Assembly (NCBI GenBank): GCA_003024175.1
Contig: MDYQ01000179.1
Location: 1-56,217 of the forward strand
Source: Planoprotostelium fungivorum
Lineage: Eukaryota > Evosea > Variosea > Cavosteliida > Cavosteliaceae
Reading direction: 5' to 3'
DNA: 56,217 nt
Shown piece by piece: positions 1-56,217 of the stretch. Each line of letters starts with the position of its first letter. Within the stretch, counting starts at the first letter, position 1. Below the pieces are notes generated by a model. It made no database searches, had not been told where the DNA came from, and worked only from the letters and a program-made list of their open reading frames with translations. The translations under genes were made by a program, and so were the position numbers.

Positions 1-100
1 GTCAGAATGAATGATTCAGAAATAAATGGAGCGGATATCACGTGTCAGGGAGGCTTGTGTGATCATCACAAAAAGACAAGACGCATTTTCGACAGCCAAC

Positions 101-1543
101 ATGAGGGCATTCATCCTCTTTGTCTCTCTCCTTGGGGTTATCATGGCTGACACCAGCGATCTCCAACTCAAATTTGTGCAGAGTGAGTGGAGAGCTATCA
201 GCTCCTTCTCATTCTTCCGACAGTCGTCACACGTCACGGTGCTCGAGCGGCCTTCGATGACATACCCAACAATGCAGCCGTATGGAACTGTCACCTCGAT
301 GAGCTGTCGATCAGTGCATCCGATCTGTCCTCGTCTGTACCTGGCGTTTTATATCGAAAGACATACATCAAAGGCAGAATGCATCTGCAAGGCGACTGCG
401 CACAAGGTGATCATCATATCGTATAGAGGATGAGGTGTCAATATTGTTCGTCAGGTCAATTGACAGTGGCTGGTTGGAAAAATCACCTCACATTGGGCAA
501 AGCCTTCCGAAAGAGATATGTCGATGAACTCCAATTCCTCCCCAACGATCTCAACACCTCCCTCATCTACGTCCGCTCTACAGGTACCATCAAAGATGTT
601 CGACATCCGCTCATCCTCACAGATTCACCCCGCACCATTTCGTCCGTCCAAGCGAACCTCCTTGGACTATACCCCACGTCTCATCGTCCTTCAAATCCCA
701 TCATCGACATCTACCGGGTAGAGACCATGATGGAAGACATCCTCCCCAGCACCGATTGCGGGACTCTGATGAACGCATGCTACGACATCCAGAACAGCGA
801 CAAATGGAAGGCAAAAGAGGCTTCCATGTCTGACTTGGAGACAAAATTGAAGACGGCGTGGAACACGAGCACTCTACCTTGGTGGATCGGAATCTGGGAC
901 AACCTGTATTCGAGGAAGTTCCACGGTATCGAATTTCCGCCTGGAATAGACAGAGACACTGCAGACCAGTTGGAACAGTGGGCGCTGTGGCAACTGAAAG
1001 AACTGTACAGTCGAGACGTAGTCAAGTCTTTGGGGTGAGATGATCCGACACATCGCATCATCTTTCATCATCATACACATGGACGTGATGGAATAACATC
1101 GATCAGAGTGGGAAGATTCACTCGCGAGCTCATCGACGTCTTTGATCAAGTGATGGCATCACAGACTGGCGACCTCCGCTACATCCATTACTCGGCACAT
1201 GATCTCACCGTCGCCCTCCTTCTTTCCACGTTTGAGAGTCTCAATTCGATCAAGAAATGGCCAAAGTATGCGTGCAGTCTCCAATTCGAATTATACCAGA
1301 ACAAGACCGACGGAGGTGAGCACCATCCGAGATCATCTTCTCAAGGTGACGTGTGATGCAGGTTATCACGTGCAGATGTTATACAACCGAGAGATCTTAG
1401 ACATACCCGGCTGTGGTCCTCTCTGTCCCTACGAGAAGTTCAAGAGAATGGCCTCACTCTCCATCCCCGACGACTACGCCTCACAGTGCAAGAGCCAAAC
1501 GATACAGAACCCCACCGATATCGTCTCCAAATTCATGTGCTGA
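101..1543 (+). CDS. Histidine acid phosphatase, secreted
   Basis: Predicted phosphomonoesterase of the histidine acid phosphatase (branch 2) family, acting in a lysosome-like compartment or outside the cell. The first ATG opens a signal peptide (MRAFILFVSLLGVIMA). A 41-nt intron (183-223) then splits the codon before the active-site motif IVTRHGARA, about residues 28-36; its His forms the phosphohistidine intermediate. The second catalytic element, AHD in YIHYSAHDLTVA, lies in the fourth exon. Introns near 407-454, 1036-1106 and 1318-1361 keep one frame to TGA. The product is about 410 residues, normal for the family, and ends in a Cys-containing tail. The next gene starts 75 bp downstream on the same strand. 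Substrate is not predictable: lysosomal acid phosphatase and phytase-like enzymes share these motifs. Family call firm, splice boundaries good. Confidence 0.88.
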
Positions 1544-1618
1544 GATAAAGTTTCGACGTTTCTGCCGCTCTGCTCCATACACAACCGCCTCGTCCGAGCT
1601 CCTGTCTGTGTCGTTGTC

Positions 1619-2310
1619 ATGGCGATACATACAACTTACTCTACTGTACTCGTTCATCCCAGAACACGGTTGATTTCGTATCTCCGGGCCCATTGGCTGT
1701 CAGACTGCAGTGTGGAACTTTTTACGTACAGATCTCCCGAACAATTGCACCCTTTCCGCACTGCATCACGCCATACACACCGCCAAGTCTTTGCACACAT
1801 CAGATGTACAAGGAGAAGTGATGGAGAAGGAGTGTGAAGAGCAGGAGGTCAGCTCTTTCGGTGTGGACTTCTGAAGGAGTACCTCGATTTACTTCCTACG
1901 AATGCTGTTATTCGCAGGGAAATTCATATAACAGCTGCCAAACTCTATGCTATAAAGAGAAAGGTCGGTTGACAACCAGTCATTCAGGACAACAACACAA
2001 TTCTACTACCCCACAGCAGCTCATCGCATGACGGTAAAGAGGTGAGGGTCGTACGATCACTTGATCACCTCTGACGCTTCTGATCAGAGCGCGTGACGAG
2101 CCCCCCAAGTGGCTGAGCTATCACGCCCAATTATCTTTGCAGTGGAAGAATGCACCTACTATTCCTCGCTCAGACCCTTCTTTACCTTGCAATATATTAG
2201 AGCAGGTATCACAGACCTACGTGACTCCATCACGATCAGATAAGAAAATCAAACAGAGAGAGAGGTTGCAAACGATAGCAGAGGAGCCAGAAGAGACGAC
2301 GTGTACATAA
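1619..2310 (+). CDS. Small unknown protein, about 160 aa, multi-exon
   Basis: No family recognised. The model starts MAIHTTYST, removes a 58-nt intron ending gctgtcag, and continues TAVWNFLRTDLPNN. Further introns lie near 1810-1870 (gtgatgg...ctgaag), near 1967-2016 (gttgac...ccacag) and near 2041-2087 (gtgagg...gatcag). All joins keep one frame to TAA and give a largely helical, charged protein. The exon reading EYLDLLPTNAVIRREIHITA and the exon reading RARDEPPKWLSYHAQ look coding. Alternative splice choices exist around 1850-1930 because several GT and AG pairs are in reach, so the middle is the least certain part. It lies between the acid phosphatase and a convergent minus-strand gene. 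Confidence 0.45.
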
Positions 2311-2455
2311 ACTTTTATTTCGCCAGGATGTGATCATCATCTCATCGTCTTCGTTGGTATAGATACGTCGGTCTCAGGTCTTTGCAAGAACTATCCATAC
2401 ATCGATTGCGAGCGACAATACCTGTAAATGTCAGGGATTAAATTCGGCCTGTTCC

Positions 2456-3329
2456 TTACTTTTGTGTCATCAGGGACACCACTTTTCGTGTGAACGGGTG
2501 GCCCACGATGTCCAACTTCTGAAAGACAGCCTTCGCCTCGAACAGCGACATCGACATCATCCCGCTCTCTTCCATAACGGTGTCTAAAAAAGAGTTCAAC
2601 TCGAGTGGAACCGTCCACGTCTGAATCTGCATGAGACGGCAGATGAATCACACAGACGATACAGATAATCATCACCTCTCCATCTCTCGATCGTTTCTTA
2701 CTGACAATGGAATCTTCGTTCTGTTCGTAAAATTGGGACAAGAGGAGACCCAGATGAAGGAGAACAGAAGAGGACAGTTCCCGACCACCGGCACGTAATA
2801 TGACCTCTCTCTTCTAAGTCTTCTTCCGGATTCGGTTCGATCACCTCCCAACGTGGTAATGTAATTCGAAGATCGTTCTGAATGAATGATTCCATCATGT
2901 TCTTCCACGCCGATGAAGCGATAGAACGCAGAGATCGTCTCGTGATATCACTGACACCTTCAGTGCCTCTAACTTCTCCCATTGCCTTCAATAATACACC
3001 ACGTGCTGTGCCATATGAGATGAAGAGGATGAGTCTGACGACTCACCCGATTGTGTATCGTTCGTTCGATTCGCAGCGGTCGCTGAAGGGCGTGCGATTG
3101 CATCGGCATCCTCGTCCATCGAATCGATCCACAACGGTTGCATCATTTTTGACGGATCGATCGTGATGGGAGGTTGAACAAGTTCAGGGAAGAACATCTC
3201 AGACATGGATGGTAGGTCGAAATTGGGTGGTTGAGGTCTGGACCAAACAAAGGCTGCTTTGATGTTTTCGATTGGATCTTCATAGTTTTGTGAAGGTGTG
3301 TGTACGAAATCGAAGGCCTGCTTGATCAT
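2456..3329 (-). CDS. Unknown protein, about 230 aa, four exons
   Basis: No domain recognised. Translation begins MIKQAFDFVHTPSQNYEDP and runs through an acidic/polar stretch. A 91-nt intron (gtgagtcg...ttagag) precedes ITRRSLRSIASSAWKNMMES; a second (gtgccggtgg...gaacag) and a third (gtgatgatta...catgcag) follow. The last exon reads IQTWTVPLELNSFLDTVMEE and ends at TAA. Phases match at each junction, which is the main support. Early residues are rich in Pro, Asp and Glu, the rest is mixed helical; no signal peptide or membrane span is seen. It could be a regulatory or scaffold protein. The coding nature is fairly secure, the function unknown. Confidence 0.55.
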
Positions 3330-3835
3330 GATCGTGCTTGAGGAGAAATGTGGTAAAATTTACAGTTCATCTACAGCGACAACATCACGACGAACATTGC
3401 GCTGCAATGTTCACGCGAGTTATAGACATTCATTAACAGTTGTGTGATGATGTGAAAAGATAGATCTTCGACTATCCAACGAGGAGATTGTGAGAAGTAT
3501 CTGTCATATACATCGGATTTCAGAGGAAAACATCAGGAACTGATCTTCGCTCTTGAGAGAATGACGATACTCACGAGATACATCTGAATTACGACATCAT
3601 CTTATGTTACCAGCATCATAACGTCACAAAGGGGATACCGGAGAATTATAAACTCTGAGATCGAGACCTCAGTCCATCAACTCCATCTCAGGCGTTTCTT
3701 TGAAGTCTTCCGTCCGCCGATCGGGCCTGTTGCCGTTCTTGTAAATCTTCCGTTCGATATTTGTTTGAGCCGGGGCTTGTCGGGGCACACAGAGCCAAGG
3801 TCCACTCCATCGACATAAACAACAAACAAGACAGA
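3330..3835. other. Intergenic; left edge of the inverted duplication
   Basis: No convincing coding exon. It separates the divergent minus-strand unknown gene and plus-strand dioxygenase, so it should hold both promoters. From about 3637 onward the sequence is duplicated in inverted orientation at the far end of the second arm (near 26561), so about 200 bp of the dioxygenase upstream region was copied with the gene. Confidence 0.5.
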
Positions 3836-4923
3836 ATGAAGCAACAGATCGTCTTAAGCATCCTCCTCTTTGCGCTCGTAAGCTCGCACCAGTTCAACCC
3901 AGACTTGGTCAACAAGAGAGGCTTCTGCGGCAAGAGAGCCGAAGACTCGTGCGAGCTCTTCGCAGATGTGACAGAAGGACCTTACTACATCCATTCCATT
4001 GTTCGTGACAACATCACGTGAGTCGACGACACATGACTTCGTCTCCTATCAATCACGACTCACCTTCCAACAGAGAGACACAGACCGGAGTACCTCTTCG
4101 TCTAGAGATCGATGTGACCGACATCACCTCCTGCGATGCACTGACCAACGCGGCCGTCGAGATCTGGCACTGCAGCGCCCGCGGCATCTACTCTGCCTTC
4201 AACTCGAACACGAACCCCTCTACGACCAACTCGACCTTCCTCAGAGGCATCTATCCCGTCAATGCCACGGGTGGCGTCACCTTCTTCACCATCTTCCCCG
4301 GCTGGTACACCGGCCGCGTGACACACATCCACGTGAAGGTGCACTACAACGGCACAGTCAACTCGACCGGCTACTACACTGGAGGCAGCGTGGCCCACGT
4401 CGGGCAGCTCTTCTTCACAGATGCCCTTGTAGACGAGATCGCTCAGCTGGCACCATACACTTTGAACACCAACTCGATGACTGACATCGATGACGACAAC
4501 ATCTACGAGGCATCGGGAGCTCACGCCATTTTACCGTATCAGCTCGTCGGTACGAACGTGTCCGAAGGCATCGTGGCAAGGATATCGATCGGTGTCAACA
4601 CTTCTCTGTCCATCTCCAGCACGGCCGACGGTGGATCAAACTCTTCTCAGGGCGGCGGCAACAGTCTCTCATCTGCTGGAGGTCCAACTGGAGGTAATGG
4701 AGGAAGTCAAGGACCTACGGGAGGCAACGGAGGCACTGTGGGATCGTCTGGGGCGATCGGTGTGACGGCCGTGGATGCGACTGTCACAGTGACGTCGAAC
4801 TCCACCGTGAACGGTACGAACGCAAACAGCAACGCCAGTGGTGATACTTCGAACGCCAGAGACAAGTCTGTGGGCTGGACTATGGTAGTTGTGATGGTAG
4901 TTGTCTGTCACTTGGTTCTGTGA
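3836..4923 (+). CDS. Secreted intradiol ring-cleavage dioxygenase-like protein, copy A
   Basis: Predicted non-haem iron(III) dioxygenase of the catechol/protocatechuate intradiol family, here in a secreted form like those of fungi. The chosen ATG opens a signal peptide (MKQQIVLSILLFALVSS). One 56-nt intron (4018-4073) lies after RDNIT. The ligand set is visible: EGPYY near the N-terminus, the first Tyr in RGIYSAF, then Tyr and two His in FPGWYTGRVTHIHVKVH. A Gly/Ser/Thr/Asn-rich linker with many N-glycosylation sites follows, and a hydrophobic tail (VVVMVVVCHLVL) suggests a GPI-anchor signal. Length about 343 residues. Substrate is unknown; cleavage of environmental aromatics is an inference. 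A near-identical copy lies at 25278-26362 in inverted orientation. A longer in-frame upstream ATG at 3761 would bury the signal peptide. Confidence 0.85.
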
Positions 4924-5201
4924 AGATAAAGACGTACATAAGATGCATGAAGAGTCCTTCTTTATTTCCTCAGACGAACACGTAATCCTTCCTTTGTCTC
5001 ATGTCAATTGAGAAGGAATCGCAGCTCCGATCGAAGATCAGCATGTCTTCTCGTGTGGCAAAGACGAGAAATGAAATATAATATGGTAATCATCTGTTGT
5101 AGATCGATCGACAAGACATCTTCGGTAAGATATCCCAAATCCGCACTTCTTCCGCTCTTCTCAGATCACAACTGAGGCAGACATCAGGAGGTAAACTGGC
5201 T
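4924..5201. other. 3' flank of dioxygenase copy A
   Basis: Non-coding stretch directly after the stop codon, starting agataaagacg as in the other arm. The two arms differ here by substitutions and small indels, unlike the adjoining identical tract. A half-site gttgtagatcg lies near 5096, matched in the other arm by tctacaacg near 25103. Confidence 0.5.
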
Positions 5202-5745
5202 ACACACTCTTCCATTCTCTACATAGGATGCTATCTAATCTAATTCTGACACTTCTAGTTTGATAACACATGAAAAAATTGATTTGCTGACAGTCACATA
5301 TAGAATAGATTCTATTCTGAGATCCTCTTCTGATCCTCTATCAGGTTCTCCCTTTCTGGCTAGCTTCTCCTCGGTTTCTCTCGATGGGTGAGGAATCATA
5401 CATCACACATCCTGCCTTCACATGATTATATCCATAAAAAATATAGTAGATAGAGACATCTGATTTCCTATGAAGTCACCTGGACTAAATGATCACGATC
5501 TTGCATCATTCCAAATCATTTCCCCCTTCATTCCTAATCGTCTTTTAGATCTCATCTTCCATCGAGAGGAACCCTCGCAACTCCAACGATGGTGAGTTCT
5601 CTCCTCAATCTCTTTATCCTTCTTATCATTTCCTGATGACCATCTTGTGTCGCCCCAAACTGAAAAGTGATGACTGACCGAGCAGAACAGCTCTCTGAAG
5701 ATTCATTCTTTATACATTCACACGAATGCATGTACACGAACTCAT
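5202..5745. repeat. 544-bp tract identical between the two inverted arms
   Basis: By eye this segment matches the reverse complement of 24460-25003 without substitution or indel, while sequence on both sides, including dioxygenase coding sequence, differs at several percent or more. It contains no convincing protein gene. Visible landmarks are an AT-rich ataaaaaatatagtag near 5440, a good splice-donor-like ATGgtgagt near 5589 and an acceptor-like stretch (actgaaaag) near 5660. A reading frame of about 70 codons on the minus strand is kept in both arms only because the DNA is identical. Recent gene conversion or constraint on a non-coding RNA or regulatory unit are the two readings. Confidence 0.75.
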
Positions 5746-5849
5746 TAGTACAGGTACCTGAAATCATGTTAGACTTGAACCGAAATGTAAATAAATCCTC
5801 TTGTAAAAGGTTGTTTCTTATCTATTGTGTTTCGAACCATTTCTTATGA

Positions 5850-6508
5850 GGCTGCGGTGCAATCGTTTTGAGCACCAACTCGCCTTTTGAGCGAGAGACC
5901 ACGTCATCTCACAACGATGGATGACAAGAGAAGCTAGTGTCAGAGCTCTCACCACGCAACAAGCTAGGGAGCAGCGAAGGCGGCCACTATGGATTGGATA
6001 TTGACCGCACATGAAGCAGAATTGAACATCTTACATTGTCTGAACATGACCTGATCGATGCTGTAAGGGCCAAGGGACCGGCTGGTGGGTCTTCTGTGGT
6101 ACTGAAACTTGCCAGATGTAAGAGCATAGACGATCGCACCGAGCGAGCGTCAAACGCCCAAATGTTCTACTGTGGAGGGTGATTACGCCATGTCATTCAC
6201 TTTGGGGAGATCTTTGATGCCCCGAAGGCAACGCGCCATGTGATGACCATCTCGACATCGCAGATCTAGCATTTTGAAAGAGAGATTGTATCACACACAT
6301 CACATCATCGACGTCCATTCGCTTTCTGATGTTCGTCTTGGTATTTCTCTTTTGTATTGTTTAAACGGTGGACGATACTCAGCTCAGTGCTATGCTGATC
6401 TCATCCTTGCAAGAGGCACCTTCGCAAGCTCCAGTGTATGCCCTCCTGCCCGATAGAAAAATACACTTAGTCGGTACTCTGGGCGTTGCCAGAGATATCA
6501 GCGACTAA
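5850..6508 (+). pseudogene. Decayed reading frame at inner end of left arm
   Basis: The last part encodes QLSAMLISSLQEAPSQAPVY, then PDRKIHLVGTLGVARDISD and a stop. The other arm encodes the same peptide with one change (Tyr to Phe) and keeps an open frame of 64 codons with an ATG. Here the equivalent start is GTC, and one extra base near 6345-6360 shifts the frame. Further upstream a stretch related to LSQQAREQRRRPLWIGYRP in the other arm is interrupted by a stop and frameshifts. Family not recognised; a remnant of a host gene or of a mobile element are both possible. About 250 bp near 6050-6290 exists only here. Confidence 0.4.
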
Positions 6509-6570
6509 CTGATATAGAACAGATACTACACTTGATCTAAGCTTATAAAGCCGAGAAGATGTTCTGGTCA

Positions 6571-6872
6571 TTCGTACGTTCAGACAGTGACTGTCGACAT
6601 TTGAACGTCACAATTGTGGGATACTGTTGAAGAAAATGTTTGGCGAATTCTTCCAAGAAGACGGGCATTGATGAAAAAAACATTCTTTTGACATTCATAA
6701 AGTGCTCGATAGTCGTGGATCACGAATACGAACCAGGTCGCGATCACTCTGAGTATTTCAATGAACGGCGGTTGACCTTCGTGTCCCTTGTCTGTGGCGA
6801 ACCGAGGAGAAAAGTTTCCCGCACACACGAGAATTGACAAAGAGGTCATTTATTTATAAAATCAACGGGGAC
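6571..6872. other. Intergenic, upstream of TMEM184-like gene
   Basis: Single-copy sequence just inside the left arm. Reading frames of 65-90 codons exist on both strands but none begins with a good ATG context or shows a known motif. Taken as promoter and 5' UTR of the following gene, with tatttataaa near 6850 shortly before its start codon. Confidence 0.4.
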
Positions 6873-8385
6873 ATGGGGGTGATGGACTCTGAGTATGTCC
6901 AAGAGATCGGACCAGTCTTCTTTGGACTGTATGTGGGTGCATGCTTCTGCACGCTGTTGGCGACCATCTTATCGGGTCACCTGATGTTCAGACATCTGAG
7001 GAACTATATCATCCCGGAGCAACAGAGATGTATCGTAAGAATCATCTCCATGATTCCGATCTATGCTGCTATTAGTTGTGCGGGACTGTGGTGGTACCAA
7101 CCAAAGTCCCTCATTTTAGCCGTGATTAGAGACGGGTGAGACATTGAAGAGGGGTAACTCATATGATTGACGGGTCGAAAGTTACGAATCATATGCACTG
7201 TATATGTTCTTCCGGTTGGTTATCGAATACTCCCTCGGTGAAGAGGTGACATGACATCGGATCCCTCCACCATTCCTCACTCTCAAATCAGGTACTGATA
7301 GAAAATCTGAACAAACAAGATGTCAGAAGGGCAGTCTTTCCATTCAACTGTTTCAAGTACAAACCATGCAAGCGAGTCACAATCTCACACAGTTCATCCT
7401 CTAATGCAGCTGCAGGAAGACACTCACATTGTGCCGACAAGGTGTCGTCCAGTACGTCATCTTACGACCTCTTTGCACCATCATCACTTGTCTAGTCGTC
7501 TTTCTGAGCGACGATGGCTACCGAGAGGGTGACATCTCCATCATTATCATCCCCATTGCATCTAAACTCGAAAAGGAGAGTGGTCGTTGAACAACGCCTA
7601 TCCTTACATCTCTATCGTGAACAACATCTCTGTCACGGTTGCCATGTATTTCCTCGTTCTATTGTACGAAATCGTGTCGAAAGACATCGCGGTGGGTGAT
7701 GAGATCTTCACATGATGGACTGACAAAATCAGGTCTATAAACCTCTACCCAAATTTCTCTGTATAAAAGCCATCGTGTTCGTGTGTTACTGGTGAGCCGC
7801 GATCACGATGGTCGATCGAAATGACATCATGCAGGCAGGGCGTCATCATCTTTGTGATGTTCAAGATCCACATCATACCACCCCATCTGGGTCCTTTCAA
7901 CCAATCCGAGCTCACCTCCTCCTTGAACGTGAGTAGATGCAACATCACATACACGAGTTGACATGGACAGAACCTTCTCATCTGTTTAGAGATGGTCATG
8001 TTCTCCATCGCTCACATGTGGGCCTTCCCTTACACCTTCTACAGTTCTCTCGCACAAGAACTCATGTGTGAGTCGTCTTCTCATCATGTCAACATGCTGA
8101 TGTCCATCAGATGCAGACAAGCCATTAGACATCGCGGTCGACGTCGTGATTGGAGGCAACTTGGCCTCCGACGCTTTCCGTGCCTTCTACCCCAAACGAT
8201 TCCGCCCCGGTGAAAAATTATTTTATTCTATTTTATTTCGTCCTCTTCATCAACAATTCTGAAGAGTCACAGCTGGCCTCACAGTCAGTGGCACAACACC
8301 CGCGAGGAAGACATCAGAACACGGCAGTTCAGAGGTCGTCCCTCTCATCGATTCGAACAGCAGCAGCCGCGAGAGCTACGCTTGA
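6873..8385 (+). CDS. TMEM184 / organic solute transporter alpha-like membrane protein
   Basis: Seven-span membrane protein of the Ost-alpha/TMEM184 (DUF300) family. Family hallmarks appear in order: FGLYVGACFCTLLATILSGH (TM1), a second span ending WWYQPKS, YESYALYMFFRLVIEYSLG, GVVQYVILRPLCTIITCL, the YPYISIVNNISVTVAMYF span, FLCIKAIVFVCYW then QGVIIF, and NLLICLEMVMFSIAHMWAFPY. The motif KFL.IKA..F..WQG is diagnostic. At least eight short introns (for example 7138-7183 and 7686-7731) keep the frame. The C-terminal tail after KRFRP is hydrophilic and Ser-rich; I end it at TGA 8385, just before aataaag, but other acceptors near 8275 would change the tail. About 400 residues. Members act in solute transport or vesicle trafficking; the substrate here cannot be told. 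The stop lies 35 bp from the convergent neighbour's stop. Confidence 0.85.
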
Positions 8386-8419
8386 AATAAAGACATCGAC
8401 TGTTTGTATATACATCTAT

Positions 8420-9470
8420 TTACTGCGTGGAAGGATTGTTGGTCAACCGAAGACGTCCCAGTGATGAAGTGAGATACTTCTTTAAGAGTCTTCCCGCTTG
8501 TTGTTCTCCACCGGCCAACTGCATGAGATGAGTTCAAATGATGGATGACGGATCGATGATTACCTCTATGAGAACTCGATCTAATTTGAGTATTCGTTCT
8601 TCCGTCAATCTCTTCTGTAAGAGTTGCTGTTCTTCTAAAGAGTGTGCCTTTCGTAACGCTTCTACCTCCATGGGTGTCTCATCCGCATTGGATGAAAAGG
8701 AAGACGTTCGTGAACGATCTTGATCTGGAGACGATGGAGAGAGGAGAGAGTGTATACTCATGGTCGAAGATGAATTACTGTGATAGTTGGCGCTGAAGCC
8801 AGCTGCGTTGGGGTCAGAAGGGCATGGGAATGCATTATGTGACGTCTTCACCTTCATCACTGATACTGGAGGTGGAAGATGAGCGAGAGAGAGTTGGTTT
8901 TGAGTTGAATGGATCGTCTGATGCATTGATTGGATGTTGATTGGGGTGAGGTTCTAATGGCACGAGAGTGCGAAAATCTGATGTAGGAAAGGTGGGCAGA
9001 CTGCTCATGCTTTCGCTTCGATACTTTTTTCGGGCGATGATTACGTCCATGGGTGTAGTTGTTGTTTCCTGATTTATGATCAGACAAAATCGTCCATGTT
9101 GATCACGTCTCACCATTTTTCCGGCGGTCTGTGCGGCGTTAACAAGATGGGAGAGGTTCTCTACACTGGTTGACCCTCTCATTCTGCGTTGCGTTGGGAG
9201 GTGTATGCCTTGCTGCGCCAGAGTTCGATTCAAAGACTCTTTTCTCTTCTGACAACTATTGCAGTATCTACCTCTCCTGACTTCGTTTCTGCAATGTGGC
9301 ATTGGGCATATCTTCTTGTCTCCATGCTCTTCTTCCATGGTAGATGAGTCTGCCTTACGATGCGTCCAATTTAATTGCTTCAGCTGCTCTGTCAGCTCCA
9401 TCTGAGACAACCCCGGTCCTTCATATCTCCCCTGAGGCGATGATGATACATTCCCTTGACTTTCCATCAT
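8420..9470 (-). CDS. Unknown protein with Cys pairs and C-terminal coiled coil
   Basis: Three exons with introns near 8797-8845 (gtgaagacg...acgcag) and 8517-8560 (gtaatcatc...atgcag), ending at TAA 8420. Near residue 55 the protein has KKICPMPHCRNEV followed by RYCNSCQKR, four cysteines that could bind zinc. Basic and Thr/Ser-rich sequence follows, with clustered serines (SRSSSTSSIS). The C-terminal region is Glu/Leu-rich (EEQQLLQKRLTEERILKLDR) and likely forms a coiled coil. About 310 residues, no signal peptide or membrane span. A nuclear or DNA-associated role is only a guess from the Cys cluster and basic residues. It is convergent with the TMEM184-like gene, 34 bp apart. Confidence 0.6.
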
Positions 9471-9935
9471 ATTCGAAAGGTCATACTAATGCTTGCGCTT
9501 CCTCCTCTTGTCTGTAGACGATGCTGATCCTCTCCGGGCGTTACCTTTGGGTCTCAAAATGGCGGTTCAGATTCGTCGCAAGATTTCAGGATGTCTTCTG
9601 TCACAAACGCAGCGGGCACTACCTTCTCAGGCTCAACAACAGCATCTTCCATCCACTTCTACGTCTATTACCTCACGCGAATGGATAGAAGGCACGCTCC
9701 TGGTCAGAGACGCTCTTCATCGTTTCCTGCGGCAGCCCGAGAAGAGGTTCGACTGTGAATTTCACGGGTTGAACACTCTCAATCTGGATCCATGTCTCAT
9801 CGCAGACTCAGCGGGTGGTCGATATTTCTCAATCCACGTCACACACAACCCAACACGCTACACCAAGTCTTCACATCGTGTCGCATGTCGAGTTGGATGA
9901 AGCCTTGTAATACGTTCCATCGAGAGTGGAGACAG
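9471..9935. other. Spacer between two minus-strand genes; function unclear
   Basis: Must contain the 3' UTR of the receptor pseudokinase gene and the promoter of the Cys-pair gene. A plus-strand reading frame of about 135 codons crosses it (9493-9900), but it opens on TTG and has no recognised motif. I do not call it a gene. Confidence 0.35.
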
Positions 9936-12900
9936 TTACATGTCTTTATCTTGGTAATCATCGGTTTCTGCCATTGGATCGAGCTGGAAGGGGGCTGGTG
10001 TGTTGAAACGACGGCGAGTGACACCGGTGACGATGCATTTCTCACGTAAGAGCTCCGTCACTTGATTCATCTTGGGTCTGTCAATGTGATTGGACAGGAG
10101 GCTGGTGTGAGATCAGACATTATGGAGGACGATGGTGGTCTTCTCACCAGCGCTCGGCGACGTCTGTATAGAGATCATACGACCATTCGACGGTCTCTGC
10201 GGGGTCTCTCCTCCTCTGATGTTGGACCTCCCTTCTTTCTTCAGACCATCTTCCCTATCTTGATGCAGATGAAACTCACCACAAGAGGTATCCAAATTGG
10301 CTGATGTCTAATGAGGTATCGGTGTCTTGTGTAGCCTCAGAGAGGTCACACAGTTTGATCTTGATCTCGTCGGTCTCGATAGACGAGACAAGGATATTCG
10401 ATACAGACAGATTCTTCAAGGAGAAGGACTGCTCATGCAGGTAGCCGACGGCCGATGAGATGTCCATCGCGCTGCATCCCGTCAGTCCATCATGAACACG
10501 ATGATGATGATCACATCTGTAGAATCTGGATCGAGGTAAGAGAGGGAAACAAAGTCGTGAGACAGCCCAAGTTTGCCAACTCTAATAGAATGTATCCCTC
10601 GTCTGTGGGGGACACGGTGAAGCCGTAATACTGAACGAAAGAAGGATGATGAACTCTCTGATGGAAGACGTAAGTCATCGAGAGGATGACACGCTCACGG
10701 CATAGAGTCTCTGTTCTCTCTCTCTGTCTCCTCCCTTCTTGTGTGATTTGAGAGCGACGTGGCCTCCTTGAAAGGTGCCCCTATAGACGACGCTGTTGTC
10801 GCTCTCATGCAACCTCTCATGCAGCTCAACTTGCTCCCATGGAATAAAAACAGAGTCTAATTCGAGGTCTCCACCATATGTCTTGTCTCTCTTCCATCTT
10901 TAAAATCGATTAAAATTCCATTTAAATTGATTTCGGTTTCCTTTTGAGATTTTGAATTTGACACTCACTTGAATACGAAGAAGAGGATGATAATGAAAAT
11001 AGTAATCAGGACGGCAGCACCCACTACGATACTGATGACGATAGACGTGTCTAACAACTGTCTGTCTTCCACTTGCACCTGTGCTGATGACAGAGACACC
11101 CCGACGGTGAAATTTGTCAAGTGGCTGCAGCTGCAAATGGCAGAGCCATTATTCGATAGAGAGAAAGAACAACCGTCCGACTTCCATGCGTCGTTGTCTT
11201 CTGACCAATAGAAACAGCTCATGCCTTGTTGTATTTGAATGAGATGGACAGAGAGGATGGAGCTCACCATCGACGATGGTGTGACCTTGGAGGAGGGGAA
11301 CGTGGATTTCGATGAGTTTCTCTGCGATCTGTACTCTTACTTCTCTTCCGTGATGGTAGAGGCTGACGCCGGTGACCTCACCCATTCTGAGGTGAATTCA
11401 GAATGTCGTGTGTTGCTAGTGACGATCGATCGTGATGGTATGCAGATGATGATCGTGATGAGAATCGGGGACAACCGGAGATCGATGACTTCGATGATGA
11501 TGACTACATGGATGTGATGATGATCGCGTGATGACAGTGATGGTGAAGATCATCACATGTTGAATGAGTTTGGATCCGGCAATGGATTGAACGACACACG
11601 GTTGAGTACCGCATAGACACCCTTGCTATCACCATTCGACACCTGCTGAATGACTTCTTGCGGTATCACGCAAGCGGCCGTACTATTCTTGAAGTTCAGT
11701 TGTGCTGTGTCGTTCTACAACGACGTTCAATAAACGTGAATGAGTGAAATGTCACCTGAGATATCATCTGAGCTGCAATGGAGACATCGGTAGATTCTGC
11801 AGAAAATTGGGTGATATTCCGTGATAATATGGAAGAGGTGACTTGATCTACAACGGACAGGATGGACTGTCCCCTCTCTCGGTTCAAAGTATTGAGCAGC
11901 TGTACAACGTCACTCACGCGAGATTTCGACGAAAACCCACTCTTCCAACGAGAATGTCTGGGTCATTGATGGTGAGTTGTACTGGATCCAATGGATTCAG
12001 ATCTCCGTACGTTCCAGCGGTCAAGTTGATGAGAACGAGAGGTTGTAGAGTCAAATTGAGAGGGAAAGTGTAATCGAAGGTGAGATTCTGTGCACCCTGT
12101 TTCCATTCAATCTTGACCGACACACACCAACTTACCGGGAGATCCACCCCAGAGACGTAGATGACGTACTTTGCATCGAATGGATTGACGATGAGAGTCA
12201 TCACGCTCATGATGACCGTGTCCCCCGTAAGAGTGTAGGAGACTCGGTCCACCTCCAGTCTCGTCTGTCGATAAGAGAAGTTTGTGGCTATCGAAGGCAT
12301 TCCGTCCGACACAGCTATCACTTGTAATTCACCGTCTGGAATGGTAGGATCAATGGAAGACAGGGTGAACGAAGACGAAGTGTAGTTTGCGAGAAACGAC
12401 TGAGAATGGATCGATCGACCTCCTCTCCACAGGGAGATGTTGAGATCACGGCCCGGATCATCGATGGAGACGTCGATGGAGAGTGGTGAGGTCTGTTCGA
12501 TATTTTGGAACACCATGGGATCGTACGTGTAGTTAAACCATAGATATTCATCGGTGACTGTTCGGATGATGATCGATCTGGATGATTTCCCAGGAGGTGG
12601 TGGTGGCAGTGTCCCCGTGAAGGAGGTACCACTGCAGCTGATGTTTTGAAAGATGTCGTAGGACGGAGCAAGGTCTGTATCACGAGTGCAGTTGATGTCG
12701 GCACTGGTGACGTTGATGGTGACGGGTCCACCTGATGTGGGACGGGGGGTTGAAACCTGGGGACCTCAGGTGCGCAAGAGATATTACTATCAACTCACAC
12801 CGATGATGAGAGATGATTTAAAGGTCACGGTCTCGTTATTATTGCTGAAATTTCTCCAGCTTACGATGATGTGTCCACCTTCGAGTGTGAGAGTGGAATT

Positions 12901-13303
12901 ACCCGGCTGGTCAGTGGATTGTCCTCCCTTCCACTGTTGAGAGCCCAAACCCAATGTCAATCTGCCATCTGTACGTTTCAACCCAGTCGAATGACCATCC
13001 GCATTCCCACACATTCGTCTACAGACATATATGGAGAGCTACCAGAGATTTTGATCGACCAAACGGTTTGTTGTCTCTCAGATCCGCTCACCAACATGGC
13101 CGAGGGACCACCGAGGTACAGAGCCCAATTTCCATCTGATGATCGCAGGGGGCCATTGGTGGCGTTCAGAGCTACTTTTGGACTGCTCGTCAGCGAAGTC
13201 AGATTCTGTGCGTACAACAACATGGGGAGCAACGAGAAGAGGAGGTAAAATCTGTTCTCATCTATCAAAAGAGACCATTGAGTAGGTCTCACGTGTTGGA
13301 CAT
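9936..13303 (-). CDS. Receptor with REJ-like ectodomain, GPS autoproteolysis motif, one TM and pseudokinase-like domain
   Basis: About 930 residues from some 13 exons. Exon 1 is only ATG TCC AAC AC; a 41-nt intron leads to the rest of the signal peptide (FYLLFSLLPMLLYAQN). A glycosylated ectodomain of about 540 residues with beta-rich, REJ/Ig-like stretches follows. A complete GPS motif comes next: CFYWSEDND, DGCSF, then CSCSHLTNFTVGV, with all four Cys and the HL/T cleavage site. One membrane span (SIVISIVVGAAVLITIFII) follows, then a kinase-fold domain: VYRGTF, GGHVALKSHKK, YILLELANLGCL, YLHEQSFSLKNLSVSNILV, KLCDLSEA, HIDRPKMNQVTELL. HRD is LKN and DFG is DLS, so the catalytic Asp is missing and activity is doubtful. 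Its start lies 190 bp below the channel gene on the same strand. Splice phases match at every join I checked. Confidence 0.8.
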
Positions 13304-13492
13304 CGATGCACCTGGATAGAATGTGGGTGTGTATTGAAATGTTTGTGACACACAAGGCGAAACCTCTGTCGAAAAATGGACAAAAGCGGGTACACCCTAT
13401 CCACAAGTGGCCCTTCTGTATAACAGATTTGTCTCGAATTCGAGATGGACGACTCTTCTCTTGATCCTTCCATGCTCCAGGTGTCTTTATTG

Positions 13493-16400
13493 TCATGTGT
13501 CTATCAGGAGTGGCCTTCCTTCATCTTGCATCGTGGATAATTCCATCAGATCCTCGTATTGGTTGCACTCTCTCGAATTTTCATGCGATGATCCTCCGCC
13601 TCCGTGCTCTGCATCTCCTGATATGACCACAATGACTTCATCTTCTGAACGAAGGATCGTATCAGGATGAGGATTCATGACCCCATATCTCTCGAATGGT
13701 CCAGGCATGTGAAGCTTGACTTTCTGACCGGATGTCGATTGAACTCCCCGTTGAGGTTTCGAACGGTATAGACCCAGGCAGATGAGATGATGATCTCGCA
13801 AGAGAGAGAGGAAAAGTTGTCCGTAAGTTCGATCCTATAGAAGATGAGCGGAGATGGTCTCGATGTGATGATGTGTAAATGACAAGATGGAAGAGCAGAT
13901 GAAACAAAAGATGAGAAGCAATCTCACCACCATCCCAGGATATGCTTCACGGATGACAATACTGAAGGCCAGACCTTCTACCAACTGCTCTAAGAATGGA
14001 ACGACTTCTGGGTTGAAATAAGACTGGGCCAGGAGAGAATTGAGGGAACCACCCGAGAATCTTTAGAAGATGAGTTGGTGTCTCCATCACGACCGTCTCA
14101 CGTGTGCCCGCCGTGATGAGGTGTGTCAAACTCCCGGACCATGTGTTTAGAGACATCCTCTTCTTTCTGTCTTCCCACATTCAAGAATCGACTGTTAGAG
14201 GGATGAACTGACGGCATGAGTTGAGATCAGATGATCCATCGGAGATGGAAGATGACGATGTCTCACTCAGGTCGATGATGGGATTGCACGAGCCGTCGAT
14301 GAGATGTTGGAAGGTGATGATGGGCTTCGAATCGGCGGATAAGAGGTCTAAATCATGAGCACCATGGCCCAAGATGACGGCTGCTGATGCACCGTAGGCA
14401 CCAGCTCGTTGTAGATCGGCAATCTACCACAATCAAAATCAGCGTAAAATCGTCTTAACATACATACAAGAAAGACGAATGATTCTATTCAGATTTAAAA
14501 GAGAAGAGTGTAATCATGAAACGTGATCAAAATGCTTCTCTCACCTTCGTTGGATTTCCTCTCACAAACCACACCCGCTGTATGTACCTGCACACCATCA
14601 ACTTCATTCTCTCGTCTCCATTCGATGGACACACCCCAATCGATCCAGCCACTCTGCCTCCGTTGGAACTTCTGGCGACAGCATGACGATGTCTCTCGTC
14701 TCCCTCAACTTATAACTCCTCAATTTTTCCACGAAATCACACATGCTGTGAAAACGATCGCCAGTGACAACGACATGTCTCTTCAATCTCAACGGTTCCA
14801 CACTCTCTCTTAGACATTCACCGAACGAACGAGGCCGCGTGGGCACCTGAGAGGGTCACGATGAGTGTAGACATCACGACACATCACCGCCTGTCCTTGG
14901 GATAGATCGTAGAGGAAAGAATCGGATATGACTTGTCTCTCCCTCTCGATGAAGGTGGAGGCGATCTTGACTTTTCTGTGGACGTTCTGTTCCGGGCGAG
15001 AGATGAGTGGAATACACTGAAGATTCGATGAGATATGTGAAGACGTGGATTGTCTTCACCTCTCGATTCCGTACGATGATGATGCCAGTGTGCCGATCGG
15101 TGATGACCGACTGCAGAAATAAATGAATACTGATCGTTCGTCCGTCTACAAACGTGTAGACGCTCACCTTTGGGCCGGGATTGAGAAGGGGCGGTTTATT
15201 TCTTCCGTTTTCCGTCTCTTTCAAGAAGCCCAAGCCAATCAACACTGCATTATATCTCTCATAAATCCACTCCACCGTCTCGTTGTAGTTGAGGCCATGA
15301 TAAGGTGCCAGCGAGATCACGTGATGTACCTCGTGACACGCTCCCCATGCTACTCTCGTCAAATTCCATCGAAATTTCGTGGAATTTCACTCACTGTACT
15401 CCCTCTCCCATTGAGTCATACTTAACCACGAAGGAGGAATTTTGTACGATCGTACAATGTTATTCACAAAGGCCGAAAAGCCCGGACAAATTGTCGCCTG
15501 AGCCAAAATACCCATTCTTATATCATTTGTCGACATGATCACGTCGACACCTAGGTTGGACAACAGACTCTGGTGTAGTGTGAGCGTGATATCATCGTTA
15601 CGTGGTATGATGTCATCGATCTCACCTTATCGTGAGATCGCGAAGTCTGTACGTAAATGGGGACGGTATCGTTGGCCCTTCTGACGGCGGCAACTTTCAT
15701 ATACATCTCTGTGGGAATTGTCGGATCGGACAGTACGTCGGAGTTACGTACCGGAGTCGTCTGTGTCCCCGGGATGGGTTGTAGAGAGACCGTACAAGAA
15801 GACTGATTTGGATTTTCGGATATTGCACCTCTCGATGTCTCCTTCTACCTTAGTGATCTGTCAGCTTGACGATGATCGTCATCTCGATCGATGGTGATCC
15901 GATCACATGACGAGCGATCATGTCGGAGATGAATGACGATCAGGATGATGTGAAGTCGATCGGTGATCGTGATCTCAATGATGATGATGATCGTGGATAA
16001 AAACGATTCCATCCAAATTTCTCACCAGTGGATCCCCTACCAGAATCTGAACTCTAGCAGCATAAAACGGCTGTGACATCATCGTGATGAGAGGTCTAGA
16101 GATTTTCTCTTCACTCTCAATCATGACACACACCTACCCCAGTCCATCACAGTCCGACGTACCGTACTCACCCTAGTCATGTGCCTTCGATCTAAGTGGT
16201 AGATTTCACGTAAAAGTGACAAGATGGGCTCGCTGTCTCTCGCGATCACGGTGATGTGACCTTTACGGCGGTAGACGGCGTATGCTGTCGATCGTTCGGT
16301 GAACGGACGGGTTTCAGTGAACGGTTCACCTCGAGAAGATCCGGCTTTGAGCGTGTTGATGAGTTCACCGAAGAAGTAAGGTAAGACACCGATGGCGCAT

Positions 16401-17651
16401 GCGATGATGATCATGACTCCGATCTTACCCGATTGGGAGGTGGGTGTGACGTCACCGTAGCCTACGGTGGATAGAGTCTGGAAGTGTCGAGGAAAATTCA
16501 CGGTCGAACGTGATCATCGTTCATGGAGTGATCGATGATCGGGTTATGTGATGATCAGTGTGATCATCCATAATGATGATGGTGATGATCGATGGTGATG
16601 ATTAACGATGATGATCGATGATGATCGCGATCGTATTCCATGATCTGAAACGAAAGGATACCACAGTAGCCGTATAAATCGCATCCAAGAAGTCCATCAC
16701 TTGTCCTCCCTTCGTCACAACAGGATTCTCCAACACAAAGAGAATCGAAGCCGAGCAGAACAAGAGAGATCCCAACACGAATCCCAGATCTACAACGGTC
16801 CTCACCCAAGCTGAAGGTGAGGTCAGTCATGGTCCGCTTTGTCCGGTCTACAACTCACCCGACAAGTGATACGCTCCGAAGTCGAGGAAGAAACGGAGGC
16901 ATTGGATGAGACGTACGATACGTAAGTACTGGAAGCTGTAGACGTAGACACCGTAGAGGGGGCCCAACAACCCCGGGACGCATGAACAGACGTCCGCGAA
17001 AGCAAAGACATCGAACATGAAGGACACCTGCTGTGATATCAGAACTGTCGACACCCACGTGTCGACTGAGAAGGTTTCCACCTTTCTAGCTGCTTCGATG
17101 TATCGAACTGTAAAGTGAGAGAGGATCCACAATGAGATGCCGAACTCTAACCAGATGAGAAATGAGAAACTGAAGATGCGATGGATCTCTTCTTCGTTAC
17201 TCGAATCGGAGTCTTCTACTCTGGGGACGAGCTTGCAGATCTGATGATGGATCAATTTGAGGATGAGAGAAAAAGCTTACTTGGGACACGTAATAGAGGA
17301 AGATGCAGACGGAGGAGAAACAGAGGCAAGCGGTGATGCACTGTCGGAGGTTATGACATGTGGCTCGAACGCATCGTCGCACCTCTATGAGCAGTGCCAC
17401 AAAAGAGTTCTGGTAGCTGCTGATCACCACTTGAAACGATTTGTGCAAGCGAATCAGTATCTTTCTTCCTCTTACACCCCTGTATCGCGATTACGATCAT
17501 TGCAGAATCGTGTGAATCACCTCTCAAGGGAAAGCTCAATCAGTCTCCAGAGAATTGATACTCCCGCTAGCCCACACAGACCGATCAACATGAAGATGAG
17601 AGACTCCAACAGCAGATTGGAGGTGAAAAGCAGCGTATAGATAGTGTCCAT
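13493..17651 (-). CDS. BK/Slo-type potassium channel with two RCK domains
   Basis: Predicted six-span potassium channel gated by cytosolic ligand. The start MDTIYTLLFTSNLLLESLIF opens an N-terminal membrane segment. Later come the voltage-sensor region (YSFQYLRIVRLIQCLRFF), a span ending CSASILFVLENP, the pore helix DFLDAIYTATV, and the filter TLSTVGYGDVTPTSQSGK. Next lie RCK1 (KGHITVIARDSEPILSLLRE), a segment like the BK linker (DIRMGILAQATICPGFSAF), and RCK2 (LKRHVVVTGDRFHSMCDFVE to ADLQRAGAYGASAAVILG). The C-terminus has RDHHLICLGLYR and DTILRSEDEVIVV, the family ending. About 1,000 residues; at least 18 introns, some filled with GATGAT-rich sequence. S4 has only three or four Arg, so voltage sensitivity may be weak; no Asp-rich calcium bowl was seen. 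KNa-type Slack channels are an alternative. Confidence 0.85.
15143..15162. repeat. Intronic palindrome CGTCTACA..TGTAGACG
   Basis: Eight-base arms around a four-base loop, inside a potassium-channel intron next to its donor site. A variant of the TCTACAACG palindrome family described in the findings. Confidence 0.6.
15850..16015. repeat. GATGAT/GATC-rich low-complexity intron sequence
   Basis: Long potassium-channel intron built almost entirely from gat, atc and tga triplets (gatgatgatgatc and relatives). Similar sequence fills 16500-16640, 28310-28410 and 54870-54990, all introns. No open frame or defined unit length; treated as simple-sequence drift. Confidence 0.6.
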
Positions 17652-17790
17652 CTCTGTGACATAATGGTGTGTTGACCCGATGTCGGTGTATGGGCGAGTT
17701 TGTGATGATACGACTTCAATGAAAGTTCTTTTCCGATTTCATCGAACTCGGCAACCATTTGGTTTCACATCACAAACACGAACACAAAAC
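17652..17790. promoter_or_regulatory. Compact bidirectional promoter region
   Basis: Only 139 bp separate the start codons of the divergent potassium-channel and calponin-homology genes, so both promoters and 5' UTRs must share it. No clear TATA box or repeated element could be singled out by eye. Inference from gene arrangement. Confidence 0.5.
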
Positions 17791-20182
17791 ATGAGCAACC
17801 TCCTCGTCTCTACGACCACTGCACGCAGGAAAGAGCAGGAGACTGCAACTGAGAATCTGCACGCGAAGACGTTCATGTCTTGGATGAACAAACATCTAGC
17901 TGCATCGAAACAACCCACACTCAATCCAAGTGTGGATTTGTTCGCTCAATTGAAAGATGGTCTCTCTCTGTGCAGGTGACGTGGAATGTTTGGGACCCAC
18001 ATATCTCACTTCAGCGCAGACTGTTGACATCACTTTATCCCAACGAACGACTTCCAGGCAGATTGACCGAGAAACCCATCAATGACATCCAACGCCTACA
18101 GAATGTTAGCATGGCCATAGATTTTCTCAAAGCTCGTCGCGTCAACGTCACCGTCAACTCGCAAGGTCATCTCCAACGAAATCACATCATCCATATCTGA
18201 ATCGATCATAGACATCCTCGACGGCAACCGAAAGCTCATTTTGGGTCTGATCTGGAGACTTATCTTGGATCGTAACATGCTCGATCCAAATCAAATGTCA
18301 GAGGACACCACGGCCGCTCAACGTGTGTCCGATCGTCATCTCGTGTCGATGATCTCACCTCATTCAACAGGCAACAAACAAGCCAAGTCGAACCTCTTAG
18401 CTTTCTGTCAACAACAAGTCAAACCTTACTCTGTACCCGTACAAGACCTGTGCGAGAGGTGAAACATCTCATCGTTGGGCTAAACCCTAAATCCACGTAC
18501 AGCTGGTACGACGGTAGAGCTTTCTGCGCTCTGGTCCATTCGATCGATCCTTCTTTTGACTGGAACAGTGTACAAGTGAGTTCATGATGTGTCGACATCA
18601 TGTCGACTTCTCATCAGAATGACACGCGCCGCAATCTACAACTCGCCTTCGATCGAGCGGCGAGATTGGGAATACCACCCATGTTGGACATTGATGACAT
18701 GATGCAAGATGACATCAGCCGAAGACCCGATGAGAAGTGCATCATGACTTACCTCAGTGAATTCCCGCCTCTACTGGCCAATCGCGTTCAGGTGAAAAGA
18801 GAACCAATCGAAAGGCATCATGTGAAATGATATATGAGTCACATCTACAACGGTGTAGATCGATTGAACAGTGACAGAAAGCTCCGACGATCGATCCAGA
18901 AGAAGAGAGGAGACTGAGCGAACAGATGGAAAGGATGAGATTAGAGAAGGAGAGGAAGAACAAATTAGAATACGAGAGATTCTTAGAAGGAGAGAGACAG
19001 AGAATCGAAAACGGTAAGTCATGACGTTTTTGGCGGGAAATCATGGGCGGGAAAATTTTGGGGGGAAAATATGGCGGGAAAATTGAGATGTGACAGAGAT
19101 GAGAGAGAGGATGCAGAAGGAATACAACGAGATGATGAGAAGAGAAGAGGAAGACAGACTGAGACGCCAGCAGAAGAAGGAAGAAGAGCTCATCAATCGT
19201 CTCAATCAACTGAAACAAGTCTCACAAGATATCATGGTAAGACATCTCTCTTATTCCTCTTGTCGACATTCTATACAGAACGAACACAACGCGTTGATGC
19301 AGCAGAGAGAACAATTGGAGAGGGACAGTCAATTACCCTGTGAGTCTCGTAAACGTCGACACCTTCTAATGTGTCACCAGCTCAGTACAACTACAACAAG
19401 GACGACATGCTGTCGCATCTGAGAAATTTACAGGAACAAGCGGCGAAATTGAGAGAAGAAAATTTGAGACTGCGATCAGAGATGCAGCCGGACGAGAAAG
19501 TGGGCAGATTTTTCTTGGAAAATGTCGTGACATTTCTCAGAAATTTCTGAAGCTACACGTGAACATCAAGGAGGGTAGAGCCCTCTTAGGAATGGATCTG
19601 TTGGGAAAGAGTGAGGAACCATCTATCTACAACGATTGATAGGGTGACAGGTGACCCGTACATCAAATTGGTGTTGGAATCTCAAGAATACAAATCGCAC
19701 ACACAGAGGAGAACGTGTCACCCACAATTTCATCAGGACTTTGAACTGTGAGTTCATCCGAGAAGATCACATCAAGACCGACATCATCATCATATCACAT
19801 CACGATCATCGTCTTTAACGACCACCACGACCACGATCGGCATCGACAGCATCATCACATCGCCACATCAACATGATCGAGATCATGATGACAACCTTCA
19901 ACTGACGTCTTTAGTTTCGTAAATCCAGCCAGCTACGGAATCCTCGACATCTCATGTTGGCATGCCAGGTGAACTCCATCACCACACATCATCGACATCA
20001 CCGAGAAGCCTCTAAACGACAGCAGCATCGGCAAAGATTCGTTCATGGGTCACATCACCTTCCCCATCAACAAACTGTCCATCGGATCTTCCATCAGCCA
20101 GTGGCTACCTCTGACACCAAAGACCACAGAGAAGGTCACCGGAGAGCTCTTCTTAACTATCTCGCTGCATCCGTCCAATTGA
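17791..20182 (+). CDS. Tandem calponin-homology, coiled-coil, C2-domain protein
   Basis: Predicted actin-binding, membrane-associating protein. Start MSNLLVSTTTARRKEQETAT leads into CH domain 1 (KTFMSWMNKHLAASKQPTLN to LILGLIWRLIL) and CH domain 2 (NLLAFCQQQVKPYS, then SWYDGRAFCALVHSIDPSFD). A Glu/Arg-rich coiled coil follows (ERMRLEKERKNKLEYERFLE, REEEDRLRRQQKKEEELINR). The C-terminus is a C2 domain: KLHVNIKEGRALLGMDLLGK, SDPYIKLVLES, KDSFMGHITFPINKLSIG, LFLTISLHPSN. Asp residues in GKSDPY and near FMGH fit calcium-dependent lipid binding. Roughly 620 residues, at least ten introns. Tandem CH domains recall alpha-actinin and cortexillin, but those lack a C-terminal C2. The stop at 20182 is uncertain: splicing past it into the next open stretch is possible. 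Confidence 0.75.
18843..18860. repeat. Intronic palindrome ATCTACAACGGTGTAGAT
   Basis: Near-perfect 18-bp inverted repeat inside an intron of the CH/C2 gene; same core as the palindromes in eIF3L, the ZIP transporter and the 3'-most gene. Confidence 0.65.
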
Positions 20183-20279
20183 AAAGTCTATTACAATACC
20201 TCGCATGTGAAGTGAAACCGTAAGAGGCAATGTCGGTTAGATAAAAGAAGAGAACATGCACGTCCACCTCTTAATTTAG

Positions 20280-20738
20280 ATATCCCTTTGCCGTTGAGGT
20301 TAACAGGTGCCAGAGAGTTCACCTTTTCACCACTGACGCTGTGACAGACAGAGCGTTTACGAGCTCATTATCCAGAGAGCCAAGCATGCTGTCTTTGAAG
20401 AAGTCGTCTAAACTGGGAGGGGGAAGCTCGACGCTGCCTCGACCGAGGAGGATCTCACTTCTGTCGGATGTGTCTGACGATCTGGGATCGGTTTCATCTT
20501 CTTCATCCAACTATTCCAAGTCTGCTTCGAAGAAGAAGGTGGTCTCCATAGAGGATGATGAATGCGATGCGATTGTGGTGCGTATCGATCGATCCCTCTT
20601 CGGAAAATGACAGAGGATCAGCCAGATGATACATGGATTCTCGATGAAGACACATACAAGAACATCATCTCGAATCCAACAGAGCCACTGGTGGCAGCTT
20701 ACACTCTTAAATTCATGCTGATTCGCGTGAAAGCATGA
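20280..20738 (+). CDS. Possible extra exon(s) or small gene after the C2 gene
   Basis: An acceptor-like atttag is followed by an open frame beginning YPFAVEVNRCQRVHL, with a Ser-rich middle and SASKKKVVSIEDDECDAIVV, ending at TGA 20610. A second frame starts with an ATG that overlaps this stop (20607) and encodes 43 residues (MTEDQPDDTWILDEDTYKNI to LIRVKA). Frame use suggests coding on the plus strand, but no start codon or motif anchors it. It could be a C-terminal continuation of the C2 protein joined by an intron with a weak donor, or a separate short gene. It is convergent with the STAT gene. Confidence 0.35.
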
Positions 20739-21000
20739 GCCCTCGGTGTGTAGAACTACTGTAATGTTAGACAAGTAAAATCACCTGTGTCGAACCTATC
20801 GATTTTATATCACCGCCGAATGACATCACCTCCTCCGCTGCATGTGATTCTCATCATCTAGACGCCTTCTGTTGTTCCATCATGCACTCCCAATGTCCAT
20901 CACTTTCAAAACAAGGTCGAATCAAAAACTTTATCTCCCTCTCTTCCTCGGCATCACTTCCTCCTCATCCTTCCATCCGTTCAACCCTTCCTCATCGACA

Positions 21001-23491
21001 TCATCCGCTGTCGTCCTCCATCAGTTCCCATCTTGTCACGTCAACCTCTTCACCTTCTAACGGAGAGTATCCGCTGTTGTCCTTCTCCTCTTCCGTCGCG
21101 CTCATCTTCTTCTTCGACTGAAAGATCTCGAAGGCCTTCTCTTTCGTCTGCCTCTTACAAACGATACCGCCACCGTTCCTCTCGACAACCAGCAAGTGAT
21201 AGAACTTGTCTACACCCTCTAAGAAGGAAGGCAACGCCTGTGCCTTTAAACTGTCGTGCGTCAGTGGATGGGATGTGGCGCGTTGTAGACGAACTCTTCC
21301 GGGCGAACGAGGTATTGTTTGATTTCTCTGTTGTTGGAGATGTAAGAGACTGCAAATTGGCCGGCATGGCTCTCGCTGAAGCGTAAGAGGAAGGTTCGAG
21401 GTGGATGACCTTCTAAGAGGCTGTTGGCTTCTTCCTTCTTGACGAAGCCGTAGATGTGACTGTTCATCGTGATGAGAGAGTGATGATGATGATGAGAGTG
21501 TGATGGTGAGAGTGCGAAGATGAGAGCAAGAAGACGTGATGACGGTGATGATGATGAGACAATGATTGTCATGATGAGATAGAAGGTTACCCTGCCAACC
21601 ACATTGCTCTGATGTGTTTCGTATATCGAATCATCTTCAAGACCTTCCCATACCAATCCCAGAAATTCGACTCGAAATCTCGCGACGAAATCAATTGCAC
21701 TCCATCTACAACCCGTCAACCCAAAAATCCAACAGAAACAATAAAATGAAATAAATCTCACTGTAGAATTTCGTGTGAAGCCATTGCAAGTCAGTGGATG
21801 ACAGCGGCCTCGTCGGTGTCGTCATCTCTTGCCTCGTCGATTTGATAAAGTGATATTGTGTACAATTTGCAAATCTACAACGCGTCAGATCCATTTTCCC
21901 GCGCTCTTTCACCTCGCCCACGGCACTTGCAGCTGTGACGCGTTGTAGATCGTCTTCTTCAAGAGAATTCCCGCGCATTTCGGCCACTGGCATTCGTTCG
22001 TGACCACGACGAATGGAGAAGACAAGTTGCTCTCCACTTTTTCACGCCTTCCATTAGACAGGACGACGTCCATCTCGAACCTGAGATTGGCTGGAGCTTG
22101 TTTCGTCCCAACGAGAAATTTGACGGAGAATTTAGCGGCCATGTTGTTGTGGATGTCTAACGCTTGTAGATCACCTGATGGTGTGTGAAGATTTGAAGGA
22201 GAAAAAGATCTACTTGAGAAAATTTGAAGAAAATTGGTGAAAAAATCGTGACGAAATGAGGGTGAGTGAAAATTGGCAAAAAAAATGGCGGGGTAGATTC
22301 TCACCCTCTATCGGCTTCTTTTGTTCTTGTATAGGATCACAGACAATGGAGGCCTGCACTGGTCCCATCTTTGTGAAATTGGACAGATTCGTGGGCACCA
22401 ACAGCTTCACGTGTACCTCTTCCTCCTTCTTCTGACTCACGACCAACGGAAACGATTGTCTCGTGATCATGAGATACATGAGACTGTCTACATTGAGAAC
22501 GAGTCATCGATCGTATAGATGTGAGCGTCATCGTGATGATTGTGATGGATGTGATCGATGATGAGATGATCTCACCTGGATGGACCTCTATTTCGTCCTT
22601 GTAAAGAGTCCAATTCGTTTACGAGTAATTGTAATTGTTTCTGTTGGATCTGTAACATGTCCATCGTGTTCATCAGTTGATGTAGATCTGATGGTTCTAA
22701 CATTTCACTGTCGTGAGCCTGCATCGTGTCATCGATTGAAGGTGATGATGGTGTCACCTGTTGAAGATCGTTGATGTCATGTTGAATGAGCCTCTCCATC
22801 TCGACCTCTCGATTGACCATTCGCATGCATTCCTCCTCCTAGAGTCTTCTCAATATCTGGGACGAAAAATATGGGACTCACCTTGCCCATTGGGGCAGCC
22901 AACAGATCTCTCTGTTCTTTAAAGAGTTGGTCGAGGGTATTGAGATTATCCAAGCAACGATAATGTAATGCCTGCAGTTTCTGTACCGCCGTCGATATCG
23001 ATACCTGTGAAGGTTTGAGTGTGTGTGTGCTGGAGGAAATCTCACGACGATGGGTATGTGTGATTTGACCTCCTCGGCCTCACCAAAGAATTGAGTGACG
23101 GGTGTGTTACCAGTCGTCAGAACTGGATACTCCATTGCTAACTCTGTCGTTCTTCAGTCATCATCCGAAGAACCATATCCGATGTCAAGTTACGGAAGAG
23201 AAGGAGAAAGACACTCGTAATCTCTGTAGGAAGAGAGAATGTTCCGCTTCATCCAGATGATAAGTCTTCTATCAGACACCCACCATCTCTTTCCATGGGA
23301 CGAAGTTGTTGATCGTAAGGGTCGTGCCTCATAGTATGCTCGAAGGTTGTCAACAGCGGCCCGGAATCACTATTGAACGACGCGTCTATGAAATTGAAAT
23401 TGTTCAGCAGTTTCTGTTCTAGTTCGTAAAACTCTTGTTTCTCGTCGATGGTGTAGTCTTCCATGACATTGGTAGGAAGATGTGGGTCCAT
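21001..23491 (-). CDS. STAT-family transcription factor with SH2 domain
   Basis: Signal transducer and activator of transcription: after tyrosine phosphorylation such proteins dimerise by SH2-phosphotyrosine contact and enter the nucleus. The model starts MDPHLPTNVMEDYTIDEKQE. A helical region follows (KLQALHYRCLDNLNTLDQLF, EEECMRMVNREVEMERLIQH, LQIQQKQLQLLVNELDSLQG), then the DNA-binding region (EVHVKLLVPTNLSNFTKMGP, KFSVKFLVGTKQAPANLRFE, EKVESNLSSPFVVVTNECQW). The SH2 domain reads IYGFVKKEEANSLLEGHPPR then TFLLRFSESHAGQFAVSYIS; the Arg that binds phosphate is present. Just before the stop lies DNSGYSPLEGEE, the best candidate for the activating Tyr. Several introns end gttgtag. Its presence supports an amoebozoan or animal-lineage host. 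Upstream 5' sequence to 23656 is open but lacks a better start. Confidence 0.85.
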
Positions 23492-23855
23492 GATGGTGGC
23501 GCGAAAAAAACTCCGAAAATCAGACCCATGCAAAATGAACGTTGTAGATGCTTCCTGGAATCTGAGATGAAGAGCTCTGAAGAAGTACTTCAAGCATTCA
23601 GAATGTGACGTGCATACGTTCTGATCGTGTGTGTTGTCAAACAAAGTTTTTCTCACCTGTGAATGACCATCGATGGCACTCGTCTGTATCCTCTACGCAT
23701 ATGTGTGTGATAGATATTGATACAAAACGAAAATCTAAAGCCACAAAACGAACATTTATGATTTCGTCCTCGGAAGAATTTGCCGAACATTTTCCCGAAC
23801 AGTACCCCACAATCTGATCAGCCTATCCATCTAGTTGCATTCTATAACAATCCAT
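23492..23855. other. Intergenic, STAT 5' region to right-arm edge
   Basis: Contains the STAT promoter and probable 5' UTR. Small plus-strand open stretches (for example 23605-23817) show no motif. The inverted duplication begins at about 23856 with tgaccagaac. Confidence 0.4.
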
Positions 23856-23917
23856 TGACCAGAACATCTTCTCGGCTTTATAAGCTTAGATCAAGTGTAG
23901 TATCTGTTCTATATCAG

Positions 23918-24112
23918 TTAGTCGCTGATATCTCTGGCAACGCCCAGAGTACCGACTAAGTGTATTTTTCTGTCGGGCAGGAGGGCAAACACTGGAGCTT
24001 GCGAAGGTGCCTCTTGCAAGGATGAGATCAGCATAGCACTGAGCTGAGTATCGTCCACCGTTTCTACAATACAAAAGATCAAACCAAGTTGTACATCAGA
24101 CTGCGAATGCAT
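23918..24112 (-). CDS. Short conserved reading frame in right arm, 64 codons
   Basis: Begins MHSQSDVQLGLIFCIVETVD and ends LLPDRKIHLVGTLGVARDIS-D. The left arm keeps the C-terminal 45 residues with one conservative change but has lost the ATG and the frame. Immediately upstream in this arm lies another open stretch (SQGAAKAATMDWIPTAHEAE, then IWLTLSDRDFI) that may be an earlier exon of the same gene. No family recognised. The stronger copy is here, but expression is unproven and it may be a gene fragment. Confidence 0.3.
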   Translation of the reverse strand: MHSQSDVQLGLIFCIVETVDDTQLSAMLISSLQEAPSQAPVFALLPDRKIHLVGTLGVARDISD

Positions 24113-24459
24113 GTCAATGGTGGCGACGTGATGAAGTCACGATCAGACAATGTGAGCCAGATGTTCAATTCTGCTTCATGTGCGGTCGGTATCCAATCCA
24201 TAGTGGCCGCCTTCGCTGCTCCCTGGCTTGCTGTGAGAGCTCTGACACCAGCAGCGAGGGCTTTCTCTTGTCATCGATCGTTGTGAGATGACGTCGTCTT
24301 TCTTCAAACTTTCGGTCTCCAACACAAAACGAGAGCATCAACAATTGCACCGCAGCCTCATAGGAAACAGTTAGACACAATCAATACGGAACAACCTTTT
24401 ACAAGAGGATTTATTTACATTTCGGTTCCAAGTCCAACATGTATCAGGTACCTGTACTC

Positions 24460-25003
24460 ATGAGTTCGTGTACATGCATTCGTGTGAATGTATAAAGAAT
24501 GAATCTTCAGAGAGCTGTTCTGCTCGGTCAGTCATCACTTTTCAGTTTGGGGCGACACAAGATGGTCATCAGGAAATGATAAGAAGGATAAAGAGATTGA
24601 GGAGAGAACTCACCATCGTTGGAGTTGCGAGGGTTCCTCTCGATGGAAGATGAGATCTAAAAGACGATTAGGAATGAAGGGGGAAATGATTTGGAATGAT
24701 GCAAGATCGTGATCATTTAGTCCAGGTGACTTCATAGGAAATCAGATGTCTCTATCTACTATATTTTTTATGGATATAATCATGTGAAGGCAGGATGTGT
24801 GATGTATGATTCCTCACCCATCGAGAGAAACCGAGGAGAAGCTAGCCAGAAAGGGAGAACCTGATAGAGGATCAGAAGAGGATCTCAGAATAGAATCTAT
24901 TCTATATGTGACTGTCAGCAAATCAATTTTTTCATGTGTTATCAAACTAGAAGTGTCAGAATTAGATTAGATAGCATCCTATGTAGAGAATGGAAGAGTG
25001 TGT
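24460..25003. repeat. Identical tract, right-arm copy
   Basis: Reverse complement of 5202-5745 with no difference seen and equal length (544 bp). Bounded by the first mismatches at 24459 and 25004. See the left-arm entry for landmarks. Confidence 0.75.
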
Positions 25004-25277
25004 GTCCAGTTTACCTCCTGTTGTCTGCCTCGGTTGTGATCTGAGAAGAGCGGAAGAAGTTCGGATCTGGGATATCTTACCAAAGATGTCGCATCTCATC
25101 GATCTACAACGCTGATTTCATTTCTCGTCTTATCCACACGAGAAGACATGATGATCTTCGATCGGAGCTGCAATTCCTTGTTGATTCTTCTGTTCAACAT
25201 AAGAGAAAGAAAGGATTACGCGTTCGTGAGGAAATAAAGGAGGACTCTCATCATGCATCTATTGTTCGTCTTTATCT

Positions 25278-26362
25278 TCACAGAGTCAAGTAAAAGGCCA
25301 TGGCCATCGTAACTGCCACATTCCAGCCCACAGACTTGTCCCTCGCGTTCGAAGTATCATTGCTGGCGTTGCTGTTTGCGTTCGTACCGTTCACGGTGGA
25401 GTTTGATGTCACTGTGACAGTTGCATCCACGGCAGTCACACCGATCGCCTCAGACGATCCCACAGTGCCTCCGTTGCCTCCTGTAGGTCCTTGACTTCCT
25501 CCATTACCTCCGGTTGGACCTCCAGCAGATGAGAGGCTGTTGCCACCGCCCTGAGAAGAGTCCGATCCACCGTCGGCCGTGCTCGAGATGGACAGAGAAG
25601 TGTTGACACCGATCGATATCCTCGCCACTATGCCTTCGGACACGTTCGTACCGATCAGTTGATACGGTAAGATGGCGTGAGCTCCCGATGCCTCGTAGAT
25701 GTTGTCGTCATCGATGTCAGTCATCGAGTTGGTGTTCGAATTGTATGGTGCCAGCTGAGCGATCTCGTCTACGAGGGCATCAGTGAAGAAGAGCTGCCCG
25801 ACGTGAGCCACACTGCCTCCAGTGTAGTAGCCGGTCGAGTTGACTGTGCCGTTGTAGTGCACCTTCACGTGGATGTGGGTCACACGGCCTGTGTACCAGC
25901 CGGGGAAGATGGTGAAGAAGGTGACGCCACCCGTGGCATTGACGGGATAGATGCCTCTGAGGAAGGTCGAGTTGGTCGTAGAGGGGTTCGTGTTCGAGTT
26001 GAAGGCAGAGTAGATGCCGCGGGCGCTGCAGTGCCAGATCTCGACGGCCGCGTTAGTCAGTGCATCGCAGGAGGTGACGTCGGTCACATCGATCTCTAGA
26101 CGAAGAGGCACTCCGGTCTGTGTCTCTCTGTTGGAAGGTGAGTCGTGATCGATAGGAGACGAAGTCGTGTCGTCACTCACGTGATGTTGTCACGAACGAT
26201 GGAATGGATGTAGTACGGTCCTTCTGTCACATCTGCGAAAAGCTCGCACGAGTCTTCGGCTCTCTTGCCGCAGAAGCCTCTCTTGTTGACTAAGTCTGGG
26301 TTGAACTGGTGCGAGCTCACGAGCACAAAGAGGAGGATGCTTAAGACGATCTGCTGTTTCAT
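25278..26362 (-). CDS. Secreted intradiol ring-cleavage dioxygenase-like protein, copy B
   Basis: Paralogue of the gene at 3836-4923, in opposite orientation, with the same signal peptide (MKQQIVLSILLFVLVSS), the same single intron and the same iron ligands (RGIYSAF; FPGWYTGRVTHIHVKVH). Only a handful of residues differ through the catalytic part and linker (for example Ala to Val in the signal peptide, Ile to Val in TDVTS, Thr-Leu to Asn-Ser in APYNSN). The last 16 residues are different in sequence yet still hydrophobic (NVAVTMAMAFYLTL), which keeps a possible GPI-anchor signal. Both copies look intact, so both may be expressed. Confidence 0.85.
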
Positions 26363-26561
26363 TCTGTCTTGTTTGTTGTTTATGTCGATTGAGTGGACCT
26401 TGGCTCTGTGTACCCCGACAAGCCCCGGCTCAAACAAATATCGAGCGGAAGATTTACAAGAACGGCAACAGGCCCGATCAGCGGACGGAAGACTTCAAAG
26501 AAACGCCTGAGATGGAGTTGATGGACTGAGGTCTCGATCTCAGGGTTTATAATTCTCCGGT

Positions 26562-26877
26562 TTCCTCTATGTAATGATGATGTAATGGGATGACGTTGGC
26601 TTTACATATAGAATGGATTGAGCTACCACATCATTTAAACCTTTACCTAGGATGGACCTTCCTCCCTGAGATCTCATTTCCAAAAAACACCGGATCACTC
26701 GTCACCCACCAGCTCATCTAATCGATGGACACTATCCTCCACACCTACCGTTGGTCGCAGAGTACACCTGGAGTCGTACGATGAAGAATCAAAAAGAATA
26801 AAAGGTTGAGAAACAGTTGGGAATTTTCTATTGCGATCATCAAGATCATCTGCATCAACAAAAGCATCGACGAAGAA
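26562..26877. other. Intergenic, eIF3L promoter region
   Basis: Single-copy DNA just outside the right arm. It separates the divergent dioxygenase copy B and eIF3L. No coding signal; poly-purine aatcaaaaagaataaaagg near 26785 precedes the eIF3L start. Confidence 0.4.
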
Positions 26878-29331
26878 ATGGAGTATGAAGAAGGATTAGA
26901 AGGAGACATCGTCCCTGATATCTCTTTCCCTCAACCTACCAGTGGTTTTGTCTTTGAGGATGAAGACGAGGAAAATGAAGAGATCATCGACGACGAGGAG
27001 GTAGAGCCATCTAACGAGTTCTATTCCAAGAGACAAGAGTCATCCGTCGATAACCGTGGCAGACAACACGGAAACAAGAAGGGTGAGGCCGACCATCTTC
27101 ATTTTCAACATCATCTCCCTTTTCTTTCTCCTATACTCGTCCATCTCTCATTTGGAAGACATATTCTCAATCTTCGTCAGGATCTCAGCCCAGACAGAAC
27201 AAGCAGTTCTCAGGAAGCATCCCCGAGCTCGTCAAGCAGTTCGTCACCTATTTCCACCGTTACATCCAAGAGAGAAATGTGGCCGAGATCCAGTCCATGT
27301 ACGAGAACAGCTGGAACAAGCTCACCGAAAAGTTTTTCTTCAACTCTCCTTGGCCATCCGCTGACCTCATTGCCCCCCTGGTCGAAAATGGTGAGATCAC
27401 ATCTCGTGGGGTCACATCAAGATTGACGGGCAACAGATCGAGTCTTCTTGATGTTATACAATGAGATGTACTACAGACACATCTACGGAAAGATGTCACC
27501 CACTCAAGAACAGAGGTTCGCTTCGTTCAAGAACTACTGCGACTTCTTTGAATTCCTCCTGCGTGAGTGATCCTATGACTCCATCTCATCCTCATATGGC
27601 ATGATGTCGCTGACAGAATCGATAGACAGCAACGCTGACCTCCCCCTGGAGCTGCCGAAGCAGTGGCTGTGGGACATCATCAACGAATTCATCTACCAGT
27701 TCCAGTCTTTCGCCGCATACAGCTCCCAATTGAAGAACAAGAGCGAAGAGGAGCTCAACAACCTCAAGGCCAACCCTCAGGTATCATCATCACATCCATC
27801 ATCCGATATCGTGTCATCTCGTCTACAACGACTCTCATTTATTTCCCCTTTTCGCACGTCATCACTTCTCACCTCTCATCATCAGATCTGGAGCGCTTCC
27901 GTCGTCATCCGTTACCTCGACTCCATCATCAAAAAGTCCAACATCGTCGCCCTCCTCGAGGAACAGAACAGCCACAACGTCCAGAAGGGTGTAGAGTCTT
28001 CAAACATGGGCACCCACACTCTCTTCTCTCAGCTCGGTTACTTCTCCATCATCGGTCTGTTGAGAATCCACGTCATGCTGGCCGATTACCACTCTGCCCT
28101 GAAGACAGTAGCTCCCATTCAACTCTTCACGAAGGGAATGTTCACGCTGGTGTCGGCCTGTTACATCTCGTTGTACTACCACGTTGGATACGTTTACATG
28201 GTCACGAGGAGATTTGTAGATGCCATCAAGGTCTTCACGGCCATCTTGTTGTTCATCAACCGCACGAGACAGTACCACACCAGGTGAATCTCTCATCCTC
28301 TTTGACATCACGATCTCCATCATCATCCATCATGATCATGATCCATCACATTGATCATCGATCACCATCATCGATCACCATACGATCGAGTGTGTCTTCT
28401 GATCTCTCCTTCAGATCTTACCAATACGACGAGATCGTGAAGAAGAACGAGAAGATGTTCTCCCTCCTGGCCATCTGTCTCTCCATCTGCCCCCAGAGAG
28501 TGGAAGAGAACATCCACACCATGCTCAGAGACAAGTTCAGCGACAAGATGCAGCGCATACAGAAGGGGTGAGATCTACAACGAGGCAGACCAAACGATTG
28601 AGACTCGTACAGAGAGGAGGGTGTCATCGAGGAGCTCTTCCTGGCCGGATGTCCCAAATTTGTGAGCCCCTGCACGCCAAACTACAACGCGCCAGAGGCC
28701 GACAACAAGGCCGGACATTTCTCCGGAACCGTGAGTGACCGAGATGTTTTATCCTCTTTTATTCTTTTTTTATTCTCTCTTATTCTTTTTTATTCTCTTT
28801 TATTCTTTTTTATTTCCTTTTATTCTCTCTTATTCACGTCGACGCAGGAGATTTCGAGAGTTCAAGTGAAGGTGTTTGTCAACGAGGTCATGCAACAGAC
28901 GTTGCTGCCCAACATTCGCAGCTTCCTCAAATTGTACTCCACAATTGGCCTCAGCAAGCTCGCTGGATTCCTCGAAGTGGACCAAGAGACCCTCAGGTGA
29001 CAAACTACAACGAGCCACGGAAAACTGACTCGTTGTAGAGAGCAGTTGATCTGCTACAAGCACAAGTGCAGGACACTCGTGTACAACGGAGGCGCACCTG
29101 CCAGCGGCGAGAAGGCTTCTTCTTCTGACATCGACTTCTTTGTGGACGGCGTGAGTGCATCTTCTCATCCGGCATCAAACATCACGTGATGGACATGGAC
29201 TGATGGAAGGACAGGACATGATCCACATCATCGACTCAAAGACCCAGCGTCGCTACTCTGAGTTCTTCCTGAGACACATCAACAAGTTTGATGAGATCAT
29301 CTCGGACTTGGAGAAGACTGGAAGAGTCTAA
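26878..29331 (+). CDS. EIF3L: Translation initiation factor eIF3 subunit L
   Basis: PCI-domain subunit of the eIF3 complex, which helps recruit the 43S pre-initiation complex to mRNA. Start MEYEEGLEGDIVPDISFPQP is followed by an acidic N-terminus and, after a 101-nt intron, by family motifs: VKQFVTYFHRYIQERNVAEI, MYENSWNKLTEKFFFNSPWP, VFLMLYNEMYYRHIYGKMSP, LFSQLGYFSIIGLLRIHVML, SYQYDEIVKKNEKMFSLLAI, VNEVMQQTLLPNIRSFLKLY and IGLSKLAGFLEVDQETLR. The end reads HIIDSKTQRRYSEFFLRHIN then LEKTGRV-stop. About nine introns, one (near 28733-28847) rich in tttattctt and another ending in a palindrome at the 3' splice site. Length near 560 residues, as expected. Housekeeping gene, call firm. aataaa lies 12 bp past the stop. 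Confidence 0.93.
29005..29038. repeat. Intronic hairpin ending exactly at a 3' splice site
   Basis: Within an eIF3L intron: left arm ctacaacgagcca, right arm tgactcgttgtag, pairing with one mismatch across an 8-nt loop. The final AG of the right arm is the splice acceptor (next codons continue LREQLICY). A near-copy lies at 55309-55335 in an unrelated gene. Confidence 0.7.
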
Positions 29332-29423
29332 GTTTCCTCTCAATAAATGAAACTCTTTATCTCGAAATCCTCTCGCGTGGTGTCTGGTGTTGTCTGATGT
29401 GACAAAGATCAGCTATTCTACTT

Positions 29424-29781
29424 CTATACAACGGTCTCTTCGATTCGGGGCGGTGATGGAATGTCTTCTCCCTTTCTAAATTGTGTCCTGTGTGACATCA
29501 GAATCAGTCACCATGATCTCATTTTAGATGATGCACCTGGCTCTACGATTTTGGAACCAGATTCTGATTGCCCTCTCTGTGATACCCAGAAGGTCAGATA
29601 GTTCCCTCCTTCGCTGGTTACTGAGATACGGCTTCAGCTCATACTCCCGTATCAGTGTCCTCTTCTGTTCCTGGCTATAGCTAACTCTCGCTTCTGTTCT
29701 CGTCAGACGACATATAGCGCAATACCGCAGCACCGTGTCTTCTATCTTGTCTAACGTGCTTGTTGTTGAATGAGAAGACAT
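29424..29781 (-). CDS. Small homeodomain protein
   Basis: DNA-binding protein of about 106 residues, nearly all homeodomain. Start MSSHSTTSTLDKIEDTV; the homeodomain runs from SYSQEQKRTLIREYELKPYL to the recognition helix ITERAIRIWFQNRRAR. WFQNRRAR carries the invariant Trp, Phe, Asn and Arg residues. One intron of about 49 nt (gtgcatc...cacacag) directly follows the domain and leads to a short tail (QFRKGEDIPSPPRIEETVV). The domain between YELKPYLS and LSDLLG has normal spacing, not the TALE three-residue insertion. An upstream exon between 29782 and 30352 cannot be excluded. Convergent with eIF3L, stops about 90 bp apart. Confidence 0.8.
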
Positions 29782-30831
29782 TAGACCCCAAGATCATCGT
29801 CGTCTCGTGTGGAACGTCCCTGGAGATGATGTCTCTGATGTTCATCTTGATGTCCAATTGACGCCTTGACTGTACTCGACTTACTCCCCGGGTGGATTGG
29901 ATTCCGGCTCCTACGTTAACCCTACCGCAACCGCCTCGATGAAACCGTGATGGACAAATTTGATATCTGTAACTTGATGAAATGCTTTGCAGTATAACGA
30001 AGGTATAACCAATAATCAGCGTGACCACTTCCACAAAAGTGTCTCACATGATTCGATATGGAAGCGAAAATAGTCAGCAGCTCCACCCTTCATCTCAGCA
30101 AGCGTACGCCACTTCATTTCTGTCGTATTTACTCAGTAAATCTTGCGGATAACTCCACATCACATGATCGAACAGGAGATCTCCCTTCTTGGTGATGAAT
30201 GATTGGTACTGACGTTCTATCGATATGCACGTGTGGGATGGAGACGAGTCTAGGCAGCCGTCGCACGTTTCAAGATATCCGTCACGACTCGCACGGAAAC
30301 GCAAGTTGAGGCGAACGCATAGATAGAGAGTCGGCCACATCACTGAAAGCATCTCCGTCCAATGATCTCATCATCATTTCGACCCCAAGAGTGGAGCAAC
30401 AGCAACCGCGAAAGTCATCTCAAACTCCGCTGCCACATGAAACTCCCGTCTCACGTTTCACTCCCCCTCTTTAGACATCGAACGCCGGTGCGACCTCTTC
30501 GATTGTCCTGGGGATGCGCTCGGATGGTGTATGTCTTCCTTGTTTCTTCCCTTCTTCTTTGTAACACAGTTCCAAGGAAATCCTGACGCTGCCGCCTCTC
30601 AGGAAAGTCCAGAAAGCTGAGAGCGGTTGCGTTTATTACCGCGAGATGTCTCGTTAAGTTCGGAGAATAAGAATATCCCTGAAACAACGGTACGGTTATA
30701 TTCGCGCTTCGCAAGAGCACACAGCCATCCATCTGTAGGGCGATATAGAGGTGAGGACCTATTGGATGAGTCGTCGCTCGGAGAGCTCGCTATCAATGAC
30801 CGCGGGGCTGATCGATGTATGCAGTTAAAAG
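29782..30831. other. Long stretch without a confident gene
   Basis: Holds 5' sequence of the homeodomain gene and the promoter of the glycosyltransferase-like gene. A minus-strand open frame at 30095-30352 (MLSVMWPTLYLCVRLNLRFR..., with FRASRDGYLETCDGCLD) has an ATG and a donor-like gtggcg, so it could be an exon of an unrecognised gene. Another minus-strand frame at 29681-30034 and frames on both strands at 30451-30840 show no motif. GC content is slightly higher and the usual short-intron signals are weak. No RNA gene recognised. Confidence 0.35.
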
Positions 30832-32950
30832 ATGTCTAGAAGAAATCAAGACTCGGGACTCACAGATTTTGAGATCACCTGGGAGGATGAGACTGCCTCT
30901 TCCGTCGAGGTGGCCGGCCTGCAGGGAGATTGGTCGAACAGATTGCATCTGACCAAGAAGCCCAACAAGGGATGGTCTATCAACGTCGCCCTCCCTTCTT
31001 CTCCCCAGAAGTTCAAGTTCCTCATCGATGGACTGCACTGGAAGACCAGCCGAAAGTACTCCGTTGATTCTCAAGGTGATTATCTCTCCTCGTCCATCAC
31101 GAGTCGTATTCATCGTCTATAGGTAACAACGTGATCACGATGGAAGATTTCGTTCTCAACTCTATGGACAATCTTTCCGTGGAAACGACGGAGCCCGCCA
31201 GCTCCTTCAACCCCAGATCGCTGGACAGAAGCATTGTCTGTTTCTTCGCCGATGGTAGCGAGAAATACACACCTATGACGACTCACGCCATTGTGACCTT
31301 CCTTCGCACCACCCCGGAGGTCAAGGTCGGTCTGTTGACCCACACCGAAGCTTGCCGCGATCAGGTAATCCATCGTTCCCACCATATCGGCCATATGATT
31401 CTCTCCATTTTCACCCAACTCACTCCTCTCGCAGGTCCTCAACGCCATCCCCGCTAACCAGCGCGAGCGCATCGTCTGGAAGGCTACATCCCCCAAGCCA
31501 TACTTCAACTGGAACCCCACCCAATACAAGCTCGACATCCAAAAGTTCGCCGAGCCAGGAATCGACGCTGTCTTCTGGGCCGACTCCGACTGCATCTTCT
31601 TCAAGGACATATCACCATTCCTCCATCGATTCGTATCATCGACCGACAAGAACTTTTACCTCGCCCTCGATCACGTGATGGCCGACCGCGAGTTCATCCG
31701 CAGATGGGAGGAACAGCGTCCCCTCTCTCTCGTCCCTCAGGCATGTCTGATGGGATTCAAGATCAACGTCATCGGCCAATTCTTTTCCACCTGGGAGGCC
31801 TACTGGAGGGAGTGGATCACTCCTTTCCCCTTTTCAAAGTACCCCGACCCCCGCCCACACTTTCAGGGAAGTGCCTTCTGCATCGAGCAGTATGCCATGG
31901 GCATGGCATTGCAGGGATACAGAGACCAGATTCTGTTGTTTGGACGTGAAGTCATGGCCATCGAGGTGATGATCATGATGATGATGATGATGGCTGATGG
32001 ATGGCAGGTGCCTATCACTGCATCTGATCTGGCGACCATCAGTGGAAACAACGTGAGCAACTCGTTGGGACTGGGCAGTCTCAGCGGGCTCAATTTTTCG
32101 GGCCTCCTGAACTACTCTGCCCTGTTCAACATCTCTGGCCTGGGTGTGTACACCGGTATGGAAAACTTCACCGGTGAGAAATCTGGAGAGTTTTGGCGGG
32201 AAAACTGACCGACGTAGGTGCCGGAGTCTACACGGGCGTCGGTGCTTACACTGGAGCCGGAGCCTACACGGGTGCCGGAGTTTACACGGGTGAGTCCCAA
32301 ATCATTTTCCCGCCATTTCTGATTTCCGACAGGTGCCGGAGCTTACACTGGAGCCGGAGCCTACACGGGTGCCGGAGCTTACACGGGTGAGTCCCAATCG
32401 GTTTTCCCGCCATTTCTGACCCCCTCTCTCAGGTGCGGGAGCCTTCACTGGAGCTGGTGTCTACACTGGCCTCGAGAACTTCACCGGAGCTGGTGTCTAC
32501 ACTGGACTCGAAAACTTCACGGGTGCTGGAGTCTACACTGGACTCGAGAACTTCACTGGTGAGTCCCAAATCTTTTTCCCGCCATTTCTGACCCCAGTAG
32601 GTGCCGGAGCGTACACCGGAGCGGGTGCCTACACGGGTGCCGGTGCCTTCACTGGCGCGGGTAATTACACCGGAGCTTTCGGTTCTTCCGGCCTCGACAA
32701 TTTCTCCGGAGCCAATTTATCTGCCGGTTATTCCGGTTACTCTGGCAACGTGTCTGGGTACCAACTGACACCCATCACCATCAACGGCGTCCCCACTTTA
32801 GTCTTCTTGTCTACTCACGCCGACCCTTCCACGTACCAGCCCGGAGTCATTCTAATCGACAAGTTTGGAGAGGGAGTCTTCCACTGCTACAACCAGACTT
32901 ACACGCTGGCGAAGAACTGGTGGGAGGAGCAGCAGAACCGAAAACAATGA
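30832..32950 (+). CDS. Glycogen-binding-domain glycosyltransferase-like protein with GAGAYT repeats
   Basis: Three parts. (1) An N-terminal AMPK-type CBM48 domain: SSVEVAGLQGDWSNRLHLTK, KFKFLIDGLHWKTS, YSVDSQGNN. (2) A glycosyltransferase-like domain of about 240 residues: IVCFFADGSEKYTP, VKVGLLTHTEACRDQVL, TQYKLDIQKFAEPGIDAVFW followed by ADSDCIFF. The DSD resembles the DxD metal and sugar-nucleotide site. PHFQGSAFCIEQYAMGMALQ lies near the end. (3) A repeat region of N-F-S/T-G and G-A-G-A/V-Y-T units, then a C-terminal domain (YQLTPITINGVPTLVFLSTH to TLAKNWWEEQQNRKQ). No signal peptide is seen, so action on cytosolic glucan is possible. About 560 residues; exact transferase family unresolved. 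Three introns inside the repeats are near-copies of each other. Confidence 0.7.
32174..32600 (+). repeat. Tandem exon-intron units encoding GAGAYT hexapeptides
   Basis: Introns at 32290-32332, 32387-32432 and 32559-32600 (43, 46 and 42 nt) all begin gtgagtcccaa and share ttttcccgccatttctga before a short variable acceptor. Each follows the same codon position in a repeat exon ending ...Y/F-T-G. The first intron of the group (32174-32217) differs but also has tttggcggg. The exons encode G-A-G-x-Y/F-T and G-L-E-N-F-T-G-A units. The region arose by duplication of whole exon-plus-intron units. Confidence 0.85.
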
Positions 32951-33072
32951 GAGAGAAGAGAAGAGAGGTATCGAAAGAGTCTGGAGGAATAGATCGTGAT
33001 GATTCGATGATGAAACGCACACGGACATGATGAAACGAACATGATGTTATTCTTTTTTATGTGCGAGACTTT

Positions 33073-34892
33073 TTACAATTTGTGGACGGATGACCAGCTC
33101 TGGAGGATGTTGTTGACATAAGAGGTTACATCATCGACCGGAGGGGGTGGCGTCGTCGATTCAGAAGAGTCCAAGTTGGATGAAGAGGACGTCTGCAGGT
33201 GATTAGAACATCGTCTCTCGCTGCATCTCGCAATCACCATCTCGTCATCGGGCTCCCCGTCAGAGTATTTGTCCATGTGTTCGATGTCCTCGACGACGCT
33301 GGACCATTCCATCTGATCGGTTCCGATGAGTCTATCCGCCTCCGTGTTGCTGTTGTTTTCAAAGTGGCGGTATTCGATGATCCACAGGTCCTTGATGTCT
33401 TCCAGCCACATCACCCTCCGTCTCAACTTTTTACCGTTCGGTAGTTCCGTGTAATGATATTTCCTCTGGAGGTTTCCTGATGAAAAGTTAGAAGGTGTCG
33501 CCGATGATAATGATGATGAGATGATCTCACCTGCACTGACTACACCACGACTCGATTTCCAGATGTATCCATCGCTGTTACCGGACGGCAGGAAAGCTAT
33601 AGCTGGTCAATTCTGCCGCCACTTCCACAGGTACTCACGATGTTCAGACACATACGGATAACAGAAGACATTGTTGACGTCAGACATGAAGTCGGCTGTG
33701 ACGATCGTCAGCGATCGTCCCCATCTGTCGCGCGATGAAGACTCACCCGGTAGCTTGAGTCTCGTATCTGATGCGCTCTGTCGATTGGCGTGGACAAAGT
33801 GAAGACACTTTTCCATGAACTGATCCCATCGCCCCCTTGACCAAACTTTTGGTGCAGGCTTTCGAGGGGTCTGACGTCTGGACAGGGCATCCGATTGGTT
33901 CTGTCCTATACAAACGAGTAGATAGATCCCCGGGATGACCTGATGCCATATGAGATGATCGATCTACATCCGACATCGAGTCGATGTCTATGGAAGAGTG
34001 GACATGATGTACCTCGCGGGAGGAAGTGAAATAAGTGACGTGAGGCATCTGGTCCAAGTTGAGAAAGAAGGTGGATGATTTTGTAGTGGGGTCGGTGAGA
34101 TTCGTTAAGAGGTCATACAGACGAGCGCTGTCTGATTCTAAACAGCCCAGCTCTCCTGACAGTATCTTTAGACACCATGTGGGTGGTGACATACACACTT
34201 GACGTCTTTCCTCTCAGCTCGTGAGGTTCCAAGTTGAAGATGTTGGAGACGGTTCGGTTACCAACGATATATTGGTGTTCTCCTCGTTGTGTCATCTGCG
34301 TCCATCGTTTAAAATGGAAGAATGGGAAGATGGCTCTACCTTGATGAGGGAGACACCCACGTGAACCATGCCTAGTGTTCTTCCGAAGACGTCGTCCTCC
34401 AATGCGCTGGCGGCAGCACCTAAATGAAATGGCAGCCCCAGATTCTCAAACTTGGCTTTCTTCGCGGTGACAATGACGATGAGTTCTCCCTTCACTTCCG
34501 TCCTTCTGTATCTGACGGCCGGTCAGAGATGGGTCGAAAGATATGATGTCCTCACTTGATATTCAGATGGCGTTTGTCTAAACATAATTCGTCAGTCACT
34601 CCTCGGTCTCCTCTAGCGGTAGCCACGATAGACGTCCAAAACCTCCGCGTGGGTTCATTGTGAGATCTGTGTAGGGTGTCACACCTTGATGATCGATCGT
34701 GTGAACTTTTCACCCAGAGTTACACAGGACGTGCGACAGCAACTGTTGAGCGGCCTCGTTGACGAGTCTGATGTATGGAGACGAACCACACGCGAATCCC
34801 ACGATGACTGTCGCCTTCTCCGATGACAGCAACACACCTAGGGCCACATTCTCTACAGAACCTCCAGTATACTCTACCCTCTGTCTCTTCAT
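33073..34892 (-). CDS. Unknown, possibly nuclear protein
   Basis: At least eight exons join in frame. From the chosen ATG: MKRQRVEYTGGSVENVALGV, then SSPYIRLVNEAAQQLLSHVL, KGELIVIVTAKKAKFENLGL, DVFGRTLGMVHVGVSLIKMT, QYIVGNRTVSNIFNLEPHEL, a polar linker, and SRGRWDQFMEKCLHFVHANR. The conserved-looking part near the C-terminus is NSDGYIWKSSRGVVSAG then LQRKYHYTELPNGKKLRRRV and MWLEDIKDLWIIEYRH. The tail is acidic and Ser/Pro-rich. About 480 residues, no membrane span. The aromatic/basic block looks like a nucleic-acid-binding surface, but I cannot assign a family; a CudA-like amoebozoan transcription factor is one untested idea. An upstream exon may exist, since the frame stays open for about 60 bp 5' of the ATG. 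Confidence 0.55.
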
Positions 34893-35475
34893 GTGGTCTG
34901 GCTGCCAATGGGGTACACGCAGCCGGTAACAGTGGCGATTGATCTGGGTTCGTAACAGATTCTCCTATGCGAACAAAGGAGGAATCTGGCCAACAAAATA
35001 TCGATTTATATACCCGGATGATCTTTGCTCCCGCCGTTCTGTATTACCCGGACATCCCAGAATTGATCTTGCGCTTGACAAATCTGTCAATCGTGGAGGC
35101 ATTCTTCCCCCCTATCTCAGAACCATCGCGAGTACAGTCTGTACTCTCAAAAGGATACACTTAGCGGTTCTCGTCATTCTTCTGGTGGTAACCATTTTGA
35201 CAGCTCGTACTCTTCACGGCAGTAGAGTGGGGTTAAGGCGTTAGATAGTAGGCCTCCCGTTGGTTTCTCGTGGAGAAGTGGTACAAAGAGTACCGGGCGG
35301 ACCGTTGCAATTCTCCAGACTTTGCGAATACTGCAATAAACTTGTCGGACACTGCTCGAACAAACATGAAACCAAGGTGAAGGATCACGCAGCGTCATAT
35401 ACTCTTTGCGTGCAAATGCAACATCTTCCGGTAGATCCACCAAGAAAACCGCCACGAGATGAAAGCATGTACAAT
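34893..35475. other. Spacer with unassigned short frames
   Basis: Lies between two minus-strand genes. A plus-strand frame at 34967-35164 starts MRTKEESGQQNIDLYTRMIF and reads protein-like (YYPDIPELILRLTNLSIVEA), but I see no partner exons. Other open stretches occur on both strands to 35455. No RNA gene recognised. Probably promoter and 3' UTR, with a small gene possible. Confidence 0.3.
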
Positions 35476-38400
35476 TTATCGAATGAGATACTCCAAGTCT
35501 CTTCCGTCCAAGAGGTCAAAGGTCTTCACCTCGGTCGTTTGTAAGAGGGCGATATCTTTGGAAGCTTCCAGCTGCTGCCGGATGCTCCCGGCCATCGTGC
35601 AGAACTCTTTGTACTGGTTCAGCTTGTCTTCGTATTTCACTCTCAGGTGCTCTTCATTCTTCGGGTTGCGTGCTGCGATGTGTGTCAATCGATGCGAAGA
35701 TGATGACGACAACGGTGCAGATGTGAACTCACATTTTAGAAAGATGGACAGAAACTTCAACACGGATTCTCTCGGCGTGAGTCCAGGGTATTTGGGACGC
35801 AGGCGACTCAGCTCACGCAGTCCATCGACGAGAACACTTCCAAACATCTGCAGACGTGAGAAGGCGAGAGATGGGAAGAATGTTCACCTGTTCGAGATAA
35901 CCCGGCAGGGGTAATGATTCGATGGGAATGTGAACAGGTTCAGCAGGTATGCGGCTGGGAAATCGTATTTCGGCGTATTTTTGGGGAGATCTGGCCGAAA
36001 AGATCAGATTCATCCAAGGCACGAGCATTTTGGTCTACCTCATGAATTGGGCTAATTTCGCAGCGTCTCCCATGCTGTAGTACTTTCCGTCGTATTCTGC
36101 GGTGAAATTACCGGGGGATTTTAAAATACCGTCGTACTGCTTGTTCTGTGATCCATTGGAGGCCTCCCAGAAGGTCACAGGACAGTGGCCTCCAAAGTGC
36201 GGCGTGTGATTGTGTTGAAGTGCGACGTAACGAGGAAGCTTGGTGGGAAGGAGGTGGAACTTGGAGGTATAAAAGTCTGGATTCTCCATGAACTTCTGGA
36301 GCTGGACTTCGTCTTGGAGCGAGTAAAACTTGTGGCGGTAGGAGACGGTGTAAATCATCGGGTCGGGTGAACGTAAAGAACAGTCGAACAATTCTCCCAG
36401 CTCTACCAAGGTGACAGGACAGTACGTACGGAAGCCTTACCAGATCAGAAGACATCACCAAATGATTCTCTCACCAGATTTTGCCATTCCGACCGCGTAA
36501 GATTCGTTAGATATGCTGAGAGTGGCGATCCTGACGGGTCTCGGGTGGTTCAAATCCGATAAAAAGTGATGCTGCCTCTTCAAATTCAACCGGATGATGT
36601 CTTCTGCGGTGGAATAGATGTTCCAGATGTTCTTCGTGCCGTCTACATCTTGAATATTATTGAATTTCTTCTTGAATAGCGGAAGCATGGTGGAGATCTT
36701 AGAGTTGCAGATGCTCCAGCGATAGGCAAGAATGTCAGACATGAGATGGAGTGGAACGATGCGAGGTTTGGCTGCTGGGAGTGGAACATTCTCTTCGGAA
36801 TCCACCTGCTCCTCCTTCACTTGTACTTCTTCCTTGTTCTGCTTCGTCAGAAATGCAGAGATGATAGAGTCTCCGACCTTCGTCTGTCTCTCTTCTCGTA
36901 TTCTCTGTGAACGTTGTTTGAAAATCTCTGGGGTGATGGACAAGTGAAAGACTTGATTTGGTTTGCCTTGAAAGATCTCCAGCTGTTGATGATTGGAGGG
37001 AAAATCTTCTAAGATCCAACCGTGAGTCTGAGCCTGCTTCGTGCGGATCGCAAAATCGACACACTCGGCAATCTATCACGCGTTCAATTGAATTTCACTC
37101 TGAATGATGAACAAATCTACCTCTTTGTCTCCAACGGCCTGACCATTGTACAGAATCTCCTTCACCTGATGACGTCACACTCGGTCGTAACGCGAAATCT
37201 TCACCTTCTCAGCCAAGGCCGTGGGATATTGCATGGCGATGCGAATCGCCTTCGTCGTGGTCAACCTCAGGACACCCTTCAAACGCTGCTCCAAGTTCTT
37301 CGCCAGGGTGCTCCTTCCGGAGAGTTCATCTCCAAAGATGATACAGCGAGGTAAGATGTCATCTTGATGGGAGAGCTGTACGGATATCTTGAGAAAGTGA
37401 AGAGGATCGGCGGCAAAACGTCTGGCGGCAGCTTCACTGCTGCAGTGATAGATGATCGAATCGTGGTAAATTGCGAAATCAGAGTTGCAAGGATTCGGTA
37501 TGAGATCTCCAAATTCCAAAAATTGTACCGGGCAGATCTGACTGCGACGGTGTCAGTGATATCGGACAGAAGAATTCCTTTTACCCCAAAGGGCCGTAGC
37601 GTATGAGACCTGATGCAAGGAGATCATCCACATCGGTCGATCGTAATGGAAATGCGTAGCAGAGAGCGCTAGCTCGATTTTTCAATATTCCTTTGAGATG
37701 CTCGTCCACTCTAGCATTCAGCGTGTAGCTCTTGCCAGAGTCCGAGATGTCCAAGAATAAGAGGTTATTCTCAGCTACGAGAATCGATATCTCTTCGTTA
37801 TTTCGATTCTCTTGGCCGATCTAGCGATGGAGTCAGCTCGTGAAAAAACGTATATCGTGGTAGATCACCTTCTCTGATAGCTTCTCCAATAGATCTTCCC
37901 TCTTCTCTTCTGCATCGACAGAGTCTTTCCCTGGTGCGTAGAATCGCATGAGATCGAGGATAAGCTTCTCTGTCATAAATTCTTTACGATTGGGACCGCT
38001 GAGATAAGCGCCACGGCCTGTATTGAGGTCAAGATATGTAGAGAATGATTCTCACCTGGAGTCTGAATCCAAGCATCGACGTCCTTCAGCTCTTGCGTGA
38101 TCAGTTCCAAAGCATCATCGGTGGATAGGTTGAGATGAATGATGGCATCTGGTATGTTCTTCTTTCCCGCCAAAAGTGAATTGATGTGAGCCGGTCGAAA
38201 CTTTCCGGAATTCTCCTCTACCACGATGCCCTTACCTAAATTCACATCAGTATGAGCGCTGATATATCAACTGACCTTCAGTGTCCTCCATGCATCGTAA
38301 GAAGATTTCTTCGAAATGTGCTGCCTTCACTTTGGCCAACTTTTTTTTCTTTTGGTACAATCTGACGGCATCCAGCGTGGAGACGTATCTCAATCCGTAT

Positions 38401-41020
38401 TTCTCCGCGAGATATCTGGCAACAGTAGCCTGATCTACGTCATCACACCATCGTCACTCGTTCATCACCTTTCGTGAACCACTGCATCCTATGATTACGA
38501 TTTTGGGTGGTGGTAGGGGTGTCTTTGAAATCCCAGCGATGAACCTTGCCGGATCTGAAACAAATTGAGTCTGTTCATCTTCTCCCGCGAACGTGTATAG
38601 TCTTCCCTGTGTCGCGTCAACCTTCATCTATGTCGTGACTCACTTGTAGGGTGGATGAGAATTCGTCCCTTCCTGGTCGCAGCGACCCGTTCTTGACCAG
38701 ACTGACCGGACAATAATGCTTGCTCGCCCCCCAAATGTATTTACCGAGGTTGATTTGGGACCACGAATCGATCTCCGTCGGTGGTAGGTCAGATTCCTCT
38801 ACATCTACCGTGTGGGCCAGGGTAGCGAGAGGGTTCAGTGACTTCAGAATGCTCCCCGAGATTTCTTCTGGTTTCTCTTTGCAAGGCATGAATCGAGCGC
38901 TCTCTGGTCTCATGACTTTAAGCAGAGTGCTGACTACGGCTTCAGAGTGTTCGATGTAATGGTCGTAAGACACATCAAATGGTGAACTCTCCATTGTTGA
39001 ATTTCTCGCTCTGATATCGAATGAGAAGGTCCAACTCAACGAAACCGGCCCACCTGTTGAGAAGGTCTTCACCTTCACTGTCGTCTTCTAATACTAAAAG
39101 GTTTGAGGGTATGAAACCCTCGCGGACCATCAGTTCTGCTTCTTTTTTCGTTCGAGGGAAACCATCCAAGATCCAACCTTGGTCGACTGCGTACAATTCC
39201 GGCGTTTCAACCAGGGTCAATTTACGTAGAGCATCTCGAACGACCTGTACAGTTTTGACGGGAAAATCGTGCAAATTCGACTTACGTTCCAGTAATAATT
39301 GGCAGGTATGTTCTTCCCCAAGTGGACGGCGGTAGCAGCTTCCGCTCCCATGGATGATCCCGCGTTCAATTCGTCTTTGATCAAGGTATCTGGATCCAAG
39401 AGTCTCAATCCGAAGCGTTGCGCTAGCACCTTGGCTTGTGTGCTCTTGCCCGACAGGGGTGGACCCAATAGAGCGATCTTGAGGTGAAAAGGAGGAGGTG
39501 GTGGGGTGACGAATGGTAGAGGATTCCTAGAGAATACCTCTGCTGCCTCTTGCGACGCGAAGATGTACACTTTTCCCTGATAGAGCAAGGACCATGCAGG
39601 ATTACCTGCCTCTAGCCTCCTCCGCGTGTGAAACGTGACCGGACACACATTCTTCCATTCTGATAGCTGCAAGAGAGCACCTCCTTCGACTTCGGCGATG
39701 CAACTCTGCAGACGAGAGGGCTCGGTCTCCACGGAAAAACCGTTGGGAAATTCGAACGGAGCTGGTGATTGTACACGCGGCAGGAAGCGTAATCGATGAT
39801 CAGCTTCGTCAAAGACATCGTCGGTACTCTGTGCGGCTGATACAGTCAGATGAGAGCAATCGTCAAGATGATGTCAAATACCTTCTATCTCGAAAGAGAG
39901 GAGGGGCTTCCAGTAGGGTTGTTTTCTTCCCGCCAGAATTTTCCTCAAGTTTTCGTAATCTTTCTGGTACTTTTCTAGAGATTCCCCGTAGCGATTGTCA
40001 ATGTACTCGAGTGGTATAACGGCCGTTCTTTCTCTGTACGAATGATCTTCATCTTCATTGTTCTCATCTACTGACGCGTCGTCATCTACAATTTGTTATA
40101 ACAAATTTCCAAAGTTATCTCCAATTTCTCACTTTCAAGAGGTACTAAATGACCGCCACTATTCCGCAAGAGCATTTGAGTTTGTGCGAAATCGAATCGG
40201 AGATGTTGATATCTCTTAAGGAGAACATAATTCTCCACGGAGACATAAATCAACGCATCAGGGTACAATCTACTATCGTAATTGTCGAAGGTAGATAGCC
40301 CTTCGTTATTGAACGGAATCCCATCGACGATGTAACCTGTTCACATCAACGATGTATTCACCTCTCACGATTCACCTCGGAAGAGTCCTTCTTCGTTGTG
40401 CATCAGACCATCCAATACGTACGATACGTCCCTCTCCGTGAGAACGTTTCCCGCAGCCAAAAAATCCCGCAGCTCACTCTTCGTCTGACTCTTGTTCTTG
40501 ATCTTCTCGTCAACGTTGAGATACACCCAGCCATACTGTCGCGATATTCTCCTCGACAGAACAGATCTCCCGCTTCCGGGCTTGCCCATCACCAAGACGA
40601 CCGACGGTTTCTGAGGATGACGTCTGCATCCGTCGTACTTGTGGTCATCCGTGTGAGCCGAAGGAGAGACGAGATTTCCAATGCATTTCTTCGCTCCAAT
40701 GGAGTAATCGATCATTCTCGTTCCACCGAAGATCTCCTGCATTGCGTCGGTATTCGAGTAGTACTACAGCGTGGTTCGACGCACCGAGAGGAGTTCATTG
40801 AAGATCTTGAGATCTGCTTGTAGCTCGTTCGTATCTTCTCCCTCTTCTTCCGTTTCACCGTTCACATCTGACTTTGGAACATCCAACCTAACCAACTATC
40901 GTGATCGTCAACATATCACCCTGATGTCATCTTCTATTGAATAGAATGAGACTCACAGTATTTGTGGCTAAAATGGGGACGGGTACAGATATACACTGGA
41001 TGCTTTCGATCGATTTCCAT
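35476..41020 (-). CDS. Giant multidomain adenylate kinase 9-like protein
   Basis: Predicted nucleoside mono/diphosphate kinase-like protein with repeated adenylate-kinase folds, as in animal and protist AK9, often linked to cilia or nuclei. Start MEIDRKHPVYICTRPHFSH. Three P-loops with matching AK segments are visible: VVLVMGKPGSGRSVLSRRIS with GYIVDGIPFNNEG; LKIALLGPPLSGKSTQAKVL with GWILDGFPRTKKEAEL; CIIFGDELSGRSTLAKNLEQ with GWILEDFPSNHQQLEIFQG. Between them lie CPVTFWEAS and CPVTFHTRRRLEAG segments with short YxGKxYxF modules (VYIFASQEAA; YYSMGDAAKLAQF) that recur at least five times. Walker-A Lys is Arg in the first and third loops. More than 1,400 residues and over 20 introns, ending QTTEVKTFDLLDGRDLEYLI-R. 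Individual splice sites in the middle (37.0-38.6 kb) are approximate. It starts 55 bp below the coiled-coil gene. Confidence 0.8.
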
Positions 41021-41074
41021 CGATATCTCCGTGAGATGAACAAATGTTCGAAAGGATCGATCGCCTGTCTAATG

Positions 41075-41986
41075 TTACATCAGCTGTTCATACACCATAC
41101 GCACCGTGTATGCCTTGAGACTGTGATTGACTTCTGATTTGTCGTCCTGCAGATTCCCCTCTTCTCCCGAGCTCTCCCCTTCTTCATCCACTACGGGTGC
41201 AGGTGTGGGTTCTGTGGAAGTCGTCCAATCTACGTCGATCTTCTCCGTGATGTTGTGGAGAAGTTGCTCCACGAAGGCGACATATTGGGAGGAATCAGTC
41301 ACGTTGCCCATCCAAAAGTCTACGATCTCGAACAGCATCCAGGATAATTGTTTGAAGGAGGCGCTGTTTTCGCCGTTCGTGTCTCTTGTCAGCTCAGCCT
41401 GAGTGAAATGAGATGAAGGAAAAGATGTATCACATTGCACCTGTGCTCTACTTTCGGCTGATTCTCGAGAGAATCCTGGTAGTAGTGATTTGGAGATCAT
41501 CATGTTGAATTGTATGTACTGGTCGCGACTCAATCGGTTCCCCGTCACATTGTGCAGTGTCCAGATCTGATGTTACTCTTGAACACCAGCGCAATTAAAA
41601 AAGGATGAATATCACCTTCTTCACTTGTTGTCTCCACTGTATGGATTTGAAGATGTCTAATCTCTTTTGGATGCCACCTTCCCCGTTCACCCAGTGACCC
41701 GTCGAGATCTTCAAGAACGCTTCTCTCCTCCTCTCTCGATCCTCTTTCTGTACTTGTAGTTCCCTCTCCCTCACACGCTCCATTTCTAACTCGATCTCGC
41801 GTTGTTTTTCTAATTCTCTCTGCTTTTCCAGCTCTTCAGCGGTGAATACGGCGTCAGCCACTGCATCATCTGCTTTCGGCGATCCAGATCTGTGTCTGAG
41901 CTGCCGTCCTGTGATTCATTGTGACCGTCTTCAGGCGTAAACGGCTCCGATGCAGGAGGATCTTCGGTTGGCTCTGAAGATGACAT
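41075..41986 (-). CDS. Coiled-coil protein of unknown function
   Basis: Start MSSSEPTEDPPASEPFTPED, a short disordered acidic region, then after a 53-nt intron a Glu/Arg-rich coiled coil (EELEKQRELEKQREIELEME, QVQKEDRERRREAFLKISTG). The C-terminal half is helical and reads conserved: RDQYIQFNMMISKSLLPGFS, FKQLSWMLFEIVDFWMGNVT, SSQYVAFVEQLLHNITEKID, followed by an acidic stretch and KAYTVRMVYEQLM-stop. Three introns, all in phase, about 260 residues. The pattern of the C-terminal half resembles EF-hand-like helical modules of axonemal proteins, but no ligand motif is complete. Tandem with the AK9-like gene, whose animal relatives are cilium-linked; shared function is only a suggestion. Confidence 0.6.
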
Positions 41987-42094
41987 GAGGCTCTTGTGAA
42001 TGGCTGATGGTCTCAATTTGTGCTAAAAATAACTGAGGTTCAACTTGAAGTGTCAGAAAAATGACGTCGAGGAGACACAACATCACATCACATC

Positions 42095-43163
42095 ATGCCC
42101 AAGAGAGAAGCCAATCTACCTGAAGGTACAAGACTCACCAATGGAGTCAAGATAGGAAGATATAGGATTTCAAACTCGAGAGTCCAATGCGAGTGCTGCA
42201 ATGGTGGGTCTTTTCTCGATCGATGAAGCTGACGTCTGTCAGAGGTGATGACCATCACGAATTTCTCGCGGCATCCCAAAACAGGAAAAGGAACTCCATA
42301 CGATAGAGTTCGCATCGTAGATACTGGTCTGTCTTTGACTGAATGGACTAATCTATCCACAAATAACCCTGTGAATGGACAGTTCCATCCACCATCAACA
42401 CCTTCAAGTTCTTCCTCCGGGAGAGTCACAATCAAAGCCCATCGCGAAGAGAATGATCGGGTGTGGATCAGACATCGACTCGATCTCTGACACCACACAG
42501 CCCGTCTTCTTAGTCCAATACAGTGATCAGCCCGATCGTGAATCATGGGTTCAACCGAATCAATTACTGATGTCTGAGATCCAAGATTACTTCACCAGAG
42601 GCGCCACACTGGTCAAGACAGAAGACGAAAGTCCTCTTCCTCCTCTCATCGAGAGTCGAGATCCATCAGATGACATGAGCGAAGAGGAGTCCGATGGTGA
42701 CATCGATTGGTGAGATGAAACATCATCTTCCACATCTTCATCTTTTCCCGAGGAAAATCAAACGGGCGCGCTGAAGGACGATAGGGGCGATACGAGCTTC
42801 AGCGTCGTCTTTACAGACTGGACATCATTACCTGCCGAGTCGATCGGCCGCATCATCGCATTTTCTGGATACACGGGTTGGTGCTCACTGAGGTCAGTGT
42901 GTAGAAAGTGGAGAGAGGTGAGATATTTTGTGAAAAATATAAATGTGACGTGAACAGATGAGCGACCAAGCATACTATAATCTGTGCAGACTGATGCCAC
43001 CAGCACGATACACTCAAGCATTACAGAAGAAGGTGAGATGACGATCTTCAAGATCGTCCGATGACTGATGATCTGGCAGCAGCCACGAGATGATTGGCTG
43101 TTTGACGAGTATGGAAGACTCACGTTACTTCCTCTACCGAATCACAAACGGATCTCGCGATGA
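42095..43163 (+). CDS. TDBD (Tify-binding-like) domain protein with chromo-like region and F-box
   Basis: Five exons read in one frame. The first two encode LPEGTRLTNGVKIGRYRISN, VQCECCNGEVMTITNFSRHP and KTGKGTPYDRVRIVDTGLSL. That is the CxCxxC, xxFxxHxxxxxxxxPYxxI pattern of the TDBD domain (PF16135), known from plant and animal PHD-finger chromatin proteins. The next exon (PVFLVQYSDQPDRESWVQPN QLL-type) resembles a chromo/tudor-like fold, then an acidic Ser/Asp stretch. A 72-nt intron that hides an apparent stop (DIDW-TGA) joins an F-box-like segment: DWTSLPAESIGRIIAFSGYT, SLRSVCRKWRE. About 260 residues. The joint to the F-box part rests on frame and splice signals; if wrong, two genes are present. 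A chromatin-linked ubiquitin-ligase adaptor is a plausible reading. Confidence 0.6.
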
Positions 43164-43632
43164 GAGATCGTGATGCACTCTGCAAGTTGAAGGACAAGAA
43201 CTAGTATAAGCATCGACACAATCATCGCACGATTCAGTTGAATTGTAATTCATGAGATCACAGAATGGAGGGAAAATGAAAGAGTACGAACGATGATGAA
43301 AATGTCCATACATCATGTCATGGTATTGAAACACCTTATATTCACGTTGCCAAACTGTGTTAGAAGTAATCACACAATATGACACCGTGTTTTTTAGAGC
43401 AGGTAGTAAACTGATCCCCCGGATAATAGCAATCGTGAAGGAAGACACGCTTTTGATGCTGGCAGTTCATTTGTATGGCCCCCGAACCTTTGCGACATTT
43501 CGGACCCTCTGACAGACACGACAATGGCATGGTTCTCTTACCGCGACTCATACCGCTGACTTACCGGTAGCTCATTTCCTGTCGGCCCAGGGGGTTACAA
43601 CCATCCCACATCATTCGACAGCCACCACGACG
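43164..43632. other. Spacer upstream of the cysteine protease gene
   Basis: A minus-strand frame (MSRGKRTMPLSCLSEGPKC..., 43360-43551) is Cys-rich and starts with ATG, and another minus-strand frame at 43134-43448 is also Cys-containing (STESCDDCVDAYTSSCPSTC). They might be exons of a small secreted protein, but no signal peptide or clean splice path was found. The rest is promoter sequence. Confidence 0.3.
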
Positions 43633-45325
<1,693 letters not shown>

Positions 45326-45401
45326 ATGATGTAATACACTTGGCTGTACTCTTTGACATCTCGCGATCGCGTGATGCATTGACACATGAACATCATCTTC
45401 T

Positions 45402-46484
45402 TTATTGTTTCAGTTGGCTGTCCTTGATATATCTCAAGTAGGGTTTCACTTCTTTAAATTCACCGAATGCTTCCTTCGCTTGATCCTGTCATCACATCAA
45501 CATCATCTCATCATCTAATCATCTCACATTACTCAAACTGGCCAATACGATCAGATCATCTCCCTTCTTCCAATCGACAGGTGTCGCCACGCTGTGCCTA
45601 TCGGTCGTCTGTAGAGAATCCAGAGTCCTCAGAACCTCGTGGAAGTTACGACCGCAACTGGCGGGGTAGGTCAAGATGAGACGGATCGTCTTCTTTGGAT
45701 CGATGATGAAGACGGAACGAACGGTGACTGGCATTCCAGTCGCCTTAGATAGATTCGTGGGGTCTAACATTCCGTATGTCGTGGCCACCTTTCGATCGGC
45801 GTCTGCGGTGGAAAATGAGACGACGCCAAAACACATCGAGATGGATGAGAAGGTGATGTAGGATGAGAGGCACCTGCGACGATTGGATAAGTGACTTTCG
45901 TGTTCTGTGTCTCATTGATGTCATCGATCCATCTGTGGTGTTTGTCTATAGGATCGACGCTCAAAGCGAAGACTTTTGTGTTCCTCTTTTCGAATTCGGG
46001 AAGCAATCTCGCGGCCATTCCGAGCTCAGTGGTGCACACTGTTACGTGTCATGATGTGATTGGAAAATGGGTCGATCATCACCTGGAGTGAAGTCTGCAG
46101 GGTGAGAGAAGAAGACACCCCAGCTATTGCCGAGGTACTTGTAGAGGTTGAACTCTCCCACAGATGATTCTACGTTGAAATCGGGTGCTGTATCACCGAT
46201 TCGGAGGAATCCTTGAGAGGTGGAGCTGTGTCTGACCCCAACGACAGCATGAGGACGCACGAGCCGGGTAGTGCTGACGTGGGAGGTGACACCTGAGAGG
46301 GGAATTATTTGATGAACATAAAATTCGAACAAAGGAAAAGCTTACTGTGAAATGATCTCGCGATGGGTGAAATGTTGGTCGAGTGAGACGACGTCTGATG
46401 GACGGCGATGCCTCGTTCCACCTTGTTCGAACGTACGATTGATCGTTGAGAGAGGAATCTGGGGAGTCTCGTTGCCGCCTGCAT
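45402..46484 (-). CDS. 1-Cys peroxiredoxin (Prx6-like), mitochondrial presequence
   Basis: Reduces hydrogen peroxide and organic hydroperoxides. The N-terminus (MQAATRLPRFLSQRSIVRSN) is an Arg-rich amphipathic targeting sequence without acidic residues. The domain begins FLRIGDTAPDFNVESSVGEF; the peroxidatic Cys lies in HPADFTPVCTTELGMAARLL, with an intron of about 44 nt splitting FTP/VCTTE. Further Prx6 hallmarks: TKVFALSVDPIDKHHRWIDD, YPIVADADRKVATTYGMLDP, VRSVFIIDPKKTIRLILTYP, ASCGRNFHEVLRTLDSLQTT and ATPVDWKKGDDLIVL. C-terminal KEVKPYLRYIKDSQLKQ is also typical. About 260 residues. No resolving Cys of the 2-Cys class is seen. Mitochondrial location is inferred from the presequence. Confidence 0.9.
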
Positions 46485-46652
46485 GATGTTGTTGATGACG
46501 TTATTTCGATTTCTGGAACAGTCACACCATCTACAACGCTTTCTGTCTTTTCGATTCTTTTCACAGACAGCGAGACAATTTATCGTTCATCGTGATGCAC
46601 CTTCTTCGGTGTCTCATACTTCTTCCTTCTCTTTCCCATGCACGTTCCGAAA

Positions 46653-48516
46653 TCAAACCCACAACGCCATGGCAGCCATGAACATCCAACCGAGCCACGT
46701 CACGAGCAACTTTGTCTTCAGACCTGCTTCGCTTCAGACATTTTGACGCTCCCATCAAACGTGAACGATATCAACTCTTACCTCCCGGCTTCTTCAGCTC
46801 TGATGGAATCAACTCGATGAGCGAGATGTACAAGAAAGAACCAGAAGCGAGAGAGACCAATATGCCCGCCGCCAGCGAATACTCTTGTCCGGTCGCGGAG
46901 CCTGTCACTTCGTGTCAGATTGACGGGTGTTCCCACCGATTCTCCACGATGTTCCTCTCACCCACGATCATTCCCGCCAAAATTCCTATGGGAGTCGTGA
47001 TGGAGTAGAGACAGAGGACGACGAGCAGATTTCTCGTGGAGAGGCCTGCGTAATGGAGGGAACAGCCGAGCGCGAACGCTTCGAGCCACTTGTGTGAAAA
47101 CACAGCCAGTAGCATACCAAAAACGGCTGAAATCTGCGATTCTGCACCGAGGCCCATGCCTGGGAGGGTGTGAGATGGGAGATTTCGTGGAGTTTTCACC
47201 TTCGAACAAGGAGTGTAAGCTGATGGCGCACAGAAAGATGTAAGCTTGTGCCAATTTGGCCCTCTTGTCTGTCGAACGTCAGGTCCATCTACAACGTTGT
47301 AGACGCTCACCTTCTTTCTTTTGATGCTTGAAATAATCGACGGACGTTTCTATCGTGTGCTCCTGATGTTCTCCACCCATTATATCTTCATAATGATAGT
47401 GTTCGATCTCATGACTGTGCTCATGGATATGCCTGCGTCGATCAGTCTCCATCTACATCGTTGTAGATGAATGGTGACGTCATAATTCGTCACCCATCAC
47501 GGTGCGTGTGCTTGAGCTTGTGATGGTGATCGGTGAATGTTCCGTTGCATTCTTTTGGCACGATGACTGCAGGGTCTTCACAATTCTTCTCATGGCATTC
47601 ACTGTGATTCTTATCGGCGGTGATGTCTCCCAGCAAGCGAGTGCTCTCGTTGGGAAGAGAAGACGGAGCACTGTGGATGCCTCCATCGGGATGATGATGA
47701 TGATCGTGACGGAGATCGGGTGATGTGATGTTGATGTGATCGGATTTGTGATGGGAAGGTCGCGAGTGGACTTGGTTGTGAGAGATTGAGCGGTGCATGT
47801 CTGAAACCAACATCAACGTCATGGGATCTGCATCACCATGTCACTCACTCTTGCCCACCTTTGGAGTGTGATGGGATTTTTCTTCGGCGGCCATGATGGG
47901 TGTTGTGACCACGACCGTATGATTCACCTCTTTAACTCTCTCATCGGGCTGTCTGATGTTTAAAACGAAGACGAACAAAGTTCGATGTGATCGCATCACC
48001 TCTTCACAATCGTGACTGTGTGCTCCCGTGAATAATTTGTCCAAACTGAGCAGAGCCATCAGACTGAGGCCTGATATGAGGAGGGACCAAGGATAATCTT
48101 TGACTACATCTCCTTCGTCCCTGTTTTCGAAATACGTCTGAGAGATGATTTAGCGATGGTTCAGATGATGACGCGATCTCGAGAGTGGTTGAATCGAATC
48201 GCTCACGTGAAATGAACTCGTCGCTGTTGGAATCATGTGAATGAATGCAGTGCCCAAAACAACACCAGCGGCGAGACAATTTAGACTCGAAAAAATGAGG
48301 GGATTGATCTTCCAAGAGATTAATCTGGGTACAGCAGCCACGATGAAAGAGGTGAATAATAGAATGCCCGCTGTAGCCTGAGGGAATCAGATGATGGGAT
48401 ACATTCCAATCATAGATGACCACCTCCTTAGCAATGGCTTCTTTTGAAGTCAGCCATTCGGTCTGTAATTAATCAGGTGATGTAAATGAATCAATCATCA
48501 TCACCCCTTGGTCCAT
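46653..48516 (-). CDS. ZIP-family zinc/iron transporter
   Basis: Moves zinc (or iron, manganese) into the cytosol. The model starts MDQGTEWLTSKEAIAKE and uses short introns; spans include ATAGILLFTSFIVAAVPRLI, LNCLAAGVVLGTAFIHMIPT and a third near residue 100. A long cytosolic loop is rich in His (DHHHHPDGG, DHHHKLKHTHRDG, HEHSHEIEHYHYED), typical of the metal-sensing loop between TM3 and TM4. The permeation signature appears as AKLAQAYIFLCAISLHSLFE and AVFSHKWLEAFALGCSLHYA. Then follow VVLCLYSITTPIGILAGMIV, EYSLAAGILVSLASGSFLYI with ELIP, and a final span KLLVTWLGWMFMAAMALWV-stop. About 400 residues. Two introns contain TCTACAACG-type palindromes. Substrate specificity cannot be read off. 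Confidence 0.87.
47288..47303. repeat. Perfect 16-bp palindrome TCTACAACGTTGTAGA in a ZIP intron
   Basis: Lies in a 42-nt intron (minus strand gtgagcg...cgacag), a few bases after the donor. A looser relative, CATCTACATCGTTGTAGATG, sits at 47450-47469 in the neighbouring intron of the same gene. Confidence 0.7.
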
Positions 48517-48702
48517 TGTAATGTCTAAAGATCTTGAAGCGTTTTATGCAGAAAAGATCTGATCCACCGTGTGGAGTGGATGTCGATTGACCTGTGGTCA
48601 CGTTGTTTCGTTTCAGGCAGTTCAGCGGCAGGAAACGGCGGTCGTAAATTTCGGATTCGTCTCGTTGTTTAGACAAATTGGTTTCTCGAAACTGCGACAA
48701 AC

Positions 48703-50511
48703 ATGCATACCCAACTACTGCCATCCGATCTGTGGACCGACGTCTTCTCGTTCTTACCCACGCCTGATCTCTGTGTGCCTTGTTTCACTTCGAAGGCTCT
48801 TCGGGATGCTGCCGTCAAGACCATCAACTCTCGCCTTCCCAATCACAGAAATTGGTGGCGTCACAAGAAGCAGCTGCCAGCATACAGTAGAGAGTTGGTC
48901 ACCTGGTGGATATCCAACATCCGAGAGCCCACGTGGCAGGAAGCACGTGATGCTGCCCAGCGAGATGATGTGGATGTGATCGACCTCATCGGCTGGGATA
49001 ATACTCACGCATCACCTCGCCACAGACACCTGTCTAGACCCGGATGGTGTCGTTCGACGCTGTTGCTGGAAGCCATCGCGAGCGGAAGCAAACGGATGAT
49101 CAACGCGTGTCACCAAAGAGGAGACATATCGCAGACTTTCTCAACGGCCGATCAATGCTTCGAACCCATGCAGCTCTGGCGGAAACTCGGAGAGGAGGGA
49201 AACTTGGACATGATGCGATGGATCTGCAACGAGCAAACTGTGGACGGCCTCCCCTCCGTCACGTGGCCAGAGCATGTCTCAGGCGGCTCTCACAGCTGTA
49301 TGCGGAGTGCTGCGAAGGCGGGTCACGTGCACGTCATCCTTTGGTTGAAAGGAAGGGGCGACATCGATGAATACACCGCCGAGGAATTGTGAGATTGTGA
49401 ATTCCACTTCACGCTGACCACGAAAGATACAAGGGGGCAGCAGAGGGAGGACGTTCAGACGTTCTCACGTGGCTGGTGAGATTCCGTAGTGCAAGATGGT
49501 GACTGAGACAGAGAGATCATGAGATACGCTTCGATGTTACGAGAGAGGCTATCACGTTGCCCGCTTTTGCTGGGTCGTTGGATCTCTTCGAATGGGCGTT
49601 GAGGGTGAGAAGAATTTGTTTCTATACAACGTATCAACATCTGAACAGCACGACATTCCAAATGTAGGATATGCATCCCTCTATTCGTTGGCCTTAAACT
49701 CTGGCTGTACTGAAGTGAGGATGATTTGATGAGATGACATGTGTGTTGAATAACCGAGGTGATGAAATACTGCTTTGAGAATCGATTCGGCATCCATACT
49801 GCAAATAGGCAGCCAGACGTCCATCTTGATCACGAGAATTATGAGGTGAGAACCAATCCAAGATCATCCCTTCTCGGCTATTCTCACTTTGATGCAGGCG
49901 ATACAGTTATCCATAGATCACGGTTATCTCACTCGTCAGAGCCAAATACTTTTCAAATCTACGAATCCACAATTAGAGCTGATCAAATGGCTGCACGAGA
50001 GAGACGCCCTCCCTCACAATTTGTCGGTGTACAGTCGTATGACATCGTTCGTTGATTAATGACAGTTATCGGTCGGCCATACAGTATGATCATCTCGACG
50101 TACTGCAATGGGCAGTAGAGACGGGGTGTCTCACCGGAACGGACTTCGACGACAGAATCTACGACAATGGATCGGCTGAGACGATGGAATGGCTGATGAA
50201 GAGTGAGACACGCGACGATGCGATCGCATGATGACGTTCGATCACGTGATGACGCTCGATCAGTATTCGGCACAGAAGAAACCAAGATGTATCGTTCTCT
50301 TGCCTCGAACGTGCGCAAAGAGTACATCACAAAAATTGAATATAGACCTGAAGAGCGCGTCACACATTGGAACATTGAATATTTGGAATGGATGCTGCAG
50401 AGGAAGTGGAAGAAGAGTGAAGAAGAGGTACAGAGATGGTTCCAGAGAGAAGAGGAGGACATCACAGAAGAGTGGTTGGCGTACCTGTGGGAGCATGGAA
50501 TAGAGCCCTGA
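48703..50511 (+). CDS. F-box protein with ankyrin-like C-terminal repeats
   Basis: Start MHTQLLPSDLWTDVFSFLPT then DLCVPCFTSKALRDAA, a degenerate F-box that would dock to Skp1 of an SCF ubiquitin ligase. The rest is built of ankyrin-like helical pairs: LLLEAIASGSKRMINACHQR, LWRKLGEEGNLDMMRWICNE, CMRSAAKAGHVHVILWLKGR, YKGAAEGGRSDVLTWL, AITLPAFAGSLDLFEWALR, YASLYSLALNSGCTE, DHLDVLQWAVETGCLTG. F-box plus such repeats is a common expanded family in amoebozoans and giant viruses, and this copy looks like a host gene with at least seven short introns. The last exon is acidic and Trp-rich (EYLEWMLQRKWKKSEEEVQR). About 470 residues. The substrate is unknown. Confidence 0.7.
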
Positions 50512-50963
50512 ATACAAAATTGAACACGGGACATTTTCACTCGATCATGAGATGTGCAGGGATCACATCATCAACTTGGCCAAAAAAAACAGTGTTTCTT
50601 TTGAAGGTTCGCACGACGAATCGGCTTGTGGACATCAAACTTGATAGAAAGCATCCACAACACATAACAGTTTCAAATGCGAAACCGACCAACACCAATT
50701 CATGTTGTAGAGTTCTTCCACCCTTACCGTCCGTGAAGACAACACGATCATCATTGGATTCTGTGCAGCAATTACGATCCCTCTGTTTGAAGACAGGTAC
50801 AATCCATTCAGTCATCTTGTTCGGTTTACGCATACGGCTGATGTTACTTCTGCATGGATGTACTGATTCAACAGTCTTCATCTCTTCGCTCTGCTTCCAC
50901 ATCGAGTTCGTTTCTTTCGAAAAGTCTGATCTTGACAAATAAAACCACTTTTCGTATCATTTA
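50512..50963. other. Region between convergent genes; no confident gene
   Basis: Both strands are open for 130 or more codons here (minus 50537-50938, plus to 50942), but neither begins with a good ATG or shows a motif. The convergent F-box and TAF12 genes end on either side, so 3' UTRs fill at least part of it. Confidence 0.35.
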
Positions 50964-51727
50964 TTACGGTCGTTTCACGCCAGCTTCATTGTACTGGAAA
51001 GGTACTCGCAGCCCGTACAACTGCTCTGCTGTCTCATCAGTCATGTTCGTCTCACGATCTCATCATCACCGATGGCAAGCTGCATGTCCTTCAAGTCTAA
51101 CGTGCTCGACTTCCTGTGGTGAGCCAATTTGCAGGCGAATGCGGTGGCCTGCTCTATAAAATCGTCCGTCATCGAGCTCAGGATCTCATCGACATCAACT
51201 TCTAATCGGCCTCCGGAGATCATCTGTTGCACCAGTTCTTGTAATTTCTTGCTGAGTAAGACCTGTGGAGGTGTGAGAACGGGTGATGTACATGGTTGCA
51301 TTCACTTGGTTGAGTTGGGCTTGCATCTGTTGAGGAGTCATGGCGGGTGGATGATCTCCTCCGGCCATCTGCGAATGTTTCTGTCGATGGTTAGAAAGAT
51401 ACATGTAAAGATGTTCAAGGTGTACGAATGATATCGTTTCATCGCTCGTCTTTTCACATGAATCCATCGATTTATCTTGCAGATTGAAGATCGTTCTGAC
51501 ATGGAGATACATAATCATACGATGCAACTCACGACTGGTACTACAGGAGTTCCTACGATACTCTTTGCGACGGCACTCGGATTGATCGCAGACACGCCTC
51601 CCGGTTGTTGTTGTCCTTGTTGGGCGGCTAATACTCTCTGCTGCTGTTGATTCAGAGCATATGCATTGGCTGCATTGTTATTGAATCCCATTGGGATGGA
51701 TGGATTGGGTGGACCTCCTCCCTGCAT
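50964..51727 (-). CDS. TAF12: Transcription initiation factor TFIID subunit 12
   Basis: Histone-fold (H2B-like) protein that pairs with TAF4 in TFIID and also sits in SAGA. Start MQGGGPPNPSIPMGFNNNAA leads into a Gln-rich N-terminus (LNQQQQRVLAAQQGQQQPGG). After a long intron of about 165 nt the chain continues KHSQMAGGDHPPAMTPQQMQ, and then the histone fold: VLLSKKLQELVQQMISGGRL, EVDVDEILSSMTDDFIEQAT, FACKLAHHRKSSTLDLKDMQ. The family motif LAxHRxSxxLExKDxQLxL is kept. The last exon ends QYNEAGVKRP-stop. About 180 residues. Upstream, a divergent small gene starts 74 bp away. Confidence 0.9.
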
Positions 51728-51800
51728 GATGGTCGAGATTTGCGATGTGATGTGATCTCGAAAAATAAATTCACTTTCGAACTATTTTTCGTGAGACAAC

Positions 51801-52107
51801 ATGCACAACCGTCAACAAGGTGGAGATGGAGTGGATCGAAGGAAATCATCTCCGTACGACGCGTTGCCTCATCGGTGCTGTTGTGCGATCACGAGATCGT
51901 TCAGTTCACTGTGGCCGTTTCGAATTCAAATTGCGAGCGAAAATCATCCATTCGTTGTACCAACAACACTCGTCGTCACTGATGGAACATGTTCATCAGT
52001 GTCCGTGGTGACGATGCGTAAAGAATGAGAAGTCAGTTGTGTTTCCTTAGATCGAGCGTTTCAGTCCAGTGGGACATGTTCAAGCAGGCCAGAGACGACA
52101 ACCATAG
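51801..52107 (+). CDS. Small unknown protein, two exons
   Basis: The frame starts MHNRQQGGDGVDRRKSSPYD and continues to GTCSSVSV. A 43-nt intron (gtgacgatg...ccttag) leads to IERFSPVGHVQAGQRRQP-stop. About 88 residues. No family recognised. The middle (PFRIQIASENHPFVVPTTLV) reads as beta strands. Divergent from TAF12. Alternative frames in the same DNA are also open for 60 codons, so the assignment is tentative. Confidence 0.35.
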
Positions 52108-52472
52108 AAACCAATGTCCTTATGAGCTGGGAAGCTCTGGAGACGTTGTAGACACAGTTCAATGATTGAATGTTTCCCACGAGAAATCGGTTGCCATCAT
52201 CTCGGCAAACAGCGGCAAGGTCTCACGAGCCACACACGAAGCTCATCGGGCTGGTAAAGGATCATACAACCTGAAGGTCGCACTCCAAACCTTTTGACAT
52301 CAGCACCTTTTCCTTTTCCACGGAACACAACCATCAGACAGGTGAGCATGCTAACGGCAGCTGACGATCTTCCCTCGATAGACAATCTTCTTCGTCGACC
52401 GTCCGATTCTTTTCTACTTGTGTTGATTTCGAAGACAGGTCCCTTCGATTCCATACGAGAGAATCTTCCATC
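52108..52472. other. Intergenic, promoter of the 3'-most gene
   Basis: No coding signal that I can support. A gttgtagaca half-site lies at 52145. Short open stretches on both strands lack motifs and overlap the start region of the next gene. Confidence 0.35.
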
Positions 52473-55400
52473 ATGCCCAAGAAATTCTCCAACATCTTGG
52501 GTAAGAAGGATGCGAAATCCCGCACTGCTGAGCCCGCTGCATCGGAGGCTTCTTCAACTCCCGCTGCAGCTCCTCCAGTAGCAGCTGTAGCAGTAGCAGA
52601 GATTCCAGCCGAAAACGGTTCTAGAGGTTCTGTATCGCCTCCAGGTGAGCCCGACTTCATTTATCATTTTCGAATCGTGCGGTTCGTGTTGAACGAACAC
52701 GTACCTTTATTTCTTGAGACGTCGCTGATGGGGGACAGAATCTTCCACCCCAACATTAGAACGATCTGGATCTCAAAACAACACTGGAGACGGTCCCATC
52801 TCAACCACTTCAGAGGTCTCCGCCCAGAAGGACTCACCCGTCTCCGGTTTGTCATCCACAATGTTTCACATTGAATCACATTGTCTAATGACCATCGCAG
52901 GATCACCAGAGACATCACCTCCCGTGGAGAGAAAAATTCCAATCGGAGGCATCGGCATGGGCGCCCTTGGACTCAGCCCAGAGTTGTTGAGGATGAAACG
53001 TGGCACATTAGGACCGAGTGAGTCTCTCATCTGCCGCTCTACATCTCACACTCTTCCAGACAGTGCCAGTCAGCCCGAAACCAAGCAGGCCGCTCCCGCC
53101 AAACGTGAGAATTTGAAATTCGAATCGACTGACCGTTACGCAGCCACCATCGGTCCCTTCATGTTAAAGAAGACGGAGAAGCCAGCACAGCCCGTGGTAG
53201 CTCCTCCTGCTGCGGCTGCCGCCGTGCCTTGGTCTGACAAGAAGAAATTGTTGAATAATTCGACGACCGGTTCATCTACAACGGACAAACCTGTACCCAT
53301 CAAAGAGAAATCGAAGGAAAACATCGTTCAGGAATCTGTAGCGAACGCAGGGCCACACAAAGAGCTACCTGTACCACAGAAAGAACTACCCGTGCCACAG
53401 AAAGAACTACCCGTGCCACAGAAAGAACTACCCGTGCCACAGAAAGAACTACCCGTGCCACAGAAAGAACTACCCGTGCCGCAGAAAGAACTACCCGTGC
53501 CACAGAAAGAATTACCCGTGCCACAGAAAGAACTACCCGTGCCACAGAAAGAATTACCCGTACCACAGAAGCTAGGATCTTCGGGGAATATTCAGAAGGA
53601 GCTACCTGTACTCCCCAAGGCAGAAATTTCGGAGAACGTTCAGAAAGAATTACCCGTATTACCCGGTGGACCGCAGAAGGAATTACCCGTACCATCTAAG
53701 GTAGAAGTTTCCGAGAATATTCAGAAGGAGCTACCCACCCTCCCCACCCCAGAGCCTCAGAAAGAATTACCCGTGCCCCCCAAGGCAGAAATTTCAGAGA
53801 AAATTCACGAGGACGTTACCCCCCGCGAGAAGACTCAGCCGGTAGCGTTGGTACGTAACTCGAAATTTTCACCGGATTTCTCACCTCTCACATCAGACTG
53901 CGGCACAATTGATTGAGCAGAGGACGGCGGGGTTCAAACAAGTGGACGCCATACCCGCCATAGGAGAAGCTGGTGAAATCTCGATGAAATTTCGTTCGAA
54001 ACTCACCTCACGCACAGAAGTGACTGTCGCCCACGTTGCCGTGACAACACCAGCCGAGGTACAAGCGAAAGAGATGGAGAGAGAGCCCGTCGTGGCAGGA
54101 GAAATTTCCGAGAACGTTCACAAGGAGCTACCCGTACCTCCAAAGGCAGAAATTTCTGAGAAAGTTCACGACCAACCACCCATTGTACAAGAGGTCATCC
54201 TACAGGATGAATTACCCACGCCAACTACCGAGGAGAAGCCGCAAGCTGAAGAGAAAACCGATGAAATTTCAGAGAAATCTCAACCACCATCTCGCAAGAC
54301 ATCAACAGCTTCTCAAATTCCACCTGTACAAGAAAACTCGGAGAAATCTCAGCCACCTTCTCGTAAGACATCGAATGCGGCCCAAGTCCCTCCCGCCCAG
54401 GAAAATTCCGAGAAAATTCACTCCCGTAAGACGTCGACCGCGTCTCAAAATCCTCCCGCCGGAGAAATTTCGGAGAAATCTCCTCGATCCCGCCAGACCT
54501 CCATCGCATCGCAGAACCCTCCCGCCCAAGAAAATTCCGAGAAGATTCACTCCCGCAAACCGTCGACCGTAGAAGCCGCAGAAATTTCGGAGAAAACTCA
54601 TTCTCGCCAGCCATCGACAGCTGCTCGAGAAAATTCGGAGAAGATTCCCACGGAGACGGAGGGTACCCTGGACGGTGTCACCGCCGCCGGACCTGTTCTC
54701 GTGAGTTTTCTGTGACTTTTCGCGTTCTTCGGGATGACATAATCAGAAATCGATCAAGAAGCCTGCCGGAGCATCCAGGAGGCCGCCCACTCGCGCTTCC
54801 GCCGCCGTGAGAGCGAAGGCGGCGATGCCCAACGAGCCCACCGTAACTCCAACGAAAGTGGAGGTGATCACGTTCACTCCTCGCTCATCATCCATGTCAT
54901 CACGATCATCAACGTCATCGCGTGATCATCAATCTCACCATGTTCCTCATCTTGTCATGATCATGATCATCATCTCGTGATGATCGTGTGTTCACCAACT
55001 TTAGATCGAGGATCCAGCCGCAGCTGCCGGAGGCATCGCAGCGGCCGCAGCGAGCAAGAGGAACACGATGATGTACGGTGGTGCTCCTCAATTGGGCGCC
55101 ATTGCCATGGCAGCCGCACAGAGACAAGCCGCCCGCCCCGTCGTGGGTGACCCACGTGAGTTGTAGACGGAACATTCTCCGAACATTCTGACCCCACTCA
55201 GTAGTCAACCGAGGAAAGGCGGGAACGGCCGCACCACAGACCGATTTCCGTTCGGCTCTGAAATCTCCGGGAAATCGCGCGACGGTGATATTTTGTCGAT
55301 TTTTGTATCTACAACGAGCCACTGACTCGTTGTAGATCGCCCCCGGCTCAATCTCACCCCAGATGGTTGCCCCTTCCGCTTTCAAGAGAAACGCCGAAGC

Positions 55401-56217
55401 GGAATTTCCGGTCAAAGCGAAGGCCACCACATCACCTCCACCACCTCAACCCGAAGAATCCGAAAAGTCCGAGGAAGTTCCGAAGCCCGAGGAGAACGGA
55501 AAAGCCGAGGCGACCGAGGATACTCCCACGGAACCTCCGAAATCTCCCGCGCTCGTCATCCAAGAGATTCCGGTGGGTTTTCGTTTCGATCGATTGAACT
55601 GAGATCGTCAGGCTTTCAATCCCAACACCCCGAAGTCACCGAAATCACCAAAGGATTTGGCAAAGGAGCAAGCGAGAGAGCAGGCGAGAATGAAGAAGGA
55701 AGAGGCGAAGAAGAAGAAGGAAGAGGTGAAATTCATCATGATGTCTTCATCTTATCTTTCAGCATCACCATCATCAACATCATCATCAACATCAACATCA
55801 ACATCATCAAACAATTTGTTTCGTGTAGAGAGGACGATTCGGTAGCATGCCGCGTCGCCCCACGGTAACTACCGAGTCTCCTCGGGTCACGCAGAAATCG
55901 AATATAAGATTGACATTCTTAAAACAGGCCAAACGCATCGAAAAGGAGAGAAAAGCAGAAGAGAAGAAGAGAAAAGCAGAAGAGAAGGAGAGAAAGAAGA
56001 AGGAGGACAAGGAGAAGAAGGAGGCGGCCAAATTAGCCAAACAACAAGCGAAAGAAGCGAAGCTCTCAAAGAAGAAAGAGGTATGTCATCATCGACACAT
56101 GATGATCATCATGATGGCAAAGACTGACTCGGCTTCAGGTGCCTAAAGTTGAAAGCCCAAAGGAAGAGAAGAAGGAAGAAGAGAAGAAAGAAGAGAAGGA
56201 GGAGAAGAAAGAGGAGG
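52473..56217 (+). CDS. Long low-complexity Lys/Glu/Pro-rich protein, 3' end beyond window
   Basis: Start MPKKFSNILGKKDAKSRTAE, then an Ala/Pro-rich part and a possible short motif (IPIGGIGMGALGLSPELLRM). Next come ten exact heptapeptides KELPVPQ (53359-53568), variants of the same unit alternating with KAEISEN/ISEKIH units, and a region of repeated Ser/Arg motifs (HSRKTSTASQ, RSRQTSIASQ, HSRKPST, HSRQPST) that look like sites for basophilic kinases. An Ala-rich segment (DPAAAAGGIAAAAASKRNTM) follows, and finally a long Lys/Glu helix (AREQARMKKEEAKKKKEE, AEEKKRKAEEKERKKKEDKE) of the single-alpha-helix type. At least nine introns keep the frame. More than 950 residues visible. No enzyme domain; a cytoskeletal or scaffold protein is the best guess. 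Incomplete at the window edge. Confidence 0.65.
53359..53568 (+). repeat. 21-bp tandem repeat, ten units, encoding KELPVPQ
   Basis: Ten head-to-tail units of aaagaactacccgtgccaca-g with only synonymous changes between units (ctA/ttA, gtG/gtA, ccA/ccG). Frame is kept throughout and flanking degenerate units extend the pattern to about 53790. Confidence 0.9.
55309..55335. repeat. Intronic palindrome ending at a 3' splice site
   Basis: Arms ctacaacgagcca and tgactcgttgtag around a single base; the final AG is the acceptor (next codons IAPGS). It is nearly the same sequence as 29005-29038 in eIF3L, where the loop is seven bases longer. Confidence 0.75.

Follow-up and report, generated by a model that had tools for sequence, protein, structure and literature searches.

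The locus described here raises the question of whether a GPS, the self-cleavage motif of GAIN domains, can serve a receptor that crosses the membrane only once and carries, on its inner side, a kinase-fold domain without the residues of catalysis. In the available part of a 2025 paper, only adhesion GPCRs and PKD1-like proteins are named as GAIN carriers (PMC11697300). The gene lies on the minus strand of a contig from the amoebozoan Planoprotostelium fungivorum, and the window, meaning the whole stretch of DNA that was analyzed, comprises 56,217 nucleotides. An amoebozoan origin fits a myosin-II exon of this genome, whose match to myosin-2 of the Dictyostelium type (254 bits) exceeds that to animal myosins (203 bits).

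A spliced open frame running from an ATG at 13303 to 10119 joins 13 predicted exons into 826 stop-free codons (Table 1). An earlier note on this DNA had proposed that one such frame encodes a signal peptide, a long glycosylated ectodomain, a GPS, a single span, and a kinase-fold domain, and this proposal is upheld, both by the frame itself and by 77 of the 80 further GPS loci read in the genome, at which GPS, span, and kinase-fold domain follow one another in the same way. All 12 introns are of the GT..AG type; nine measure 41-52 nt and the remaining three 71, 74, and 170 nt, sizes that are plausible because the median intron in the kinase domains of paralogs is 44 nt (326 introns, models scoring >400). 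Some details remain uncertain: an alternative acceptor at 12097 (39-nt intron) would give 829 codons, and the intron at 13042-12969 was placed by eye, with several alternatives existing. When the start exon is joined to the next one, the protein begins with MSNTFYLLFSLLPMLLYAQ, which by eye resembles a signal peptide. On the 3' side of 10228, where the C-lobe and the stop would lie, the solutions of the aligner are weak and shift with the intron length permitted. The gene is real and well formed, its model being established up to alpha-F with introns that are predicted and without transcript data. Promoter and tRNA scans returned nothing informative. Elsewhere in the window, positions 4009-4923 (+) and 25278-26189 (-) are near-identical inverted copies with, by eye, the look of an intradiol-type dioxygenase and a Ser/Gly-rich tail, and an ORF at 52729-53916 (+) contains a heptad repeat run of QKELPVP and its variants.

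Table 1. Features of the GPS-kinase gene in window coordinates, from the start codon onward.
Feature	Position	Strand	Basis or remark
Start exon 13303-13293 (ATG 13303-13301) and 41-nt intron 13292-13252	13252..13303	-	Spliced open frame
Ectodomain exons 13251-13043, 12968-12799, 12756-12136, 12087-11941	11900..13251	-	N-glycan-rich, no Pfam domain
Candidate GAIN region, exons 11899-11756, 11714-11557, 11386-11268	11225..11899	-	Family alignment
GPS with four Cys, two Trp, and the cleavage tripeptide HL/T	11103..11219	-	PF01825, E 4.6e-10
Linker and single transmembrane span IVISIVVGAAVLITIFIIILFFVF	10969..11102	-	Hydropathy, reading frame
Kinase N-lobe and hinge, exons 10897-10699, 10657-10515	10515..10897	-	PF07714, family aligner
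Catalytic-loop exon: LKN for HRD, SVSN, DLS for DFG, then LDISQFGYLLW (alpha-F)	10280..10471	-	
Uncertain 3' part: exon from 10227, then a short tail or an ORF ending at 9936 (HIDRPKMNQVTELL...)	9936..10227	-	

The GPS, SCFYWSEDNDAWKSDGCSFSLSNNGSAICSCSHLTNFTV, occupies residues 529-567 of the model, and its CSHLTNF, with H561 and T563 by model numbering, is intact. That it is complete and stands directly before a single span, as had been claimed, is borne out by the score of its exon against PF01825 (40.3 bits, cut-off 22.5) and by a 19-residue hydrophobic stretch that follows in the same frame with a mean Kyte-Doolittle value of 3.28. This one span is succeeded by a basic juxtamembrane stretch and the kinase domain, and no seven-transmembrane bundle is present.

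The cytoplasmic part, spliced from the juxtamembrane exon to alpha-F, matches PF07714 with an E of 1.7e-13 and PF00069 with an E of 2e-11, both over the Pfam cut-offs, in agreement with the kinase fold assigned to it earlier; the best single kinase exon alone reaches only about E 1e-3. The best matches among PDB sequences are MLK4, Nod-factor receptor 5, CTR1, and Lck (E 4.7e-8 to 3.3e-6), and these sequence comparisons place the domain with the TKL/TK kinases. The VALK Lys is kept (residue 662 of the model) and the glycine loop is missing; HRD has become LKN, the loop Asn is retained in SVSN, and DFG reads DLS, with its Asp kept. Each substitution that the earlier note had listed, together with the retained Lys, can be read in the spliced frame. 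The activation segment and APE are absent, the frame passing from DLS to LDISQFGYLLW. Such a domain should be catalytically dead, although this is an inference about activity drawn from sequence, and some pseudokinases still catalyze via other chemistry.

The gene does not stand alone. In the 36.9-Mb assembly, PF01825 yielded 176 first-look candidates, 150 of which were scored; these 150 matches, all over the curated cut-off, are spread over 85 contigs, and 59 of them lie within 10 kb of another. A kinase-fold domain was found downstream at 78 of 81 GPS loci when this gene is included, the others dividing into 57 of 60 in a first batch and 20 of 20 in a second. The earlier view that a GPS receptor is fused to a pseudokinase here therefore stands, amended in that the gene proves to be a divergent member of a large family and not an isolated case.

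It should be noted how these loci were chosen and read. The downstream DNA was read by means of a purpose-built spliced profile aligner, whose training set consisted of this gene and the first 60 loci; the 20 loci of the second batch lay outside it. In the first batch, 57 loci came from a preset scheme that took two out of each five of the 150 matches by rank; three loci of the scheme (C277:568, C467:735, and C181) were dropped, and C394, C149:202326, and C58:66573 were added for their known or suspected kinases. In the second, L100 was chosen for a known kinase and 19 loci were hand-picked down the list; a 21st locus, L111 (score 170), which is truncated where its contig ends, was excluded from the kinase counts. 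Forward kinase scores range from 315 to 755, against 36-75 for reversed and 37-77 for block-shuffled stretches, with two higher reverse scores (L022, 401; L110, 350) at places where, by coordinates, GPS genes on opposite strands face each other. Chance similarity is ruled out by these controls, and chance is also unlikely because 77 of the 80 further loci repeat the order and the kinase-lobe introns fit family positions. Introns are commonly placed before HxHP (51 of 58 models), before alpha-E (54 of 58), and before APE (50 of 58); of the two in the kinase lobe of this gene, one falls exactly at the family position before alpha-E and the second beside the pre-HxHP position, at a gap in its alignment. 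The distance from GPS start to kinase start is 389 nt here and 118-537 nt, with a median of 369 nt, in 58 models of the first batch.

Three loci (L025, L034, and L046, with scores of 38, 40, and 73) possess a span, but the next 2.2 kb or so contain no kinase domain; at L025, an LRR-like open frame follows on the same strand. A search of the genome with the kinase part of this gene found no close paralog, returning three self matches and eight weak others. No match to 7tm_2 was found in the genome, but the control genomes likewise gave none. REJ matches number 12 genome-wide, none of them on this contig; the contigs that carry them (C225, C119, C153, C414, and C24) possibly hold PKD1-like genes, and no listed GPS match lies there.

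Catalytic losses of the kind seen in this gene are the rule in the family. Among 78 kinase-fold domains, the VAIK Lys is kept in 63 and the APE Glu in 75, and the DFG Asp is kept in about 18, an approximate count since the letters are out of register in a few rows, for example, L031, L056, and L114. The HRD Asp is absent from 73 domains and kept in only five (L014, L045, L052, L057, and L100), and that of L014, which sits in a loop without Lys or Asn, may be there by chance. Only L052, L057, and L100 (3/78) keep the Lys, the catalytic Asp, the loop Asn, and the DFG Asp together. In the first batch, the HRD Arg is replaced by Thr in 28 of 58 domains. As a control, 19 kinases from this genome without a GPS were read, and the HRD Asp is present in 18, which rules out an artefact of the aligner that makes all kinases look dead (Fisher P 3.6e-14 for 5/78 versus 18/19, the rows not being independent). 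These 19 were hand-chosen from rows with mostly open frames, E <= 1.3e-18, and no adjoining GPS, a choice that favors intact kinases, and the profile applied to them was a generic one, not that of the family. Compared like for like, the GPS-linked kinases in the source list of the controls keep the Asp in three of seven cases (L045, L052, and L100; Fisher P 0.01). A second local kinase expansion, with the catalytic Asp kept, is formed by tandem kinases on C65 and C190 that have HLD loops and TLIDFG (L090-L092, L095, and L096).

The cleavage site has fared differently. The tripeptide HLT or HFT is readable at 81 of 82 GPS loci (60/61 and 21/21 in the two batches), the HFT variant being that of L060 and the unreadable exception, L063, apparently meeting an exon end. 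Set against the catalytic losses, this count indicates that the residues of self-cleavage are more strictly kept than those of catalysis. The cysteines of the GPS vary more: the second (DGC) and the fourth (CxC) are both lost in seven loci of the first batch (L043, L049, L053-L056, and L058), and the fourth alone in L025, L032, L034, L039, and L051. Loci with such losses still keep HLT, so that the cleavage site outlasts the cysteines.

When the first 58 domains and a consensus are placed in a tree, the state of the HRD Asp changes at least five times, and possibly active members are scattered among dead ones. This gene is among six long end branches (1.69), its place being unsure in a tree with 25 of 56 inner branches drawn open. 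Of 23 pairs of kinase domains with an identity above 60%, 22 have a dN/dS (Nei-Gojobori) of 0.05-0.31, and for one the ratio is not computable; the low values extend to L038/L040, both of which lack the Lys, the HRD Asp, and the DFG Asp. Although the pairs share members and dS is saturated in some, these ratios imply that close paralogs maintain their dead kinase domains. Since this gene has no close paralog, no selection figure can be given for it.

On the outer side of the membrane, 19 N-x-S/T sequons lie N-terminal of the cleavage site. A Pfam scan of the ectodomain of this gene returned the GPS alone, with no LRR, REJ, or PLAT match, and its 254-residue middle part, searched against the own genome, matches nothing except itself. 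A B-lectin identity of the N-terminal exons was considered and is unsupported, the only hint being a match below the cut-off (E 0.023) in the paralog L070. Upstream stretches of nine paralogs were picked by eye, each being assumed to belong to the same gene as its GPS; five have Pfam LRRs over the cut-off (L065, L067, L068, L069, and L074), and the remaining four have no Pfam match over it. It seems that the family swaps ectodomains before a constant unit of GPS, span, and kinase.

Whether the GPS closes a GAIN domain is harder to decide. The candidate region consists of a helix-like stretch followed by FNPL / VTGVSLYHHGREVRVQ strands, paralog-like in the alignment, and 11 family members could be aligned upstream over a region ending in the GPS; Pfam detects no second domain besides the GPS in these 11. 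A profile of the upstream region and the GPS together retrieves 26 sequences of the PDB at E<=1, with adhesion GPCRs making up the whole of the top 23 (E 6.8e-12 to 4e-4), and it covers 120-154 positions of several of their chains, for example, ADGRG1, ADGRG2, and ADGRG6. Without the GPS, the upstream profile finds none of the adhesion GPCRs in the PDB and only two unrelated matches at E<=10, and hhalign against two adhesion GPCRs gives only a weak alignment, though in register (prob 17.9, P 0.0014). Upstream-only GAIN scores were self-trained and are excluded from the evidence, and an AlphaFold2 model of the single exon 12756-12136 has a mean pLDDT of 39.6, too low for use. Judged by these profiles, a GAIN subdomain B upstream of the GPS is likely and not proven, a significant match being obtained only when the GPS is included; the full GAIN fold is also likely but unproven, with no significant match for the upstream stretch alone.

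The interpretation we consider probable, with considerable room for doubt, is that the gene encodes a receptor pseudokinase with an autoproteolytic juxtamembrane domain of the GPS/GAIN type that signals non-catalytically via a partner kinase; cleavage and signaling are both inferred, and there are no protein data. The precursor would cut itself at HL/T in the secretory pathway, and the ectodomain would stay attached non-covalently, giving a two-fragment receptor at the surface. The ectodomain may then bind a ligand, a surface, or a prey cell, and its displacement, whether driven by ligand or by force, would change the state of the membrane fragment. The latter is envisaged to signal without phosphotransfer, as an allosteric activator of, or a scaffold for, a competent partner kinase, for which the family members keeping their catalytic residues (L052, L057, and L100) are candidates. 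Because no seven-span bundle is present on which a tethered agonist could act, a role of cleavage in release or shedding is inferred to be more likely, and the linker of about 25 residues from the cleavage site to the span suits a release step. According to the accessible part of one study, an EMR2 ectodomain that lacks the 7TM region but is anchored to the ER membrane still cleaves itself in an N-glycan-dependent manner, whereas the complete 7TM region promotes GAIN cleavage and restores it in the absence of N-glycans (PMC12488864); cleavage in a single-span protein may therefore be inefficient. As for output without catalysis, the plant receptor EFR is described, in the portion of the source at hand, as activating BAK1 allosterically and non-catalytically (PMC11259431).

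Other explanations have to be weighed against this. One, which appears unlikely, is that GPS cleavage mainly frees the ectodomain as a soluble binder, or lets it slide off under load, and that the pseudokinase tail serves trafficking, endocytosis, or turnover. A cleavage motif that is near-invariant though kinase catalysis is lost would be expected from it, and the three of 80 other GPS loci without a nearby kinase domain are compatible with it, whereas the purifying selection on the kinase-fold domains of close paralogs and the retention of the APE Glu and the VAIK Lys go beyond the needs of a trafficking tail. Slightly less likely again is the possibility that the family at large functions but this gene is decaying and has lost its function: its long end branch, the missing activation segment and APE with a C-lobe that is truncated or unresolved, and the lack of a close paralog would all fit, but 13 exons without a stop in 826 codons, introns that are mostly short and regular, and an intact GPS, span, and VALK Lys speak against decay. 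That the GPS exon is part of one gene and the kinase exons are part of its neighbor is scarcely tenable, for although the introns are predicted and RNA evidence is lacking, the matching arrangement of 77 among the 80 further GPS loci read, a GPS-kinase spacing close to the family median, and a frame that runs through the span into the juxtamembrane exon speak against it, and a misreading of two adjacent genes as one is ruled out by the family-wide recurrence of the order.

The preferred reading, a self-cleaving receptor pseudokinase, has partial counterparts among known systems. Like this protein, adhesion GPCRs have a GPS with HL/T and the Cys/Trp pattern, and they supply the 23 PDB chains matched by the family profile of GPS and upstream region; they have seven spans, however, in place of one span and a kinase-fold tail. 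In polycystins, the GPS lies directly outside the first span, a placement that polycystin-1 and PKD1-like proteins share with this protein, but PKD1-like proteins have REJ/PLAT domains and many spans, whereas here there is no REJ or PLAT match, one span, and a kinase-fold tail. Receptor-like pseudokinases, including those among plant LRR-RLKs, CORYNE, and HER3, combine an ectodomain, one span, and a dead kinase of the TKL or TK type, as found here; to our knowledge, none of them has a GPS or cleaves itself. LRR receptor-like kinases carry an LRR ectodomain, which this gene lacks and the upstream stretches of five of nine paralogs possess.

Fusions of 7TM receptors with kinases have been described in choanoflagellates (GPCR-TKL/K and GPCR-TK), oomycetes, and amoebozoans, in a proteome set that includes Planoprotostelium fungivorum; as here, a receptor module is joined to a kinase, but with seven spans, and the available part of that paper describes no single-span kinase with a GPS (PMC12716839). 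From what is accessible of another survey, no GAIN domains occur in the family-2 GPCRs of Amoebozoa, the set including Protostelium (PMC10445921). The Giardia NEKs resemble this family as a very large lineage-specific expansion of a kinase fold, 71% of which (139/195) lack a key catalytic residue; they differ in having ankyrin repeats and coiled coils, and none is described with a GPS in the part of the source available (PMC3218828). A word search of the obtainable text of the Physarum (PMC4758236) and Acanthamoeba (PMC4053784) genome papers gave no mention of a GPS. No single-span kinase or pseudokinase receptor with a GPS or GAIN domain was found in the literature searched, most subscription papers being outside its reach; the earlier note likewise knew of no adhesion-type GPS pseudokinase receptor described in amoebozoans. 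The domains themselves are known; the combination of a GPS, a single span, and a dead kinase, and its genome-wide scale, are apparently new.

It is possible, as a more tentative proposal, that these proteins constitute a third class of GAIN/GPS receptors, with probably more than 100 single-span members in one amoebozoan, swappable ectodomains (LRR and others), a near-invariant cleavage site, and near-uniformly dead kinases. Combinatorial recognition would then be coupled to a mechanical or ligand-driven release of the ectodomain, switching pseudokinases that allosterically drive the few active kinases of the family. In the accessible portion of the GAIN literature, only adhesion GPCRs and polycystin-1 are covered, with a tethered agonist acting on a multi-span bundle. 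If the reading is true, a family of one-span dead kinases that keeps its cleavage site would uncouple what cleavage does from 7TM agonism and would mean that GPS modules were put to use well beyond animals; its dozens of pseudokinases under selection would also provide a natural set for learning how dead kinases signal.
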